This document shows, in pieces, positions 1-64,000 of a DNA stretch of 64,000 nucleotides. The stretch comes from Cryobacterium sp. GrIS_2_6. GTDB lineage: Bacteria > Actinomycetota > Actinomycetes > Actinomycetales > Microbacteriaceae. The number at the start of each line of letters is the position of its first letter. The stretch's first letter is position 1. Under the pieces are notes generated by a model. The model made no database searches. It saw nothing but the letters and a program-made list of their open reading frames with translations, and had not been told where the DNA came from. A program made the translations under genes and the position numbers. The stretch lies in the NCBI RefSeq assembly GCF_035984545.1, contig NZ_JAXCHP010000001.1, positions 2,356,001 through 2,420,000 of the forward strand. The letters are read 5' to 3'.

Positions 1-792
1 GGCAAGCTGGAGTCGCAAATCCTTGAGGCGGGTGGCGATGGTGCCGTCGATGACGTCGTCACCGATCTGAACGCGGACACCGCCGACAAGCGAGCGGTCA
101 ATGACCTGGTTGATCGTCAGCGTGCGCCCGTATCGTGCCGTGAGGCTGGTGCGCAAGCGCTCCAGCTGTGCGGAACTCAGCAGCTCGGCCGTCGAGACGG
201 TCGCAATCGCGGTGCCGGCCTCGTCCGCGACGATTGTCGCGGAGAAACGCAGGAGTGCACCGATGCGGCGGCCACGGGGCTGCTGCACGAGGTGGCGCAC
301 GATCACGAGGGTCTGCTCCGAAACCTTGCCGGTGAGCAGGGAATCGACAAGCCCGACCTTGGCGCTGACCGCGCCGAGCTTCGAGGCCAGCGCCAGTTCG
401 AGTTCACCGTTCGACGCGACGGCCGTTCCGAATTCGAACAATTCCGCTTCCACGGCACCCGCGACCGGGGCAGAGGCCGCAACGGCCCGCAGTCCCAGTT
501 CTTCGATGCCGGCGAGCAGGTCGGAGTGACTCGACCAGCGCGCGGCAGCCACCGACTGGAGCAGGTCCAGTGCCGTGGGGGTCAATTTCGCCGAGAACAC
601 CGCGGCGACGAGTGCCGCCTTGGCTGCGGCATCCGCTGCAGGATCGACCAGGGCAGACAGGAGCTGCGCGGAGTCGCCGATCACACGGCCGGAGTCGAGC
701 AGGCCTTCGCCCGTTGCGAGATCGGTCGTTCGGCCGTGGGCGGCGAGAACCGCCCTCGTTGAGGCCAAAGCTTCCCTGGTGGCGCTTCCCAT
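1..792 (-). CDS. atpH: ATP synthase F1 subunit delta (partial, C-terminus beyond window)
   Basis: This is the peripheral-stalk subunit that links the F1 head to the b-subunit stator of the proton-translocating ATP synthase. The frame opens with ATG at 792-790 and stays open for 264 codons to the left edge, so the stop codon lies outside. The start overlaps the atpF stop (TAATG), which is typical of translational coupling in this operon. The protein begins MGSATREALASTRAVL and is Ala/Leu/Val-rich throughout, and its length fits the long (about 270 residue) actinobacterial delta subunit. Identity rests on position directly after atpF and on composition. Confidence 0.9.
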   Translation of the reverse strand, partial: MGSATREALASTRAVLAAHGRTTDLATGEGLLDSGRVIGDSAQLLSALVDPAADAAAKAALVAAVFSAKLTPTALDLLQSVAAARWSSHSDLLAGIEELGLRAVAASAPVAGAVEAELFEFGTAVASNGELELALASKLGAVSAKVGLVDSLLTGKVSEQTLVIVRHLVQQPRGRRIGALLRFSATIVADEAGTAIATVSTAELLSSAQLERLRTSLTARYGRTLTINQVIDRSLVGGVRVQIGDDVIDGTIATRLKDLRLQLA

Positions 793-1343
793 TACTTAGC
801 TGCTTTCTCCGAGGCCTCGAGGTCGGCCAGGAAACGGTCGACGATGGCACTCGCCTTCGCGTCGTCCGTCAGGCTTTCGCCGATGACACCGGACGCGAGG
901 TCGATGGCCAGGGTGCCGACTTCGGCACGGAGGGACAGGACTGCCGCCTGACGTTCCGCTTCGATCTGGGCCTTGGCACTCGCGGTGATGCGGGCCGCCT
1001 CAGCGCCGGCCTGCTCCTTGAGCTCGGAGATGATCTTCTGGCCGTCTGCACGGGCCACGTCGCGGATCTTGCCTGCTTCGGCACGGGCGTCGGCGAGCTG
1101 GGCCGTGTACTGCTCGAGCGCGGCCTCTGCCTTGCGCTGGGCGTCATCCGCCTTGGCGATGTTGCCCTCGATGGCCTCAGCACGGTCGTCGAGCATCTTC
1201 TGCATCCTCGGAAGGATGAGCTTCCAGAAGAAGAACAGAATCACGACGAAGCACACCGCGGACCAAATAATGTCCGGCAACTCGGGGATGAGCGGGTTCT
1301 TCGTCTCTTCCGCGGCGGCTGCGATTACTGCGTGAAGCATCAT
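792..1343 (-). CDS. atpF: ATP synthase F0 subunit b
   Basis: This is the membrane-anchored stator stalk of ATP synthase. The 183-residue protein has one N-terminal membrane segment (about residues 26-46, IIWSAVCFVVILFFFW) followed by a long charged Ala/Glu/Lys/Arg-rich helix, as expected for the dimeric b coiled coil. It lies between atpE and atpH in the usual order. AGGAGG ends one base before the first ATG (1343); the second ATG at 1340 is four bases further on and may be the true start. The stop overlaps the atpH start. Confidence 0.97.
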   Translation of the reverse strand: MMLHAVIAAAAEETKNPLIPELPDIIWSAVCFVVILFFFWKLILPRMQKMLDDRAEAIEGNIAKADDAQRKAEAALEQYTAQLADARAEAGKIRDVARADGQKIISELKEQAGAEAARITASAKAQIEAERQAAVLSLRAEVGTLAIDLASGVIGESLTDDAKASAIVDRFLADLEASEKAAK

Positions 1344-1369
1344 GCCTCCTAACTAGAGAGAAAAGAGGA

Positions 1370-1660
<291 letters not shown>

Positions 1661-2449
1661 TTAGTGTTCTTCAGCCACCGCGAGCTGGATGTAAACGGCG
1701 GTGAGCAGGGCGAAAATATACGCCTGGAGCACGGCGATCAGAACCTCGAAGAGGGTGAACCCGAGTCCGAAGACGAGGGTGCCTGCACCGAAGAGTTTGA
1801 AGGCTCCGTCGGCCGTGAAGAAGAAGAACTGGGTCGCCGTGAAGAACAGCACCAGCAGCAGGTGGCCGACGATCATGTTCATCAGCAGTCGCAGGGTCAG
1901 CGTGACCGGGCGGACGAGGAAGGTCGAGATGAACTCGATCGGCGTCACGATGATGTAGAGCGCCTTCGGCACACCGGGCGGGAAGAGGGAATTCCGGACG
2001 AAGTTGCCCGGGTTCTTCTTGAGGCCGGCGTAGATGAAGGTGCAGTAGGAGATGACTGCCAGTAGCAGCGGAACGCCGATCACCGAGGTGCCCGCGATGT
2101 TGAGGAGCGGGATCGGTCCGGTGAGGTTCATGAACAACACGAGGAAGAAGATCGTCGTGAGGAGAGGCAGGAAACGCTTGCCCTCCTTCTTGCCGAGGAT
2201 GCTTTCCGCGATGCTGACCCTGGCGAAGTCGAGACCCATCTCCACGAGGCTCTGCAGCCGGGTGGGTACGACCTTCATTCGGCGCGTTCCGAGCCAGAAG
2301 AGCAGGATGAGGGCGGCCATCGCAATGAAGCGGATGAGCATGAGCCGGTTGATCTCGAATGGCGTCCCCACGAAGAAGATGCCCTCGGGGAAGAACTCAT
2401 TGATGGATGGGCCATGGAAGCTACCGTCGTCAGTAGCCAACGGGAGCAT
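1661..2449 (-). CDS. atpB: ATP synthase F0 subunit a
   Basis: This membrane subunit forms the proton half-channels and contacts the c-ring. The 262-residue protein has five to six hydrophobic segments. It contains the conserved region with the essential arginine, TLRLLMNMIVGH, at about residues 190-201, and a hydrophobic C-terminus. It begins the atpBEFH run. The upstream 175 bp (2450-2624) hold no gene and probably the operon leader. No strong ribosome-binding site precedes ATG 2449, but there is no better in-frame ATG or GTG. Confidence 0.97.
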   Translation of the reverse strand: MLPLATDDGSFHGPSINEFFPEGIFFVGTPFEINRLMLIRFIAMAALILLFWLGTRRMKVVPTRLQSLVEMGLDFARVSIAESILGKKEGKRFLPLLTTIFFLVLFMNLTGPIPLLNIAGTSVIGVPLLLAVISYCTFIYAGLKKNPGNFVRNSLFPPGVPKALYIIVTPIEFISTFLVRPVTLTLRLLMNMIVGHLLLVLFFTATQFFFFTADGAFKLFGAGTLVFGLGFTLFEVLIAVLQAYIFALLTAVYIQLAVAEEH

Positions 2450-2624
2450 CAGGTTTACGGCGGTTTCTAGCAGCGCTTTCTCCTGGTTCGGGGCGGGGAG
2501 CTCTGCTCTCGCGAAGACGAAAAGTGGGTCGGATCGTCGAGCACGACAAAAGCAGCGCTGCGGGGCGAACCGGTCATTACCTTACCAAGAAACCCACCTC
2601 GGTCCGAATCCTGCGGGTGAACAT

Positions 2625-3101
2625 TCATCGTTTGTCCGAGTCCGGGCTTCGGGAGAGATCGCTGACATAGGGAACGCGGCTCTTGCGGATGACCACCACG
2701 TCGACGATGAGGGAACCGATCACGCCGGCGATGATACTCAGGAACAGCACGACCGGCTGCACCCAGGGCTGCCCCTTGAGCAGCACGACGAGCACGAGGA
2801 ACACCACGAACTTGAGGAGCCAGCCGCCCAGCACTATACCGAAGAAGGCGCCGATGGCCGCGGCGGTTCCGGCGAAACGGTTGGCGATCAGGATGCTGCC
2901 TGCCGTGATCCCCATGAACACGACGGACATCCCGGTGCCGATCAGGGCGCTCAGCACGCCGATGCCGCCGGCGGCGAGCCCGCCGGCGATCATCCCGACC
3001 ACGGCGATGCCGCCGGCGAGGTAACCGCCGTAGACGAGGATGCTGCGGAACACCCGATTGGACTGCGGCTGAAGGGATCCGGCTGGCTGGACGGCGCTCA
3101 T
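2625..3101 (-). CDS. AtpI-like membrane protein
   Basis: The 158-residue protein has four hydrophobic stretches (about residues 24-45, 50-72, 80-108, 114-137) and a basic C-terminal tail. Its place between the wecA homologue and atpB is that of AtpI/AtpZ-type accessory proteins, which help c-ring assembly or cation supply in other bacteria. Sequence alone does not establish the family, so the call rests on topology and context. The ATG overlaps the preceding stop (ATGA), and GAGGAG stands upstream. Confidence 0.7.
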   Translation of the reverse strand: MSAVQPAGSLQPQSNRVFRSILVYGGYLAGGIAVVGMIAGGLAAGGIGVLSALIGTGMSVVFMGITAGSILIANRFAGTAAAIGAFFGIVLGGWLLKFVVFLVLVVLLKGQPWVQPVVLFLSIIAGVIGSLIVDVVVIRKSRVPYVSDLSRSPDSDKR

Positions 3102-4321
3102 ACGTGCTCCTCGGCTTGCGTCGATGCCTCGTCGAGGCGATCGAGCTTCACAATGTCATGGGGAAGGGTGGCTGGGTGGGCGAGCTGGGTGGCCGCTTCG
3201 ATCTTCTTGGAGCGGCTGAGCGGCGCCAGGGTCACGATCGTGCAGGCGACCAGGGCGCAGACCAGGAAGAGCGTCGCCCACCAGGTCTGCACGCCGAAGT
3301 AGACGGGCAACACGAAATAGAGCAGGCATCCGACGGCTACGGCAGCCGTCCACCCGTAGAAGATCAAGACGGCGTGCAGGTGCGAATGCCCCATGTCGAG
3401 AAGCCGGTGGTGAAGGTGCTTCCGGTCGGCGCTGAACGGGGACTTGCCCGCGCGCACCCGCCGGAACACGGCGAGTGCGAAATCGAGCAGCGGGATGATC
3501 AGGATCGCGAACGGCAACAGGATGGGGATGAACGCGGGAAAGAGTTGGGACCGGTTCACCGCGGTCGGGTCGACCTGGCCGGTGATCGCGATCGCCGAGG
3601 TCGCCATCAGGAGGCCGACGAGCATGGAGCCGGAGTCGCCCATGAAGATCTTGGCGGGACGCCAGTTGAGCGGCAGGAAGCCGATGCAGGCCCCCACGAG
3701 GATCGCGGCGATTACCGAGGCGAGGTTGAAGTAGTTGCTCGGGGAGGTGTCCCGGACGAGCAGGTAGCTGTAGATGAAGAAGACGCCGTTGGCGATGAGG
3801 GCGACCCCGGCGACGAGGCCGTCGAGGCCGTCGATGAAGTTGATCATGTTCATCACGAGCACGATCACGAAGACGGTGATCAGGATCGACATCCACGACG
3901 AGCCGACGGTGAGCCCGCCGATCGGGAGGGAGAGCACCTGGACGCCCTGCCAGGCGACGAGGCCTGCCGCGATGAACTGGCCGGCGAGCTTGGTCATCCA
4001 GTCGAGGTCCCAGAGGTCGTCCGCGACGCCGAGCAGCACGATCATCAGGGCGGCGCCGACGATGGCGAGGATCTGCTCAGGGTCGGAGAAGACCAGGCGG
4101 AGCGGCGCGAACTGGGCCGAGATGAGGTAGGCGACCCCGAAGGCCGCGACAACGCCGAAGAAGATGGCGACTCCGCCGAGCCGGGGGGTGGGTCGGGTGT
4201 GCACATCCCGCAGGCGGATCTTCGGATAGATCTTGTAGCGGTGGCTGACCTTGAGCACGACCCAGGAGAGGACGGCCGTGACAACAGCCGAGACGATGGC
4301 CAGCAGGACGAATACGGTCAT
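3098..4321 (-). CDS. wecA: Undecaprenyl/decaprenyl-phosphate GlcNAc-1-phosphate transferase (WecA/TagO family)
   Basis: This integral membrane enzyme transfers an aminosugar-1-phosphate from a UDP-sugar to a polyprenyl phosphate, the first step of arabinogalactan-linker or teichoic/cell-wall glycopolymer synthesis. The 407-residue protein has about ten membrane segments. It shows the Mg-binding motif VADDLWDLDW (near residue 99), NMINFIDGLDGLVAG (near 157), and the His-rich cytoplasmic motif HLHHRLLDMGHSH (near 305). It starts two bases after the tsaC stop. In many actinobacteria the same gene (rfe) sits just upstream of the atp operon. Confidence 0.93.
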   Translation of the reverse strand: MTVFVLLAIVSAVVTAVLSWVVLKVSHRYKIYPKIRLRDVHTRPTPRLGGVAIFFGVVAAFGVAYLISAQFAPLRLVFSDPEQILAIVGAALMIVLLGVADDLWDLDWMTKLAGQFIAAGLVAWQGVQVLSLPIGGLTVGSSWMSILITVFVIVLVMNMINFIDGLDGLVAGVALIANGVFFIYSYLLVRDTSPSNYFNLASVIAAILVGACIGFLPLNWRPAKIFMGDSGSMLVGLLMATSAIAITGQVDPTAVNRSQLFPAFIPILLPFAILIIPLLDFALAVFRRVRAGKSPFSADRKHLHHRLLDMGHSHLHAVLIFYGWTAAVAVGCLLYFVLPVYFGVQTWWATLFLVCALVACTIVTLAPLSRSKKIEAATQLAHPATLPHDIVKLDRLDEASTQAEEHV

Positions 4322-4323
4322 GG

Positions 4324-5118
4324 CTAGCCCGCGACATCCGTTTCGGGCGAATCGCCGGTCGCGTCTTCGCGGGCGGATGCTGCGGGCACCTCGTCCTGCG
4401 GGGTCGCGGCGACGGGGGCGATGAAGCCTTCCGGCGCGAGCGCGTCGCCGACGACGGCCGCGAGGGCCTCCCGGGAGATCACGCCCTTCCGCACGATCAC
4501 GAGCTTGCCGCCATTGGTGTCGAAGCCGGTCGCATCGATGATCGTCGAGGAGGTGTCGCCGGCCCGGTCGCCGATCGGCTCATAGCCGGTGCCGGCCGCT
4601 CCCCCGTCGAGGTAGACCTCGACGCTCTCGCCGAGCATTTCGGCGGCGGTCGCCGCGTCGACCGCGGACGGCAGGCCGCTCGTGTTCGCACTCGAGACGG
4701 CGAGGGGGCCGGTGTCGGCGAGGAGGTCGAGGGCGATCGGGTTGCTCGGCATCCGCAGGGCGACGGTGCCGCGGGTGTCGCCGAGGTCCCAGACCAGGGA
4801 AGGCTGGGCGTTGAGCACGACGGTCAGCCCGCCGGGCCAGAATTCCGCGACGAGCGCCCGCACGGGCTGAGGAATATTGACCGCGAGCGCGTCGAGGGTG
4901 CCGATGCCCGGAATCAGCACGGGCGGCGGCGACTGCCGGCCGCGGCCCTTCGCGTCGAGCAGGCGTTGCACGGCCTCGGGGCTGAACGCGTCGGCGGCGA
5001 GGCCGTAGACGGTGTCGGTGGGGATGACGACGAGCGCGCCGCGAGCGATCGCCGAGCGTGCCAGTCTCATGCCGGTTGCGTAGTCTGAGACAACCGTGCA
5101 GTCGTAGATGCGTGTCAT
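4324..5118 (-). CDS. tsaC: L-threonylcarbamoyladenylate synthase (Sua5/YciO/TsaC family)
   Basis: The enzyme makes threonylcarbamoyl-AMP from threonine, bicarbonate and ATP for the t6A37 modification of ANN-decoding tRNAs. The 264-residue product has the family signature VVIPTDTVYGLAADAF near residue 27 and the SSANTSG motif. The open frame reaches 5229, but ATG 5118 (MTRIYDCT) is preferred because it places the hydrophobic YrdC core correctly and leaves the 5178-5232 inverted repeat intergenic. The C-terminal ~40 residues are acidic and Ala-rich, beyond the catalytic core. Confidence 0.92.
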   Translation of the reverse strand: MTRIYDCTVVSDYATGMRLARSAIARGALVVIPTDTVYGLAADAFSPEAVQRLLDAKGRGRQSPPPVLIPGIGTLDALAVNIPQPVRALVAEFWPGGLTVVLNAQPSLVWDLGDTRGTVALRMPSNPIALDLLADTGPLAVSSANTSGLPSAVDAATAAEMLGESVEVYLDGGAAGTGYEPIGDRAGDTSSTIIDATGFDTNGGKLVIVRKGVISREALAAVVGDALAPEGFIAPVAATPQDEVPAASAREDATGDSPETDVAG

Positions 5119-5177
5119 TGCGCCCAATTCTAGTGCAGGGGTGTTTCCCGAGGCTGGGAACGCGTTCCGCCCCGGCT

Positions 5178-5232
5178 GAGGTGTCGCATATCGAGGTTCG
5201 CAGCGCCGGTGAATGTCGATCTGCGACACCTC
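5178..5232. repeat. Intergenic inverted repeat between prmC and tsaC
   Basis: GAGGTGTCGCA at 5178-5188 is matched by its complement at 5222-5232. With one mismatch the pairing extends inward through ATCGA. The 33-base interior is also GC-rich. It lies in the 130-bp gap downstream of prmC and could act as a terminator or as a dispersed intergenic palindrome. No T-tract follows it. Confidence 0.6.
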
Positions 5233-5248
5233 GGCGCACGGGGAGCGG

Positions 5249-6190
5249 TCAGGGCGTGGGGCGGATCGCCGTGGTCGCCCGGTCGCGGGTGGTGTAGTCG
5301 CGGTGGGTCGCGGTCGCGCGCCACCCGTCGCCGGTCAGCAGGGCACGGATGTCGCCGCCCTGCAGTTCGCCATGCTCGATCACGAGCACTCCGCCGGGGC
5401 GCAGCAGGCGCAGGGCCGTCTGCGAGACGTGCCGGACGACGTCGAGGCCGTCCGCCCCGCCGAAGAGGGCGTGCGCGGGATCGAAGAGACGCACCTCGGG
5501 GTCGCGCGGCACGGCATCCGCCGGTATATAGGGAGGGTTCGAGATCAGGACGGCGACGGTCCCGTCGAGCTCGGCGAGGATGCCCGTATCCGCGAGGTCG
5601 CCGAAGACGAGGGTCGCATTGGCCGCGTTCACCGCCGTGAAGTTGCGGGTAGTCCAGGCGAAGGCCTCCGGCGAGTTCTCGACGGCCCAGATCCGCGCGT
5701 TCGGCACTTCGACGGCGAGGGAGAGCGCGATCGCGCCGCTCCCGGTGCCGAGGTCGACGCCGATCGGGTCCGGGTCGGGCACGGTGCGGAGGGCGTCGAT
5801 CGCGAACTGGGCCACCTGCTCGGTCTCGGGGCGGGGTACGAAGACGCCGGGACCGACGAGGAGTTCGAGCGACCGGAACGGGGCTCGCCCGGTGATGTGC
5901 TGCAGCGGTTCGCGCAGGGCGCGGCGAGAGACGAGGACGTCGATCGCGGCGGCATCCGCCGACGTGATGCCGGTGCGGAGGATGACGGCGGCCTGCACCT
6001 CGCCGCGGCTCCGGCCGAGTACGTGGCCGATCAGGAGGTCGGCGTCGACCTCGGGGTCGGCGATGCCGGCGGCGGCGAGGATGTCGATGGTGCGGGCCCG
6101 GATCGTGTCCACCGCGCCCGGGACCGCCTCGCCCGCGTCGGGGGCGGAAAAAGTGCCGGGTATGGAATGGTCGTCGTCTTCAGTTGTCAC
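5249..6190 (-). CDS. prmC: Peptide chain release factor N5-glutamine methyltransferase
   Basis: This SAM-dependent enzyme methylates the glutamine of the GGQ motif in release factors. The 313-residue protein has an N-terminal helical domain and a Rossmann methyltransferase core with VDLGTGSGAIALSLA and the catalytic NPPY motif (ISNPPYIPAD). The open frame extends to 6310, but GTG 6190 (VTTEDDDHS) fits the family length and leaves room for the divergent cysK promoter. Its substrate gene prfA is 1.8 kb upstream, separated by cysK-cysE. Confidence 0.93.
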   Translation of the reverse strand: MTTEDDDHSIPGTFSAPDAGEAVPGAVDTIRARTIDILAAAGIADPEVDADLLIGHVLGRSRGEVQAAVILRTGITSADAAAIDVLVSRRALREPLQHITGRAPFRSLELLVGPGVFVPRPETEQVAQFAIDALRTVPDPDPIGVDLGTGSGAIALSLAVEVPNARIWAVENSPEAFAWTTRNFTAVNAANATLVFGDLADTGILAELDGTVAVLISNPPYIPADAVPRDPEVRLFDPAHALFGGADGLDVVRHVSQTALRLLRPGGVLVIEHGELQGGDIRALLTGDGWRATATHRDYTTRDRATTAIRPTP

Positions 6191-6296
6191 ACCTTGGAAT
6201 GTAACGTAATGAAGCGCGCTCTCCCAATGCCGGAGCCGTAGGCTGGGCGAGGTTCCCGATCCGAATGACCCGATGACCCGACCGAAAGGCACTGCG

Positions 6297-7235
6297 ATGA
6301 CCGCACGCATCTACTCCGACATCACCAAGGCAGTTGGAGGGACACCGCTGGTCAAGCTCAACCACCTCACGGCGGGCCTCGACGCGACCGTGCTCGTCAA
6401 GCTCGAGTTCTACAACCCTTCCGCGAGCGTCAAGGACCGGATCGGCGTCGCGATCGTCGACGCCGCAGAGGCCTCCGGTGAACTCCTGCCCGGCGGCACC
6501 ATCGTCGAGGGCACGAGCGGCAACACCGGCATCGCGCTCGCGCTGGTCGGAGCGGCCCGCGGCTACAAGATCATCCTGGCGATGCCGGAGACCATGAGCA
6601 AGGAACGCCGCGTCCTGCTTCGCGCCTATGGCGCCGAGATCGTGCTGACCCCGGGGGCCGCCGGCATGCGCGGCGCCGTCGAGAAGGCCGAAGAGATCGT
6701 CGCGAACACGCCCGGTGCGATTCTCGCCCGTCAGTTCGACAACCCCGCCAACCCGGCGATCCACTTCGCGACGACCGGCGTCGAGATCTGGGACGACACC
6801 GAAGGCGCCGTCGACATCTTCGTCGCGGGCATCGGCACCGGCGGCACCATCACGGGCGCCGGAAGGCTGCTCAAGGAACGCAAGCCCTCCGTGCACATCG
6901 TCGGCGTCGAGCCGATCGACTCCCCGATCCTCACCGGCGGCAAGCCGGGTCCGCACAAGATCCAGGGCATCGGCGCGAACTTCATCCCGTCCGTTCTCGA
7001 CACCGACCTCTACGATGAGGTGACCGATGTCACCCTCGCCGATTCCCTCACCACCGCTCGCGCACTCGCGACCGACGAGGGAATCCTTTCCGGAATCTCG
7101 GGCGGCTCCGCCGTCTGGGCCGCCATCGAGCAGGCGAAGAAGCCGGAGAACGCAGGCAAGACCATCGTCGCCATCCTCCCGAGCTTCGGAGAGCGTTACA
7201 TCTCCACCGTGCTTTACGAGGACCTGCTGGACTAG
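6297..7235 (+). CDS. cysK: Cysteine synthase A (O-acetylserine sulfhydrylase)
   Basis: This PLP enzyme makes L-cysteine from O-acetylserine and sulfide. The 312-residue protein shows the PLP-lysine motif SASVKDRIG, the substrate loop [10 protein letters not shown] and the phosphate-binding GTGGTITG stretch. ATG 6297 was chosen over 6273 because AAAGG lies eight bases upstream. It is followed 27 bp later by cysE, so the two steps of cysteine synthesis are encoded together. The pair is on the opposite strand to the surrounding housekeeping genes. Confidence 0.97.
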
Positions 7236-7262
7236 CAAGAACGGGAACAACTGAAAACCGAC

Positions 7263-7844
7263 ATGGGAGTCATTTCACGCATCCGTGAGGACATGGCGAT
7301 GGCGCGCGCCCACGACCCGGCAGCCCGCAGCAACGTGGAGGTCTTCCTCGCGTACAGCGGGTTGCACGCCGTGTGGTCGTACCGCATCGCGCACCGGATG
7401 TGGGTGGCCGGGTTCCACCTGCCCGCCCGGCTGGTCTCCCAGTTCACCCGGTTCCTCACCGGGATCGAGATCCACCCCGGCGCCCGGGTCGGGCGCCGGT
7501 TGTTCATCGACCACGGCATGGGCGTCGTGATCGGGGAAACCGCCGATGTGGGCGACGACGTGATGCTGTATCACGGCGTCACTCTCGGCGGGAAGACCCG
7601 GCACGGCGTCGTCCGCGGTGAGAAGCGGCATCCCACCCTCGGCGACGGCGTCACGATCGGCGCGGGCGCGAAGGTGCTCGGCCCGATCACGATCGGCGCC
7701 TGGAGCACTATCGGCGCGAACGCCGTCGTCACGAGGGACGCCCCGCCGAAGTCCCTGCTGCTCGGCATCCCCGCGACGATCCAGCCGGTGCGCACGCAGA
7801 CGATCGAGGGCGCGCGCGGTCTCCCGGTCTCCGACGAGGACTAG
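7263..7844 (+). CDS. cysE: Serine O-acetyltransferase
   Basis: The enzyme acetylates L-serine with acetyl-CoA to give the CysK substrate. The 193-residue protein is the short form, with an N-terminal helical part and a C-terminal left-handed beta-helix of hexapeptide repeats ([36 protein letters not shown]). The catalytic His/Asp region is [11 protein letters not shown]. It is expected to form the cysteine synthase complex with CysK. A strong hairpin follows the stop. Confidence 0.96.
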
Positions 7845-7886
7845 CCGGCCCGCGGCATCCGCTGCCGCCGCCCAGAGTCACCAAAA

Positions 7887-7924
7887 ATGCCCAGAATCGC
7901 CGTTCGACCGGCGATTCTGGGCAT
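7887..7924. terminator. Bidirectional terminator between cysE and prfA
   Basis: A perfect 16-bp inverted repeat (7887-7902 with 7909-7924, ATGCCCAGAATCGCCG) encloses a 6-base loop. It lies between convergent cysE and prfA and is preceded by AAAAA, giving U-richness on the minus-strand transcript. It probably ends both transcripts. Confidence 0.85.
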
Positions 7925-7952
7925 CTTCTGAGACACTCGGGCGCGAAACCAG

Positions 7953-9032
7953 TTAGTCGTGGTCCCCGATTTCGGCGAGGCGGGTGGCCTCGTCCGCGAG
8001 GATGCAGGACTCGATGACGGCGTCGAGGGCGCCGTTCATCACGGTGTCGAGGTTGTACGCCTTGTAGCCGGTGCGGTGGTCGGCGATACGGTTCTCCGGG
8101 AAGTTGTACGTGCGGATGCGCTCTGACCGGTCCATCGTGCGGATCTGGCCCTTGCGGACCAGGGACGCGGCCGCGTCGATCTCTTCCTGCTGCCGGGCGA
8201 GGACGCGGGCGCGCAGGACGCGCATCCCGGCTTCCTTGTTCTGCAGCTGGCTCTTCTCGTTCTGCATCGCGACGACGATTCCGGTCGGAAGGTGGGTGAT
8301 GCGCACAGCGGAGTCCGTCGTGTTGACGGACTGGCCGCCGGGGCCGCTCGACCGGTAGACGTCGATCTTGAGGTCGTTGTGGTTGATCTCGACCTCTTCC
8401 GGCTCATCGACCTCTGGAAAGACGAGCACGCCCGCCGCAGAGGTGTGGATGCGTCCCTGCGACTCGGTCGCCGGCACCCGCTGGACGCGGTGCACGCCGC
8501 CCTCGTACTTGAGGTGAGCCCAGACGCCCTCAGCGGGGTCGTTCGTGTTGCTCTTGATCGCGAGCTGGATGTCCTTGATGCCGCCGAGGTCACTCGTGGT
8601 CTGCTCGATGATCTCGGTTTTCCACTTTTTCGACTCGGCGTAGTGCAGGTACATCCGGAGCAGGTCGGCGGCGAACAGTGCGGACTCCGCACCGCCCTCC
8701 CCCATCTTGATCTCCATGATCACGTCGCGGGCGTCGAGCTCATCGCGTGGGATCAGCAGGCGGCGCAGCTTCGCGGAGGTGTCCTCGAGCTGGACCTCGA
8801 GCCCGGGGATCTCCTCTGCGAAGGAGGAGTCCTCCTCCGCGAGCTCACGGGCGGCGCCGAGGTTCTCGCCGATCTCTTTCCACTCGTTCCAGGCCGCGAT
8901 GATGCGGCTCAGCTCGGCGTAGCGCCGGTTGACCTTCTTCGAACGGGCCGGGTTGGAGTGCAACTCCGGGTCGGCCAGTTCAGACTGCAGCTCGTCGAAT
9001 TCGGCCTGCAGAGTCAGAACAGACTCGAACAT
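7953..9032 (-). CDS. prfA: Peptide chain release factor 1
   Basis: RF1 recognises UAA and UAG and triggers peptide release. The 359-residue protein has the GGQ loop ([17 protein letters not shown], near residue 230) that contacts the peptidyl-transferase centre and is the PrmC methylation target. The codon-recognition region is in the central domain. Length is standard. Its ATG overlaps the rho stop (TAATG), so it is co-translated with rho. Confidence 0.98.
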
Positions 9033-11626
9033 TACTTGTCCTTGTCTGACCCGTTCAGGGACGGCATCGACTTCTGGACCTGCATGAGGAACTCCACGTT
9101 GGAGGACGTCTCCTTGAGGCGGCCGAGGACGACCTCGAGTGCCTGCTGCTGGTCGAGTCCGGCAAGCGCACGACGCAGCTTCCAGGTGACCTTGACCTCG
9201 TCCGAGCTCATCAGCATTTCTTCACGACGGGTGCCGGATGCGTTCACATCGACCGCCGGGAAGATCCGCTTGTCGGCGAGCTGGCGGGAAAGGCGCAGCT
9301 CCATGTTGCCTGTGCCCTTGAACTCCTCGAAAATGACCTCGTCCATCTTGGAGCCGGTCTCGACGAGCGCGGACGCGAGAATGGTGAGCGAGCCACCGTT
9401 CTCGATGTTGCGCGCGGCGCCGAAGAAGCGCTTGGGCGGGTACAGGGCGGATGCGTCGACTCCACCGGAGAGGATCCGGCCGGACGGCGGCGCGGTCAGG
9501 TTGTACGCCCGGCCGAGTCGCGTGATCGAGTCGAGGAGCACGACGACGTCGTGTCCGAGTTCCACGAGGCGCTTGGCGCGCTCGATGGCGAGCTCGGCGA
9601 CCGTGGTGTGGTCCTCGGCCGGGCGGTCGAAGGTGGATGCGATGACCTCACCCTTGACCGTGCGCTGCATGTCGGTGACCTCTTCCGGCCGCTCGTCGAC
9701 CAGCACGACCATGAGGTGGACCTCGGGGTTGTTGGTGGCGATGGCGTTCGCGATCTGCTGCATGACGATGGTCTTGCCGGCCTTGGGCGGCGCGACGATG
9801 AGGCCGCGCTGGCCCTTCCCGATCGGGGCGACGAGGTCGATGATGCGCTGGGTGAGCTTGCCGGGCTCGGTCTCGAGGCGGAGACGCTCCTGCGGGTACA
9901 GCGGGGTAAGCTTCTGGAACTCGACGCGGTTGGCGGCTTCCTCGACGGACAGGCCGTTGATCGAGTCGACCTTGACGATCGCGTTGTACTTCTGGCGGCC
10001 GTTCTGGTCTCCCTCGTGCGGCTGGCGGATGGAGCCGACGACGGCGTCACCCTTCCGCAGGTTGTACTTCTTGACCTGGCCGAGGGAGACGTACACGTCG
10101 CTCGCACCGGGCAGGTAGCCGGAGGTGCGCACGAACGCGTAATTGTCGAGGACGTCGAGGATGCCGGCGACGGGGATCAGCACGTCGTCGTCGTTCAGCT
10201 CGGGCTCGAAGTCGTCGCCGGCGTTGACGCCGCGGCGCTTGCGGTCACGGAACCGGTTACGGTTGCTGCGGCTGTTCAGGTCGTCGTCCTGGCCACGGTC
10301 CTGCTGGTTGCGGTCCTGCTGGCCGCGCTCCTGCTGCTGGGCCTGACGGTCCTGGTTGCGTTCCTGGTTGCGCTCCTGCTGGGCCTGGCGGTCCTGCTGG
10401 TTGCGGTCCTGCTGCGCCTGGCGGTCCTGGTTGCGGTCCTGCTGGGACTGGTTGTTCCGGTCCTGCTGTCCCGCGTTGTTGCGGTCCTGATTGCGGTCCT
10501 GGTTGTCCTGGCCTCGCTCGGCGTTCTGGTTCTGCTGGTTCTGGTTGCGGTTCGACTGGCGGCCGTTCTGCTGGCGGGAGTTGTCGTCCTGCTCGCCGCT
10601 CGTCTGGTTCTGGTTGCCGCCCCGGTTGCGGTTGCGGTTGCGACCCTGGCGCGGCTGTTCGACCTGCTCGGTGGACTCGTCGGAGTCCGTGTCGGCGGTG
10701 ACCGTCTCGGCGGTGACCGTCTCGGCGTCCGCCGTGCGGTTGCCGGCGAAGTGGTCGACGGGCGCCTCGGCGGAGGCCTCGTCGGTCGTGGCTGCCTCAT
10801 CGGTCGCGACGGGGATGCCCGCCGTGCCCTGTGCGAGTTCGTCGTTCAGGGCGTCGATGCGGCTGCGCGCGTCGATGCTGTTGCGGGCGGAACCATTGCG
10901 TCCGTTGCCGCGGGCGCTGCTGCGGCGCGAGCGGCCGGTGGTGACGGGGGCCTCGGTGACCTCGGCGGTCTCGGTGTCGGTCGCTGCGGCATCCGTCGTG
11001 GCGGAAGACGCGGGCGCTTCGCTGACGGGAACCTCGACGACGGGAGCCTCGACGACGGGAGCTTCCGCGGACGGCACCTCGGTGGGGGCCTCGGTCGCTG
11101 CTGCCTCCGCGGCGGCCTTGACCGACACGGACGTGGCGCGCTTGCGCGCCTGGCGGACCGGCTTCTCGGCGGCGACAGGGGCCTCCGTGGTTCCGGTGCC
11201 ACCAGCGTAGGTGGTGGGGGCCGTGGTGCGACGGGTCGTCGCGGCGGCGTCCGGGAGGATGAGGCCGATGCCGAGGTCGCCGTCAGCGTTGACGTGCGCG
11301 GCGGCGGGGGCAGCGGTCGCGGTGGTCGCGCGGCGCGGCGCACGCTTGCGCGGCGGGGCTTCGACGAGAGTCGCGGTCACGGCTGCTGCTGCGGCCGGCT
11401 CGGAAACGACCGGCTCGGTCGCTGCGAAGGCGGGGATTTCGAGCTCGGGGCTCACGGTGTCGCCACCGGCCTGGACGGCGGTGATGGCGGCGACGAGCTC
11501 GCCCTTGCGGAGCTTGGAGGAGCCGGGGATGCCCAGTTCGAGCGCGAGAGCCTGAAGCTCTGCGACACGGAGGGTTCCCAGGCGGGATGAGTCCGCGGCA
11601 CTTGCGCGGAGGTTGACGTCAGTCAC
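9032..11626 (-). CDS. rho: Transcription termination factor Rho with large disordered N-terminal region
   Basis: Rho is a hexameric RNA-dependent ATPase that terminates transcription. The 864-residue protein is about twice the length of E. coli Rho. Residues 1-45 form the Rho N domain ([20 protein letters not shown]). About residues 60-470 are Ala/Glu/Thr-rich, then Asn/Gln/Arg/Asp-rich and repetitive. The RNA-binding and ATPase domains follow, with Walker A APPKAGKT and the [11 protein letters not shown] segment. GTG 11626 is preferred over 11749 because AAAGGA lies nine bases upstream. The 283-bp leader to thrB contains no gene. Confidence 0.97.
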
Positions 11627-11704
11627 GAAAATTTGTCCTTTCCCCCGGCACGAACGTTTACGAAAACCGGGGAAGCTGTGGCAACGTCGGAGGCGCTGCG
11701 GGTG

Positions 11705-11730
11705 GTTCAATCCCACAGAAAGTGGATTGA
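11705..11730 (-). other. Small inverted repeat in the rho leader
   Basis: TCAATCCCAC and GTGGATTGA face each other across AGAAA about 80 bp upstream of the rho start, with one bulged base. It may fold in the rho leader RNA. Nothing else in 11627-11909 is recognisable. Confidence 0.3.
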
Positions 11731-11909
11731 AGTGAACACACACAGCCACGCACAGATGTCGCGATAGCAGTGAGTTACGGGAAATGCACCATCGAAAGGA
11801 ACCGGTCGTTAGGCGATTTCTTCGGGTACGCCATCGACTCTAGCAGAGCATTCCGAGAACGGATGCCGCGCATCCCCGGCCGCGGCACCCCCCGTTCGCG
11901 CGCTTCAGG

Positions 11910-12875
11910 TCAGGCGGCGGCTGCCGTGTCCGTGCGGGTGACGGTCGCGCCCTGGAAGTCCACGGCGAGCATGAGTGCCTGCCAGGGGGTCTCCGAGTTC
12001 GCGGCGACGAGCTCCGCGGCGACGAGGCGCTGGCCGGGGTCGCTCGCGAGCACGAGGATCGACGGGCCGGCTCCGGAGACGACGGCCGCGAAGCCGTGGT
12101 CCCTGAGCAGGGTGATCAGCCGGTTGGTCTCGGGCATCGCGGCGGCACGGTAGCTCTGGTGCAGCTTGTCCTCTGTCGCGGCGAGCAGCAGCTCCGGGCT
12201 CTGAATGAGCGCGGCGATGAGCAGCGCGGAGCGGGACAAGTTGAAGACGGCGTCCTCGTGCGGCACGGTCTCGGGCTGGAGGCTGCGGGCGAGCGCGGTC
12301 GACATGGCCTGTTCCGGCACGAACACGAGCGGCTTCACGCCGCGGTGCACCATCAGCTTCTTGTGCCGGGGGCCCTCAGGGGTCGTCCAGGCGATCGTGA
12401 GGCCGCCGAAGAGCGCGGGCGCGACGTTGTCCGGGTGCCCCTCCATCTCGGTGGCGAGGGTGAGCAGTGCTTCCGAGTCGATGTCCACGATTCCCTCGAG
12501 CAGGCCCTTGGCTGCCATGATCCCGGAGACGATCGCCGCCCCAGAGGATCCCATGCCGCGGCCGTGCGGGATCTTGTTGTGGGCGACGAGAGCGAGGCCC
12601 GGCATCCGCTGCCCATAGGCGGCGAAGGTGTGCGCGATGGCCTGCACGACGAGGTTCGTCTCGTCGGTCGGCACCACGCCCGCGCCGACGCCCTGCACGT
12701 CGACGAACACGCCGGGTTCCTCGCGCACGCTCACGTCGAGGCGGTCGTAGTAGGAGAGGGCGAGGCCGAGGGTGTCGAAGCCGGGGCCGAGGTTCGCGGT
12801 CGTCGCGGGCACCTGGACGGTCACCGAACGGCCGGCGAGGAGGGAGGGACCGGACACGGCTTCGGCCAGGGTCAC
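11910..12875 (-). CDS. thrB: Homoserine kinase
   Basis: This GHMP-family kinase phosphorylates homoserine for threonine synthesis. The 321-residue protein has the N-terminal VPATTANLGPGFDTLGLAL motif and the ATP-binding motif PHGRGMGSSGAAIV. The start GTG at 12875 overlaps the thrC stop (GTGA). The open frame extends to 12971 but that would run deep into thrC. It is the last gene of the lysA-hom-thrC-thrB run. Confidence 0.96.
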   Translation of the reverse strand: MTLAEAVSGPSLLAGRSVTVQVPATTANLGPGFDTLGLALSYYDRLDVSVREEPGVFVDVQGVGAGVVPTDETNLVVQAIAHTFAAYGQRMPGLALVAHNKIPHGRGMGSSGAAIVSGIMAAKGLLEGIVDIDSEALLTLATEMEGHPDNVAPALFGGLTIAWTTPEGPRHKKLMVHRGVKPLVFVPEQAMSTALARSLQPETVPHEDAVFNLSRSALLIAALIQSPELLLAATEDKLHQSYRAAAMPETNRLITLLRDHGFAAVVSGAGPSILVLASDPGQRLVAAELVAANSETPWQALMLAVDFQGATVTRTDTAAAA

Positions 12876-13987
12876 TTCTTGACCAGACCGAGGACGCTGG
12901 CGATTTCGGCGGTGTCGACGGGCACGACTGTCGGCGTGATCTCGGCGCCGTCCGCGGTGCGGAGCGCCCACTGGGGGTCCTTGAGGCCGTGGCCGGTGAC
13001 CGTGAGCACGACCGTCGCGCCGGCCGGGATGAGCCCGGCTTCGGCACGCTCGAGGAGACCGGCGACGCTGATCGCAGAGGCGGGTTCGACGAAGATGCCG
13101 ACCTCTGCGGAGAGGATGCGGTAAGCCTCGAGGATCTTGGCGTCGCTGATCGCGCCGAAGTAGCCGTTCGTGAGCTTCTGCGCCGCGAGGGCGAGGTCCC
13201 AGGACGCCGGGTTGCCGATACGGATGGCGCTCGCGATGGTCTCGGGGTGGTCGACGCGGTGGCCGAGCACGATCGGGGCGCTGCCTGCGGCCTGGAAGCC
13301 GAACATGCGCGGGAGCTTCGTGGTCGCGCCGCGCTCGAGTTCTTCGGTGTAGCCGCGGGTGTACGCGGTGTAGTTTCCGGCGTTTCCGACGGGGACGATG
13401 TGGATGTCCGGCGCGTCTTCGAGCACCTCGACAACCTCGAAGGCCGCCGTCTTCTGGCCCTCGATGCGGTCGGGGTTGACCGAGTTGACGAGGTGCACCG
13501 GGTAGTTCGCCGAGAGGTCGCGGGCGATGTCGAGGCAGTCGTCGAAGTTGCCCTGCACCTGCAGGAGCTGCGCGTTGTGCGCGATGGCCTGGCTGAGCTT
13601 GCCGAGGGCGATCTTGCCCTCCGGCACGAGCACGACCGCGAGGATGCCGGCGTGGGTCGCGTATGCGGCTGCCGACGCAGAGGTGTTGCCGGTCGAGGCG
13701 CAGATGACGGCCTTAGCGCCGTCTTCGACGGCCTTCGAGATCGCCATCGTCATGCCACGGTCCTTGAAGGAGCCGGTCGGGTTCATGCCCTCGTACTTGA
13801 TCCAGACCTTCGCGCCGGTGCGCTTCGACAGCGCGGGGGCGGGAATCAACGGCGTGCCGCCCTCGCCGAGCGTGATGATCGGGGTCGCGTCGGTGATGTT
13901 CAGGCGGTCGGCGTATTCACGCAGCACACCCCGCCACTGACGGGACTGGGTCTTCACGGCCTGCGTGGACTCTCGTTCGCTGGACAT
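12872..13987 (-). CDS. thrC: Threonine synthase
   Basis: This PLP enzyme converts O-phosphohomoserine to threonine. The 371-residue protein carries the PLP-lysine motif PTGSFKDRGM near residue 74 and the phosphate-binding GNAGNYTAY loop. It is the short actinobacterial/Bacillus class, without the long N-terminal part of the yeast type. Its ATG overlaps the hom stop (TGATG) and its end overlaps thrB. Confidence 0.97.
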   Translation of the reverse strand: MSSERESTQAVKTQSRQWRGVLREYADRLNITDATPIITLGEGGTPLIPAPALSKRTGAKVWIKYEGMNPTGSFKDRGMTMAISKAVEDGAKAVICASTGNTSASAAAYATHAGILAVVLVPEGKIALGKLSQAIAHNAQLLQVQGNFDDCLDIARDLSANYPVHLVNSVNPDRIEGQKTAAFEVVEVLEDAPDIHIVPVGNAGNYTAYTRGYTEELERGATTKLPRMFGFQAAGSAPIVLGHRVDHPETIASAIRIGNPASWDLALAAQKLTNGYFGAISDAKILEAYRILSAEVGIFVEPASAISVAGLLERAEAGLIPAGATVVLTVTGHGLKDPQWALRTADGAEITPTVVPVDTAEIASVLGLVKK

Positions 13988-15324
13988 CAGGCTCCTTCAA
14001 CTCTCAAAACGGATGCGACGGTGGTGACAAATCTGTTGGCGGCGAGGTCGGTCACGGTGGCGGCGAGCGCCGCCTCCGTCGCCTCGTGGGTTCCGATCAC
14101 AAGGGTAGCCGTGGACGGGACGGCCGCGTGACTGGACGTCAGGGGACGTGCGGGGGTCATCGACTGCTCGACGAGGGCCAGCGAGACGCCTCGCTCGCTG
14201 AACACCCCGGCCAGGGTCGCGAGCACGCCCGGCTCGTCAGTGACCTCGAGGGTGACCGCGTAGCGGGTCGTGATGCTGCCGATGTCGAAAACGGGCAGGT
14301 CGGCGTGGATCGACGCCGCGACTCCGGGGCCGCCGGCGATGTGGCGGCGGGCGAGGGAGACAAGGTCGCCGAGCACTGCGGACGCGGTCTCGACTCCCCC
14401 GGCGCCCGCCCCGTAGAACATCAGGCTGCCGGCGGATTCGGCCTCGACGAAGACGGCGTTGTTCGCACCGTGCACGGCCGCGAGCGGGTGGCTGCGCGGC
14501 ACCATCGCGGGATATACCCGGGCGGAGACGCCGGCCTGGCCGGTCGCGGCATCCGTGATGCGTTCGCAGATGGCGAGGAGCTTGACGACGTAGCCGGCCT
14601 TGCGGGCGGACTCGATCTGCGCGGGCGTGACCTCGGTGATGCCTTCGCGGTAGACGGATGCGAGCGGCACGTGGGTGTGGAAGGCGAGGCTCGCGAGAAT
14701 GGCCGCCTTCTGCGCCGCGTCGTAGCCGCCGATGTCCGCGGTCGGGTCGGCTTCGGCGTAGCCGAGCTCTGTCGCGGTGGCGAGGGCTTCCTCGAGGCTG
14801 TCTCCGTCGGTGTCCATCCGGTCGAGGATGAAGTTCGTGGTGCCGTTGACGATGCCGAGGATGCGGTTGATCTGGTCGCCGCCGAGGCTGTCGCGCAAGG
14901 GCCGCAGGATCGGGATGGCGCCGGCGACGGCGGCCTCGTAGTTGAGCTGGGCGCCGACCTGGTCTGCGACGGCGAAGAGTTCTGGCCCGTGGGTCGCGAG
15001 GAGCGCCTTGTTCGCGGTGACGACATCCGCCCCGGAGTTCATCGCCATCAGGATGTAGCTGCGGGCCGGTTCGATGCCGCCGAGCAGTTCGATGACGACG
15101 TCCGCGCCGAGGATGAGGGATTCGGCGTCGGTCGTGAAGAGCTCGTGCGGCAGGTCGACGGTGCGTTCGGCGTTGACGTCGCGCACGAGGATGCCGACGA
15201 GTTCGAGGCCGGCGCCGACCCGGTTGGCGAATTCCTCGCTCTGCTCGAGCAGCAGCCGAGCGACCTGGGCGCCGACGTTGCCGCCGCCCAGGAGGGCGAC
15301 GCGCAGGTTGCGGTATTCGATCAT
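13987..15324 (-). CDS. hom: Homoserine dehydrogenase
   Basis: The enzyme reduces aspartate semialdehyde to homoserine. The 445-residue monofunctional form has the dinucleotide-binding LLGGGNVGAQVARLL at the N-terminus, the catalytic domain, and a C-terminal ACT domain (about residues 355-435, VTLEVTDEPGVLATLAGVF) that probably gives threonine feedback control. It starts inside the lysA stop (ATGA overlap). Confidence 0.97.
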   Translation of the reverse strand: MIEYRNLRVALLGGGNVGAQVARLLLEQSEEFANRVGAGLELVGILVRDVNAERTVDLPHELFTTDAESLILGADVVIELLGGIEPARSYILMAMNSGADVVTANKALLATHGPELFAVADQVGAQLNYEAAVAGAIPILRPLRDSLGGDQINRILGIVNGTTNFILDRMDTDGDSLEEALATATELGYAEADPTADIGGYDAAQKAAILASLAFHTHVPLASVYREGITEVTPAQIESARKAGYVVKLLAICERITDAATGQAGVSARVYPAMVPRSHPLAAVHGANNAVFVEAESAGSLMFYGAGAGGVETASAVLGDLVSLARRHIAGGPGVAASIHADLPVFDIGSITTRYAVTLEVTDEPGVLATLAGVFSERGVSLALVEQSMTPARPLTSSHAAVPSTATLVIGTHEATEAALAATVTDLAANRFVTTVASVLRVEGA

Positions 15325-16754
15325 CGGATGGCTTCCTTAGGTTGATCGGTGCCTGCGGGGGCCGCGACGACGGCGGTGATCCCGGTGTCGCGGGCGAGCA
15401 GGTCGGCGATCGTCTCGCCGCGGACGAGCAGCCGGGCGGCGCCGTCCAGCACGGCGACGACCGGCGGGCGGCCGAGGTAGTTGTAGTTGCTCGCGAGGGA
15501 GTAGCAGTAGGCACCAGTCGCGGCGACGGCGAGAAGGTCGCCGGGCCCGACGTCGCCGGGCAGGTAGTCGGCGTCGACGACGATGTCGCCGCTCTCGCAG
15601 TGCTTGCCCGCGACGCGTACGAGCACGGGCTCGGCGGTGCTCGTGCGGCCCGCGAGCCGCACAGAGTAGTCCGCACCATAGAGGGCTGGCCGGGCGTTGT
15701 CGCTCATGCCGCCGTCGATGCTCACGTAGAGCCGGGTCGCGCCGGACACGTCGACGGCCTTGGTGGTGCCGACCTCGTACAGGGTGATGCCCGCCGGACC
15801 GATGATGGAGCGGCCGGGCTCGAAGGCGACGACGGGCACCGGGATGCCGCGCGCGGCACACTCTGCCGCGACGATGTCGGCCAGGCGGGCGGCGAGTTCG
15901 TGGATCGGGGTGGGCGTGTCCGCATCGGTGTACGCGATGCCGAAGCCGCCGCCGAGATTGAGCTCGGGAACCGGGCCGCCGGCGAGGAGCGCGGCGTGCA
16001 CGGCCAGCAGGCGGGAGGCGGACTCTGCGAACCCGTCGGCCCCGAAGATCTGCGAACCGATGTGGCAGTGCAGGCTGATGAAGCGCAGGGCCGGCTCCGC
16101 GCGGATCAGGCCGACGAGGCGCGGCGCATCCTCGAGCGTGACGCCGAACTTCTGGTCCTCGTGCGCGGTGGCGAGGAACTCGTGGGTGTGCGCGTGCACG
16201 CCGCTGTTGACCCGGAGCCGCACGTTCTGCACGATGCCGTGCCGAGCCGCTGCGGCGGCGACACGGGAGATCTCGACGGTCGAGTCGATCACGATCGTGC
16301 CGACGCCGGTGGCACAGGCCTCGTCGATCTCGGCGAGGGACTTGTTGTTGCCGTGGAAGCCGAGGCGGGCGCCGGGCGCGCCGGCCGCGAGGGCGACGGC
16401 GAGTTCCCCGCCGCTGCAGACGTCGATGTTGAGTCCCTCGGCGAGCATCCAGCGGGCGACCTCGCTCGACAGGAAGGCCTTACCTGCGTAGTAGACCTTG
16501 ACCGTGGTGCCGATGCGGGAGAATTCGGCTTCGAAGGCGAAACGGAGGGCGGATGCTCGGGCGCGGGCATCCGCTTCGTCGATGACGTAGAGCGGGGTGC
16601 CGAACCGGGCGGCCAGGTCAGGCGCGGAGACGCCGCCGATGACGAGGTCGCCGGCGGGCGCGCGGTGCATGGTCGCGGGCCAGAGGCCGGCGGAGAGCGC
16701 GTTGGCGTCTCCGGGCAGGACGAGCCAGTCGGGGGCGAGCGGGTTGGTGGCCAC
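15321..16754 (-). CDS. lysA: Diaminopimelate decarboxylase
   Basis: This PLP enzyme makes L-lysine from meso-diaminopimelate. The 477-residue protein has a TIM-barrel with the PLP lysine in VYYAGKAFLSSE, the glycine loop LNLGGGFGIAY, and the C-terminal CESGDI motif that supplies the active-site cysteine. GTG 16754 (VATNPLAPDW) with GAGG upstream was chosen over the ATG at 16865, which would add an unlikely basic leader. It heads the threonine/lysine run. Confidence 0.96.
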   Translation of the reverse strand: MATNPLAPDWLVLPGDANALSAGLWPATMHRAPAGDLVIGGVSAPDLAARFGTPLYVIDEADARARASALRFAFEAEFSRIGTTVKVYYAGKAFLSSEVARWMLAEGLNIDVCSGGELAVALAAGAPGARLGFHGNNKSLAEIDEACATGVGTIVIDSTVEISRVAAAAARHGIVQNVRLRVNSGVHAHTHEFLATAHEDQKFGVTLEDAPRLVGLIRAEPALRFISLHCHIGSQIFGADGFAESASRLLAVHAALLAGGPVPELNLGGGFGIAYTDADTPTPIHELAARLADIVAAECAARGIPVPVVAFEPGRSIIGPAGITLYEVGTTKAVDVSGATRLYVSIDGGMSDNARPALYGADYSVRLAGRTSTAEPVLVRVAGKHCESGDIVVDADYLPGDVGPGDLLAVAATGAYCYSLASNYNYLGRPPVVAVLDGAARLLVRGETIADLLARDTGITAVVAAPAGTDQPKEAIR

Positions 16755-16898
16755 GGGTGAAAACCTCACGGGAAAGTCGAGTGGGTGTCTCACTGAGTGG
16801 CGAGCGAACCCGGATTGGTCCCTGAAGCCAGTGAAGATTCCGCCGGTATGACAGCGAACCTGCACCGATTCTAGCGAGCAAGGGGTGCGCGCGCCGAA

Positions 16899-17718
16899 TC
16901 AGCCGGCGGAGCAGGTGCCGAGGGTGGTCAGCGACTGCGCGGTGAGCATCAGGGTGCTCGACTCCAGCGTAATGCGCGCCCGCCCCGGTGTGACGTCGAC
17001 GCCGGCCAGGTTGACGCCCTCGGGGAGGTACCCGGCGACGCACACGCGGACCGGCTGCTGGCCGAGCACGAGCGGCAGAATCGCCGTCGCGTCGAGGCTG
17101 CCCGCCCCCGTGGTGATCGTCGCATTGCTCGGCGTGAAGAGCAGCGAGTCGGCCGCAGCGGTCGGGGTGGCGGTGGCCTGGTAGCCGATGTCCAGGCCGA
17201 AGACGCTCACGCTGCCCTCGTACTGCACGGTGCCGTCGCCGAGCACGAGGTTGGCTGCGGGCGCCCCCTTCGGCAGGGCCGCTGCGAGCAGGGTGTTGAG
17301 CGCAGCCTGGTCGAGGTCGACTGTTCCGCGCACGTCGCCGACCTGGTTGGCCTGGTCGACGGGCACGTCGGTCGCGACGAGGTGCACGGATGCCGGCACG
17401 CCGTTCACCGTGAGGGTGGGAGCGACCAGGGTGACCCGGTCGAAGCTCCCCATCAGGTACTGCGCGATCACGGACAGGCCGCCGATCGAGACGGACACGA
17501 CGCCCGTGACCGAATCGGGCAAGTGCGCCGCGATCTCGGCCTTCGCCCGGTTCTCGGCGTAATTGCGCACGCCGGCATCGGCGATGAAGAAGGCGGCGAC
17601 GAGGGCGAGCACCACGATCGTCGCGATGATGAAACCGCTCAGGCCACGGCGCCTGCGCGTTGCGGCTCCCCTGCCCGTTGCGGCCTCCCGGTCCAGTGCC
17701 CCGTCCCGGTCCACGGTC
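16899..17718 (-). CDS. DUF2993/LmeA-like exported lipid-binding protein
   Basis: The protein has about 273 residues: a basic cytoplasmic N-terminus, one membrane segment (residues 29-48, FIIATIVVLALVAAFFIADA) and an extracytoplasmic domain with the pattern of the DUF2993 family, named LmeA in mycobacteria, where it binds phosphoinositides and aids mannan synthesis. The substrate here is unknown. The start GTG at 17720 overlaps the argS stop (the coordinates given end at the overlap), so it is translationally coupled to argS. The 144 bp to lysA hold no other gene. Confidence 0.75.
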
Positions 17719-19408
17719 ACATCCGCTCGGGTGCAGCCACGCCGAGGAGGCCGAGGCCATTGCGGATGACCTGGCCGGTCGCGTCGTTGAGCCAGAGGCG
17801 CGTGCGGTGCAGTTCCGTGACGGGCTCGTCGCCGAGGGGGATCACCCGGCAGTTGTCGTACCAGCGGTGGTAGTAGCCGGCGACTTCTTCGATGTACCGG
17901 GCGATGCGGTGCGGCTCGCGCAGTTCGGCGGCGAGCGCGACCATGCGCGGGTATTCCTGGAGCACGCCGAGCAGGGCGGACTCGCTGTCGTGCACGAGCA
18001 GTTCCGGGGCGAAGTCGGTACGCTCGACGCCCGCTGCTGCGGCGTTGCGGGCGACGGAGCAGGTGCGCGCGTGGGCGTACTGCACGTAGAAGACCGGGTT
18101 CTCGTTGCTGTGCTTGCCGAGGAGGTCGAGGTCGATGTCGAGCGCGGTGTCGCTCGAGGAGCGCACGAGCGAGTAGCGGCCGGCGTCGACGCCGACGGCG
18201 TCGACGAGGTCGTCAAGGGTCACGATCGTGCCGGCGCGCTTGGACATCCGCAGCGGTTCGCCGTCCTTGAGCAGGTTGACCATCTGGCCGATGAGGATCT
18301 GCAGGTTGACCCCGGGAACATCACCGAAGGCCTCGACCATGGCCATCATGCGGCCGACATAGCCGTGGTGGTCTGCACCGAGCATGATCAGGTTCTGGTC
18401 GAAGCCGCGCTCGCGCTTGTCGAGGTAGTAGCCGAGGTCGCCGGAGATATAGGCCGGTTCACCGTTCGAGCGGATGATGACCCGGTCACGGTCATCACCG
18501 AAGGTCGTCGTGCGAAGCCAGATAGCGCCATCCGCTTCGAAGATGTGGCCGAGGCCGCGCAGGCGCTCGATGGCCCGGTTGACCGCGCCGGACTCATGCA
18601 GCGAGTCCTCGTGGAAGTAGACGTCGAAATCGACGCCGAAGCCGTGCAGCTTCTCCTTGATCTCGGTGAACATCAGGTCGACGCCGATCGAGCGGAAGAC
18701 TTCCTGCTGTTCCTCGCGGGGCAGGTCGGCGATCGGGGTTGTTCCGTCGTACTTGGCGACGACCTGGTCGGCGATGTCGCCGATGTACGCTCCGCCGTAG
18801 CCGTCCTCGGGGGTGTGCTCGCCGAGGTAGGCGGCGAGCACGCTGCGGGCGAAACGGTCGATCTGCGAACCGTGGTCGTTGAAGTAGTACTCACGCGTGA
18901 CATCCGCGCCCTCCGCCTGAAGCACCCGGGCGAGGCTGTCGCCCACGGCAGCCCAGCGCACCCCGCCCATGTGGATGGGGCCGGTGGGGTTGGCCGAGAC
19001 GAACTCGAGGTTGATCTTGATTCCGTCGTAGAGGTGGCCGGTGCCGTATGCGGGGCCGGCTTCGACGATAGTCTTCGCGAGCGCACCGGCGGATGCCGCT
19101 TCGAGGCGGATGTTGATGAAGCCGGGGCCGGCGATTTCGACGGAGGCCACGTCGGGCAGCGCCTCAAGCCCTGCTGCGAGTTCGGCGGCAACCTCGCGCG
19201 GCTTGTAGCCGAGCGGCTTGGCGATCTTCATCGCGATGCTCGAGGCCCAGTCGCCGTGGTCGCGGTTGCGCGGGCGTTCGAGGGTGACGTCGCCGGCGTT
19301 GGCCAGGACGGGGTCGAGCCCACCGGTGTCGATGCCTTCTGCGCGTCGGCGCTCACCCAACTGCTGGATCAGGGCGAACAGGGATTCGGAAAGCTCGGCG
19401 GGGGTCAC
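17717..19408 (-). CDS. argS: Arginyl-tRNA synthetase
   Basis: This class I synthetase charges tRNA-Arg. The 563-residue protein has the HIGH-equivalent [17 protein letters not shown], the MSKRAGTIV loop, an N-terminal Arg-S domain and a C-terminal DALR anticodon-binding domain. GTG 19408 (VTPAELSES) is taken as start since the upstream codons to 19459 run into the promoter of the divergent lipoprotein gene; the exact start is uncertain. A tRNA-Arg gene is 1.1 kb away. Confidence 0.96.
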
Positions 19409-19462
19409 GGAAACCAAGCTTACCGGCCCGGTTTCGCGGACCTCGCTTGGTAAGGTCAACCC

Positions 19463-20113
19463 GTGACTCTCTTCGATTCGCCCGCCTCCCCGTTCGCCCG
19501 ACGCCTGCGCGCCGGAGTCTTCCTCTGCGTCGGCGCGCTGAGTCTCATCGGCCTGTCTGGCTGCGCGGCGGATGTCGCGCCCTCGGCCTCCGGTTCGGCG
19601 AGCGCCCCCGCGACCGGGGGTTCTTCTTCGTCAGCGAGCGCATCGGCCGCCGCGACGGCAACACCGACGCCCACGCCGACCCCGGCAGGAACCGCTGTCG
19701 CGAAGGCGTGCACCGATCTGCTCACCCTGGACGACGTCTACGCGTTCAACCCGAACTACGGCACCGACCCCTCCTACAAGCCGACATCCGCATCGGCCAA
19801 GACCGCGGCCTCTTTCCAGGGACTCACCTGCGGCCTGCTCAACCAGTCGAGCGACGGCACAATCGAAATCTCTCTCACCCAGCCCAACGCACAGCTCATG
19901 ACGCAGCAGCAGGACAAGGCCGTCGCGTCTTCGAAGATCGTCCCGACCTACGGCACTCCCCCGACCGCCCAGGGTTTCTTCGCCGTGACCAACGGGATCG
20001 GCGAGGCTCAGGTCTTCACCGACACGTACTGGCTCACGATCAGCTCATCGAACTTCCTGGAACCCGGCGACGCCGAGTCCCTCGTCTCCGCGGCCCTCGG
20101 CCACCTGAAGTAG
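19463..20113 (+). CDS. Secreted lipoprotein of unknown function
   Basis: The 216-residue product has a signal peptide ending in a lipobox ([11 protein letters not shown]), so it is expected to be lipid-anchored to the outer face of the membrane. A Ser/Ala/Pro/Thr-rich linker ([10 protein letters not shown]) precedes a ~140-residue folded domain with two cysteines ([18 protein letters not shown]) that may form a disulfide. It resembles the DUF3558-type lipoprotein pattern but I cannot assign it firmly. It is divergent from argS with a short shared promoter region. Confidence 0.75.
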
Positions 20114-20140
20114 CTCGACCAGCCCAGCCCTGCCCCTGAG

Positions 20141-20216
20141 GAATTCGACGGAGTTTTTGGGTTCCGGGTACGTGAGAGGGCGTTTTCGGCCCTGAGACCC
20201 AAAGTCCGACGAATTC
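20141..20216. repeat. Long imperfect palindrome downstream of the lipoprotein gene
   Basis: GAATTCGACGGA (20141-20152) pairs with TCCGACGAATTC (20205-20216) with one mismatch, and the pairing continues inward through a TTTGGGT/ACCCAAA segment and an AGGGC/GCCCT hairpin. It may terminate the lipoprotein transcript. It is the first of two palindromes in the gene-free stretch 20114-20500. Confidence 0.6.
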
Positions 20217-20308
20217 GCCGGGCAAGCGGATGCCGGGCGCGGCGATGCGCGTCGGCTCCGCGCATCCGCCGCCCTGACGCGCGGCCTGTGACACCCGCCA
20301 TGCTCAGT

Positions 20309-20386
20309 GGCGCTGAGATTGCCCGGTTCCGCCGACATGTCCCGGCCTACGGCGCCATCTCGGCGCGAACGGGCAATCTCGGCGCC
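20309..20386. repeat. Inverted repeat upstream of tRNA-Arg
   Basis: A 17-bp arm (GGCGCTGAGATTGCCCG, 20309-20325) is matched at 20370-20386 with one mismatch. The interior 44 bases are GC-rich. It precedes the tRNA gene by about 115 bp. It could be a dispersed intergenic palindrome; no gene is seen here. Confidence 0.6.
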
Positions 20387-20500
20387 CGACCGACATCCGA
20401 CTGCCGGCAAAACACCCGCGCTGGATGGCCGCGGCACTCCCGGCAAGGTGCCTATGCGAACACCGGCCGCCCGGATGCTGGTAACCTAATGTTTTCCCTG

Positions 20501-20572
20501 GCCCCCATAGCTCAGGGGATAGAGCACTGCCCTCCGGAGGCAGGGGCGGCAGTTCGAATCTGCCTGGGGGCA
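20501..20572 (+). tRNA. tRNA-Arg (anticodon CCG)
   Basis: The sequence folds into a standard cloverleaf: acceptor arms GCCCCCA and TGGGGGC with discriminator A, D-arm GCTC...GAGC, anticodon stem CTGCC/GGCAG with loop CTCCGGA (anticodon CCG), and T-arm GGCAG-TTCGAAT-CTGCC. CCA is not encoded in register. The 3' half is the integration site of the element that follows; the element restores the tRNA, so the gene is intact. Confidence 0.95.
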
Positions 20573-20575
20573 CAC
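20532..20575 (+). repeat. attL core (3' end of tRNA-Arg)
   Basis: This 44-bp segment, from CTCCGGAGGC in the anticodon loop through the T-arm and acceptor to GGGGGCACAC, is repeated without change at 25879-25922. It marks the left junction of the integrated element. Confidence 0.9.
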
Positions 20576-20634
20576 CAATAAATTCCTGATCAGAAGCTAG
20601 TTCTTCTCAGGAGATTTCAGCCCAGAACCGCTCG

Positions 20635-20656
20635 TGGCAACAGTTTGGCAACACTT
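20635..20656 (+). promoter_or_regulatory. Candidate integrase arm-type site, left end
   Basis: TGGCAACA-N3-TGGCAACACTT. The same sequence with a different 3-base spacer is found at 25754-25775 near the right end and at 30507-30528, always in the same orientation. Its position about 60-125 bp from the att cores and its conservation in otherwise diverged flanks point to integrase or excisionase binding. No gene is present in 20573-20832. Confidence 0.65.
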
Positions 20657-20832
20657 TTTTGACTCTCGACCTGATCGAAGGCCGTCAAAATGGCCCGAAA
20701 TGCGTCCCGAGGTTGCAGAATCGCCACGCACTCATGTCGGCAACGGTCGTACTGAGGCACTCGTCTTGATCCCGATGTGCGTTCACGTCAAACGCGGTCT
20801 GGGTCGATCGCCCTCGACAGTAGGCTCAAGCC

Positions 20833-21282
20833 ATGATTCGCCTGCGTAAGACGCGTTGGAAGATCGCCTACATCCTTATCGGGGTGATCGCGCTGGCCGC
20901 AATCGAAATTGCGATCCAGCCGTTGATGTTCCCGAATCCGATGTCTGCCGTGGTCGCAAACTCGCTGACTGTCCTGCTCTATTTCGGAGGTGTGCGATCC
21001 TTCCGCGGAGTGGGCGAACCCATAGAACCACCCCGCGCCTGGTGGAGGATGACTTCCCGGCCACGAGCCGGATACATCATTGGATCGCTCCTCGTACTGA
21101 GCTCCGCCAATGGTGTGCTCGTTGCGATCACTGGGCCACCGGAATTGATATTCAACGTCGCGATCAGCGTAATGGTCGACGCATCACTGGCGTTCTTGTA
21201 CTTCAGGTCCTCGACCCGGCTCCGAAAAGCGCCACCGCGCACTGTGCAAGAAGTGCCGCGCTGGAAGCCCCTCAAGAGCTAG
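20833..21282 (+). CDS. Small four-helix membrane protein, unknown function
   Basis: The 149-residue protein has four predicted membrane segments (about residues 10-28, 39-54, 78-97, 104-124) and a basic C-terminal tail (RTVQEVPRWKPLKS). No family is recognised. It is the first cargo gene of the integrative element, 69 bp before the exonuclease gene on the same strand. GC and codon use are a little less biased than in the housekeeping region. Confidence 0.55.
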   Translation: MIRLRKTRWKIAYILIGVIALAAIEIAIQPLMFPNPMSAVVANSLTVLLYFGGVRSFRGVGEPIEPPRAWWRMTSRPRAGYIIGSLLVLSSANGVLVAITGPPELIFNVAISVMVDASLAFLYFRSSTRLRKAPPRTVQEVPRWKPLKS

Positions 21283-21350
21283 CTGTATTGAGCCGACACC
21301 TCGATGCCGGTTTCGGGATCGAGCGGCTTTGGAAGTCATACGATCAACTT

Positions 21351-22730
21351 ATGGTCGACGAGCGTTCAACTTCCACGGTTCCTGCCGGTTGGTACAACGA
21401 CGGCACTGGTACCGGCACGATCCGATGGTGGGATGGCTCAGCATGGACGAACAACGTCCAGCCCGCTCCCGACGCGCCGGCACCGCAACCATCCACACCG
21501 CACGGTTTCGGCTTTGCCGTGATCGACTTCGAAACCACCGGCCTCTTCCCCGGCGGCCACGACCGCGTCGCGGAAGTAGCCGTCGTCCACGTCGCTCCAG
21601 ACGGCACGATTGAGGGCCGCTGGGACACCCTGATCAACCCCGAGCGCGACCTCGGCCCGCAACACATCCATGAAATCCAAGCCCGAGACGTGCTGTCGGC
21701 GCCCACCTTTCGGGACGCCGCGCCTGAGCTCATTGCACTGCTGTCCGGTCGCGTCCTCGTCGCGCACAACGCGAACTTCGACACCCGATTCCTGGACGCA
21801 GAACTGACCCGGCTGGAGTATGACCCAGGCGTGACGATCTCTGCAATCTGCACCATGGTGCTTGCCACCGACATAATCCCCGGCGCCGGGTGGTCACTCG
21901 CGGATTGCTGCGACCACTTCGACATCGACCTGACCGGCGCCCACCGCGCTTCGGTCGACGCCCTCGCTACCGCTTCCTTGCTGTCCGCGTACATGCAGGC
22001 GACTCCGGACTGGGCCTTGTGGGCGGACGCTGTCGGCAAGGCGGCCGCCGCACCCTGGCAGCCCATGGCCCCATCCGGTGTCCCGTGGAAACCTCGACCG
22101 GAAGCGGATGCGCCCAGCATCCATTTCTTGGAACGCATCACCAACCGTCTGCCAGCGCATGACGGACCTGTTGACGAGACCGCCTATCTCGCTCTTCTCG
22201 ATAGGTGTCTTCTCGACCGTCTCATCTCGGAACATGAATCTGAGGATCTAGTTCGTGCCGCTGTGCAACTTGGTCTCGGTCGCGAGGACTGTGAGCGTCT
22301 GAACCTGCATTACTTCAGCAGCCTCGCCCAGGTGGCCTGGGCCGACAGCGTCATTACCGCTGAGGAGTCCGCCGACTTGCACGCTGTCGCCCACCTGCTT
22401 CACCTTCCCGACTCGGTCCTCTATGAAGCTCTCGACGCGCCACAGATCGCGACTGCACCGGGTCCGGCTGCCACCGGAACGATCAACGCAGAAGAATTCC
22501 ATTTGCTCGCAGGCGACGTGATCGTCCTCACCGGCGATATGCGCCGATCCCGAGAGGCCTGGACCATCGACCTTCAAGCACGCGGGTACATTGCCGGAGG
22601 ATGCATCTCCAAGAAGGTGAAACTCGTCGCCGCCGCCGATCCCGACTCCCTGTCCGGCAAAGCACGGAAGGCTCGCGACTACGGCATCACCATCGTCAGC
22701 GAAGAGGGGCTCGCTCGCCTACTGGGCTGA
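21351..22730 (+). CDS. DUF2510 / DnaQ-type exonuclease / TerB-like / BRCT multidomain protein
   Basis: The 459-residue protein has four parts. Residues 10-33 are a DUF2510-like motif (PAGWYNDGTGTGTIRWWDG). Residues 55-215 are a DEDDh 3'-5' exonuclease: VIDFETTG (Exo I), VAHNANFDTRF (Exo II) and HRASVDALAT (Exo III), with the catalytic acidic residues and histidine kept. Residues 265-365 look like a TerB-type helical domain. Residues 380-459 are a BRCT domain (VIVLTGDMRRS ... ISKKVKLVAAAD). This is the DNA polymerase III epsilon-like plus BRCT layout. It probably processes DNA or RNA ends, and a defence or element-maintenance role is inferred only from context. ATG 21351 was chosen because upstream codons overlap the previous gene. 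Confidence 0.8.
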   Translation: MVDERSTSTVPAGWYNDGTGTGTIRWWDGSAWTNNVQPAPDAPAPQPSTPHGFGFAVIDFETTGLFPGGHDRVAEVAVVHVAPDGTIEGRWDTLINPERDLGPQHIHEIQARDVLSAPTFRDAAPELIALLSGRVLVAHNANFDTRFLDAELTRLEYDPGVTISAICTMVLATDIIPGAGWSLADCCDHFDIDLTGAHRASVDALATASLLSAYMQATPDWALWADAVGKAAAAPWQPMAPSGVPWKPRPEADAPSIHFLERITNRLPAHDGPVDETAYLALLDRCLLDRLISEHESEDLVRAAVQLGLGREDCERLNLHYFSSLAQVAWADSVITAEESADLHAVAHLLHLPDSVLYEALDAPQIATAPGPAATGTINAEEFHLLAGDVIVLTGDMRRSREAWTIDLQARGYIAGGCISKKVKLVAAADPDSLSGKARKARDYGITIVSEEGLARLLG

Positions 22731-22823
22731 CCCGATCGTTGCAGTGAACGTGAGCTCGACGGCTTCTGTCACCTCAGTAAGCGATCGAGAGTCCGAGCTT
22801 CCTGCCCGAGTTCAAGGACGTGA

Positions 22824-23993
22824 TCAGAATTCTGTTTCGGGTGGCTGCCGTGGATCCCCGATCACCTCGGTATTCAGCGACGCGATGCTCTTCTGGATGA
22901 TGAGTTGATCGAGCGCCGACGAAACGGCATCCAGATCGCTGTCGAAGAGATCTGAGTACACGTCGAGGGTCACCGCGGCGGATGCGTGTCCGAGCATCCG
23001 CTGCACCGCCTTCACGTTCGCCCCGGCGCTGATGGCCAGGCTCGCTGCCGTGTGCCGCAGTTCGTGAGGGGCCAGCCCGGCGATGCCGACCTGCTCGGCG
23101 GCAGCGTCGAGCCAGCCCCGGCGGAACACCCTCCCGCGCAGCCAGCCACCCCTGGCTGCAGCGAAGACTGGGTCGCCGCCCTGCCGACCGCTCACGAGCA
23201 CGCGAAGGTCCGCGAGGATCGACGCGGGCACCGGGATCGAGCGGGCCTCGTAGTCCTTGGGCTGGCCTTCGATCTGCAATCCGTCGATCTCGACCACGGT
23301 GTGCTGCACCTCGAGCCGGCCACGCACGAAGTCGATGTCCTGCACCCGCAACCCGGAGGCCTCGCCCCAGCGCAGCCCGCAGTAGGCGAGCACCTTCACG
23401 AGCAGCCCATAGCCGTTGGACTGCCCGAGATACATGCCTCGCCCGATCGCGTCGACCGCCGCAGATAGGTCCCGCACCTGCTCATGCGTCAGGTAGCGCT
23501 TGGATGCCTTGTGCACCTTCGGCAGGTTGAGGCCGTGCGCCGGATTGGACGCGAGCCTGCCGTCTTTGACGGCCATCTGCAGGCTTCCGGACAGCACGTT
23601 GACGATCTTGCGCACGCTCGCCGGTCCCTGCGTCCTGGACAGCCCACTCGCCCAAGCCTGCACAGCCTGATGGTTGAGCGCGCCGAGTGGATAATTGCCC
23701 AGCTGCGGCCGGATGTGCCGAACGACAATGCCGCGCGCCCGCTCCCTCGACGTGGCGCGCCAGTCCGAGCGGCTGTCCATCCACAGGTCGAGCCACTCCC
23801 CCACGAGCACCCGTGCTTTCGAGGGATCGACGTAGGCTCCGCGGCTCTTGTTGACCTCGATGTTCGCGAGGAAGAGTTCCGCATCACGCTTGGTGCGGAA
23901 GCCACGCTTCTGCGTCTGGATATGGTCCGGCCGGCGATAGAGTACTCGATACCGTTTGCCTGAAGCCACTTGATAGGCGGTGATGCTTCCCAC
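22824..23993 (-). CDS. int: Site-specific tyrosine recombinase (integrase)
   Basis: The 389-residue protein is a phage-type integrase. It has an N-terminal AP2-like arm-binding region (residues 1-50, YRVLYRRPDHIQTQKRGF), a SAM-like core-binding domain (about 60-150) and a catalytic domain with Arg in CGLRWGEASGL, HELRH, the LGHASAAVTLDVYSDLF stretch with the second His and the nucleophilic Tyr. GTG 23993 is preferred, with AGGAG seven bases upstream; the open frame goes on to 24143. It is expected to integrate the element into tRNA-Arg. It is convergent with the exonuclease gene. Confidence 0.93.
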   Translation of the reverse strand: MGSITAYQVASGKRYRVLYRRPDHIQTQKRGFRTKRDAELFLANIEVNKSRGAYVDPSKARVLVGEWLDLWMDSRSDWRATSRERARGIVVRHIRPQLGNYPLGALNHQAVQAWASGLSRTQGPASVRKIVNVLSGSLQMAVKDGRLASNPAHGLNLPKVHKASKRYLTHEQVRDLSAAVDAIGRGMYLGQSNGYGLLVKVLAYCGLRWGEASGLRVQDIDFVRGRLEVQHTVVEIDGLQIEGQPKDYEARSIPVPASILADLRVLVSGRQGGDPVFAAARGGWLRGRVFRRGWLDAAAEQVGIAGLAPHELRHTAASLAISAGANVKAVQRMLGHASAAVTLDVYSDLFDSDLDAVSSALDQLIIQKSIASLNTEVIGDPRQPPETEF

Positions 23994-24332
23994 GATCCAG
24001 CTCCTGTCCGAGTCGATGTCGAGGACATCCTCCCCCGAACGACCGACACCCGACGGAATCGATCGACCGCCGGACGGAGGTCGAATCGTCAACCGGTGTG
24101 CGTCGTTGCGATGATCGTGAGTATCCACTGGCCTCCCCAACACCCCTGTTTCATCTGCGGTCTCGACAAACTGCCAGCGCTCCCTTGCTCGTCTCAGCGC
24201 CCTTCTTCAGAGTTCTCCTCAGCCGTCTATCTCGCACTTTTCGCCTCCACTCCTGCCTTCTCGTCTTCATCCATATCTTTCTCTTTCTCTCTTCTTTTCT
24301 TCTCCCCTCCCCTATCCTCATTTTCCATTTTC

Positions 24333-24444
24333 ATTTCCCTGATCAGCCACCACACCTTTACTTCCCAACCCCCCACACAATGCCGTTGGGTGTGGGGGGT
24401 TGGGAAGCGAGCGCAGCGAGGGTGTGGTGGCTGATCAGGGAAAT
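24333..24444. repeat. Nested long inverted repeat upstream of int and the XRE gene
   Basis: A perfect 24-bp outer repeat (24333-24356 with 24421-24444, core CTGATCAGCCACCACACC) encloses a perfect 18-bp inner repeat (24361-24378 with 24390-24407, CTTCCCAACCCCCCACAC). The two stems are offset by 4 bases on one side and 13 on the other, around an 11-base tip. It follows a strand-biased pyrimidine tract (24230-24340, CTTT/CCTC-rich). It sits in the 596-bp gap between int and the divergent XRE gene. It could be a bidirectional terminator, a replication or transfer origin, or a recombinase target. Confidence 0.75.
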
Positions 24445-24457
24445 AACCTCTCAAACC

Positions 24458-24510
24458 ATTCGTTTGCCTATTCGCTCTCAACGAATAGCCAAACGAATAC
24501 CCAAACGAAC
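24458..24510. repeat. Iteron-like repeats with inverted symmetry
   Basis: ATTCGTTTGCCTATTCG (24458-24474) faces CGAATAGCCAAACGAAT (24482-24498) with one mismatch. The second arm is repeated directly, sharing its last five bases, as CGAATACCCAAACGAAC (24494-24510). The spacing suggests a cluster of protein-binding sites, possibly for excisionase control or for a replication protein. No such protein other than the XRE factor is encoded in the element. Confidence 0.55.
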
Positions 24511-24549
24511 AGGTCTCTGGTCAGCAACGCGCCCGACCAGTTACACTGG

Positions 24550-24567
24550 TATATCTACTTAGATATA
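24550..24567 (+). promoter_or_regulatory. Palindromic operator upstream of the XRE-nucleotidyltransferase operon
   Basis: TATATCTACTTAGATATA is a perfect palindrome (8-bp arms, 2-bp centre) ending 22 bp before the XRE start codon. It overlaps where a promoter -10 region would lie and is AT-rich in a GC-rich genome. It is probably the autorepression site of the XRE protein. Confidence 0.6.
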
Positions 24568-24589
24568 GTGGGGAGAGGCCGGTGATTGA

Positions 24590-25165
24590 ATGAGCGCATC
24601 AGTTCTGCTCCGCGCATCGCGCCAGCGCCGCGGCATCAGCCAGGCCGATCTCGCCGCCCGCGCCCTCACGAGCCAGCCCGACGTGTCATCGATCGAGAGC
24701 GGCCGCAGAGTCCCCACCGTCGACACCCTGGAACGTCTGCTGCAGCAAACCGGCCACCGTCTCGTCGCTGTCCCGGGCGTCGGGCCGGATGCTGTCCAGA
24801 CCGCCGATCGAATCGCGAGCGCTCTCCGCGGGTCGGGGCGAGATGCCGCTTTGCGTGCCTTCCTCGACTACTCCGACCAGCTCGCGCGCGTGGCCGGAGC
24901 CGATCGGGTCATTCTGACTTTCGTCGAGCCAGCCTCGACCGGGTCCGCTGCGTGGGATGCCGCCCTGGCCGCCGTCGCTGAGCACTGGCTCAGCAAGGGA
25001 AAGTTGCCCAAGGCGCACTGGATTAACGATCCGAAACGGTTTCTTCCCAGCCCGCAGTCACCTCAGCTGGGCGAGTACGACCTCGAGCCCGACCCGACCA
25101 ACGTGCCGCTGGCGTTCCTGCGTCGTAACGTGCTCCTTGAACGAGAAACGCTGGCCAGCGTCTGA
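24590..25165 (+). CDS. XRE-family HTH protein, candidate antitoxin/regulator
   Basis: The 191-residue protein has an N-terminal helix-turn-helix (residues 5-55, RGISQADLAARALTSQPDV and SSIESGRRVPTVDTLERLL) and a ~120-residue C-terminal domain of unknown fold ending LRRNVLLERETLASV. It is coupled to the downstream nucleotidyltransferase (TGATG overlap). By analogy with other HTH-nucleotidyltransferase pairs it may repress the operon and neutralise the partner. That role is inferred, not seen. A perfect palindrome lies just upstream. Confidence 0.75.
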   Translation: MSASVLLRASRQRRGISQADLAARALTSQPDVSSIESGRRVPTVDTLERLLQQTGHRLVAVPGVGPDAVQTADRIASALRGSGRDAALRAFLDYSDQLARVAGADRVILTFVEPASTGSAAWDAALAAVAEHWLSKGKLPKAHWINDPKRFLPSPQSPQLGEYDLEPDPTNVPLAFLRRNVLLERETLASV

Positions 25166-25737
25166 TGGCCGGCCCACTCGATCTCCATGACCTCGTTTCG
25201 GGCCTTCGTGAGGTCGTGACGCGAGCGCGTAAGACCGGCATCCGTGACGTGTCTATCCGGATCGTCGGTGGAGCCGCGCTCCGGATCGCCTACTTCGAAC
25301 GTGCGACTACCGCCGACATTGATGCCCAGATCCAACCGCTAGACCAGCTCGAGCCCATCATCAGGCAGATCGCGAGCGAACGGGATTGGCCGGCCGATTG
25401 GCTCAATGACAAAGCGACCATATTCATCCCACGCTGGGGGCGCTCAGTCGAATGGGAAGCGCTCTTCGACGACGAGAACGTGTCCATCTGGATTGCACCC
25501 ATCGAAGCTCTGCTGGCGATGAAGCTCAACGCCGCGCGGCCCGGTCGCGACACCGAAGACATCGTTCACCTCCTCGTCCTAAACGACATCCACACGGTCG
25601 CCGCCGCAGAGCAGCTCTTCGAAGATTTCTATCCAGGAGACGCTCTGACCGAACGCGCCGTCCTGCTCCTCGAACGCATTTTCGCCAAGGGCCTTCCAAA
25701 ACGACCATCAACTCCACCACGCCCCGATTTTTCCTGA
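25165..25737 (+). CDS. Nucleotidyltransferase-fold protein (DUF6036/AbiEii-like), candidate toxin
   Basis: The 190-residue protein shows the minimal nucleotidyltransferase signature: IVGGAALRIAYFERATT followed by ADIDAQI, with Asp residues in the DxD-like position, then EALLAMKLNAARPGRDTEDIVHLL near residue 112, as in AbiEii-type and DUF6036 proteins. Such enzymes often modify tRNA or act as toxins of HTH-nucleotidyltransferase systems. It overlaps the XRE gene and is the last cargo gene before the right att site. Toxicity is not shown by sequence. Confidence 0.72.
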   Translation: MAGPLDLHDLVSGLREVVTRARKTGIRDVSIRIVGGAALRIAYFERATTADIDAQIQPLDQLEPIIRQIASERDWPADWLNDKATIFIPRWGRSVEWEALFDDENVSIWIAPIEALLAMKLNAARPGRDTEDIVHLLVLNDIHTVAAAEQLFEDFYPGDALTERAVLLLERIFAKGLPKRPSTPPRPDFS

Positions 25738-25753
25738 TGAATACCTTTGTTTG

Positions 25754-25775
25754 TGGCAACAAAATGGCAACACTT
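25754..25775 (+). promoter_or_regulatory. Candidate integrase arm-type site, right end
   Basis: This is the second copy of TGGCAACA-N3-TGGCAACACTT, 104 bp before the attR core, in the same orientation as the left copy. A small inverted repeat (CCTGATTGA, 25789-25797, with TCAATCAGG, 25827-25835) follows and may close the nucleotidyltransferase transcript. Confidence 0.65.
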
Positions 25776-25878
25776 GAGGGAAAAACAGCCTGATTGAGAC
25801 CGATACGGTGTGATCATAATGTGCCGTCAATCAGGACTTTCCCCAAATCAGCAAGGCGGCGAAACGGCCAAATTCGCT

Positions 25879-25922
25879 CTCCGGAGGCAGGGGCGGCAGT
25901 TCGAATCTGCCTGGGGGCACAC
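25879..25922 (+). repeat. attR core (tRNA-Arg 3' fragment)
   Basis: This is a perfect copy of 20532-20575 without the 5' half of the tRNA. The next base (25923) is the first base of the TGTC...GACA transposon, so the transposon went in precisely at the end of this att site. Confidence 0.9.
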
Positions 25923-25939
25923 TGTCGCGTGACACGCTA

Positions 25940-25970
25940 GTTCGGACTTTTGCCACCTAGTTCGGACGAA
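25940..25970 (+). repeat. Subterminal AGTTCGGAC repeats at the transposon left end
   Basis: CTAGTTCGGAC occurs at about 25937-25947 and 25957-25967. The same motif, inverted, occurs twice at the other end (near 30339 and 30419). Such paired motifs at both ends are typical transposase-binding sites of TniA/Tn7-like transposons. Confidence 0.55.
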
Positions 25971-26236
25971 CCGGCCGACACGATTGATAAGAGTCATGCC
26001 GCTGCCCTGCGTAGCCGCGGTGCCAATGCGGGCCTCAGCCTGTTGCGGTTGACGCACCCGAGCGAGATTTCTCTACGGACAGGTCAAACGCGACAGTTCT
26101 GCACGGGCGGACGGCGCAGTCCAGTCTCCGCGGGATCGTTCCCGTTGGAGGTTGTGTTTTGTCAACTTTAAACCGGCCATTTGAGCGCTAATTAACCTGC
26201 CATTGTGGCGCGGTTTCCGGCCATTTGATCAGGTGG

Positions 26237-26428
26237 TCAGAACGGCTGGTTTGTGGGGTCGGTTTCGTCGCCGTCATCGGCGGGGACGGCGGTGTTTTCG
26301 GTGGTCCATCCGGCGTCGGGATCGGCGAAGTCGTCTGGCCAGGGGGCTGGTCGGCCGTTGTCGTCCCACCAGCCTGTCTCGTGGTCGGCTGGCGCGTGGG
26401 GGCGCTCTGGTTGGGTGTGATCCTTCAT
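26237..26428 (-). CDS. Small acidic protein within the IS21 element
   Basis: A 63-codon frame begins at ATG 26428, with AGGA seven bases upstream, 87 bp downstream of istB. The product (MKDHTQPERPHAPADHETG...) is rich in Asp, Pro and Trp (GWWDDNGRPAPWPDDFADPD). It may be an accessory protein of this IS or simply open frame in a high-GC end. No family is recognised. Confidence 0.35.
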   Translation of the reverse strand: MKDHTQPERPHAPADHETGWWDDNGRPAPWPDDFADPDAGWTTENTAVPADDGDETDPTNQPF

Positions 26429-26514
26429 GAAGAAGTCCTGACTGCTGAGGGTGCGTGCGGTGGTTGGCGGGACCGTCGTGGGTCGCGTTCCGGGGTGGCC
26501 GGCCTGGTGGCGGG

Positions 26515-27246
26515 TCATTTCATGAGGGCGTGTTTGACTCGGTAGGACTCGCCGCGGAACTGCAGGAGCCGGCCGTGGTGGACGATGCGGTCGATGACGG
26601 CGGCGGCCATGTTGTCGTCGCCGAACACGGTTCCCCAGCGGGAGAACTCAAGGTTTGTCGTGATGATCAGGCTTCGTTTTTCATAACCGTCGGCGATGAC
26701 CTGGAACAAGAGCCGGGCGCCGTCGGTATCGATCGGCAAATACCCCAGTTCGTCAATGACGACGAGCCGGTTTCTCGCGATCGAGGCAAGTTCCCGATCG
26801 AGACGCCCTTCATCCTTGGCGCGGCGCAGCTGCATGACCAACGACGACGTCGTGAAGAAGCGGGCCGGAATACCTTGGCGGCAGGCGGCCGCGACCAACG
26901 CAGAGGCAAGGTGGGTTTTGCCGGTTCCGACGTCGCCATAGAGGACGAGGTCCTCGGCCTGGTTGATGAACTCCAGCGACGTCAGCGCTTCCCGGCCGTA
27001 GTCCTCGGGGAATTTGACGTTGGTGTAGTCAAACCCCGTCAAGGACTTCAGCGCCGGCAGTCGGGCGGCGCTCAGCAGCCGTTGGCGGCGTGATTCCTGT
27101 CGGGATTCGCGCTCGGCCAGAAGCATCCCGTGCAGGTACTCGCGTTGTTTCGGGGTGCCCTTCTCTGCCCATTCGGCCAGCACCGTGCCAGTCAAGGAAG
27201 ACTGTCGGCCGGTCTCGATGATGTCCTGGACTGTGACGAGGGTCAT
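26515..27246 (-). CDS. istB: IS21 transposition helper ATPase
   Basis: This AAA+ ATPase assists the IstA transposase in target selection. The 243-residue protein has Walker A LYGDVGTGKTHLASAL near residue 107 and Walker B LVVIDELGYLPID near 164. ATG 27246 overlaps the istA stop (ATGA), the coupling usual for this family. Length is standard and there is no frameshift. Confidence 0.95.
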   Translation of the reverse strand: MTLVTVQDIIETGRQSSLTGTVLAEWAEKGTPKQREYLHGMLLAERESRQESRRQRLLSAARLPALKSLTGFDYTNVKFPEDYGREALTSLEFINQAEDLVLYGDVGTGKTHLASALVAAACRQGIPARFFTTSSLVMQLRRAKDEGRLDRELASIARNRLVVIDELGYLPIDTDGARLLFQVIADGYEKRSLIITTNLEFSRWGTVFGDDNMAAAVIDRIVHHGRLLQFRGESYRVKHALMK

Positions 27247-28736
27247 GCGATTTCTCCCGTCGCGGTGTTGACGGCCGAGAAGATGTCGGTGGTGAAGATG
27301 TCATAGACGCTCAAATCCACGTTCTCGACTGCCGGTGTGGTGCCGTCGGCGAGGCGCCGGGCGAGCATGCCTAGTGCGGCGGTGTCGGGGGCGTCTCCGC
27401 GCTGGATGAGCATGTCGGCAGCGCCAATCGCGGCGTTGAAACCAGCCGATCCTGAGGCAGCATCGACGGCGCTCAGGAGCCGGCGCCGGTTGGTGGCCGT
27501 GGCCGTGTCGAGCCAGTCCCGCACCGGCTCGGGGACGAGGGCTCGCAGCTGAGAGTGGCCCCAGGCGCCGGGTTTAGTCACCAGCAACGGCAGCAGGGCC
27601 GCGGGTTCGAAGATGGTCTCGGCCTGCACTCCGAAGGCCCGCGGGAAAGACCGCACCGGCGTGGAATGCTCGTCGAGGATCTCGACGACATCGTGCCGCA
27701 ACCCAACGGTGAGGGTGCGGCTGTGGAAGGAAGACCCGGCCGCGTAGGTGTTCCCGTCAATGAGTAGGTTCCCCTTCTTATCGGCCGTGCGGTTTTCATA
27801 ACGCACCGGGTCAAACCCGACGCCGGGCAACACCAGAGACGCCGCGACGTCCTGGGCGAAGAGCTCGCCGATGGGCAGGCCCTTGCGGTAGTGCACGGTC
27901 GAAGCCAACGCGAGGCACCTGGCCAGCAACACCTCGTTGAGGCCCTGCAGTGTGGCCGCTTCGGGCTCGGGGACCATCAGGTTGCGGCGGAGGAACCCGA
28001 CCGCGTTTTCCACGTTCCCCTTCTCATGACCGGAGTACGGATTGCAGTACCGAGATTCGGACCGGTAGTGCATCTTGAATGCACCGAACAGCTTCGTCTC
28101 GACGACCTTGGTGCCGACCCGCCGCCCGATGCCAGTGGCGTTATCAAAGACCAGATGCCGAGGCGCAGCGCCAATGTGGTCGAACACGGTGCGCAGGCCA
28201 TGGCAGACGCACTCGGCCGTTTCACCCCGGTAGGCCTGCACGAAACGCATGTTCGAGAACGGGAACGTGACGACGAAGATGTGCAGGATTTGCCGGACCC
28301 CGGCGATGATGGCCTCGGCCTGGCCGAAATCGACCTGCGCGGTCCCCGCCGGCCAGACCAGTTCTGTGAAACCTTCCCCGGCGTGCCGGTGCTGGGCATT
28401 CCACTTCCTGACGAAGCGTTGCACCGGGGAATAACTGCCGGTGTAGGTCTCCTCGGCGACGAGGCGGTCAAAGACCCGTTGGGCGGTGTGGCGTTGCTTG
28501 CGCGGCCGGCGCTGGTCCTCGCCTAACCACAGCTCAATCGTGTCTTCGAACCCGGTCAACACCGACCCGGCGGGCCGGGGAACGAGAGCTGGTGGCTTCG
28601 GTGAGTAGTCGTGTTGCCGGGTGTATTTCACTACCGCGTCGCGGCTGACTCCGAGCCGGCGGGCGATTTCACGGCCCGCAATTCCTTGGGAGTCGAGTGA
28701 TCTGATATTTTCTTGCACGGACATGGGTACCGTCAT
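27243..28736 (-). CDS. istA: IS21 transposase
   Basis: The 497-residue protein has an N-terminal HTH (IAGREIARRLGVSRDAVVKY) and a DDE integrase core: AQVDFGQAEA (first Asp), HLVFDNATGIG (second Asp) and GHEKGNVENAVGFLRRN (Glu). ATG 28736 is used because AGGAAG is upstream and the earlier codons lie close to the IS end. Intact, and in operon with istB. Confidence 0.95.
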   Translation of the reverse strand: MTVPMSVQENIRSLDSQGIAGREIARRLGVSRDAVVKYTRQHDYSPKPPALVPRPAGSVLTGFEDTIELWLGEDQRRPRKQRHTAQRVFDRLVAEETYTGSYSPVQRFVRKWNAQHRHAGEGFTELVWPAGTAQVDFGQAEAIIAGVRQILHIFVVTFPFSNMRFVQAYRGETAECVCHGLRTVFDHIGAAPRHLVFDNATGIGRRVGTKVVETKLFGAFKMHYRSESRYCNPYSGHEKGNVENAVGFLRRNLMVPEPEAATLQGLNEVLLARCLALASTVHYRKGLPIGELFAQDVAASLVLPGVGFDPVRYENRTADKKGNLLIDGNTYAAGSSFHSRTLTVGLRHDVVEILDEHSTPVRSFPRAFGVQAETIFEPAALLPLLVTKPGAWGHSQLRALVPEPVRDWLDTATATNRRRLLSAVDAASGSAGFNAAIGAADMLIQRGDAPDTAALGMLARRLADGTTPAVENVDLSVYDIFTTDIFSAVNTATGEIA

Positions 28737-29049
28737 CTGCTTCCTAGTTCCTTCCGGCGCGACCGCTTGGCAGTAGACACGTCGAATGGAACCTATCGGG
28801 GGGTGGCGGGCCCCTGTCTCCAACACGCTGGAGAGGGCCCCGGCCACCGGGTGATCTCAAACTCTGCGCATTCCCCAAATCCAACGTCGTGGAGGGGGAT
28901 TGCCTGGCCTGATTTTTACCGCTCTTTTGGCAGGAAACCAGCCGCTAACTTGGCCGGTTTCCTGTGCCGAAACGGCCTACAAAGAGTTGATCACACACAT
29001 GGAGGTCCCGCTTGCGGGCATGTCGCGTTATGGCATGCCGAGTGGGTTG

Positions 29050-29352
29050 TCACACGCTCGCGGGGAGGGCGGCCCCTGTGATGTCCAGCACGTCGAGTAC
29101 CTGCACGGTTGGTTCAGTACTTGGACGGTGTCCACCGAAAGCCGCATCCACAGCAGCGTGGATTCGCTGGTCAAATGCCTGGGGGCAGGCTTCCTCGGAC
29201 TCCCATACGTCGATATAGCGAAGCCCGCCATCCTCGCGGCGGACGCAGAGGTGAAGGATCGACCCCGCAACCGGCTCAGCGCCGAGGTTGTCCATGATTC
29301 GGCGGTATCCCGCTGTGTCAATGGGAACGTCTTGAATGAATGCATAGACCAT
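29050..29352 (-). CDS. Small ABM/dimeric alpha-beta-barrel-like protein
   Basis: The 100-residue product (MVYAFIQDVPIDTAGYRRIMD...) has a ferredoxin-like pattern resembling small antibiotic-biosynthesis-monooxygenase or YdhR-type proteins: beta strand, helix, GSILHLCVRREDGGLRYIDVWES, helix. The family is tentative. It is divergent from the TetR gene with 62 bp between, so it is a likely target of that regulator. Its end is 44 bp from the IS21 target duplication and the gene is not interrupted. Confidence 0.55.
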   Translation of the reverse strand: MVYAFIQDVPIDTAGYRRIMDNLGAEPVAGSILHLCVRREDGGLRYIDVWESEEACPQAFDQRIHAAVDAAFGGHRPSTEPTVQVLDVLDITGAALPASV

Positions 29353-29414
29353 ATCGACCCACTCCTTATTTGGTCCGAACTACAATCGGATGAATATGCA
29401 CTACTGTGATCCTC

Positions 29415-30107
29415 ATGACGACCGATGTCAATGCTCCGCGAAAATATCGCTCGACGAAGCGAGCCATGCAAGCCAAAACCACACGTCTTCAGCTCCTCTC
29501 GGCAGCGTGGACCCTTTTTACCGAACGCGGATACGTGGCAACAACGGTGGCGCAAATCGCGCACGCGGCGGGAACGTCCGTGGATACGCTGTACGAAGCT
29601 GTCGGCCGAAAGCCGGTACTGCTTCGCCAGGTCGTGGAGTCAGCGATATCTGGTAGCGATGAGACCATTCCCGCCGAACGGCGCGACTATGTGCAACGGA
29701 TCCGAGAAACGCCGGATGCCGCGACGAAGTTCCAGATCTACGCAGCTGCGATCGCCGCCATGAGCCCAAGAACCGCGCCCATCTTCCTGGCACTGCGGGA
29801 CGCTGCGCGAACCGACCCGGACTGCGCCGCCCTCCACGAAGAAATATCGACCCGACGCGCAACCAACATGCTTCTCTTCGCAGCCGACTTGCGCCTGACC
29901 GGGGCTCTTCGCCCCGACCTATCGGATGAAGTCATCGGCGACATCGTGTGGGCCACTGCCGGAGCAGAGCACTACACCCAGCTCGTGGACTCCCGAGGAT
30001 GGAGCGCCGAGCGTTTCGGCGACTATCTCTACGAAATGTGGTCCCGACTGTTCCTGGCCTCACCGGGCACTCACCTTGATCAAGGCCGCGTGCCGGGCCC
30101 ACCCTAA
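29415..30107 (+). CDS. TetR-family transcriptional regulator
   Basis: The 230-residue protein has an N-terminal TetR HTH (residues 23-67: AWTLFTERGYVATTVAQIA, AGTSVDTLYEAVGRK) and a helical ligand-binding domain. ATG 29415 (MTTDVNAP) is chosen over 29406. It faces the small ABM-like gene and probably controls it and itself. The next 336 bp (30108-30443) hold no gene, only the transposon end with its AGTTCGGAC repeats. Confidence 0.85.
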   Translation: MTTDVNAPRKYRSTKRAMQAKTTRLQLLSAAWTLFTERGYVATTVAQIAHAAGTSVDTLYEAVGRKPVLLRQVVESAISGSDETIPAERRDYVQRIRETPDAATKFQIYAAAIAAMSPRTAPIFLALRDAARTDPDCAALHEEISTRRATNMLLFAADLRLTGALRPDLSDEVIGDIVWATAGAEHYTQLVDSRGWSAERFGDYLYEMWSRLFLASPGTHLDQGRVPGPP

Positions 30108-30448
30108 CGCCGTTGGTCCTCCAGAAATGCGTTGCGGGCCCGCCGGAGCGCCGCTCTTCGCTCAGACACGTCTTGGGGCTTCGCGCCGACCTCGTGCATT
30201 GAGCATTTGAGACGAACCTTCTCGTGACCGCTGGGCCGGCACGCAAAGCCGCCCAGTAAAATTTCCCCATATGACCTGCCCTTGGACTAACCGCACCTCG
30301 GCAGACTTTCCGTCGGGTCCAGCTCGGCCGTCACGTGTGTCCGAACTTGGTCGGCAAAGGCGCACTCGTCCTTCATCGCAACTTCCGCAGGATTCCGCGA
30401 GTCCGACTCCGGCAATTTGTCCGAACTGGACTGTCACGCGACACGCAC

Positions 30449-30583
30449 CAATAAAATCTTGATCAGAGGCTAGTTCCTCGCGGGAGATTTCAGCCCAGAA
30501 TCACTCGTGGCAACATTTTGGCAACACTTTTCTGAGTGCTGACCTGATCGAAAGCCCTCAAAACGGCCCGAAATACGACCCAG
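30449..30583 (+). repeat. Second, diverged copy of the integrative element left end
   Basis: This 135-bp stretch aligns with 20576-20710, directly after attL, at roughly 80% by eye. Shared runs include GAGATTTCAGCCCAGAA, the arm-type site TGGCAACA-N3-TGGCAACACTT (30507-30528) and GACCTGATCGAA. Homology stops near 30583 where a transposase fragment begins. With the transposon removed it directly follows the attR core, as the left end of a second element in tandem would. Confidence 0.75.
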
Positions 30584-31022
30584 TTTCGTTGGGTCGCTCG
30601 GCGCGACGGCGCAACACCAGTTTGTGTCGGTCCCGGTACGACGTGGGCCCTTCCAGCGCGAGAGTGACCAGCGGCGGGTCCAGCGCCAGCACGATCTGAC
30701 GAACTGTGGAGTAGCTCGGCGTCGGATACCCCTGCTGCTGCGCCTCACCGGCGGTGAGCCGGTTTAGCGTTGCCAGGCTCGGGCTGGGTCTGGTCAAGGC
30801 GAGACGTTCGATAAACGCCACCGCTTCCGGGGCGCTGCGTCGCACGCCCTTGTCGGCCCGCGGATGCGCGTCCAGTCCGTCGATCCCGCGCCTGCGGTAC
30901 AGGAAATGACAGCGTTGCAGGGTTCGCTCGCTGATCCCGGCGTCCCTGGCGAGGGCTGCGAGAGGGACTTGATCCTCAACATGAAGTCGAAGGATCCGCC
31001 ACCGGTCTTGTCCGTCTATCAC
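30558..31022 (-). pseudogene. Truncated Mu/Tn552-type transposase (N-terminal part)
   Basis: The first ~145 residues match the N-terminus of TniA/Tn552-like DDE transposases (HTH: PLAALARDAGISERTLQRC; then a linker ending RRRAERPNET). The frame then runs into the foreign sequence GSYFGPF and stops. The whole catalytic DDE domain is missing, cut at about 30588, exactly where the homology to the integrative element left end begins. It belongs with the adjacent resolvase gene to one transposon remnant. Confidence 0.8.
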
Positions 31023-31788
31023 ACCTGGCTACATCGCTGAACTCGCGCGTGCCGCGTCGGCCACCATCTGGTGACGGTAAAAGGTCGCGCGGCTCCACAC
31101 CACGAGGCGTGCGGCATCCTCAGCGGTGCGCCCCTTCGCCCTGGCCTCCCGAGCCAGGGCCAGCTTGTCGGCGATCACGACCGGGTCCGACAGCGGATGC
31201 CCGAACCGGGTACCGTTCTGACGAGCCGCAGCGATACCGGCCGTGACCCGTTCGACGATCAGCTCACGCTCATACTCTGCGAGAGTGGCCAGCATGTTCA
31301 GCATCAACCGCCCCGTCGACGTCGCCGGGTCGATGCCGTCCGAGATCGACCTGACATTGATTCCTCGTTCGCGCAGCAAGGCGACCGTGTTCAGCACGTC
31401 CATCAGCGAACGAACCAACCGATCGACTCGCCACACCACGACCGTGTCACCGGACTCCGCATACTCCAGCAGCTTCTTTATCCCCGGCCGGTCGATCGCT
31501 GTTCTGCTGCCCGATGGGACATCGGCAAACACGTCTCGTTTTTGGACTCCTGCGATGAGCAACGCGTCCAGTTGCAACTGCGCGTCCTGACTCGACGTAC
31601 TCACCCGCGTCTACCCCAGTTATCTCACGACGCCCATTCTGACTCATAAAACCCGGCCCCGCAGCAGAATGAGACGAAACACGGCAAGACAACTTTCCAA
31701 GACACTACGCCTGGCGGAATGCTGCGATGTTCGACGAACTTTCCAGGACACGGGCTGATGTCTCAGAAAGCTGTACTTTATTGAGACA
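30584..31788 (-). mobile_element. Truncated Tn552/TniA-like transposon remnant
   Basis: The resolvase and transposase fragment are followed outward by 31605-31788, which contains GTGTCYTGGAAAGTT-type repeats (near 31693 and 31741, inverted) and a terminal TGTCTCAATAAAG (inverted, outer base 31788). The other end was lost in the deletion at about 30584. The 31605-31895 stretch holds no gene beyond these ends and possible resolvase sites. Confidence 0.6.
31029..31604 (-). pseudogene. Serine resolvase with nonsense codon at its N-terminus
   Basis: The reading frame encodes a small serine recombinase: a catalytic core with the VSTSSQDAQLQ nucleophile region, RVDRLVRSLMDVLNT, LATLAEYERELIVERV and a C-terminal HTH (ARLVVWSRATFYRHQ). 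Upstream codons in the same frame read CTG GGG TAG ACG CGG GTG, where the family has LGYARV, so the conserved Tyr is a stop. Only a GTG start at the Val before the catalytic Ser is possible, which loses the first beta strand. It is therefore probably inactive. Confidence 0.75.
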
Positions 31789-31895
31789 ATGGTCCAGCCG
31801 GGTGCGCGGGTCCAGTGGTGCTCGGTTTGCTGCTCATGATCGACCTGAAATCATGGGTGTCAGTTCGGCTCGAGGTCCGGAAATAGACTGCGAGC

Positions 31896-32885
31896 ATGGT
31901 CAAAAACGCACTCCGTCGACGCCTTCCTTTAGTGGCCGTCGGAATCGCCGTGGTGCTGTGGTCGACGAGCTTCGGAATCAGCAGCGAGGTCTTGAAGACG
32001 GCGTCACCAGCCGCGCTCTCGGTCGGCCGGTTCGCGATCGGCCTGATCGTCCTCGTCCCCCTCGCCGCACGTCGGCCACTGTTCGTGCGTACCCTCCGAG
32101 ACCCGCGTACGATTCTGCTCGGGCTCCTCGGTGTTGCGATATATTACTCGTTGACCAACGTCGGTCTTGAGTTCACTACTCCCGGCACGGCCGCTCTCAG
32201 CAACGCGGCGCTTCCCGCGCTGACCGCCCTGCTGGGTCTGTTCATTCTGAAGGAGCGCCTGGCTCCCCGCACGATCGTCGGACTAGTGCTCGCGACCGCC
32301 GGCGTCGTCATCGTGGCGGGTGCTGGCCTCACCTTGGACATCGGCGTGCTGCTCTGCCTCATCGGCTTGACGAGCTACGCACTCTATACAGTGCTTCTCC
32401 GCAAGGGTGTACCCGCCGAGCCCCAACAATGGGCGGCCGTCGGTCGACGGGCGACCGGGGCCGTTGATCCGCTCGTGCTAGCGACGGCGACCGCCATGTG
32501 GGGTACGGCCATCATGCTCCCCTGGCTCGTCGCAGAGATGGCGGCCGGCGCGGCCGCCATCCCGAGCGGATGGGGAGGTCTCGGCGGTCTGCTGGTCCTC
32601 GGTGTCGTAATCACCGCACCGACTCTCGTGCTATTCAACTACGGCGCCGAACGCCTTCCCGCCGCAGCCACCGGCGCGCTCACCGCAGCAATTCCGGCAC
32701 TCGGCTACCTCTTCGCCCTCTTACTTGGCGAACCATTCGACGCGATCACCGCACTCGGCGGCGCAGTCGCGCTCGTCGGCGTCGCCATCGCCTCGGTCAC
32801 AGTTCCCTCGACCGACTCGAGTCCGGCCGGTTCGGGCTTACCCTCACACGAGGACGTCGCCGCCGGCCCTTCGGCACGCGACTGA
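31896..32885 (+). CDS. EamA/DMT-superfamily metabolite exporter
   Basis: The 329-residue protein has ten hydrophobic segments arranged as two EamA repeats (about residues 10-135 and 185-300), as in RhaT/YdcZ-type drug/metabolite transporters. The first repeat shows TTPGTAALSNAALPALTALLG and the second TGALTAAIPALGYLFALLLGEP. Substrate unknown. The C-terminus is a hydrophilic tail. It stands alone among mobile-element debris. Confidence 0.85.
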   Translation: MVKNALRRRLPLVAVGIAVVLWSTSFGISSEVLKTASPAALSVGRFAIGLIVLVPLAARRPLFVRTLRDPRTILLGLLGVAIYYSLTNVGLEFTTPGTAALSNAALPALTALLGLFILKERLAPRTIVGLVLATAGVVIVAGAGLTLDIGVLLCLIGLTSYALYTVLLRKGVPAEPQQWAAVGRRATGAVDPLVLATATAMWGTAIMLPWLVAEMAAGAAAIPSGWGGLGGLLVLGVVITAPTLVLFNYGAERLPAAATGALTAAIPALGYLFALLLGEPFDAITALGGAVALVGVAIASVTVPSTDSSPAGSGLPSHEDVAAGPSARD

Positions 32886-32924
32886 TCAGAGAGCAGGGCA
32901 CTCGACAGGAGCGCAGTGCGCCAC

Positions 32925-32990
32925 CAAACAGTCATCAACGCCGCCACAAAGGGATGACAGAACGCCGCCACTTTGCGATCAACTCCACGA
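32925..32990. repeat. Possible solitary IS21-type end
   Basis: On the minus strand GTTGATCGCAAAG is followed by repeated GTGGCGGCGTT units (two clear copies and one partial). Such tandem GTGGCGNCGTT motifs behind a TTGATC end occur at IS21-family termini. No transposase gene remains. The rest of 32886-33232 shows only several GTCTCA motifs, possibly resolvase sites. Confidence 0.35.
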
Positions 32991-33233
32991 GTCGACCCAT
33001 CCGCGAAGGCCAGATTCAACGGTGAAGTAGATCTGCCCCCAATAGTGGCCAGTGTCTCGGTGGCAGTGTGATGCCGCGTCGCGAAACCTTAGGGACATAA
33101 AACGTCTCACGACCAAGACCCATGCCTCCTCAAAATCGGCGGAAACTGGCGGCCCAGCGAGTCTCATAACGACGTTGCATAACCGCCTGCTTGAATTGAC
33201 GTACTCACAGTAGCTATGAGACACCAGGAGACA

Positions 33234-33672
33234 ATGGTGAAGATGATCGGATACGCGCGCGTATCGACGCTATCAATCCGCCGACCGGCAAGAGGCCGAC
33301 CTTCTGGCCGCAAGTATCCGGCGCGATGACCTTTACATAGGCAGCGGCGTTTCCGGCGCTCAAGCCTCGCGGCCGAATTTCGATCGCGCGCTCGATGCAC
33401 TCGAGGCCGGCGATAGTCTCGTCATCACGACTCTGGACCGGCTGGGGAGATCGACGCAGAATATGCTCGCATTTGCTGAAGAGCTCCGGCGCCGCTGCGC
33501 CGGCCTCCGCGTGCTGAACCTTGGCGGCGGCAACGTCGACACAGCGACTCCCATGGGCTCGATGCTCTTCACGATCATGGCTGCACTCGGTCAGATGGAA
33601 CATGAAATAAGGCGAGAGCGCGTAGTCGACTCGATCGCCAAGCGCCGAGACGCCGGTCAGGATCTTGGCTGA
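33234..33672 (+). pseudogene. Frameshifted, C-terminally truncated serine recombinase
   Basis: The first frame reads MVKMIGYARVSTL; then about two bases are missing and the next frame continues SADRQEADLLAAS, SGAQASRPNFDRALDALEAGD, TTLDRLGRSTQNMLAF and LGQMEHEIRRERVVDSI. The catalytic Ser (ARVST) and the Arg motifs are present but in different frames. The frame ends at AKRRDAGQDLG without the C-terminal HTH. It is a dead resolvase/invertase of a lost transposon. Confidence 0.8.
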
Positions 33673-33735
33673 AGTGCATCGCCTCGCCGCAGCCGGCGAA
33701 CGCCAAGCCCGGGCCTCACTCCGAGCGCTCAGGGC

Positions 33736-34554
33736 TCAGTTGCCGTGTGCTTCGATTGAAACTGGCTGCCATTCGTTCCACGTCGCCAGGCGCGATTCGT
33801 AGTCCTTCGTCGCGATGTCGAGAGGCGCCGTGCCGAAAAAGATGCGCAGTGGCGGCTTCACCGCATCGACGACCTTCAGGATCGCGCCTCTAGTGGCCGT
33901 GGGGTCACCGGGGTTGTTCGCAGAGGGACGACTCGCCGCAGCCTTGCGGACATCGGCGTACTCAACCATCTGCTCGCTGCGCGAGGCTGACGGGCCCGAC
34001 CAATCGGTCGAGAAGCCACCGGGTTCCACGAGCGTCACGTTGATACCGAAACCCGCGATCTCTTGTGAGAGTGACTGCGAAAAGCCCTCGAGTGCCCACT
34101 TCGAGGCGTGGTAGGCCCCGACGGTTGGGAAGGCGCTGATGCCACCGATGCTCGATACCTGGATGATGTGACCCGAACCCTGTTCACGCATGATTGGAAG
34201 TGCCGCCTGTGTGATCCACAACGCTCCGAACAGGTTCGTCTCGAGTTGTGCTCGGACCTCGTCCTCGGTCAGCTCTTCAATCATGCCGAAATGACCGTAC
34301 CCAGCATTATTGACGACGATATCGAGCCGGCCGAAGTGTTCGGCCGCCTTCTGGACGGCCGCGAAGTCCGCATCCCTGTCCGTGACGTCGAGCCGGATCG
34401 GCAGGAAAGTTTCGCCGTACTTCTCAACGAGGGCGTCCAGAGTTTCCAGCTTTCGTGCGGTGCCCGCGACGTTGTCCCCGCGCTCCAGCGCTGCTTCTGT
34501 CCACTCACGGCCAAAGCCCTTGGACGCGCCAGTAATGAACCAGGTCTTGCTCAT
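33736..34554 (-). CDS. Short-chain dehydrogenase/reductase
   Basis: The 272-residue NAD(P)-dependent oxidoreductase has the Rossmann motif TGASKGFG at residues 8-15, NNAGYG, the catalytic Ser (VSSIGGI) and YHASKWALEG with the Tyr-x-x-x-Lys pair. It belongs to the classical SDR subgroup with ~270 residues; the substrate is unknown. ATG 34554 has AAAGGA eight bases upstream, so the longer frame to 34605 is rejected. Confidence 0.9.
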   Translation of the reverse strand: MSKTWFITGASKGFGREWTEAALERGDNVAGTARKLETLDALVEKYGETFLPIRLDVTDRDADFAAVQKAAEHFGRLDIVVNNAGYGHFGMIEELTEDEVRAQLETNLFGALWITQAALPIMREQGSGHIIQVSSIGGISAFPTVGAYHASKWALEGFSQSLSQEIAGFGINVTLVEPGGFSTDWSGPSASRSEQMVEYADVRKAAASRPSANNPGDPTATRGAILKVVDAVKPPLRIFFGTAPLDIATKDYESRLATWNEWQPVSIEAHGN

Positions 34555-34647
34555 GGGTGTTTTCCTTTCGATGACGTACGTGCACAGATAATATCCGGAA
34601 GGCAAAACCTTCCCGAATGCACAGGGTGTGAGGCTCTCGCGCCTTGA

Positions 34648-35268
34648 CTAGGTCAGCGCGGTGCTCCGGAAGAGATGCAATCGGCTGACGCCCCAGATGA
34701 TTGCAGCGAACACGACAGTGGCAACAGCGATGGCCACAGCGTAGAGCGCGACGACACCGTAGCCTTGTGCAGGGTTCAGGAACGGGTATGGCACCCATCC
34801 ATCAGTTGCTCCCCGGATGAGGACGACGATGATCCACACGATTGGGTAGATGAGCGCGACCCATAGTTTGTTCCACGAGAGGGGACTGCGGTCGCTGAAA
34901 ATCACCCAATCCAGGGCTGCGTAGAGGGGCAGAATCACGTGGAGAACGGTGTTAGCCCATGCAAGGGAGACGCCCCCTTCGAGACCGGACAGCAGAACGT
35001 TGTAGACCACCCCGGTAATGACTATGTAGGTTGTCGCACATCCGCGCGCCAATACCAACCATCGCGACTGGCGTTTCCCGGAGAAGGACACGAGGGCGGC
35101 GATCAGGAGAACGCTGACCAAAATGATGTTGCTTTGCATAGTGAAGAACCCGAAAAAGTTGAACGGGTTGATCGTCGCGCGAGTGGCTGTGTCGAAGAAC
35201 GTCGACACGATCGCCACCAGGCCCAGGAATGCGACAGTGAGCCGAAGTGCAGGTACAAGATATCTCAT
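34648..35268 (-). CDS. Pr6Pr-type integral membrane protein
   Basis: The 206-residue protein has six hydrophobic segments and the pattern of the Pr6Pr (FAR-17a/AIG1-like) family: NPFNFFGFFTMQSNII near residue 35, TVLHVILPLYAALDWVIF near 105 and YPFLNP near 150. Function of the family in bacteria is unknown. AAAGG lies nine bases before ATG 35268. It is 93 bp upstream of the SDR gene on the same strand and may be co-transcribed. The 368 bp beyond it (35269-35636) contain nothing I can identify. Confidence 0.8.
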   Translation of the reverse strand: MRYLVPALRLTVAFLGLVAIVSTFFDTATRATINPFNFFGFFTMQSNIILVSVLLIAALVSFSGKRQSRWLVLARGCATTYIVITGVVYNVLLSGLEGGVSLAWANTVLHVILPLYAALDWVIFSDRSPLSWNKLWVALIYPIVWIIVVLIRGATDGWVPYPFLNPAQGYGVVALYAVAIAVATVVFAAIIWGVSRLHLFRSTALT

Positions 35269-35636
35269 CTTTCGCCTTTGATCAGGGGTGCAGGTGTCAG
35301 GAAATCTGTGACGTGCTTGAATCCTAGAGGTCACGCCCGCCCGCACACGGAGCTCTCCGTCGTGGCGGCCAGCTACCGGACCGGTCATTTGGGATTTTGC
35401 CGCCGACGACGAGAGTCCCGTCCGGCGCGAAGAAACGGCGGCCAGACGAGGGTTCCGTTTCGGATGGGATCTGCGTCTGTGAACATTCCGGCGTAAAGTA
35501 CCACCGATTTATGCCCGCGTGCGCATCGATGTATCCACCCGCTCGTCGACGAGGGTGTGCAGGCCAGTTTCTGCTACCAAACCCATTGGGTCCAAGCTTC
35601 AGCTGTCGCTTCGGCTGGTTAGTTTCCGATGAGGGT

Positions 35637-35846
35637 CTACCCAATGCCGTATGCGCCGGCGACGCACATAATTGCGGTAGCGGTCCAGCCCATGGTTGCG
35701 GCGAGCTTACCGTTTCGGTATTTGCCCATTACGGTGCTGTCGCGGGAGATGAGCATCATCACGATCAGGAACGGGCCGGCGGCGATGCCGTTCACGATCG
35801 CGGAGAGCACGAGGAGGGCGATGGCGAGGTACATCACGCAAACCAT
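35637..35846 (-). pseudogene. C-terminal fragment of an Nramp-type metal transporter
   Basis: The 69-residue frame (AIVNGIAAGPFLIVMMLISR, then VMGKYRNGKLAATMGWTATA) matches the last two membrane segments of actinobacterial Nramp/MntH-like transporters. The remaining ~350 residues are absent from the flanking DNA. It is a leftover of a deletion. 35847-36123 holds no gene; a small hairpin GATCGTC/GACGATC lies at 35911-35930. Confidence 0.65.
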
Positions 35847-36121
35847 TTAGCGCTCGTCCGCCGTTTGACGGAGGGCGAAGATCAGGCCCCGATGATGCCC
35901 ACCCTTCTTTGATCGTCGTGCGTGACGATCGTCCAATGAGTGAGAAAAGCGGTCCCGGCCCGCGCGCTGCTGGTCCGAGCGCCAGGCCGAGACCGCACTG
36001 AAGCCGACGACCTCGAGGACACGGTCAAGGACACACCCCTTGAGGGGGCCACTCGCCTCAAACCCGGGGTGCTACGTTCAAATCAGGTGGCTTTCAGCTG
36101 CCGGCGAGACGGGCGTGAACG

Positions 36122-36206
36122 TCAATCGCACAAGGCACACCCGCCGTGAGACGGGGTCGCAAAGGCACGGGACCCTCGGGCCAGCCGGCCTACCGAATGG
36201 TTAGGA
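36122..36206 (+). ncRNA. Cyclic di-GMP-I (GEMM-I) riboswitch candidate
   Basis: The sequence matches the class I c-di-GMP aptamer: CGCACAAGGCACACC (consensus GGCAAACC), a stem closed by a GNRA tetraloop (GCC-GTGA-GAC), CGCAAAGGC (consensus CGCAAAGCC), and CAGCCGGCCTACCGAA (consensus AGCCGGGUUACCGA) with a second stem between. It ends about 10 bp before the ATG of a small frame at 36217, so translational control is likely. No diguanylate cyclase or phosphodiesterase gene is in the window. Confidence 0.75.
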
Positions 36207-36216
36207 CCTACACGAG

Positions 36217-36417
36217 ATGAGCTTCCCCTTCTTCCGATCCGCCAGACCCACCGCCCCAGAGGCGCACGAAGAGCCCCAACCCGTCCTTCCTGAAGACTCG
36301 ACGAAACCCAAAACCAAGATTCTCTGGTTTGGTTCCGCCCCGGCAGTCCCCCGGCCGATCAACACAATCACAAAAGAGCATCATGATCGCCGGCCGATTG
36401 CAGACCCGCACCTCTGA
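36217..36417 (+). CDS. Short hypothetical protein downstream of the riboswitch
   Basis: The 66-residue frame (MSFPFFRSARPTAPEAHEEP...) is Pro-rich and hydrophilic with no recognisable domain or membrane segment. AGGA precedes the ATG by about 10 bases, within the 3' end of the riboswitch. It may be a short leader-like gene or the remnant of a longer riboswitch-controlled gene. Confidence 0.35.
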   Translation: MSFPFFRSARPTAPEAHEEPQPVLPEDSTKPKTKILWFGSAPAVPRPINTITKEHHDRRPIADPHL

Positions 36418-36590
36418 GGACATCGAGGTCCGCGCTTTGTCTGGTTGCGAGTGGAGAGTCATCGACCGCCGCATCGCCAGAAACAGTGCTCTCTGCCTGG
36501 TTGGCTTCATCAAAGCACGGCCACTATGAGGTCATGGAATTCCTTGACCCGGTTGAGCGCACTGCCTTCCCGAGTCTGGACGGAGCAATA
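36383..36590 (+). pseudogene. Frameshifted small conserved actinobacterial protein
   Basis: Frame 1 (36383-36516) encodes SEDIEVRALSGCEWRVIDRR and CLVGFI; a one-base shift near 36515 leads to KHGHYEVMEFLDPVERTAFP and SLDGAI in another frame. Together they form a ~75-residue protein resembling small Microbacteriaceae proteins that end in a similar EVM...F..FDEA pattern (from memory, not checked). After 36590 no coding sequence is seen until the permease. Confidence 0.55.
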
Positions 36591-36757
36591 ACACCCGGTG
36601 AAACACGACGAAATACTCCCGCGAGGCGGTCAATCGGCTGCCAAACTGGCACAAGGAATCTCCAATCTGCCGTTATGGCAACATCGTTTGGGCAAGGCAG
36701 CGTGTACTTTTTTCACCTATCAGCGCTGAGCGTCCCGAAATTTCAAAGGAGAGATTT

Positions 36758-38242
36758 GTGACCGAAGAAAGCCCAACCAAGAACCGTGGTCTGGAAGTCC
36801 GTTCCATCGACTACGTGCCCAAAAACGAGCGGCACGGCAAGGTCTGGCACATCGGGCCGCTCTGGTTCATGTGCAACGCACAGATCGCGACCCTCGCGAT
36901 CGGAGTCGTAAGTTTCGCCGCCGGCGGAAACCTGGTCTGGTCGCTCATCGCGATCACCATCGGGCTGGTCATCGGCACCGTCTTCATGGCGGCACACTCA
37001 TCGCAGGGCCCGAAGCTCGGTCTGCCGCAAATGATCCAGTCGCGACCGCAGTTCGGCTACGTTGGCGCCCTCCTCGTGTGGCTCTTCGCCTTCCTCCAGT
37101 ACGCCGGTTTCAACGTGTTCAACACGGTCCTCGCAGGCAACGCGATCAGCGGAGCGCTCCATTCCGACCCGGTCGTCTCTCCATTCTGGTTCTGGGCGGT
37201 CACCATCGTCGGCGCCGTCGTCGCCCTCTTCGGCTACGACCTCATCCACAAGATGGAGCGCTACCTCACGTACGTGACGGTCGTCGTCCTGGCACTCCTG
37301 ACCTTCTCGGCGCTCGTCAATCTGCACCTGCCCGCCGGGGCCTTCGATCTCGGCGATTTCAATCCAGTCGCATTCTTCTCCCAGCTGGGCGTCGTCGCCG
37401 GGTACCAGATCTCCTGGGCAATCTACGTCTCCGACTACTCGCGCTACCTGCCCGCCGAAACGCCCAGTCGCAGTACCTTCCGCTGGACGTTCTGGGGCAG
37501 CGCCATCGGCGGCGCCTGGCTGATCTTCCTCGGCGCGTACCTCGCCGCGGCCGTCACGGACTTCGACGCCGGCGATCCGATCACCGCCATCCAGGGCGTG
37601 GCCGATAGCCTCTTTCCCGGCTTCGGCACGATCGCGCTGCTCGTGATCGCTCTTGGCCTGGTCGCGGTCATCGTGCTGAACATGTACGGCGGATCCCTCA
37701 CCCTCATCTCCTCGATCGACAGCATCCGCAAGGTGAGACCGACCGTAACCGTTCGAATCGTCACCGTCGCGATCACCGCCGGCATCTCCGGCGTCCTTTC
37801 GCTCTATGCCTCGAGCAACTTTGCGGTCTTCTTCGCGGACTTCCTCCTGCTCGTCTTGTACTTCTTCATCCCGTGGACGGCGATCAACCTCACCGACTAC
37901 TTCATCGTGCGGAAGGGCCACTACGCGATCACGGAGATCTTCAAACCCAATGGCATCTACGGCCGTTGGGGCTGGGCGGGCATCACCGCTTACCTGGTCG
38001 CGTTTGCGTGCATGACCCCGTTCTTTGACATCTCGGGCTTCTACGTCGGGTTCGTTTCGCAGGCGATGGGCGGCGTCGACCTCGCGCTCTTCGTCGGCCT
38101 GCCGATCGGTGCGCTGCTCTACTGGCTGTTCACCAGGAACCTGGACGTCGCGGCCGAACGGCAACTCGCCGACGAGCAGGCCGACGCTCTCGAGCTCGCC
38201 TCGCAGGAGCAGGAAGACCTCGCGGGCGCTCTCATCGACTAG
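36758..38242 (+). CDS. NCS1-family purine/cytosine permease
   Basis: The 494-residue protein has 12 hydrophobic segments and NCS1 motifs: GPKLGLPQMIQSRPQFGY near residue 87, QYAGFNVFNTVLAGNAI near 114, and SWAIYVSDYSRYLP near 221. NCS1 members import nucleobases, allantoin or hydantoins by cation symport. GTG 36758 follows AAAGGAGA by six bases. It is followed by a nitrilase-fold amidase and a convergent PucR regulator, so an N-containing ring compound is the likely substrate. Confidence 0.9.
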   Translation: MTEESPTKNRGLEVRSIDYVPKNERHGKVWHIGPLWFMCNAQIATLAIGVVSFAAGGNLVWSLIAITIGLVIGTVFMAAHSSQGPKLGLPQMIQSRPQFGYVGALLVWLFAFLQYAGFNVFNTVLAGNAISGALHSDPVVSPFWFWAVTIVGAVVALFGYDLIHKMERYLTYVTVVVLALLTFSALVNLHLPAGAFDLGDFNPVAFFSQLGVVAGYQISWAIYVSDYSRYLPAETPSRSTFRWTFWGSAIGGAWLIFLGAYLAAAVTDFDAGDPITAIQGVADSLFPGFGTIALLVIALGLVAVIVLNMYGGSLTLISSIDSIRKVRPTVTVRIVTVAITAGISGVLSLYASSNFAVFFADFLLLVLYFFIPWTAINLTDYFIVRKGHYAITEIFKPNGIYGRWGWAGITAYLVAFACMTPFFDISGFYVGFVSQAMGGVDLALFVGLPIGALLYWLFTRNLDVAAERQLADEQADALELASQEQEDLAGALID

Positions 38243-38260
38243 GGCCTGACGGGGTGAAAC

Positions 38261-38297
38261 GGCCGGGCCTGTGACCTCCCTGGTCACCGGCCCGGCC
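38261..38297 (+). terminator. Hairpin downstream of the permease
   Basis: GGCCGGGCCTGTGACC and GGTCACCGGCCCGGCC pair around TCCCT with one mismatch. A CCCTTT run follows. It may end or attenuate the permease transcript before the amidase gene. Confidence 0.6.
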
Positions 38298-38372
38298 CTT
38301 TCACGAATGATCACCTCCGGCCGCGATACGGAGCAACACAACGCACGTCGGCCACGAGACAAGGAGTAAGAC

Positions 38373-39194
38373 ATGATCCGCATTGCGTGTCGACAGCTGG
38401 CACCGGTCATTCCCGACCTGGCCGGCAACGTCGAACGATCCGTGGCCGCCGTGCGCGAATCGGTGGCGGCAGGCGCCCGACTGGTCGTGCTGCCCGAACT
38501 GGTCACCACGGGCTACATGTTCTCCTCGCAGGAGGAGGCCCGGTCCGTCGCCGTGACGACGGACCATCCCGTGTTCGCGCAGTGGGCACTAGCGGTGGCC
38601 GGCGTCGACGGCGTCGTCGTCGGCGGCTTCGCCGAACTCGGTGCCGACGGCCTCGTCTACAACAGCCTCGCCGTCGTCGACGGCTCCGGCGTCCTGGGGA
38701 GCTACCGCAAGACTCACCTGTGGGATAGGGAGAAGCTCGTCTTCACGCCCGGCTCGGCCGTCCCCCCTGTCGTGGACACCCCGCTCGGCCGGCTTGGCGT
38801 CCTCATCTGTTACGACCTGGAGTTCCCCGAGATGACCCGCAGCCTGGCTCTGCGCGGGGCCGAGCTGATCGTCGTGCCCACCAATTGGCCGCGGGAAACC
38901 GTACCAGAGGGCGAGCGAGTCCCAGAGGTCACGGTCGCCATGGCTGCCGCGTATACCAACCATGTCGGCGTCGTCTGCTGCGACCGCAGCGGCATCGAGC
39001 GCGGCCAGGACTGGAACGAGGCGAGCTCCATCATCAACGAGCACGGCTGGGTCGTCGCCACCGCCGACGCGTCGGGGATCGCGATGGCCGACCTGGATCT
39101 GCTCCGGTCCCGGGACAAGACCATCACGCCGTTGTGCGATGCGTTCGGCGACCGGAGGCCGGAGCTCTATAGCGAGGTCGTCGCACCCCGGTAG
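38373..39194 (+). CDS. Carbon-nitrogen hydrolase (nitrilase superfamily)
   Basis: The 273-residue protein has the nitrilase triad: Glu42 (VVLPELVTTGY), Lys113 (SYRKTHLWDREK) and Cys146 (LICYDLEFPE). Such enzymes hydrolyse amides or carbamoyl amines, for example N-carbamoyl-beta-alanine or N-carbamoyl amino acids. The motif around Cys (CYDLEFPE) is nearest to the amidase and carbamoylase branches. Next to an NCS1 permease this suggests breakdown of an imported pyrimidine or hydantoin, though the ring-opening enzymes are not nearby. Confidence 0.88.
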   Translation: MIRIACRQLAPVIPDLAGNVERSVAAVRESVAAGARLVVLPELVTTGYMFSSQEEARSVAVTTDHPVFAQWALAVAGVDGVVVGGFAELGADGLVYNSLAVVDGSGVLGSYRKTHLWDREKLVFTPGSAVPPVVDTPLGRLGVLICYDLEFPEMTRSLALRGAELIVVPTNWPRETVPEGERVPEVTVAMAAAYTNHVGVVCCDRSGIERGQDWNEASSIINEHGWVVATADASGIAMADLDLLRSRDKTITPLCDAFGDRRPELYSEVVAPR

Positions 39195-39234
39195 ACCACC
39201 GCCCGGTCGGCTCGGCGATGGTGAACGGCGTCGG

Positions 39235-40749
39235 TCAGCGGCGGTGGTACGCCGCGAGCAAGGCCCAGAGCTCCGCCCGCCCGGAGAAGGCATCGAGATC
39301 CAATTCCAGGATGGCCGCCAGCCGCTGGACCCGGGCGCGCAAGCCGTGGCGGTGAACCCCAAGCGCCCGGGAGGCAGGCCCCCAAAGCGCGTTGTGTTCC
39401 AGCCAGACCCATCCACAATTCAGCAGGTCGCGGCCGTCAGCTTCGCGCAATACCGGGGCGAGGCGGGCAAGTGCCCGGCGTGCGACATCGCCGCGGTCGA
39501 GCAGGCCGAGGACGCCCTCGGTATTGCGGTCGGAATGGACTGCCCCCTTGGTGCCGGATCGGAGGGCATGTGCGAGGGCGCGCGTGGCCTGGTCCAGCCC
39601 AGATCGGAATTCTGCGTAGACAGCGGGCGCGGAAACGCCCGCTCGCACCCCGACGGAATCGACGAGCTCGCTGATGCGTGACTGGTCGGATGCCGACACG
39701 ATGAACACGAACTGGTCGCCTGCGCGGGCGAAGAAGACCCTTCCCTCACCATCCTGGACCGTGCGCTGGAACGACGCCTCGAGAGCGGAGTTAGCGGAGG
39801 AACCGACATCGCATGTCACCACCAGGACGGGCTCTGAGGGGAGGGGCTCGGAGACCGCGGCCATCACCTGGTCGGCCGCGTCCGCGTGGCCGGAGACGAG
39901 AAGGTGCAACATTTGCTCTCGGATGATGTGCACGCTCCGGTCTGCGGCGTCGTGCTGCTCCAGGGACACCGCCACGAGAGCCAGAGCGGCGGTGACCACC
40001 GACTGTGCCGCGGCGTCGAGTACGTCGACGTCGGCCACGGCGAGTGCCCCTCGGATGGCGTTCCGCGAGCCCAGGGTCTGGATGACGGCGTGCCGTTCGC
40101 CAAGTCGAACGGCCACGCTTGACCGACGCCCAGAGTTCAGCAGACGCGCCACCTCCGCAACGAGCTCGGCGCTCTGGTGGCTTCCGAGGCTGCCCAACGG
40201 GTGCACGGAGGTGACGTTCCCGCCGGAGTCGAACATCACCACCCTGCATTCGAGTTGGCGGGCCAGCTCAGCGAGTACGTTGTGCACTCCCCCGGAACCC
40301 AGCGCCGAAAGGGACAAGGACTGTTGCGCCTTGAGCGCCCAGTCATCGCGTGCACTAGCCTCCCGCACGAGCATGTCCGCCGCCCACCGGATGATCGCGA
40401 TGAACGGGGTTCGGTACGGCACCTCCACGAGCGGAAGTCCGGCCCCAGCGCAGGCGGCGACCAGATACGGCGGAGTGCCCGAGCGGACGACTTCGGTGCC
40501 GAAGCCAAGCGCCCTGACCCCGTTCGCAGTCAACCTCCGCACGTAGTCGACGAAAATGCCGGACGAAGCGCCCACCATGAACTGGGTGCCCGTCGTCAGC
40601 AGCATCTGGTCGTCGGACAGGAAGGGCGTGGGATCGAGGAGATCCGTGCTCGAGATCCACTGGATCGGCTCGTCGATACTCCCCTCCGCGGTCACGATCG
40701 TGACCCCGAGGCTCTGGCGTTGCAGCAGCTGGCGCACGGTGGGAGGCAT
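39235..40749 (-). CDS. PucR-family transcriptional regulator
   Basis: The 504-residue protein has an N-terminal PucR sensor-like domain (VRQLLQRQSLGVTIVTAEGS, ISSTDLLDPTPFLSDDQMLLTTG), a GGDEF-like middle region and a C-terminal HTH of the PucR type (ALARLAPVLREADGRDLLN, GPASRALGVHRHGLRARVQRL). PucR proteins control purine or amino-acid catabolism. It is convergent with the amidase gene. ATG 40749 (MPPTVRQLL) is preferred over 40848. 40750-41107 has no identifiable gene. Confidence 0.88.
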   Translation of the reverse strand: MPPTVRQLLQRQSLGVTIVTAEGSIDEPIQWISSTDLLDPTPFLSDDQMLLTTGTQFMVGASSGIFVDYVRRLTANGVRALGFGTEVVRSGTPPYLVAACAGAGLPLVEVPYRTPFIAIIRWAADMLVREASARDDWALKAQQSLSLSALGSGGVHNVLAELARQLECRVVMFDSGGNVTSVHPLGSLGSHQSAELVAEVARLLNSGRRSSVAVRLGERHAVIQTLGSRNAIRGALAVADVDVLDAAAQSVVTAALALVAVSLEQHDAADRSVHIIREQMLHLLVSGHADAADQVMAAVSEPLPSEPVLVVTCDVGSSANSALEASFQRTVQDGEGRVFFARAGDQFVFIVSASDQSRISELVDSVGVRAGVSAPAVYAEFRSGLDQATRALAHALRSGTKGAVHSDRNTEGVLGLLDRGDVARRALARLAPVLREADGRDLLNCGWVWLEHNALWGPASRALGVHRHGLRARVQRLAAILELDLDAFSGRAELWALLAAYHRR

Positions 40750-41439
40750 GAATGCCAAGGCTAGTCCAGAACGTGGCAAGCTCGCCCGGCAGCCCGGCGG
40801 AGACGGGCAGCCGCAGGCCCGCATCAAGGTTGCTCGCCGGTCGATCACAGGGGCATCGATTCGTCGACGCCGTCAGGGCACATGCTCCAGACCCCACCGA
40901 TCTCGTTAGCGACTGAGGAACGCCAGATATTGATCGAGCGCACGAACGCAGGCATCCACGACCGCTCAAGAATCGTCCAGGGCACTCCCCCAGCCTGGCG
41001 ACACGTTTCGTTTCTCGAGGTCGACTGCACGGATCTCACCGTGAACGCGCGCCTCGTGCAGGCCAGTGTGAATGCTCCGCTCTCCGAAGTCGCCTGCACG
41101 CCGCGACTGAGCTTCTGCGGAGATTTCGGACAGCGGACCTGGTGGTTTCTTCTACGCTGCCAGGGCTGGCTGTTGATAACCATGGTGGACTTCGTTGGGT
41201 CTGCGGTAGCCGAGCGCTGAGTGCCGGCGTCGGCTGTTCTAGAAGCCCTCGATGTAGCGGATGACGTCGCTGCGCGCTAGGGTTTTTGTCGCGTACGCGG
41301 TGCGGTAGACGCATTCGTTCTTCAGCATCGAGAAGAACGATTCGGCCATGCTGTTGTCCCATTACACGCCCGTGCGGCCCATCGAGGACCGCATCCCGAG
41401 CCTGGTCACCAGGGCCCGGAATTCGGCGGACGTGTACAC

Positions 41440-42891
41440 GGCGGATTCAACCGGTCGTCGCAACACCGGTGCTTGCGGACAACAGTAGCTCGTTCATCGC
41501 TTCGGCTGGCGTCTTGAATCCGAGCGTCTTGCGGGGGCGTTCGTTCAGGGTCTTGGCGACGGCGTCGAGATCGTCCAGGGCGTAGCGGGTGAAGTCGGTG
41601 CCTTTGGGGAAGTACTGGCGCAGCAGCCCGTTGGTGTTCTCGTTACTGGGCCGCTGCCAAGGCGAGTGGGGATCGGCGAAGTAGATCGGCAGCCCGGTCT
41701 GGATGCGGAGTCTGGCGTGTTGGGCCATCTCGGCGCCCTGGTCCCAAGTCAATGACTTGCGCAGGGTCTCGGGCAGGCCGGTGATGGTTCGGGCGATCGC
41801 ATCACAGACGGCGTCGGCGCCGTGTCCGGCTGTCGCGGGCCCGTTCTTGATCTGTGCGCCGATCATCTTGTGCTCGTCCATCGGGGGCAGGTGCAACAGC
41901 ATCGTGAACCTCGTGGTGCGTTCGACGAGAGTCCCGATCGAGACCCCGCCTAGTCCGAGGATCAGGTCCCCTTCCCAGTGTCCGGGAACGGCCCTGTCGT
42001 TGGCTTCTGCGGGCCGGGCGGCGATCATGACTTCCTCTGACAGGAAGCTCTTGCCTCGTTTTGCGCGGGCCCGCGGCACTCGCAACGCCCGACCAGTGCG
42101 TAAGGCCGTGGTCAGCTCGCGGCGCAGCGCTCCACGACTCTCGATGTAGAGGGCCTGGTAGATCGCCTCATGCGAGATTCTCATGCTCCTATCGTCGGGG
42201 AAATCGACCTTAAGCCGACCTGCGATCTGCTCCGGGCTCCACGCTGTGGACCAGCGGCGATCCTGTCGGGGCCCATGTCGACGCCCGTTCCACGCCCCGA
42301 TCCCGGGAGCTGCAGCGGGCGTGCCATCAGCGCGCTTCACTGTTCCATCCAACCGGGACTGAACGTAATCGCGCAACAGTGGGCTACCCGCGAGCTTGGC
42401 CATCTTGGGCCGGCGGGCACGCCGGTCGGAGTGCCACTGGGCGCTCGTGGCACGGTATTCAGCCTTGCCGCCGCGCGAGGCCGCGTTGCGTCGTAGCTCG
42501 CGGGAGATCGTCGACGGGGACCGGCCCAACGCCTGTGCAATCTGTCGAACACCAAGATTCTGTGCTCGCAGGATCGCGATCTCCTCACGCTCGACGAAGG
42601 TCAAGAACCTTCCTGACAGCGGTGCCTTGCTGAGGTCTCGCATCCCACCAGCGTGACGGAAGAAACGTGTCCCGACTGGCGCCGACACGCCGGCCCGCTC
42701 ACCAGCATCCTCGCTCGAGACACCCTGCCCAACGAGGTCCCAGAAATTCTGCCGGTGCTCCCGGCGCCACCCCGGCGGCCGGCCCGGCGACCGCATCGGC
42801 TCCCGCCCGAGTTGCGTGGCCATCCAATCCTTCGGACGTCCCATAAACCACCTCCATAATCGAGGTGTTGCTTCCACCGGTTGAATCTGCC
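41440..42891 (-). mobile_element. IS30-family insertion sequence inside the IS3 element
   Basis: The ends are GGCGGATTCAACCGGT (41440) and GGCAGATTCAACCGGT (inverted, ending 42891), with GCAACACC shared further in. A 3-bp duplication CAC flanks it (41437-41439, 42892-42894). Removing the element and one CAC rejoins the IS3 orfB codons for HSDRGS and VYTSAEF in frame. The single transposase gene is intact. Confidence 0.9.
41447..42844 (-). CDS. IS30-family transposase
   Basis: The 465-residue protein has an N-terminal HTH (EIAILRAQNLGVRQIAQALG, SPSTISRELRRNA) and a DDE core: GHWEGDLILGLG (Asp), LTWDQGAEMA (Asp) and RPSNENTNGLLRQYFPKG (Glu). It starts at ATG 42844 (MGRPKDWMATQ). The open frame in this register extends far upstream to 44305, but only because the neighbouring IS3 debris lacks stops in that frame. 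Confidence 0.92.
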   Translation of the reverse strand: MGRPKDWMATQLGREPMRSPGRPPGWRREHRQNFWDLVGQGVSSEDAGERAGVSAPVGTRFFRHAGGMRDLSKAPLSGRFLTFVEREEIAILRAQNLGVRQIAQALGRSPSTISRELRRNAASRGGKAEYRATSAQWHSDRRARRPKMAKLAGSPLLRDYVQSRLDGTVKRADGTPAAAPGIGAWNGRRHGPRQDRRWSTAWSPEQIAGRLKVDFPDDRSMRISHEAIYQALYIESRGALRRELTTALRTGRALRVPRARAKRGKSFLSEEVMIAARPAEANDRAVPGHWEGDLILGLGGVSIGTLVERTTRFTMLLHLPPMDEHKMIGAQIKNGPATAGHGADAVCDAIARTITGLPETLRKSLTWDQGAEMAQHARLRIQTGLPIYFADPHSPWQRPSNENTNGLLRQYFPKGTDFTRYALDDLDAVAKTLNERPRKTLGFKTPAEAMNELLLSASTGVATTG

Positions 42892-43323
42892 CACGCTGCC
42901 GCGGTCGGAATGCCAGATCGCGTCCGGCTCGATCCGGGTCGTCACGGCCGCGTTTCGGAGGGCGTCGGCGACGAGTTCGGTGCGCATCTGATCGGCGAGG
43001 GACCAGCCGACGACTTTCTTGGAGTAGCAGTCGATGACGGTCACGAGGTAGATGAAGCCCTGCCAGGTGTGGATGTAGATGATGTCGCCGACGAGCTACA
43101 CCCCTGACCGGTCGGCGGTGAAGTCTCGTTTCACGAGGTCGGGCATGTTCGCTGCGGCTTCGGTGCTTGATGAGCCAGTTGCGGAGAGTTCCGGGGCCGA
43201 CGCCATACGCGGTCGCGACGTCCTTGATCGATTTGGACGTAGTAATCACCTCGCGACACAACTCGTCTGTGAACTCCTGAGATAATCGCCAACGCGATGC
43301 GGTCATGCTGATCTCTGCTTTCA

Positions 43324-43836
43324 GCCGCTGCTTCTGGACCTGCCCCTGGTCGCGCATCTCGCGGGGATGCTCGCCGGCTACGCCGTGACCGTCATGGTTC
43401 TTTTGATGTCCCGAACACCGGCACTGGAACGCGGCCTGGGTGCCGACCGGATGGCACGCTGGCACGGCCGCCTCGGCGGCGCGAGCGTCCTGCTGTTGGT
43501 CGTCCAGGCCGTTGCCGCAACCCCTGGCTGGGCTGAAGCGCAGGCGATCAGCCCGTGGCAGGCAACCGTTCACGTCCTGGACATACCCGGCCTGGTCGCC
43601 GCGACGGTCTCCACCTGCCTCTTCATCACGATAGGACTCGTTTCGATGCGAGCAGCGCGACACCGAATGCGCTACGAAACCTGGCACACCATCCACGTCC
43701 TCACCTATCTCGCCATCGCCCTCTCCTTCTCCCACGAACTCGCCGGAGCCGACCTCGCCGGCAGTTCGAAGAGGACGACTTCGGCGGAGCGATCGACATC
43801 CGGTCGGTGTACGGGTTACATCTGTGACCCGCTCTT
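43324..43836 (+). pseudogene. Ferric-reductase-like transmembrane protein fragment
   Basis: The frame after the IS3 end reads LLLDLPLVAHLAGMLAGYAV and has four membrane segments with family motifs (DRMARWHGRLGG, SMRAARHRMRYETWHTIHVL, YLAIALSFSHELAG). The His residues of the heme-binding type are present. The N-terminus is cut by the IS3 element and the frame shifts near 43770 (EEDDFGGAIDIRSVYG in another frame), then ends without the FAD/NAD domain. It is a disrupted oxidoreductase gene. Confidence 0.7.
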
Positions 43837-43972
43837 CCCTGACGGATGCTCCGCGTGCTGAAGTCGAGTCACGGTGCTGATCATCGTTCTCATGCTCGCA
43901 CGAGGCGGAATACAACGGGCGTTCAGGGGGCCGACGAGACCGCAGGGTCCGGGATCGATCCGGTTCAGTAGC

Positions 43973-44419
43973 ATGAAACGCATGTCCATCAAGCTTGAGA
44001 ATGTCGGCATCGCCGTTCGCGACCTCGACGCAACGATCGCCTTCTTCACCGACCTCGGTCTCACGGTCATGGGCCGTGACGAAGTCAGCGGTGAGTGGAC
44101 CGACACCGCCGTCGGCCTCGATGACAACCACGCCAGGATCGCGATGCTGCAGACGCCAGACGGTCACGGACGTCTCGAGCTCTTCGAGTACATCCATCCC
44201 GAAGCGATCGAGACGGAGCCCACTCGTCCCAACGAGATCGGCATGCATCGCATCGCCTTTTCCGTCGACAGCCTCGACGAAGCCCTTGCGATAGCCGCGG
44301 CGCACGGATGCTTTCCGCTTCGCGGAGTAGCGACCTATGAGGACGTCTACAAACTCGCCTACCTCCGCGGTCCCAGCGGCATCATCGTGATGCTCGCTGA
44401 GGAACTGAAAAAGAACTGA
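43973..44419 (+). CDS. VOC-superfamily (glyoxalase-like) protein
   Basis: The 148-residue single-domain protein has the paired beta-alpha-beta-beta-beta modules of VOC enzymes: IKLENVGIAVRDLDATIAFF, then ARIAMLQTPDGHGRLELFEY and GMHRIAFSVDSLDEALAIA. Potential metal ligands (Glu in LELFEY, His in MHRIAF) are visible. Start at 43973 or 43982 cannot be decided. The reaction is unknown. It is intact in a decayed neighbourhood. Confidence 0.82.
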   Translation: MKRMSIKLENVGIAVRDLDATIAFFTDLGLTVMGRDEVSGEWTDTAVGLDDNHARIAMLQTPDGHGRLELFEYIHPEAIETEPTRPNEIGMHRIAFSVDSLDEALAIAAAHGCFPLRGVATYEDVYKLAYLRGPSGIIVMLAEELKKN

Positions 44420-44451
44420 AGAGGACCTGAGCGACTCACAGGGTCACGGAA

Positions 44452-45078
44452 TCAGCCGCCACATTCGACGGCGCCGGTTCGTGCAGCAGGCAGGCGCGAC
44501 GGAACCGACCACTTCCCGCCGGTGATCCCCCCGGCTGTGCGGATCGGCACGGAGACCGGCACGACCGAGGAGCCGAAGGCGTGCTGGAGCTCGGTCAGGA
44601 CCGTCTCGTAGCGGGCCCGGGGATGATCGATCCGGCTGATCACGACGCCGCGCGGCATCCCGATGCTCTCGCATTCCGCCCAGAGCGCGGATGTGGCCGC
44701 GTCGACACCGTCAACGGCGGAGACGACGAACCCTCAGCATCCGCTGCCCGGAGGCCGGCTCGCAGTTCGCCGACAAAATCGGCGTAGCCCGGGGTATCGA
44801 GCAGATTCACCTTCACCTGGTCGACAACCAGGGGAAGCACCGAGAGCGCCACGGAGCGTTGCTGGTGGATCTCGGACGGATCGGAATCGCTCACCGTCGT
44901 GCCGTCGAGGATCGATCACATCCGGTTGATGGTTCCAGTGGCCAGGAGGAGCGCTTCGGCGAGCATCGTCTTTCCAGCCCCCGAGCGGCCGATCAGGGCA
45001 ACGTTGCGGATTTTCTCCGGACGATCCGGTGGTGCCGTCGTCCCGTTGGACGAGCAGTGTGTGCCTTTTTTCGGACAT
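44452..45078 (-). pseudogene. Decayed EF-G-like GTPase (N-terminal part, several frameshifts)
   Basis: Pieces in different frames give MSEKRHTLLVQRDDGTT, KIRNVALIGRSGAGKTMLAE (P-loop), SDSDPSEIHQQRSVALSVLP, VNLLDTPGYADFVGELRAGL (DTPG, G3) and VVISRIDHPRARYETVL (G4-like, with RID where NKxD is canonical). This is the layout of the EF-G-like (FusA2) proteins of actinobacteria, which have a degenerate G4. At least three frameshifts separate the pieces and domains II-V are missing. Confidence 0.75.
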
Positions 45079-45186
45079 GAAGCTCCTGACGTTGTTGTCT
45101 CGACTTTCCCGCACCGTTTAGTCGATTTGACACCCGAGCAGGACCGGACGGCAAGGGCCGGGTCGGTCGTGTCCCCGGGAGAGATC

Positions 45187-45385
45187 ACTTGCGCGTCGCT
45201 GCGGTACCGATGTTGTAGGTGATGGCGTCGAGGTTGTATTCGAGGTAGGCGAACTCGCCCGGCGGGGCGATGGGATGCCAGCGGCCTTCACCATGGGCGG
45301 CGAGTCGGCGGGAGCCGAGCACGCGCTAGTCGCCCAGCGGCGTCCACCACGGTTGCGGGGTGAAGGTCGAGCCATCACGCGAGGT
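45187..45385 (-). pseudogene. C-terminal remnant of an unidentified protein
   Basis: One minus-strand frame near the end reads WHPIAPPGEFAYLEYNLDAI and TYNIGTAATRK before a stop at 45187, which looks like genuine protein sequence, while the preceding part has an in-frame stop and shifted frames. The family is not recognised. The rest of 45188-45486 contains nothing else of note. Confidence 0.3.
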
Positions 45386-45486
45386 GCTCGTCCCGCGCGA
45401 GGGTCCTCACGGGAGCACCGCCCGCACGCGGCAAACGGGAAGGGGGTCTACACAAGTGCGCAGACGTCGAGTGGTCGAGTTGCCGG

Positions 45487-46113
45487 TCATTCGCCGGGGC
45501 CCATCCCAAAGCGGGCGAGCACCAGATCGACGGCCGCGCGCGCGTAGCCGGGTTCGATCGGCGCACCCGTGATCAGAAGGCTGAAATACAACGGCCCGGC
45601 AAACGAGTTGAGCACGAAGTCGGTATCGGTATCGTCGGCGAACTCGCCGGAGGCGATTCCGCGCTCGACTGCCGAGCGCCAATCGAGTTGGTTGGGCTCG
45701 ATGATCAGCTCGCGATAGCTGGTGGCGAGCACGGGGTCGGCGGCCATCTCTGCCACCAGGCCGGGCAGAACGCGCCCCAGCGGAGTCCGGGTCAGGATGT
45801 CGATGAGCTGTTCGGTCAAGAAGAGCAGGTCGCCGGCGGCGCTGCCGGTCGCGCTGCTCCGTGCCGGACGCATTTGGGTCACCATCGCCTCGACGACGAG
45901 CTGCGACTTCTGCGACCACCGTCGATAGATGGCGGGCTTACTCACGCCGGCCCGCCGGGCGACCTCCGCCACGGTCAGGCGGGCGTAGCCGACCTCGGCG
46001 AGCAATTCGATCGTGGCTCGCAGAATCGACCTGTCCGTGCCCGGATCGCGTGGGCGGCCCACATCGCTGCCCCGACCGCCGGGCCGGCGCGGCGCCATCG
46101 GTGACTCGGACAT
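45487..46113 (-). CDS. TetR-family transcriptional regulator
   Basis: The 208-residue protein has the TetR HTH at residues 27-73 (ATIELLAEVGYARLTVAEVA, RRAGVSKPAIYRRWSQK) and a C-terminal domain of the TetR_C_11-like type. It is divergent from a RibD-type reductase gene and may regulate it. A palindrome CGTTCC-TATCA-GGAACG lies 20 bp upstream of its start. Confidence 0.9.
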   Translation of the reverse strand: MSESPMAPRRPGGRGSDVGRPRDPGTDRSILRATIELLAEVGYARLTVAEVARRAGVSKPAIYRRWSQKSQLVVEAMVTQMRPARSSATGSAAGDLLFLTEQLIDILTRTPLGRVLPGLVAEMAADPVLATSYRELIIEPNQLDWRSAVERGIASGEFADDTDTDFVLNSFAGPLYFSLLITGAPIEPGYARAAVDLVLARFGMGPGE

Positions 46114-46133
46114 CAGAACCGCCTTCCTTTTTA

Positions 46134-46150
46134 CGTTCCTATCAGGAACG
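46134..46150. promoter_or_regulatory. Candidate TetR operator
   Basis: CGTTCCTATCAGGAACG is a palindrome with 6-bp arms and a 5-bp centre in the 203-bp gap between the TetR gene and the divergent reductase gene. Its position 20 bp before the TetR start suits autoregulation. Confidence 0.45.
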
Positions 46151-46316
46151 CAACTGAAGTCGTCGAGTTACGCAACGAGGCGTTACGGAACCGCCTCACG
46201 TTTACCTGTAACCTCATCTCCCAAGACGGCCGGCCCTCTGAGGTTCTTGACACGGTCGCGATTGGCCTGCATGGTGCTCGATGAGGCGGCTCAACGCCGC
46301 GACGGAAGGAGTTCTC

Positions 46317-46937
46317 GTGACCGGTCGCATCCACATCGACCTGTTCTCCACGCTCGACGGAGTCTCCCAGGCTCCCGGAGGCCCTGAAGAGGATACCGAC
46401 GGCGGGTTCAGGTTCGGAGGCTGGCAGGCGCCCCTGATCGACGAAGCAGACGGTGCCCAGATAATGGCAGGAATCCAGACCATTGACGCCCTGCTTCTGG
46501 GGCGGCGGACCTATGACATTTTCGCCGGGTATTGGCCAGACCGGCTCGACGGGCCCGCGTCCGAAATCGCACGCAGGTTCGACGCGATCCCCAAATACGT
46601 CGCGTCGCGGGGCACGCCGGACCTCACGTGGCGCGACTCGCACCAGCTCGGTCGCGACCTCGCCGCTGAGCTGGCGGTGCTGCGCGAGCGGCACGAGGAG
46701 ATCCACGTGATCGGCAGCATCGACTTCGCCCGCACTCTCGTCGCGGACGGCTTGTTCGACCAGCTGAACCTCTGGGTGTACCCGATCGTGCTGGGTGCGG
46801 GCAAGCGCCTCTTCCCGCCCGACGGGCCGCCTGCGTCCCTCGAACTACTCGGCGCCGGGACCCCGTCCAAGGCAGGCACGATTCTCCTGCGCTACGGTTG
46901 GAAGGGCTCCACCCCGGAGACCGGCGACATGACCTGA
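46317..46937 (+). CDS. Dihydrofolate reductase/RibD C-terminal-domain family protein
   Basis: The 206-residue protein has the RibD_C fold pattern: RIHIDLFSTLDGVSQAPGG at the N-terminus, LLGRRTYDIFAGYWPD, HVIGSIDFARTLVADGLFDQ and WVYPIVLGAGKRLFP. It is probably an NADPH-dependent reductase of unknown substrate. GTG 46317 follows GGAAGGAG by six bases, so the upstream ATG at 46281 is rejected. Divergent from the TetR gene. Confidence 0.88.
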   Translation: MTGRIHIDLFSTLDGVSQAPGGPEEDTDGGFRFGGWQAPLIDEADGAQIMAGIQTIDALLLGRRTYDIFAGYWPDRLDGPASEIARRFDAIPKYVASRGTPDLTWRDSHQLGRDLAAELAVLRERHEEIHVIGSIDFARTLVADGLFDQLNLWVYPIVLGAGKRLFPPDGPPASLELLGAGTPSKAGTILLRYGWKGSTPETGDMT

Positions 46938-46992
46938 CAAGACGACTGCAGCGTGGCTAGCGCGCCGCAAGGCTCTGGTGCAGGCTGATGGC

Positions 46993-47373
46993 ATGGGCAA
47001 TCCCGTCGTGCACTTCGAACTCATCGGTCCCGACCCGGACCGCTTGCGTGACTTCTATGCGGCACTGTTCGGCTGGGATGCACCCGCTGGCGCCCCGGTG
47101 GCAGCCGCGATTTCCGCATCCGCTGAATACTCGTTCATCACCCCGGAACCCGGCTGGGCACCGGCAGCCGGCGGAATCGGCGGGGGCGAGGGATTCGCCC
47201 CGCACTCGATCTTCTACGTCGGCGTCGCGAGCGTGAGCGACACGCTCGAGGCCGCCCAGCAGTTGGGTGGAACCGTTACTCTCGGGCCGCAACGCAATGA
47301 GGGTGCTGAAATCACCATCGGACACCTCCGCGACCCTGCCGGAAACCTCATCGGCGTCGCCGGCCCCGCTTGA
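46993..47373 (+). CDS. VOC-superfamily protein
   Basis: The 126-residue protein (MGNPVVHFELIGPDPDRLRD) follows the VOC pattern: FYAALFGWDAPAGAP near residue 22, a central strand SIFYVGVASVSDTLEAAQQL and a C-terminal GHLRDPAGNLIGVAGPA. His8 and Glu10 could be metal ligands. Its last 26 bp overlap the end of the convergent membrane-protein gene. Confidence 0.85.
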   Translation: MGNPVVHFELIGPDPDRLRDFYAALFGWDAPAGAPVAAAISASAEYSFITPEPGWAPAAGGIGGGEGFAPHSIFYVGVASVSDTLEAAQQLGGTVTLGPQRNEGAEITIGHLRDPAGNLIGVAGPA

Positions 47374-47989
47374 CCGATCCGTACGATGCCGGGGATGGAC
47401 CCTCTGGCGCCGCGACCTGGCGGGTTTCGTCCCTGCCGTGCGTCCCCGCGTCGGAGCCTTGGCGATCTTCGATCGTGCGGAGAATCCAGGCGCCGGCGAT
47501 CAGGAGCACCCCAAGTGGAAGCAGAAGGTCACTCAGCGGTCCGCCCAGGTAAACGACGAAGTCTCTCAGGAAGGTCGAATCTCCCTGGATCGTCTGGGTC
47601 CAGGTCGAGATGTTCAGCTGGACAACGAAGCCAATCGCCGCGAGCACGAGTCCGAGAATGAGCGCGGCGCGAGACGTGAGCCGCAGCGGCCAGGTCGGCG
47701 CATCTTCCGGGGCTTCCAGTGAATCGCTGATGGTGACCATTGCTTTGTCCGCCAAAGCGCGCACGACCACGGACGCGACCATCAGGGCCATCCCCAACGG
47801 CAGCAGGACGCCGGGGAACAGCACTCCCACGAACCGCACCAGATCACTCGACAGCCAGTCCGGGTTCACGGGGCCGAACAGAGACGTGTACAGCAACCTG
47901 ACTGCGACAAGTCCGAGAACGGTCAGAACCAGACCGATCCAGAATCCCCGGGCGGGAGTCAGGGTGCCGGCCAGCCTCGATCCCTTCAC
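47348..47989 (-). CDS. Four-helix membrane protein, unknown function
   Basis: The 213-residue protein has four membrane segments (about residues 17-38, 50-73, 107-128, 145-165) in two similar pairs, each with a V(L/G)FPGVLLPLG or LSDLLLPLGVLL motif, and a basic tail. No family is recognised. It overlaps the stop of the small upstream gene, so both form a two-gene operon. Confidence 0.65.
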   Translation of the reverse strand: MKGSRLAGTLTPARGFWIGLVLTVLGLVAVRLLYTSLFGPVNPDWLSSDLVRFVGVLFPGVLLPLGMALMVASVVVRALADKAMVTISDSLEAPEDAPTWPLRLTSRAALILGLVLAAIGFVVQLNISTWTQTIQGDSTFLRDFVVYLGGPLSDLLLPLGVLLIAGAWILRTIEDRQGSDAGTHGRDETRQVAAPEGPSPASYGSVKRGRRRR

Positions 47990-48189
47990 AGGCCTCGCTG
48001 GCCTTTTTCGACATCCGCCTGGAACTGCGCGAACGCCTGCGACAGCTCAGGATTCGAACCCTCAACCTCGCGAGCCGCCGCCCTCGCACGCGGCCGGGCA
48101 GAGAGTAGGTAGAACGCGGCAAGAACGATGACCGCCAGCACCAGTCCCCCACCCGCTATCAGCACAATCATCAAGCCACCTGCAGTCAT
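47986..48189 (-). CDS. Small single-pass membrane protein
   Basis: The 67-residue product (MTAGGLMIVLIAGGGLVLAVIV) has one N-terminal membrane helix followed by a basic stretch and a short amphipathic tail (ELSQAFAQFQADVEKGQRGL). ATG 48189 has AAGGA at good distance. It overlaps the start of the four-helix protein gene. The partner and function are unknown. Confidence 0.6.
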   Translation of the reverse strand: MTAGGLMIVLIAGGGLVLAVIVLAAFYLLSARPRARAAAREVEGSNPELSQAFAQFQADVEKGQRGL

Positions 48190-48283
48190 GAAGAATCCTT
48201 CCCCGATTCCGAAACCACTGTCCGCCAAGCATCACACGAATCACCGGTCAATACCGCTTTATTCGGAGGGCGTGAATACCCGG

Positions 48284-49582
48284 TCAGGCCAGGGCAGAAG
48301 GCGTCTCTGCCTGGCGGACGAGGGAGGCCAGCTCGGCGCGGTTCATTGCCCCCGTCTTGTGCAGCACGTTTGCGACGTGGAACTTGACCGTGTTCTCGCT
48401 GATCGACAGGGCCTCCGCGATCGCACGGTTCCGCGCCCCCGTGGCAACGAGGTCGAGCACGGCCTGCTCACGTGCTGTCAGGCCCCATCCGGCCGCCGGC
48501 GCAGTGGCTGACGAGGGTGGGTCGAGGGGTAGAGAGACGACAATGTCCGAACCCCACCCCGGCGTGGCATCCACGTGGAAGTCGCCGTCGAGAGCCGCCA
48601 CCCGGGCGACGAGTTGGCGCACGCTGGGCGTCTCAGTGGACAAGTCACCCGGACCGTCATCGCGAATGTTGATTAGCAGGTTGTGGCCGTCGCAGTCCCA
48701 CTGCACCCGCACTCGGGCGACCCCGGGCTGATCGACCAGGGCGAGCACGGCACCGCGCACGATCGCACGTCCGGCGTGGGCGACCTCGCCCGGCAACGCG
48801 CGGCCGTTGACGGGCGGTTCGATGAACTGCACGTCGAGGTCCCCGAAGCGGGCCAGGGGCCTCAGGTCGTTTCGGAGCCGCTCGAACGCCCGGGCGACCG
48901 GCTCCTCGGACAGGATGCGGTCGCGATCGCTCACCGCGCGCAGCTGCACCATGGCGGCGACGGCCAGGTCGATCGCCGTCTGCCGCGCGGCCAGGTCTCC
49001 GGTCTGGCGCGACCGCAGAACCGCGAGCAGCAGCTCCAAAGTCGTGGAGTGGGCATCCGTCAATTCGGCGATGAGAGTGGCCCGGTCTCGCGACGCCATC
49101 CGCGAATCGCGGAGGTAGTCCGGCGCGGCCACGACAACCTGGTTGCGGATGCCCGACGCGACCAGTTCCCAGAGTGCGGCGACGAGGTCCCTCTTTTCGC
49201 GAACTCCGGTCGGGGTCGCCCCGGTCAGGTCGGGATCAGTCAGGACCAGAAGGGCACCTGTCGAAGCGATCCAGGCCGACATCGTTCGCTCCGACCGGGC
49301 CAGCATCGCCCGTTCGTTCCATATCGATCCGCCTCGCACCGCAACGGCATCGCGGAGAATGTCGAGTTCCGCGATGGTGACGTGGTCGATGACCTTCGCC
49401 TGGCCGGCTTTCTTCTGTGGGCGCCCCGTGCAGTCCTCGGTGAAAATCACCAGGGCCCCGTGCGGGATGCGCTGCTGCAGCAGGGCGGAGAAGGCCCCCG
49501 CAATGCCGAGCAGTGGGTTCTCGAGTACCTGCCGGAGCTCGAGGAGCAACTCGACCGAGGGGGAAATGCTCGCATCTGCCAT
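48284..49582 (-). CDS. HATPase-LuxR one-component regulator, probable regulator of the hxl operon
   Basis: The 432-residue protein has three parts. Residues 1-170 are an N-terminal sensor-like domain. Residues 170-360 resemble the dimerisation and HATPase core of a histidine kinase, with a G1-like box (LLINIRDDGPGDLST) and GDFHVDATPGWGSDIVVSLPL, but no clear phospho-accepting His. Residues 368-432 are a LuxR-type HTH (LTAREQAVLDLVATGARNRA, ISENTVKFHVANVLHKTGA). It is divergent from hxlB across a perfect 18-bp palindrome, so it is the likely regulator of that pair. Confidence 0.8.
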   Translation of the reverse strand: MADASISPSVELLLELRQVLENPLLGIAGAFSALLQQRIPHGALVIFTEDCTGRPQKKAGQAKVIDHVTIAELDILRDAVAVRGGSIWNERAMLARSERTMSAWIASTGALLVLTDPDLTGATPTGVREKRDLVAALWELVASGIRNQVVVAAPDYLRDSRMASRDRATLIAELTDAHSTTLELLLAVLRSRQTGDLAARQTAIDLAVAAMVQLRAVSDRDRILSEEPVARAFERLRNDLRPLARFGDLDVQFIEPPVNGRALPGEVAHAGRAIVRGAVLALVDQPGVARVRVQWDCDGHNLLINIRDDGPGDLSTETPSVRQLVARVAALDGDFHVDATPGWGSDIVVSLPLDPPSSATAPAAGWGLTAREQAVLDLVATGARNRAIAEALSISENTVKFHVANVLHKTGAMNRAELASLVRQAETPSALA

Positions 49583-49609
49583 ACCCTCACCCTACTCACG
49601 GTGCGGAGA

Positions 49610-49627
49610 CCTACCCGAACGGGTAGG
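49610..49627. promoter_or_regulatory. Perfect palindrome between the LuxR-type regulator and hxlB
   Basis: CCTACCCGAACGGGTAGG has 8-bp arms and a 2-bp centre. It is 28 bp upstream of the regulator start and 57 bp upstream of hxlB. It is the most likely binding site of the HATPase-LuxR protein. Confidence 0.65.
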
Positions 49628-49683
49628 CGCATCCGCTCGTTCGGATGGCCTCGTCGTCGCTCGGTCACGCGCACGATAGGGCA

Positions 49684-50268
49684 ATGGCTTATTCCACGAC
49701 GTCGGTTCGCGCGGCAGACTCCCTCCGAAGCATTTCCGGCGAAATCCTGGGCGTTGTGGAACGGCTGACACACGAGTCGGGGGAGGATCTGGGCCGCGCT
49801 GCCGACCGGATTCGCACCGCAGCTCGCGTCTTCGTTCTCGGCGCGGGGCGGTCGGGCCTGGCCGTGCAGATGACGGCGATGCGCCTGATGCACCTCGGCC
49901 TTGACGTGCACGTCGTGGGCGACGCGACCACTCCGGCCGTCACCGGTCGAGACGTTCTCCTGGTCGCGAGTGGTTCGGGTACAACGGCAGGAATCGTCCG
50001 CGCCGCCTCGACCGCGGCAGGTGTCGGAGCGGGCGTCGTCGCCATCACAACTGATCGGACCTCTCCGCTCGCTGAGCTCGCCGACGTGATCATCGTGATC
50101 CCGGCCGCAACGAAACAGGACCACGCCGGAATGCTCTCCGCGCAGTACTCCGGAGGGCTCTTCGAACAGTCGCTTGTCCTCGTCGGCGACGCGCTCTTCG
50201 ACGCGCTCTGGAAGACGTCGGGAGCCACGGCGGAAGAGCTGTGGCCCCGGCACGCGAACCTCGAATAG
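49684..50268 (+). CDS. hxlB: 6-phospho-3-hexuloisomerase
   Basis: The enzyme isomerises 3-hexulose-6-phosphate to fructose-6-phosphate in the ribulose monophosphate pathway. The 194-residue protein is a SIS-domain enzyme (VFVLGAGRSGLAVQMTAMRL, DVLLVASGSGTTAGIV) with the family's C-terminal GLFEQSLVLVGDALFD and a terminal HANLE. ATG 49684 (MAYSTTS) is preferred over 49645. It is 76 bp before hxlA in a two-gene operon. Confidence 0.93.
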   Translation: MAYSTTSVRAADSLRSISGEILGVVERLTHESGEDLGRAADRIRTAARVFVLGAGRSGLAVQMTAMRLMHLGLDVHVVGDATTPAVTGRDVLLVASGSGTTAGIVRAASTAAGVGAGVVAITTDRTSPLAELADVIIVIPAATKQDHAGMLSAQYSGGLFEQSLVLVGDALFDALWKTSGATAEELWPRHANLE

Positions 50269-50343
50269 ATCCCCCTCATGCTTCCCTGGCCGCGACCGCG
50301 GCCTCAAGGGAGAATTCAGCACAACCGAAGTAAGGAATCAGCA

Positions 50344-50967
50344 ATGAAACTTCAGGTCGCCATGGACGTCATCACACTCGACGCCGCCCTCACCCTCGCC
50401 GCACAGGTCGCACCCCACGTCGACATCATCGAACTCGGGACCCCGCTCATCAAGAGCGAAGGATTGCGCGCCGTCACCGCGATCAAGAAGGCGCACCCTG
50501 ACAAGCTTGTGTTCGCCGATCTGAAGACGATGGATGCCGGCGAGCTCGAGGCCGACATCGCGTTCACCGCCGGGGCCGACTTCGTGACCGTACTGGGAAC
50601 GGCCGGCGATAGTACGATCATCGGCGCCGTCAAGGCCGCCACAGCCCACGGCAAAGGGATCGTCGTCGACCTGATCGGCGTCGCAGACAAGGTGAGCCGG
50701 GCCCGTGAGGTCACCGCGATGGGCGCCGTGTTCGTCGAGATGCACGCGGGCCTCGACGAGCAGGCAGAGCCCGGCTTCACCTTCCAGACCCTTCTGGACG
50801 ACGGCGAGACGTCGAAGGTCCCCTTCTCCGTCGCCGGTGGCGTCAACCTCACCTCAATCCGGGACGTGCAGAGCGCGGGTGCCACCGTGGCGGTTGCGGG
50901 TGGCGCCATCTACGGCGCGGCCGACCCTGCGGCGGCGGCAGCGGAACTGCGCGCCGCGATCATCTAG
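50344..50967 (+). CDS. hxlA: 3-hexulose-6-phosphate synthase
   Basis: The enzyme condenses formaldehyde with ribulose-5-phosphate, or runs in reverse to supply pentose phosphate. The 207-residue protein is in the OMP-decarboxylase superfamily: MKLQVAMDVITLDAALTLAA, IIELGTPLIKSEGL, KLVFADLKTMDAGELEADIA (conserved DxK) and VEMHAGLDEQA. ATG 50344 follows GTAAGGA. In a non-methylotroph it most likely detoxifies formaldehyde. Confidence 0.95.
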   Translation: MKLQVAMDVITLDAALTLAAQVAPHVDIIELGTPLIKSEGLRAVTAIKKAHPDKLVFADLKTMDAGELEADIAFTAGADFVTVLGTAGDSTIIGAVKAATAHGKGIVVDLIGVADKVSRAREVTAMGAVFVEMHAGLDEQAEPGFTFQTLLDDGETSKVPFSVAGGVNLTSIRDVQSAGATVAVAGGAIYGAADPAAAAAELRAAII

Positions 50968-51076
50968 GACCTCAGGCCGCCCAAACCCCCGGGCCACCGA
51001 GGGTTCATGCAGCCAGCGGTGACAGCATGGGGCGAACTACGCGGTCGCGACCGCATTCACGACAGAAGGAAGCCCG

Positions 51077-51403
51077 ATGACGATCATCAAGATCAACGCG
51101 ATTACTGTCCCAGCCGATAACGGCGATGAGCTGGCTCGCCGGTTCGCCGCCCGCGCAGGGGCCGTCGACGATGCCCCGGGCTTCGAAGGCTTCGAACTGC
51201 TGCAGCCGACGGACGATCGCACCACCTGGCTGGTCATCACGCGCTGGGCCGACGAAGAGTCCTTCCAGGCGTGGTCCACGTCGCCCGCCTTTGCGCACGG
51301 GCACCGCAGCGAGGCCCCGCAGGACGGGAAGCCCGCTGCGCGCCCGGTCGGTCTGAGCAGCGAGCTGTGGTCTTACGCCGTTGCCGGTGGTTCAGCCAGC
51401 TAA
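51077..51403 (+). CDS. Antibiotic biosynthesis monooxygenase-domain protein (HmoB/IsdG-like)
   Basis: The 108-residue protein has the ABM fold pattern: MTIIKINAITVPADNGDELA, APGFEGFELLQPTDDRTTWL, VITRWADEESFQAWSTSPAF. A His-rich stretch (AFAHGHRSEA) is present. The family contains heme-degrading and quinone-oxidising enzymes as well as proteins of unknown role. It converges with the mhqD-like gene and overlaps its end by 12 bp, so a role in quinone stress is possible. Confidence 0.82.
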   Translation: MTIIKINAITVPADNGDELARRFAARAGAVDDAPGFEGFELLQPTDDRTTWLVITRWADEESFQAWSTSPAFAHGHRSEAPQDGKPAARPVGLSSELWSYAVAGGSAS

Positions 51404-52036
51404 GCGGAGGGCCTCCGTCAGGAACCGCGACACGTCGTCGAGTTCTTCTGCGGAGATCGAGTGCGGCAGTCCGGCGTAGACCTTGTCGGTCAGGGTGCTG
51501 TGGCCGTGCAGCCAGGCGCTCGCGCGTGCTGTCGTCTCCGCGGAGATGACTCGGTCCGCGTCGCCGTGGCCGAAGAACACCGGCGTGCGTGTGGCCGCAA
51601 GGACCTCATCGCCCGGGAGCGTGGCATCGAGGGTGAATCCCGAGAGGATGACCCCGGCGGGGAATCGCCCGGGAGCCTGGCGGAGAAGCTGGGTGACCAT
51701 GAGGCCGCCCTGCGAGAAGCCGAGGGGAACGACGGGCGTGCCCGGGTGCACGTGGGCGTCCAGCCACGCGAGTACGGCATCCGCTGCCTCGATGACGGCT
51801 TCGGCGCCCGGGCGCCGCGGTACCGTGATCGGGAACCAGGCGAACCCCCCGGTCGGCAGACCGAGCGGCGCACGCAGCGACACCCAGTCGAGAGCGTCGG
51901 GCAGGTAGGCGGCGAGGCTCGGCAGGTCGCCTTCGTGGGAACCGTAACCATGCAAAAGCAGCAGGAGTGGGCGGGTCGACCGGAGCGCGGGGTCGACGCC
52001 ATCGCGGCGGGCCGTGATCTCGATGGCGGGGCTCAC
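51392..52036 (-). CDS. Carboxylesterase/phospholipase-type alpha/beta hydrolase (MhqD-like)
   Basis: The 214-residue serine hydrolase has the nucleophile elbow GFSQGG (near residue 104), an Asp in HGDADRVI and a His in GLPHSI. This matches the YtpA/MhqD carboxylesterase group. Its start overlaps the stop of the upstream dioxygenase (ATGA). In Bacillus subtilis mhqD and mhqO are in the MhqR quinone regulon, and the same pair here is preceded by a MarR-type palindrome. Confidence 0.85.
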   Translation of the reverse strand: MSPAIEITARRDGVDPALRSTRPLLLLLHGYGSHEGDLPSLAAYLPDALDWVSLRAPLGLPTGGFAWFPITVPRRPGAEAVIEAADAVLAWLDAHVHPGTPVVPLGFSQGGLMVTQLLRQAPGRFPAGVILSGFTLDATLPGDEVLAATRTPVFFGHGDADRVISAETTARASAWLHGHSTLTDKVYAGLPHSISAEELDDVSRFLTEALRLAG

Positions 52037-52935
52037 GCCGAGGCCTCGCCGACGGTCAGGGTGACGCGGGTCTTCCAGGGGTCGTCGACGCGGATGCTGG
52101 TGCCGTCGTCGTGAAGCGGAATCGCACGGTGGCGGAGTCGTTCCGCCACAGCATCGAGATCAGCGCGGCCGGGAACGGTGATCGCCACGTCGGCGAGGCC
52201 GAGGGTCGCGGCACGCGGACCGACGCCGCGGCTGTTCCAGACGTTCATCGCCATGTGGTGGTGGTAGCCGCCGGCGCTCACGAACAGCGCGCCGGGGAAG
52301 TCGAGGGTCGTTTCGAAGCCGAGGGCGTCGACGTAGAAGTGCCGGGCCATTTCGAGGTCGCCGACCTGGAGGTGGACATGGCCGACCTTGGCCGGACCGA
52401 CGGCCGCTTCTCCCCCGTCGGCAGGCAGGTTCTTCTGCAGGAAGGCGCTCGGATCAAGCGCAAGCGTGTCCATCTGGACCTGGCCGTTCTTGTAGACCCA
52501 CTCCGACCGGTCCCTGTCGACGTAGAGCTCGATCCCGTTACCCTCAGGGTCGGTGAAGTAGAACGCATTGCTGACGATGTGGTCAGCACTGCCGACGAAG
52601 CTCGAACGCTGGTCACGGGCGGCCTGGAGCACGGTCGCGGCCAGGCCGGCGCTCGTGTCGAACAGGATCGCAGTGTGGAAAAGTCCTGCCTGACTACGGG
52701 CGGGGACCGGCAGGCCAGGGGTGTGCTCGAGCACAACGAGCGGGGTCGCGCCGCGACCGAGCACGACGGTGGTGCCTTGTGCGCTGATCGGGTCGAGCGC
52801 CAACGCCTCGCGGTAGTAGGAGGACATCAACGCGAGGTCGCCGACGCGCAGCGTGACGGCGTCCATGCCTGTCGTCGCCGCCAGGAGGTCGCCTGCGGCG
52901 GCCCGGGATCCGGTCAGGTCAGTGGTCAGTGTCAT
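52033..52935 (-). CDS. Ring-cleaving dioxygenase of the VOC superfamily (MhqO-like)
   Basis: The 300-residue protein has two VOC modules (about residues 20-140 and 155-290) with metal-ligand candidates in GLFHTAILF, KVGHVHLQVGDLEMARHFYV and a Glu near GIELYVDRD. The layout is that of catechol-2,3-dioxygenase or hydroquinone dioxygenases of the MhqO group. ATG 52935 has GGAG at seven bases. It is the first gene of the operon with the esterase. Confidence 0.87.
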   Translation of the reverse strand: MTLTTDLTGSRAAAGDLLAATTGMDAVTLRVGDLALMSSYYREALALDPISAQGTTVVLGRGATPLVVLEHTPGLPVPARSQAGLFHTAILFDTSAGLAATVLQAARDQRSSFVGSADHIVSNAFYFTDPEGNGIELYVDRDRSEWVYKNGQVQMDTLALDPSAFLQKNLPADGGEAAVGPAKVGHVHLQVGDLEMARHFYVDALGFETTLDFPGALFVSAGGYHHHMAMNVWNSRGVGPRAATLGLADVAITVPGRADLDAVAERLRHRAIPLHDDGTSIRVDDPWKTRVTLTVGEASA

Positions 52936-53016
52936 GTTCGTCTCCTGCAGTCGCGTCGGTCTCACACGTCATGCTCAACCCGCTTAGTTGAACCGACAAC
53001 CAATACTCTAGCAGTA

Positions 53017-53036
53017 TTACTTGAAGCGTCAAGTAA
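53017..53036 (-). promoter_or_regulatory. MarR-type operator upstream of the mhqO-like gene
   Basis: TTACTTGAAGCGTCAAGTAA is a perfect palindrome (8-bp arms, 4-bp centre) 82 bp upstream of the dioxygenase start. MarR-family and DUF24-family regulators bind such TTACTTGA sites. No MarR gene is in the window. Confidence 0.65.
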
Positions 53037-53086
53037 ACTTTCCAGGCCGCTCAAGAGCCACTCGAATTTGCGCTCAGAATCGTATT

Positions 53087-53310
53087 TAAGTCGGCCTTAC
53101 GATTCCAGTGAGATAGGAATCGTTCGATCATGGCCGAACAGCTTGGGTTCAGGGGCAATTCAGATTTGGTCATCTCACTGAAATCGTAAGGCCGATTTAA
53201 GTCGGCCTTACGATTCCAGTGAGATAGGAATCGTTCGATCATGGCCGAACGGCTTGCGTTCAGGGGCATTTGAGATTTGGTCATCTCACCGAAATCGTAA
53301 GGCCGATTTA
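53087..53310. repeat. Two tandem 111-bp palindromic repeats
   Basis: Units at 53087-53197 and 53198-53308 (with two bases of a third junction) are nearly identical. Each begins TAAGTCGGCCTTACGATT and ends with its near-complement, so each is a 28-bp imperfect inverted repeat around a 55-57-base interior, with an inner GTTCG/CGAAC hairpin. Unit 3 begins at 53309 but breaks off after TAAGTC. They could be MITE-like elements or protein-binding hairpins. The remaining 52936-53390 contains only the MarR-type operator. Confidence 0.85.
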
Positions 53311-53390
53311 AGTCTGAAAGTCAAAGCTCGAGTGCCCAAATAAACTGAGTAGATCTCGTATTCGTGTTCAATTCGGGGTAGAATCGGGGT

Positions 53391-55064
53391 ATGGCAGGAA
53401 CTTCGGATCCCCAGTCACACACCCCGCAGGCCCACGATTCAGTGGCCGCGGGCGATCAGCCCATCACGGCTCGCCGCGCATCCACCGAGTCGGCCCATCC
53501 CGTGGCGGTTGCCGTGGGTTTCGAGGGCGCTGACGGTCTGGCCGGGTCGGTGCCATCGGTTCATGCGGATGCTGTCGCCCGGCTCGCCGAAGCCCAGGCC
53601 GCTCTGACAGAGGCCCTGGCGGCGATCCCGGTCGGGCTGCTCAGTGATGCGGAAGCGGTCGCTGCTCTGAAGGAAGTGGAGGCCATCGGGCGGACCGTGG
53701 ATGCGGCCCGGGTGAACACCGCGACGGATGTGGACCGGCGGGCCCGGGTGCTCGGCCGCGAGGGTCTGGCCTGGCGGATGGGCTGCAAGGGTCCGTGGGA
53801 TGTGCTCACCCGGGTGACGCGGGTCTCGGCCCGGGAGGTGAAGCGGCGCACGAAGCTCGGCGACGCGGTGTTGCCGCGGCCGTGCGGCGGGAGTAGCTGG
53901 TTGCCGCCGTTGTTCCCGACGGTCGGGGCCGCGCTGACCGCTGGGGAGATCGGTGTGGAGACGGCGGAGTTGATCGTGGAGGGGTTGCAGGTGATCAGTC
54001 ACCGGGTGGCGCCGGATGACTTGTTGACGGCGGAGCGTGCCCTGGTCGCCACGGCGGCCGGGCTGATCACCCCGGAGACGGAGGATTTGGCCGGCGCCGG
54101 TGTCCCGGTGACCACGGACCTGATCCGGGGCATGGTCGCGCAGTGGCAGGCCATCCTCGACCCCGACGGGGTGCTCCCGCAGGAGGACGTGTTCGAAGCG
54201 AAGTCCAACATCGGCTTCGGACAACTCAAGAACGGCTTGTACCCGGTGAAGGGTGGGGTGACACCGGAACTGTTCGGGGTGATGAACACCCTCTTCGACG
54301 CTTTCCTGAGCTTCCACGCCCGCCCGGCGTTCCCCACCGCCGAGGAACAGGCCCTGATGGACTCGGGGCAGTTGGTCCCCGGCGCCGAGACTGCGGACGG
54401 CGAGACCGACACGGGCCCGGATCTGGACATGATCGAAGCGGAGCTCCGGGAGCGGCGCGCGGACACCCGCACGGGCGGGGAGAAGCACGCCGACATCCTG
54501 CAGGCGTTGTTCGAACACGCAGCCCGGGACACGGACACGCCCAGCATGGGCGGGTCGGCGCCGACGGTGATGGTGCACGTGAACGCGGCCGACCTCGCCT
54601 CCGGGATCGGGGTCGGGTGGATCGACGGGGTCGAAGCCCCGGTGTCTTTGAAGACGGTGCGTCAGCGGATCTGTGACGGTGGCTTCCAAGGGGTCCTGTT
54701 CGGGGCGAACAACCAAGTCCTCAAGCTGGGTCCGGAACGGCGCTACTTCAACCGGGCGCAGCGCCGGGCGATCACCGCCCGGGACGGCGGCTGCATCATC
54801 CCCGGGTGCAAGGCCCCGGCGCACTGGGCCGAGGTGCACCATGTGAAGCCGTGGGCCACCGGCGGCCCAACGAACGTGGACAACGGGGTGCTCCTGTGTT
54901 GGTTCCACCACCACACCATCGACACCTCCGGGTGGGAGATCCGCATGGTGAAAGGATCACCGCAAGTGCGGGCCCCCGGACTCATCGACCCGCACCGGCT
55001 CTGGCGGCCACCAAACCGACACCGCGCCCACCAAGTCCTCACCGGACCACCCAGACGCGACTGA
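53391..55064 (+). CDS. DUF222 / HNH endonuclease (13E12 repeat family)
   Basis: The 557-residue protein has an N-terminal DUF222 helical region (about residues 55-370) and a C-terminal HNH nuclease domain: AITARDGGCIIPGCKAPAHW, AEVHHVKPWATGGPTNVDNG, VLLCWFHHHTIDTSGWEIRM, with the Cys pairs and His residues of a zinc-stabilised HNH. Members are multi-copy in actinobacterial genomes (REP13E12 in mycobacteria) and may be selfish or defence-related. The two 111-bp palindromes end 80 bp upstream. Confidence 0.9.
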   Translation: MAGTSDPQSHTPQAHDSVAAGDQPITARRASTESAHPVAVAVGFEGADGLAGSVPSVHADAVARLAEAQAALTEALAAIPVGLLSDAEAVAALKEVEAIGRTVDAARVNTATDVDRRARVLGREGLAWRMGCKGPWDVLTRVTRVSAREVKRRTKLGDAVLPRPCGGSSWLPPLFPTVGAALTAGEIGVETAELIVEGLQVISHRVAPDDLLTAERALVATAAGLITPETEDLAGAGVPVTTDLIRGMVAQWQAILDPDGVLPQEDVFEAKSNIGFGQLKNGLYPVKGGVTPELFGVMNTLFDAFLSFHARPAFPTAEEQALMDSGQLVPGAETADGETDTGPDLDMIEAELRERRADTRTGGEKHADILQALFEHAARDTDTPSMGGSAPTVMVHVNAADLASGIGVGWIDGVEAPVSLKTVRQRICDGGFQGVLFGANNQVLKLGPERRYFNRAQRRAITARDGGCIIPGCKAPAHWAEVHHVKPWATGGPTNVDNGVLLCWFHHHTIDTSGWEIRMVKGSPQVRAPGLIDPHRLWRPPNRHRAHQVLTGPPRRD

Positions 55065-55132
55065 CCAGTGCGACGGACCAGTGCGACTAAACCAGGTGGC
55101 CTTCCGATGGCGGCGCTGTTACATCGATCCGG

Positions 55133-55300
55133 TCAGCGGCCCGCGAAGAGCCGGGACAGGAAGCCACCGGACGGCTGTTCGTTTTCGTGCCCGGGGCAGC
55201 GCTGCGACTTCGGCACTCCGCGCATGACCTGGTCGACGTGCTGGCCGCAGCCGGCCCAAGTGGTCTTCCCGCAGGTCTTACAGGTCTTGGCGTGGCACAT
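55133..55300 (-). CDS. Small Cys-rich (zinc-ribbon-like) protein
   Basis: The 55-residue product (MCHAKTCKTCGKTTWAGCGQ...) has six cysteines in CxxxxCxxC and CGQH...C patterns and a basic C-terminus. Similar short proteins are widespread in actinobacteria without known function. ATG 55300 follows GAAGGAG by about six bases. It is divergent from the persulfide flavoprotein across two CsoR/CstR-like palindromes, so it may belong to the same thiol- or metal-responsive unit. Confidence 0.72.
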   Translation of the reverse strand: MCHAKTCKTCGKTTWAGCGQHVDQVMRGVPKSQRCPGHENEQPSGGFLSRLFAGR

Positions 55301-55332
55301 CGGCAGCTCCTTCGTGGCTGAAAGCACTCACT

Positions 55333-55348
55333 ATACCCCCATGGGTAT
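55333..55348. promoter_or_regulatory. CsoR/CstR-type palindrome 1
   Basis: ATACCCCCATGGGTAT is a GC-tract palindrome of the type bound by CsoR/RcnR/CstR (DUF156) repressors. It lies 33 bp upstream of the small Cys-rich gene. Confidence 0.6.
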
Positions 55349-55402
55349 CGAAAGTGCACGGTCCGCGGCATCACGCGGGTGTAGTGTCAGAATCAGTCCC
55401 CC

Positions 55403-55422
55403 AATTACCCACGGGGGTATAT
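55403..55422. promoter_or_regulatory. CsoR/CstR-type palindrome 2
   Basis: The core ATTACCCACGGGGGTAT resembles site 1 and lies 46 bp upstream of the flavoprotein start. A CstR-like persulfide sensor would fit the gene content, but no DUF156 gene is in the window. Confidence 0.55.
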
Positions 55423-55467
55423 GCCGGGTCGGCCGAATCACTATCCCGGCCGACGAAAGGCACCCCC

Positions 55468-58005
55468 ATGAAGATCGTTGTCGTAGGCGGGGTCGCAGCC
55501 GGCGCATCCGTCGCCGCCCGCGCCCGCCGTTTGGACGAATTCGCAGAAATCGTCGTGCTCGAACGCGGTCATCACGTCTCCTTCGCGAATTGTGGACTTC
55601 CGTACCATGTCGGCGAAGTGATAGCGGATCGCAGCCGCCTGCTCCTGCAGACACCGGAGAGCCTGCGCGAGTCCCTCGACATCGATGTACGTGTCGGTCA
55701 CGAGGTGTTGCGGATCGACCGTGCCGCGAAGACGGTGACCGTCCGCGAGGTCGACGGCGGACGCAGCTACGAGGAACCTTATGACGAACTGGCGCTCTGC
55801 ACAGGCGCAGAACCACTCCGCCCTCCCCTGCCGGGGATCGACCTGCCCGGCGTGCACGTGCTGCGCCGGATCGGCGACATGGACGCCATCAAGGCCCAAC
55901 TGGATGCCGCGATCGCCCTCGCAGCGACGGGCGCCCGCGGACCCGTGCGCACCGTCGTGATCGGCGCGGGCTACATCGGCCTCGAGATGGCCGAGAACCT
56001 CAAGCACCGCGGTGCCCTCGTCGACGTCGTCGAGATGAGCGACCAGATCCTGCCGCCCCTCGACCACGAGATGTCCGTCCCCGTCGAACACCACCTCCGC
56101 AGTCGCGGCATCACCCTGCACCTGTCGACTGCGGCCGCCGCATTCGCGGCCCGCCCCGACGGCGGGCTCAACGTCGAACTCACTGACTCGACCGTCCTGG
56201 CGGCCGATCTGGTGATCCTCTCCGCCGGGGTGCGCCCGAACACCACGCTCGCGAAGGCGGCCGGGCTCGAGCTCGGCGCCCGCGGCGGTATCACGGTGGA
56301 CACGCATATGCGCACCTCCGACCCGCACATCTGGGCGGCAGGCGACTCCGTCGAAACGCCGCACACCGTGCTGCCGGGGCGCTGGCTGGCCCCGCTCGCC
56401 GGACCCGCGAACCGGGAAGCCCGGGTCGCCGCCGAGAACATCTGCGGCCGCAACACCGAATACCGTTCGACCCAGGGCACCTCGATCGTGAAGATCTTCG
56501 ACATGGTCGCCGGCGGTACGGGCGCCACCGAACGGCAGCTCCTCGCCGCCGAGGTCCCGTACCGGGCCGTGCATGTGCACCCCTCCGGCCACGCCGGCTA
56601 CTACCCCGGCACCGCGATGATGCAGCTCAAGGTTCTCTTCGCCCCCGACACCGGGCGCATCCTCGGCGCGCAGGCCGCCGGCTTCGACGGCGTCGACAAG
56701 CGCCTCGACGTGCTCGCGACCGCCCTCCGCGGCGGCCAGACCGTCTACGACCTCGAAGAACTCGAACTCGCGTACGCTCCCCCGTTCGGTTCCGCAAAGG
56801 ACCCGGTGAACATGGCCGGCTTCGTCGCGAGCAATGTGCTCCGCGGCGACCTCACCCTCTGGTATGCCCAGGACTACGCGGAAGCGACCGCCGGGGCGCG
56901 GCTCATCGACGTGCGCACCCCGGAGGAATTCTCGATCTGGCACCTGCCGGGCGCCGAGAACGTGCCGCTCGGCAGCATCCGCCTCGAATGCGAGCTCTGG
57001 GACCGCACCGGGCCACTGCGCCTGTACTGCGCGGTCGGGTTCCGCAGCTACCTCGCCTACCGCGCGCTCGTGCAACGCGGGTTCACGGATGTCGCCACTC
57101 TCTCCGGCGGGTCGGACACCTTCCGGTCGTGGCACGAGGTCGAGCCCGAAAGCGACGAACCCCCGCTGCCGATGACCACCTACGCCGAAGCAGCCGAGTT
57201 CACGGCCGCTGCAACGAAGGCCGCCGCGCAGGCCGCCCTGCTCGCCGACGGCACCGGCGTGCAGGTCGACCTGGACTGCTCCGGACTCGCCTGCCCCGGC
57301 CCGATCATGAGGCTGTCCGAGAAGATGAAGACGCTGGATGCCGGAGACGAGGTGGTCGTGCACGTGTCCGACCCCGGGTTCGCCAGCGACGCTCCCGCCT
57401 GGGCCAGGCGGAACGGACACGAGCTCGTCGCCATTTCGCCGGAGGGCCCCGGTTACGTCGCGACCATGCGGAAGGGCGGGGCCGCGCTCGCGACCCGGCC
57501 GGCGGCATCGATCGGCATCGTGAGTCCGCCAGCACCCAACAAGACCTCCTTCGTGGTGTTCTCCGGCGACCTCGACAAGGTGCTCGCCGCCTTCATCATC
57601 GCCAACGGGGCAATCGCGATGGGCGAAGAGGTATCGATGTTCTTCACGTTCTGGGGGCTCAACTCCCTGCGCCGCGCGGACCCGCCCAAGCGGGAACGCA
57701 AGCTGATCGACAAGATGTTCGCCACCATGATGCCCGCGAGCGCAGGCAGCATGCCGCTGTCGCAGATGAACATGCTCGGCGCCGGCGCGGCGCTGATCAA
57801 GAAGGTCATGCGGGACAACTCGGTCTCGTCCCTGCCCGATCTCATCACGTCCGCGCAGGCCGGCGGGGCGCGCCTGATCGCGTGCACGATGACGATGGAC
57901 CTGCTCGGGATCGCTCCGACCGACCTGATGGACGGCGTCGAACTCGGCGGCGTCGCGACCTTCCTCGGGGAGGCGGCCGAGTCGACGACGACGCTGTTCA
58001 TCTGA
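55468..58005 (+). CDS. Four-domain persulfide protein: CoA-disulfide reductase + rhodanese + TusA + DsrE2
   Basis: The 845-residue protein joins four sulfur-handling modules. Residues 1-450 are an FAD/NAD(P)H oxidoreductase of the CoA-disulfide/persulfide reductase type (GGVAAGASVAARARR, active-site Cys42 in FANCGLPYHVG, second dinucleotide motif VIGAGYIGLEMAEN). Residues 465-560 are a rhodanese domain (LYCAVGFRS). Residues 595-670 are TusA (SGLACPGPIM). Residues 690-845 are DsrE2-like (SFVVFSGDLDKVLAAFIIAN, LIACTMTMD). It probably moves persulfide sulfur between Cys residues and reduces it. GAAAGG precedes ATG 55468 by eight bases. Confidence 0.93.
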   Translation: MKIVVVGGVAAGASVAARARRLDEFAEIVVLERGHHVSFANCGLPYHVGEVIADRSRLLLQTPESLRESLDIDVRVGHEVLRIDRAAKTVTVREVDGGRSYEEPYDELALCTGAEPLRPPLPGIDLPGVHVLRRIGDMDAIKAQLDAAIALAATGARGPVRTVVIGAGYIGLEMAENLKHRGALVDVVEMSDQILPPLDHEMSVPVEHHLRSRGITLHLSTAAAAFAARPDGGLNVELTDSTVLAADLVILSAGVRPNTTLAKAAGLELGARGGITVDTHMRTSDPHIWAAGDSVETPHTVLPGRWLAPLAGPANREARVAAENICGRNTEYRSTQGTSIVKIFDMVAGGTGATERQLLAAEVPYRAVHVHPSGHAGYYPGTAMMQLKVLFAPDTGRILGAQAAGFDGVDKRLDVLATALRGGQTVYDLEELELAYAPPFGSAKDPVNMAGFVASNVLRGDLTLWYAQDYAEATAGARLIDVRTPEEFSIWHLPGAENVPLGSIRLECELWDRTGPLRLYCAVGFRSYLAYRALVQRGFTDVATLSGGSDTFRSWHEVEPESDEPPLPMTTYAEAAEFTAAATKAAAQAALLADGTGVQVDLDCSGLACPGPIMRLSEKMKTLDAGDEVVVHVSDPGFASDAPAWARRNGHELVAISPEGPGYVATMRKGGAALATRPAASIGIVSPPAPNKTSFVVFSGDLDKVLAAFIIANGAIAMGEEVSMFFTFWGLNSLRRADPPKRERKLIDKMFATMMPASAGSMPLSQMNMLGAGAALIKKVMRDNSVSSLPDLITSAQAGGARLIACTMTMDLLGIAPTDLMDGVELGGVATFLGEAAESTTTLFI

Positions 58006-58023
58006 TCGGGTCAGAACGCGCAT

Positions 58024-58057
58024 CCGCCCGGCCAGCAGAAACAGGCTGACCGGGCGG
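58024..58057. terminator. Bidirectional terminator between the persulfide gene and glnA
   Basis: CCGCCCGGCCAGC (58024-58036) pairs with GCTGACCGGGCGG (58045-58057), one G-T mismatch, around an 8-base loop AGAAACAG. It lies between convergent genes. Confidence 0.65.
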
Positions 58058-58077
58058 ACGGCGGATGTGCTCTGCCG

Positions 58078-60255
58078 CTACAGGATGAAGAGCATCTCCT
58101 GGTAAGTCGGGAGCGGCCACAGGTCGTCCGCGACGATCTCTTCGAGGGCATCTGCGGCGGCGCGCACCGCGGACATCGCCGGAAGCAGCGCGTCGCGGGC
58201 GTGCTCTGCCTCGCCGAGTGCGGTCTCTTCCGATTCGCCGGCCAGCGCGTCCCGGAGCACGGCGAGCGCGGACCGGAGCTTGGTGATCGGGGCGGACACC
58301 TCGCTCAGTGCGGCGTGGTCGGGTTCAACGCCAACGGCCGTGAGGGCGCCGATATTGATCGCCAGTTCGGTCTGGTGACGCACGGCGGCGGGGAGGATGA
58401 CGGTCGCCCCCATCTCGAGCGTGAGGCGCGCCTCGACACCGATGGTGAGAGCGTACTGTTCGAGGCCGATCTCATAGCGGCTGTGCATCTCGCGGTGGTT
58501 GAAGACCTTGTACTTGTCGAACAGGTCGAGTGCCGACTCGGTGATGAGTTCGGGCAGGGCATCGAGGGTCGTGCGCAGGTTTGCGAGCCCGCGCTTCTCC
58601 GCCTCGATCGGCCAGGCATCGGAGTACCCGTCGCCATTGAACACGACGACGCCGTGGTCGGTGATGATCCGGGTGAGCAGACTCTGAACGGCCATGTCGA
58701 AATCGGCGCCGCTTGCGACCGCGGCCTCGAGCTCGGTCGCCGCGTAGTCGAGCGACTCGGCCATGATCGTGTTGATCGTCACCATCGGCCCTGCGACGGT
58801 CTGCATCGAGCCGGGGGCACGGAACTCAAAGCGGTTTCCGGTGAACGCGAACGGGCTCGTGCGGTTGCGGTCGCCCGGGTCGGTCGGCAGCACCGGGAGC
58901 GTGTCGACGCCGATCACCATCGAACCCTTGTCCTTGGACGAGGTCGCCGGGCCCTGGGCGATCTGCTCGAAGACGTCCGCGAGCTGGTCGCCGAGGAAGA
59001 TCGAGATGATCGCCGGCGGGGCCTCGTTGGCGCCGAGGCGGTGGTCGTTGGTCGCGGAGGCGACCGAGGCGCGGAGCAGGCCGGCGTACTTGTGCACGGC
59101 GCGGATGACGGCGGCGCAGAACACCAGGAACTGGGCGTTGTCATGCGGGTTGTCTCCCGGGACGAGCAGGCTGCCGAGCTCGTTGTTGCCGAGCGAGAAG
59201 TTGACGTGCTTGCCCGAGCCGTTGACGCCCTGGAAGGGCTTCTCGTGGAACAGGCAGGCCATCCCGTGCTTCTTGGCGACGGACTTGAACGTCGTCATGA
59301 GCAGCTGCTGGTGGTCGGCGGCGATGTTTCCGCGCTCGAACATCGGCGCGATCTCGAACTGGCCGGGGGCGACCTCGTTGTGCCGGGTCTTCGCCGGGAT
59401 CCCGAGCTTGAAGAGTTCCCGCTCGGTGTCCATCATGAAGCCGAGGACACGCTCGGGGATGGCGCCGAAGTAGTGGTCGTCGAACTCCTGGCCCTTGGGC
59501 GGCTTGGCGCCGAAGAGCGTGCGGCCGGAGTTGAGCAGGTCGGGGCGAGCGAGGAAGAAGTGCCGGTCGACGAGGAAGTACTCCTGCTCAGGGCCGCAGA
59601 ACGAGACGACGCGGGCAGGATCGCTGTGCCCGAAGAGGCGCAGGATGCGTTCGGCATGTTCGCCCATCGCCTGCTGCGAGCGCAGCAGCGGGGTCTTGTG
59701 GTCGAGCGCTTCGCCGGTCATCGAGACGAACACGGTCGGGATGCAGAGGGTGTTGCCGTTCGGGTTCTCGAGCACGTATGCCGGGCTCGTCACGTCCCAG
59801 CCGGTGTACCCGCGGGCCTCAAAGGTGTTGCGCAGGCCGCCGTTGGGGAAGCTCGACGCGTCGGGCTCGCCCTGCACGAGGGTCTTGCCCGCGAATTCGG
59901 CAAGGGCCGTGCCATCGCCGACGGGCTCGAGGAAGCTGTCGTGCTTCTCTGCGGTCAGTCCGGTGAGCGGGTAGAAGACGTGGGCGTAGTGGGTCGCACC
60001 CTTTTCGAGCGCCCAGTCCTTCATGGCGGATGCGACGGCATCCGCAACGAGGGGATCGAGCCGCGCGCCATTCTCGATCGTTGCCATCACGGATTTGTAG
60101 ACGGATTTCGGAAGTCGCTTCTGCATGACGACCTTGTTGAAGACGTTCTCGCCGAAGATCTGGCCGGGCGTCTCGGTCGCGGTGAAGCTCGGGGCCGGAG
60201 GAATATAGGCCTCGACGTCCCTGATCGCTTGACGGCGGGCGCTGTTTCCACTCAT
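58078..60255 (-). CDS. glnN: Type III glutamine synthetase
   Basis: The enzyme makes glutamine from glutamate, ammonia and ATP. At 725 residues it is the GSIII length, well above the ~470 of GSI. Visible motifs are [51 protein letters not shown] (catalytic loop region) and [25 protein letters not shown] precedes ATG 60255. It is divergent from the mshA-like gene. GSIII is not the main GS of actinobacteria, so it is probably an additional enzyme. Confidence 0.93.
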
Positions 60256-60359
60256 GAATACCCCTTTTGCTACGGCATGCTGCTCCGCGACTAGGTGCGG
60301 AATCGGATGCGCCTAAATCTAGGGAGGTCACGTGGCGAGGATGTTTCGGCTGAATGACG

Positions 60360-60416
60360 GTTTCAGTCACCAGAACCCCGCGCCGGCCTCTCGTCAAGGT
60401 TAAACCTGACTGAAAC
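60360..60416. promoter_or_regulatory. Inverted repeat in the glnN/mshA intergenic region
   Basis: GTTTCAGTCA (60360-60369) is complemented by TGACTGAAAC (60407-60416). TAAAC-N6-GAAAC overlaps the right arm and fits the loose GlnR half-site gTnAC-N6-GAAAc of actinobacteria. GlnR control of the glutamine synthetase gene is possible but not established. The rest of 60256-60498 is featureless. Confidence 0.4.
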
Positions 60417-60498
60417 ACTCAATTGACTCCCCGACAGCACGAGGACGACTGTGACGCCCGGACAGGGCGGGTTCAGGCGACTGCGTTAAGATTCACGG

Positions 60499-61746
60499 GT
60501 GTCTCCCGTAGCCTCCCGCCTCCGCATCGCCCTCGTCTCCCTGCACACCTCGCCGGGTGACGAGCCAGGATCCGGGGACGCCGGCGGCATGAACGTAGTG
60601 GTGCGCCAGCAGGCGGAGGCCATGGCCGCGGCCGGCCACACCGTCGACATCGTGACCCGCCGGTCCTCGGCCGCACTTCCGGACGCCGTCGTCCTCGCAC
60701 CGCGCCTCACCCTCCGCTTCCTCCAGGCCGGTCCGGCGAAACCCATCAGCAAGGGGGCGCACGAGGCGGTCATCGACGAATTCCGGGTCGGCCTGGCCGC
60801 CCTCGGCGACTACGACGTGATCCACTCGCACCACTGGTTCTCCGGCATGGCCGCGCTCCCGCTCGCCCAGGGCCGCGGCATCCCGCACGTGCAGAGCTTC
60901 CACAGCATCGCCGCAGACCCCTCGACGCCGCTCTCGGCCGGCGAACGGCCGGAGTCACCGGGGCGGATGCGCGGCGAAGCCTGGCTCGCCCGCGAATCCG
61001 ACGCCCTCGTCGCGATCAGCAACGCCGAGGCAGACACCATCGTGACCAGGCTCGGCGGCTCGCCCGAGCGGATCTTCGTGGTCTCCCCCGGCGTCGACGC
61101 CGACCTCTTCCACCCGGCGTCCGGCATCCGCGCTGCCGAGCCAGGCCCCGGCTACGCGATCGTCGCCGCCCGCCTGCAGCCGCTCAAGGGACTCGACCTC
61201 GCGGTCGAGGCGATAGCGGCGGTCCCTGCGGCACTCCGGCCGGAGCTCATCATCGCGGGCGACGCCTCCGGCGACTTCGACGGCTATATCGATGGGCTCC
61301 GTGACCTCGCCGAACGGAACGGGATCGCCGACACCGTACGATTCCTCGGCCCGCAGAGCCGCGCCGATCTCGCGGCACTGTTCCGCGACGCCAGGGTCGT
61401 GTTGATCCCCTCCCACTCGGAGACTTTCGGCCTGGTCGCCCTCGAGGCGGCAGCGAGCGGAGTGCCCGTCGTCGCCTCGGCGTCAGGGGGCCTCCGCGAA
61501 GCCGTGCTCGACGGCGACACCGGGATCGTGCTCGGCTCCCGCGACCCGCAGGCCTGGGGTGCGGCGATCACGACCCTTCTCGGCGATTCCGACCTCGCCC
61601 GCCGGCTGTCCGTCGACGCCCGCGCCCGCGCCGAACGCCTCGACTGGCCGCGCAGCGCGCGGGGTCTTCTGGACGTGTACCGGGGCCTGCTCGAGCCGTG
61701 CTCCGCGGACGAGTACGACGACCGACGCCGGCTGCGGATCGCGTGA
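60499..61746 (+). CDS. MshA-like glycosyltransferase
   Basis: The 415-residue GT-B glycosyltransferase opens with RIALVSLHTSPGDEPGSGDAGG, very close to the MshA N-terminus, and has the GT1/GT4 signature HSETFGLVALEAAASGVPVV near residue 305 and VSPGVDADLF near 195. MshA makes GlcNAc-inositol-phosphate, the first step of mycothiol synthesis. The start is GTG 60499. It overlaps the downstream deacetylase gene (GTGA), which supports a mycothiol role, although a paralogous GT4 enzyme is possible. Confidence 0.78.
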   Translation: MSPVASRLRIALVSLHTSPGDEPGSGDAGGMNVVVRQQAEAMAAAGHTVDIVTRRSSAALPDAVVLAPRLTLRFLQAGPAKPISKGAHEAVIDEFRVGLAALGDYDVIHSHHWFSGMAALPLAQGRGIPHVQSFHSIAADPSTPLSAGERPESPGRMRGEAWLARESDALVAISNAEADTIVTRLGGSPERIFVVSPGVDADLFHPASGIRAAEPGPGYAIVAARLQPLKGLDLAVEAIAAVPAALRPELIIAGDASGDFDGYIDGLRDLAERNGIADTVRFLGPQSRADLAALFRDARVVLIPSHSETFGLVALEAAASGVPVVASASGGLREAVLDGDTGIVLGSRDPQAWGAAITTLLGDSDLARRLSVDARARAERLDWPRSARGLLDVYRGLLEPCSADEYDDRRRLRIA

Positions 61747-62480
61747 GCATCCTCGACGGCCTCCCGGTCGTCCTGCTCGTGCACGCGCACCCCGACGACG
61801 AAACCCTGACCACGGGAGCCCTCGCAGCCGAACTCGTCGCGCGCGGCACCCGGGTGACGCTCCTGACCGCCTCCCGTGGCGAGCGCGGCGAAGTCGTCGC
61901 CGGACCGCTGTCCGGGCTCGAGGGCACCGCGGCGCTCGCACGCGTTCGCGAGGACGAGCTGGACAGGGCCACCCAGGTCCTCGGGATCGCCGACCGGTTC
62001 TGGCTCGGCCAGGCTCCCGCGCGCGCCGAAGGACGGCCGCCGCGCCGCTACCGTGACTCGGGCATGACCTGGATCCGGGAGGGACTCGCCGGTCCGGCCG
62101 CCGCCGGAGACGCCGATGCCCTCGCGGTGGCTCCCCTTGACGAGGTCACGGCCGATGTCGTGGCGCTGATCGGGCACGTTCGGCCCGCCCTCGTGATCAG
62201 CTACGACCACGGCGGCGGTTACGGCCACCCCGACCATGTGCGCATGCACGAGGCGGCCCGTGCGGCGTGCCTCGCCGGGCAGACCCCCTTCGCCGAGATC
62301 GTGCTCGAACCGGCAGCGGATGCCGAATGGCTCGACCTCGAGGCCCGTCGCACCGTGACGACGGCCGCCCTGCGCTGCTACCGGAGCCAGCTCACGGTCA
62401 CCGGCGACGACCTGCATCTCGTGCATTCCGGCGGCCAGCATGAGGCGATCACGACGTCGATCGGGTTGCGCGCCCGCTGA
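61743..62480 (+). CDS. MshB-like PIG-L deacetylase
   Basis: The 245-residue zinc deacetylase has HAHPDDETLTTGALAAELV (zinc ligands His-x-Asp-Asp), YRDSGM and DHGGGYGHPDHVRMHE (third zinc His) as in LmbE/MshB enzymes. MshB deacetylates GlcNAc-inositol in mycothiol synthesis. It overlaps the mshA-like gene by four bases, so both steps are translated together. It could alternatively be the related mycothiol-conjugate amidase. Confidence 0.8.
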   Translation: MSILDGLPVVLLVHAHPDDETLTTGALAAELVARGTRVTLLTASRGERGEVVAGPLSGLEGTAALARVREDELDRATQVLGIADRFWLGQAPARAEGRPPRRYRDSGMTWIREGLAGPAAAGDADALAVAPLDEVTADVVALIGHVRPALVISYDHGGGYGHPDHVRMHEAARAACLAGQTPFAEIVLEPAADAEWLDLEARRTVTTAALRCYRSQLTVTGDDLHLVHSGGQHEAITTSIGLRAR

Positions 62481-62509
62481 CCGTCCACGTTTCTCGGATG
62501 AGTCATGGG

Positions 62510-62556
62510 CGGGTGTCGATCGGGCGGGTGTCGATCGGGCGGGTGTCGATCGGGGG
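62510..62556 (+). repeat. Three tandem 15-bp repeats upstream of the YCII gene
   Basis: GGCGGGTGTCGATCG-type units of 15 bp are repeated three times and followed by a partial GGGGGCGTG unit, in the 128-bp gap before the YCII gene. They could be binding sites for the sigma factor or a regulator, or slippage products. Confidence 0.6.
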
Positions 62557-62608
62557 CGTGCTCGCTCGTCATTGTGGTGTCAGTATCACAACGACGAAGG
62601 GAAATCTC

Positions 62609-62986
62609 ATGCGTTACTCATTGCTCGTGATCAACCAGGAAGCCGAAGACGCCAACATCAGCGACGAGATGATGGAATGGGGACGCGCGGCCTTCGATGC
62701 CTATGGGAAGTCGCTCGACGCCGCCGGGGTGCTCATCTCGGCCGACATCCTGCAGCCCGTGTCCGCATCGACGACCGTCACCGTGCGCGACAGCGCGCTC
62801 CGGGTGCAGGACGGCCCGTTCGCGGACACTAAGGAGCGCCTCAACGGCACCTTCGTGATCGAGGTGCCAGACCTCGATGCGGCAATCGCATGGGCCGAAC
62901 AGTGCCCCGCCGCCCAGTACGGGGCTGTCGAGATCCGTCCGTCGGCGATCATCTTCCGGGACGGAGCATGGCGCGGCCAGGAATGA
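62609..62986 (+). CDS. YCII-related (DGPF-domain) protein
   Basis: The 125-residue protein has the YCII/DGPF pattern: MRYSLLVINQEAEDANIS, RVQDGPFADTKERLNGTFVI, VPDLDAAIAWAEQCPAAQYG, AVEIRP. ATG 62609 has AAGGGA at seven bases. It overlaps the start of an ECF-like sigma factor gene (ATGA). YCII and sigma genes are commonly paired in actinobacteria; the molecular role of YCII is unknown. Confidence 0.9.
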   Translation: MRYSLLVINQEAEDANISDEMMEWGRAAFDAYGKSLDAAGVLISADILQPVSASTTVTVRDSALRVQDGPFADTKERLNGTFVIEVPDLDAAIAWAEQCPAAQYGAVEIRPSAIIFRDGAWRGQE

Positions 62987-64000
62987 GCGTAGCGGGCGCG
63001 GGCGACGCAGCCGTCGACGCGGCCGCGGTCGCAACCAAGGACGCGGCCAGGGCGCGGGCGGAATCCGTCGCCCGGGAGTCCTACGGCCGGCTGCTCGCGC
63101 TGATCGCGGCGCCGGGCGGCGACATCCCGTCCGCCGAGGATGCCCTTGCGGATGCCTTCCTCGAGGCGCTGACCCGGTGGCAGACGGCCGGCATTCCCGT
63201 CAACCCCGAGGGATGGCTGCTCACGGTGGCGCGCAATCGGCTCCGCGACCGCTGGAAGTCCATCGCCGTGCGCCGGACCGTGCCGCTCGACCCGACCGTG
63301 CTGTTCGGACTGTCTGGGTCGTTCGATCCGCCCGCACCGCTCTCGCTCGACGACGTCGACCCCGATGAGATCCCCGACAAGCGCCTCGAACTGCTTTTCG
63401 TTTGCGCGCACCCGGCGATCGATTCGGGCATTCGCACGCCCCTGATGCTGCAGACGGTGCTCGGTTTCGACGCGGCCCGGATCGCGGTGGCCTTCTCGCT
63501 GCCGGAATCCACGATGGCGCAGCGCCTCGTGCGGGCGAAGCGGCGGATTCGGGACGCGCGGATCCCCTTCACCGTGCCGGGGCTGACAGCACTCTCCGGG
63601 CGGCTCCCCGCGGTGCTCGAGGCGATCTACGGCGCCTATGCGATCGACTGTCAGCGTGCAGCCGGGCCGAGTGTGCGTGAGTCGCTTGCGGCGGAGTCGC
63701 TGTACCTCGCGACCGTGCTCGCGGCCCTGCTGCCGCGCGAGCCCGAGGTGCTCGGCCTTGCCGCGCTGCTGTCGTTCTCGCTGTCCCGGGCACCGGCACG
63801 CGCCGCACCGGACGGATCAACGATCGCCCTCGACGACCAGGATCCGGCCAGGTGGGATCGCGAGCTGATCCGGCAGGGGGAAACGCTGCTCCGGCGGGCC
63901 CACGGTTTCGACCAGATCGGACGATTCCAGGTGGAGGCGGCAATCGAGTCTGTGCACTGCGACCGGGCTCGCTCGGGCGAGACCGACCGGCCGGCGCTTC
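62983..64000 (+). CDS. ECF-type RNA polymerase sigma factor, DUF6596 class (partial)
   Basis: The frame is open from ATG 62983 to the right edge (339 codons). Region 2 is degenerate (ALADAFLEALTRWQTAGIP, NPEGWLLTVARNRLRDRWKS); region 4 is VLGFDAARIAVAFSLPESTM and AQRLVRAKRRIRDARIPF. A long C-terminal extension (DUF6596-like, from about residue 195) continues beyond the window. Such sigma factors are encoded next to YCII proteins and may respond to an unknown signal through the extension. Confidence 0.88.
   Translation, partial: MSVAGAGDAAVDAAAVATKDAARARAESVARESYGRLLALIAAPGGDIPSAEDALADAFLEALTRWQTAGIPVNPEGWLLTVARNRLRDRWKSIAVRRTVPLDPTVLFGLSGSFDPPAPLSLDDVDPDEIPDKRLELLFVCAHPAIDSGIRTPLMLQTVLGFDAARIAVAFSLPESTMAQRLVRAKRRIRDARIPFTVPGLTALSGRLPAVLEAIYGAYAIDCQRAAGPSVRESLAAESLYLATVLAALLPREPEVLGLAALLSFSLSRAPARAAPDGSTIALDDQDPARWDRELIRQGETLLRRAHGFDQIGRFQVEAAIESVHCDRARSGETDRPAL

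Follow-up and report, generated by a model that had tools for sequence, protein, structure and literature searches.

For many small genomic islands, no means of mobility is apparent. The chromosome of Cryobacterium sp. GrIS_2_6 carries a 5.35-kb segment of mobile DNA within the 64,000-nucleotide stretch analyzed here (the window), which raises the question of how an element with an integrase and no transfer genes might travel between cells. Judged from its sequence features, we consider it reasonably probable that this segment is an integrative mobilizable element carrying only a transfer origin (iOriT), and the non-coding region between the integrase (int) and xre genes is probably its most important part.

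Element boundaries and the tRNA-Arg(CCG) site

The integration target is an intact tRNA-Arg(CCG) gene at 20501..20573 (plus strand), which was located by ARAGORN and also matches the Rfam tRNA family (4e-13). Repeat search, genome-wide scan and sequence comparison placed a 44-bp attL core at 20532..20575 (plus strand), which is identical over its full length to the attR core at 25879..25922 (plus strand; repeat search and genome-wide scan). The two copies are spaced 5,347 bp apart and the adjoining base differs on either side; the 47-nt pair at 98% in the repeat-finding output includes one mismatch. A scan of the complete genome (4.34 Mb) with a 28-nt core of the repeat, allowing ≤3 mismatches, hit these two places only. 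An earlier note on this DNA had claimed perfect 44-bp direct repeats, the first being the 3′ half of tRNA-Arg(CCG). Both statements hold, the former by the identity and the differing flanking bases, the latter by the ARAGORN coordinates, from which it follows that the left repeat is the 3′ half of a gene that stays intact.

Between the repeats lies the tyrosine integrase gene that the note had also described (22824..24005, minus strand); its frame is open to 24143, and homologues start near 24005. The Pfam domains Phage_integrase and Arm-DNA-bind_4 together with the uninterrupted frame confirm this assignment, and the protein carries the stretches LRWGE, HELRH, GH and DVYSD, which we take to hold the catalytic residues. 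An int gene between direct repeats, one of which lies within a tRNA gene, is the arrangement of a tyrosine-integrase element. No excisionase gene was recognised.

Matched arm-type sites had been proposed near both ends, and exact copies of TGGCAACA-N3-TGGCAACACTT were indeed found in the same orientation at 20635..20656 (plus strand), 62 bp from the tRNA end, and by motif scan at 25754..25775 (plus strand), starting 125 bp before attR, versus 0.00 expected in 100 window shuffles. In each of the five Cryobacterium elements (5/5), the right copy lies 125 bp ahead of the second core, and motif and position are conserved near both ends, as would be expected of arm-type sites. The search near related integrases that the note had suggested recovered the pair beside more distant integrases using tRNA-Glu and tRNA-Ser as well. 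A third exact copy starts at 30508, outside the reported element, in surroundings that resemble the element's left end.

The same element type also occurs in a second genus and in four further Cryobacterium genomes, of which three lack the DnaQ gene. It sits at tRNA-Arg(CCG) in G044, G054 and G032, which bears out the claim of an integrase-bounded tRNA-Arg element; in G052, the tRNA is located ~26 kb upstream behind cassettes with terminal inverted repeats (TIR). The other genus has a damaged 5.4-kb version with its own core copies and near-identical arms. Only two of the six members, those of the window and L046, have an open integrase frame, the integrases of L047, L048, L049 and L311 being interrupted or truncated. 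That the entire element also resides on a plasmid was considered and rejected, the sole match being one Rhodococcus plasmid with 84 nt of the integrase gene.

Of the island boundary given in the earlier note, the repeats stand but the right end does not, as it is a tandem junction and the chromosome does not follow. The right repeat, which may also be read as the former attL of a second element, adjoins a 4.5-kb TIR-bounded cassette (25923..30443), beyond which that second element, decayed but of the same type, has its left end (30444..30570, plus strand; arm pair 30508-30529). The cassette starts with TGTCGCGTGACA, ends with TGTCACGCGACA and is flanked by CACAC and CGCAC (4/5 match). A nested IS21 element inside it comprises an IS21-family istB (26515-27246, minus strand; Pfam IstB_IS21) and an istA-like gene (27243-28847, minus strand; weak Mu-transpos_C_2), which together span 26515..28847. 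A Tn7-like origin of the TIR cassettes was rejected, since nine cassette stretches inspected by eye had only nested-looking IS3- and IS21-type transposases; TniQ was found in 6/57 genomes, by coordinates never at the tRNA-Arg site. Tandem elements with common att sites are present in the window and in L046, much like the accreted IME/CIME tandems that, in the available part of PMC5704250, arise from repeated integration; in contrast to these, the window junction was also hit by a TIR cassette. Repeated integration at one site would have built tandem arrays, which later decayed and collected transposons.

Cargo genes and the int-xre hairpin module

The earlier note had listed a membrane protein, a DnaQ-BRCT protein and an XRE-nucleotidyltransferase pair as cargo. 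Pfam supports the exonuclease, the XRE protein and the nucleotidyltransferase. The first gene (20833..21282, plus strand) encodes a 149-aa protein with no family match in Pfam, which appears to be a membrane protein by eye and shows 82-95% identity in L046-L048. The second (21351..22730, plus strand; Pfam, PADLOC and PHROGs) encodes 459 aa with DUF2510, a DEDDh exonuclease domain (RNase_T match) and a C-terminus that we infer to be BRCT-like because it matches NAD-ligase families, Pfam reporting no BRCT. PADLOC assigns this protein to the candidate defence family PDC-S48 (1.4e-157), for which our literature search returned no paper, and the gene is a candidate for phage-defence cargo. The XRE-type HTH protein (24590..25165, plus strand; Pfam), a possible antitoxin or regulator, overlaps by one base with the DUF6036 nucleotidyltransferase (25165..25737, plus strand; Pfam), a possible toxin. 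Identities reach 93-97% in L046-L049 for the former and 88-99% in L047-L049 for the latter, and sequence searches gave no convincing solved structure for either. The pair probably stabilises the element as a toxin-antitoxin-like addiction pair. Within the element, Pfam, PHROGs and tblastn recovered no relaxase, coupling or mating-pore genes, as in an iOriT, and the lack of its own conjugation machinery sets it apart from an ICE.

The gap between int and xre contains a nested 112-bp hairpin (HP1) and a smaller one (HP2), preceded by a pyrimidine-rich tract (24190..24332, plus strand; by eye) that is similar in relatives and plasmids. HP1 (24333..24444, plus strand), the candidate oriT, was identified by repeat search, folding and a covariance model; its outer stem is formed by 24333-24356/24421-24444, its inner stem by 24361-24378/24390-24407, and its DNA folding z-score is -12.75. 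HP2 (24458..24498, plus strand; repeat search and pairing test) has a 17-bp stem. Across 20 HP1 sequences (16 Cryobacterium and four plasmid sequences, 19 distinct), 95.1% of cells are paired and 25/42 pairs have changed on both sides, compared to 9.9 in shuffles, with 0/500 shuffles reaching this value; this count retains the pMSF1 outer stem, which is misaligned (13/24 pairs), although pMSF1's own stem is perfect over 29 bp. For HP2, 8/17 pairs are doubly changed among 17 sequences, and 22 doubly changed cells compare with 9.5 in shuffles (0/500 reach it). Rfam returned only microRNA-type matches at the hairpin, all below gathering, and thus provides no identity.

Distribution of the hairpin and its gene neighbours

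The covariance model detected the large hairpin in at least 36 of 299 Microbacteriaceae genomes and in 18 of the 85 genera searched; this is a lower bound, as the genomes were drawn evenly and filtered strictly (weakest match E 5e-6). Several copies occur on some chromosomes, with nine distinct places in G191 and six in G111, not counting opposite-strand matches of the near-palindromic structure as separate places, and the hairpin is also present on four plasmids read. For the analysis of neighbouring genes, loci were fetched by the covariance model of the hairpin alone, and 30 of the 36 genomes gave one locus each, three of which (L267, L270, L280) are or match model-building sequences. In 18/30 of these places the hairpin has a MobC-like gene at most 1.5 kb away, and in 12/30 it has no Mob gene at that distance; an integrase was found at the same distance in 14/30, and neither of the two in 2/30. 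In addition, 40 Cryobacterium loci were fetched for integrase or hairpin, nine of them without the hairpin. The 31 hairpin loci comprise 11 with MobC-like and coupling-protein genes, seven with MobC-like genes only, two with short MobC remnants and 11 with neither. The gene tallies come from tblastn (E 1e-3 or 1e-4), and some genes may be missed where a contig or the fetched stretch ends within a locus (L245, L248, L252, L053 and others). At the level of 57 Cryobacterium genomes, 14 have hairpin and Mob, four the hairpin only, five Mob only (Mob present, no pattern match to the hairpin) and 34 neither (Fisher p 2.9e-6).

All 13 aligned Mob proteins match NF041423 (NCBIfam MobC family replication-relaxation protein; E ≤ 0.01), but the scores of 25-35 bits, where shown, are far below the curated cut-off of 200, and we therefore call them MobC-like only; the coupling-protein match (19-26 bits, cut-off 366) is likewise far below. 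Pfam found no relaxase in the Mob proteins and no solved structures match them. MobC in the available part of PMC11104534 mostly refers to another Pfam family, PF05713, and is not used as support. In PLSDB, plasmid pSGAir0570_2 is given a relaxase of type MOBC, and MOB-suite classes 9/20 plasmid records with this Mob as non-mobilizable.

Two Cryobacterium loci, L265 and L266, are complete integrated conjugation gene sets with an operon common with plasmid pNx66 (M23 peptidase, ATPase, coupling protein and MobC-like protein) plus an integrase, and their hairpins were seen in L055 and L058. The same hairpin structure as in our element is found in the Cryobacterium conjugation sets (L055/L265, L058/L266, L053/L264 and L054), pNx66 and pMSF1. 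L053-L055, including L055 with its TGGCAACA arm pair, have the arm pair near the tRNA in common with our element too. In contrast to our element, these sets and plasmids have genes for MobC-like and coupling proteins and, wherever the fetched sequence extends far enough, other transfer genes as well; the integrases of the sets are 43-45% identical to the element's and use tRNA-Ser or tRNA-Thr.

The main alternative is that the module is a replication origin and the excised circle is replicated in trans by the initiator of a plasmid or conjugative element. A winged-helix gene, possibly an initiator, adjoins the hairpin on the four plasmids and in 6/30 model places, and ParA lies within ~8 kb on these plasmids, which could mean a replication origin; three of the four are typed non-mobilizable by MOB-suite. 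The Mob proteins also resemble replication-relaxation proteins, so that one site could serve both roles. However, the most regular neighbour is MobC-like, and winged-helix queries had no match in the 40 Cryobacterium loci, yet Mob and coupling-protein genes accompany the hairpin in 11. We consider this reading unlikely, though it deserves to be taken seriously. It is improbable that the hairpin does no more than serve as a strong bidirectional terminator of transcription or as a regulatory RNA between the int and xre promoters, and that the island is an ordinary integrase island in decay that lacks a route of transfer. The hairpin's position between divergently oriented genes across this family of islands and the damaged integrases of 4/6 members would fit, but the same structure lies upstream of Mob genes elsewhere and on plasmids, outer-stem letters change while pairing stays, and Rfam gave only sub-threshold microRNA-type matches. 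A phage satellite using phage packaging, suggested by the small size, tyrosine integrase, tRNA site and candidate defence gene, is highly improbable and was rejected, as PHROGs revealed no packaging or capsid family among the five proteins, and the hairpin region matches none of 50,697 phage records but five plasmid records.

Proposed helper-dependent transfer and its implications

Since the hairpin is common to larger conjugative elements and relatives' plasmids, the candidate iOriT element probably hitches a ride on them. Excision by its integrase would give a circle, on which the hairpin module would act as origin of transfer. A conjugative element or plasmid in the same cell would supply the MobC-like relaxation protein and the TraD-like coupling protein that process this origin. 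One strand would pass to the recipient, where the integrase would re-insert it in tRNA-Arg. The earlier note had deduced helper dependence from absent genes alone; the occurrence of the hairpin with conjugation gene sets now adds positive evidence. The source genome itself has a further hairpin and a single MobC-like gene, which is decayed; no intact helper was found in it.

As far as the available parts of the sources describe them, several known systems are comparable. Elements of the iOriT type are integrative mobilizable elements with an oriT and no relaxase (PMC11389934), and ours likewise has an integrase, no relaxase or secretion genes and a cis site similar to the one found in conjugative elements. 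It differs in that its oriT role is inferred, that no Rfam family above gathering covers the hairpin and that this hairpin accompanies a MobC-like system belonging to Microbacteriaceae. Salmonella genomic island 1 and the staphylococcal oriT-mimic plasmids are mobilised by helpers via a suitable oriT (PMC6414798, PMC8136818), as proposed here; the likeness is by description. In contrast to our element, SGI1 encodes mobilisation proteins and the staphylococcal cases are plasmids.

On balance, we lean slightly towards the view that the two-hairpin module represents an oriT family of Microbacteriaceae that has not been described before, common to plasmids, integrated conjugative elements and numerous satellites with only an oriT, our 5.35-kb element being one of the small ones. 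Neither hairpin nor element is named in the titles and abstract openings of the literature found, the coverage of which was limited. Altogether, the covarying hairpin provides a testable route for one island family and predicts who helps whom. Actinobacterial transfer origins are, to our knowledge, little described; if the proposed role is true, a covariance model could detect oriT-only hitchhikers among actinobacteria, along with their helpers, by structure alone, and the tRNA-Arg(CCG) site would be a natural record of repeated satellite arrivals.

Boundaries and arm-type sites of the tRNA-Arg(CCG) element

In the 4.34-Mb genome of Cryobacterium sp. GrIS_2_6, two identical 44-bp cores (attL, 20532–20575, the 3' half of tRNA-Arg(CCG), and attR, 25879–25922) enclose five genes. 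Their products are a 149-aa orphan protein, an exonuclease (DUF2510-DEDDh; 21351–22730) whose C-terminus is ligase-type and BRCT-like, the tyrosine integrase, an XRE-type protein and a nucleotidyltransferase of family DUF6036. This confirms the perfect direct repeats around an integrase described in an earlier note; a whole-genome search (28-nt core, ≤3 mismatches) returned no third core copy. PADLOC assigns the exonuclease-BRCT gene, with a very strong match (1.4e-157), to its candidate defence family PDC-S48. The matched arm-type sites proposed near both ends were likewise recovered, as a putative integrase site TGGCAACA-N3-TGGCAACACTT occurring exactly at 20635–20656 and 25754–25775 (0.00 expected by shuffling).

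We then surveyed this arm pair in 20 loci of 14.6–20 kb each (the window, L046–L063 and L065). An exact TGGCAACA-N3-TGGCAACA pair was present in 11 of them and at both ends in five (the window, L047, L048, L049 and L051); the right-hand pair of L046 carries one change. The pair accompanies close integrase relatives at tRNA-Arg(CCG), and also integrases 43–57% identical to that of the window at tRNA-Glu(CTC), Ser(GCT) and Ser(CGA). It starts 62–78 bp from the tRNA end on the left, where the element abuts the tRNA, and 119–125 bp ahead of the second core on the right. The search for the motif near related integrases, which the earlier note had proposed, thus shows the putative arm pair to be a feature of the element family, though not a universal one: the exact pair is missing from 9/20 loci, including L050 and L052 (58%-identical integrases, same tRNA). 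A fourth genomic copy of TGGCAACA-N3-TGGCAACA (G000:C1:487450; position 9450 of locus L064) is followed, some 120 bp further on, by a tRNA-like 3' end. The window integrase found no match in the surrounding 20 kb, and this copy probably marks the right-hand boundary of a further decayed element.

Related elements occur in four further Cryobacterium genomes (G044, G054, G052 and G032), with integrase pieces mostly 92–99% identical. Among these five members, only the window and G044 (L046) carry the exonuclease gene; G044 has other sequence where the nucleotidyltransferase would be, and the 149-aa protein was unmatched in G032. In a different Microbacteriaceae genus (G353, L311), tRNA-Arg(CCG) holds a 5.4-kb version whose core copies are 38 bp long. 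Its XRE and nucleotidyltransferase genes match at 66–69%, its two arm pairs are one-base variants, and its integrase is truncated (77% over the matched part; 204-aa open frame). Integrases are interrupted or truncated in G054, G052, G032 and G353.

Tandem junction and cassettes at the right edge

A third arm pair lies at 30508, and the left-end sequence of the element is repeated from 30444. Between attR and this repeat sits a cassette (25923–30443) with inverted ends TGTCGCGTGACA and an IS21 element inside. In L046, the second left end follows immediately after the second core with no cassette between, and a partial xre copy lies beyond it. With the third arm pair, the repeated left end and the L046 layout, the element ends on the right at a tandem junction, where attR of the first unit would be the former attL of a second, now decayed unit. 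The right end of that unit is lost, since no further core copy was found within the window.

Of the 52 Cryobacterium genomes with a tRNA-Arg core (57 searched), 28 have a cassette with ends like TGTCRCGYGACANNCYAGTTCGGAC that begins 2–4 nt past a core copy; the cassettes mostly turn the same end to the tRNA (by eye). Target repeats of 5 bp, or 5-bp spacers between tandem copies, were seen in G032, G038, G028, G020 and G052. The open frames of nine cassette stretches contained no recognisable transposase of their own, and the family is apparently a site-specific, non-autonomous transposon. Beside tRNA-Arg in G004, G022, G023 and G055 lies a gene for a small serine recombinase, by eye of resolvase type; it reads toward the tRNA core and ends 73–126 nt past the core start.

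A conserved hairpin module and its gene neighbourhood

A pyrimidine-rich tract, a large nested hairpin (HP1, 24333–24444; DNA folding z −12.75) and a smaller hairpin (HP2, 24458–24498) lie between int and xre. The inner-part pattern of HP1 (≤3 mismatches) occurs at 30 places in 18/57 Cryobacterium genomes, a count that overlooks the indel variant in L046. Across 20 aligned HP1 sequences (19 distinct), 95.1% of cells are paired and both sides changed in 25/42 pairs. None of 500 shuffles, which ignore relatedness, reached any of five measures, and pairing was 47–60% once the partner was slid by 1–3 columns, a control that keeps relatedness but favours a structure drawn from one row, as here. For HP2 (17 sequences), 89.4% of cells are paired and 8/17 pairs doubly changed; doubly changed cells number 22 versus 9.5 in the same kind of shuffles (0/500 reach 22), although 20/500 reached the number of pairs and 16/500 that of pair types.

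BLAST of the hairpin region matched five plasmid records from Microbacteriaceae and no phage record. The four plasmids read share the layout with differing outer-stem sequence, the hairpin being flanked on one side by a winged-helix-like gene and on the other by two genes, one for a relaxation protein (MobC-like) and one for a coupling ATPase (TraD-like); neighbour proteins that match models score under the curated cut-offs. The 13 relaxation proteins that were aligned all hit one and the same MobC model (best 5e-10) and have invariant D, E and K residues, in a pattern typical of restriction-enzyme folds; neither Pfam nor solved structures lent support. Plasmid records with this MobC-like protein (n = 20) were typed as mobilizable in 11 cases and not in 9.

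Among 40 Cryobacterium loci, 31 contain the hairpin. MobC-like and coupling genes accompany it, in matching order, at 11 of these, a MobC-like gene alone at 7 and remnants at 2; the other 11 have neither, and every one of the five Cryobacterium members of the element family is among them. Parts of the plasmid pNx66 conjugation operon follow in the same order at L236, L249, L250, L253, L254, L264 and L054. All six tested pNx66 transfer proteins, plus coupling and MobC-like genes, were matched at L265 and L266; the L252 and L053 stretches hold only SSB, Mob and coupling genes, with an additional M23 match in L252. A covariance model found the hairpin in 36/299 genomes and 18/85 genera. At 30 fetched places, a MobC-like gene lies within 1.5 kb in 18, an integrase in 14, a coupling protein in 10, a winged-helix gene in 6, and neither Mob nor integrase in 2. 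Over 57 Cryobacterium genomes, 14 have both hairpin and MobC-like gene, 4 only the hairpin, 5 only the gene and 34 neither (p 2.9e-6, optimistic because the genomes are related); three of the four hairpin-only genomes (G052, G032, G054) carry the 5.35-kb element type.

The own genome has a second hairpin (genome position 1916572) that perhaps marks a dead former helper, with a decayed MobC-like gene at 1913222 and a match to an integrase at 1919744 in its vicinity. In other hairpin-bearing elements, about 5–6 kb long, direct repeats of a tRNA sequence enclose an integrase: L302 (G111; tRNA-Arg(TCT), 40 bp), L312 (G312; tRNA-Thr(CGT), 50 bp) and L051 (G050; tRNA-Glu(CTC), 49 bp); L302 and L312 gave no MobC-like match, and L051 has a short remnant. 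Genome G191 has nine distinct hairpin places among those listed, with MobC-like gene and integrase side by side at L297, L299 and L300; L297 has a pair of such units arranged in tandem at tRNA-Lys.

A putative oriT-only element

The retention of hairpin and integrase, although all transfer genes are gone, is best explained by an origin for ride-along transfer. The main alternative, that the hairpin is an origin of replication, appears unlikely to us; transfer and replication origin may also coincide. We consider the 5.35-kb segment to be probably an oriT-only element moved in trans by a helper. The integrase would excise it, the MobC-like protein of the helper would process the hairpin in trans, as gene neighbours and structure suggest, and transfer would use the channel of the helper. 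Re-integration would occur at tRNA-Arg, which the distribution of the elements supports.

Integrative mobilizable elements with oriT only are known as iOriT (PMC11389934), and the 5.35-kb element is probably of the same kind; tandem accretion is likewise described (PMC5704250). A limited search of the published literature did not return the hairpin family. What seems to be new is this family, its reach across elements from satellites up to plasmids, and how small the satellites are.
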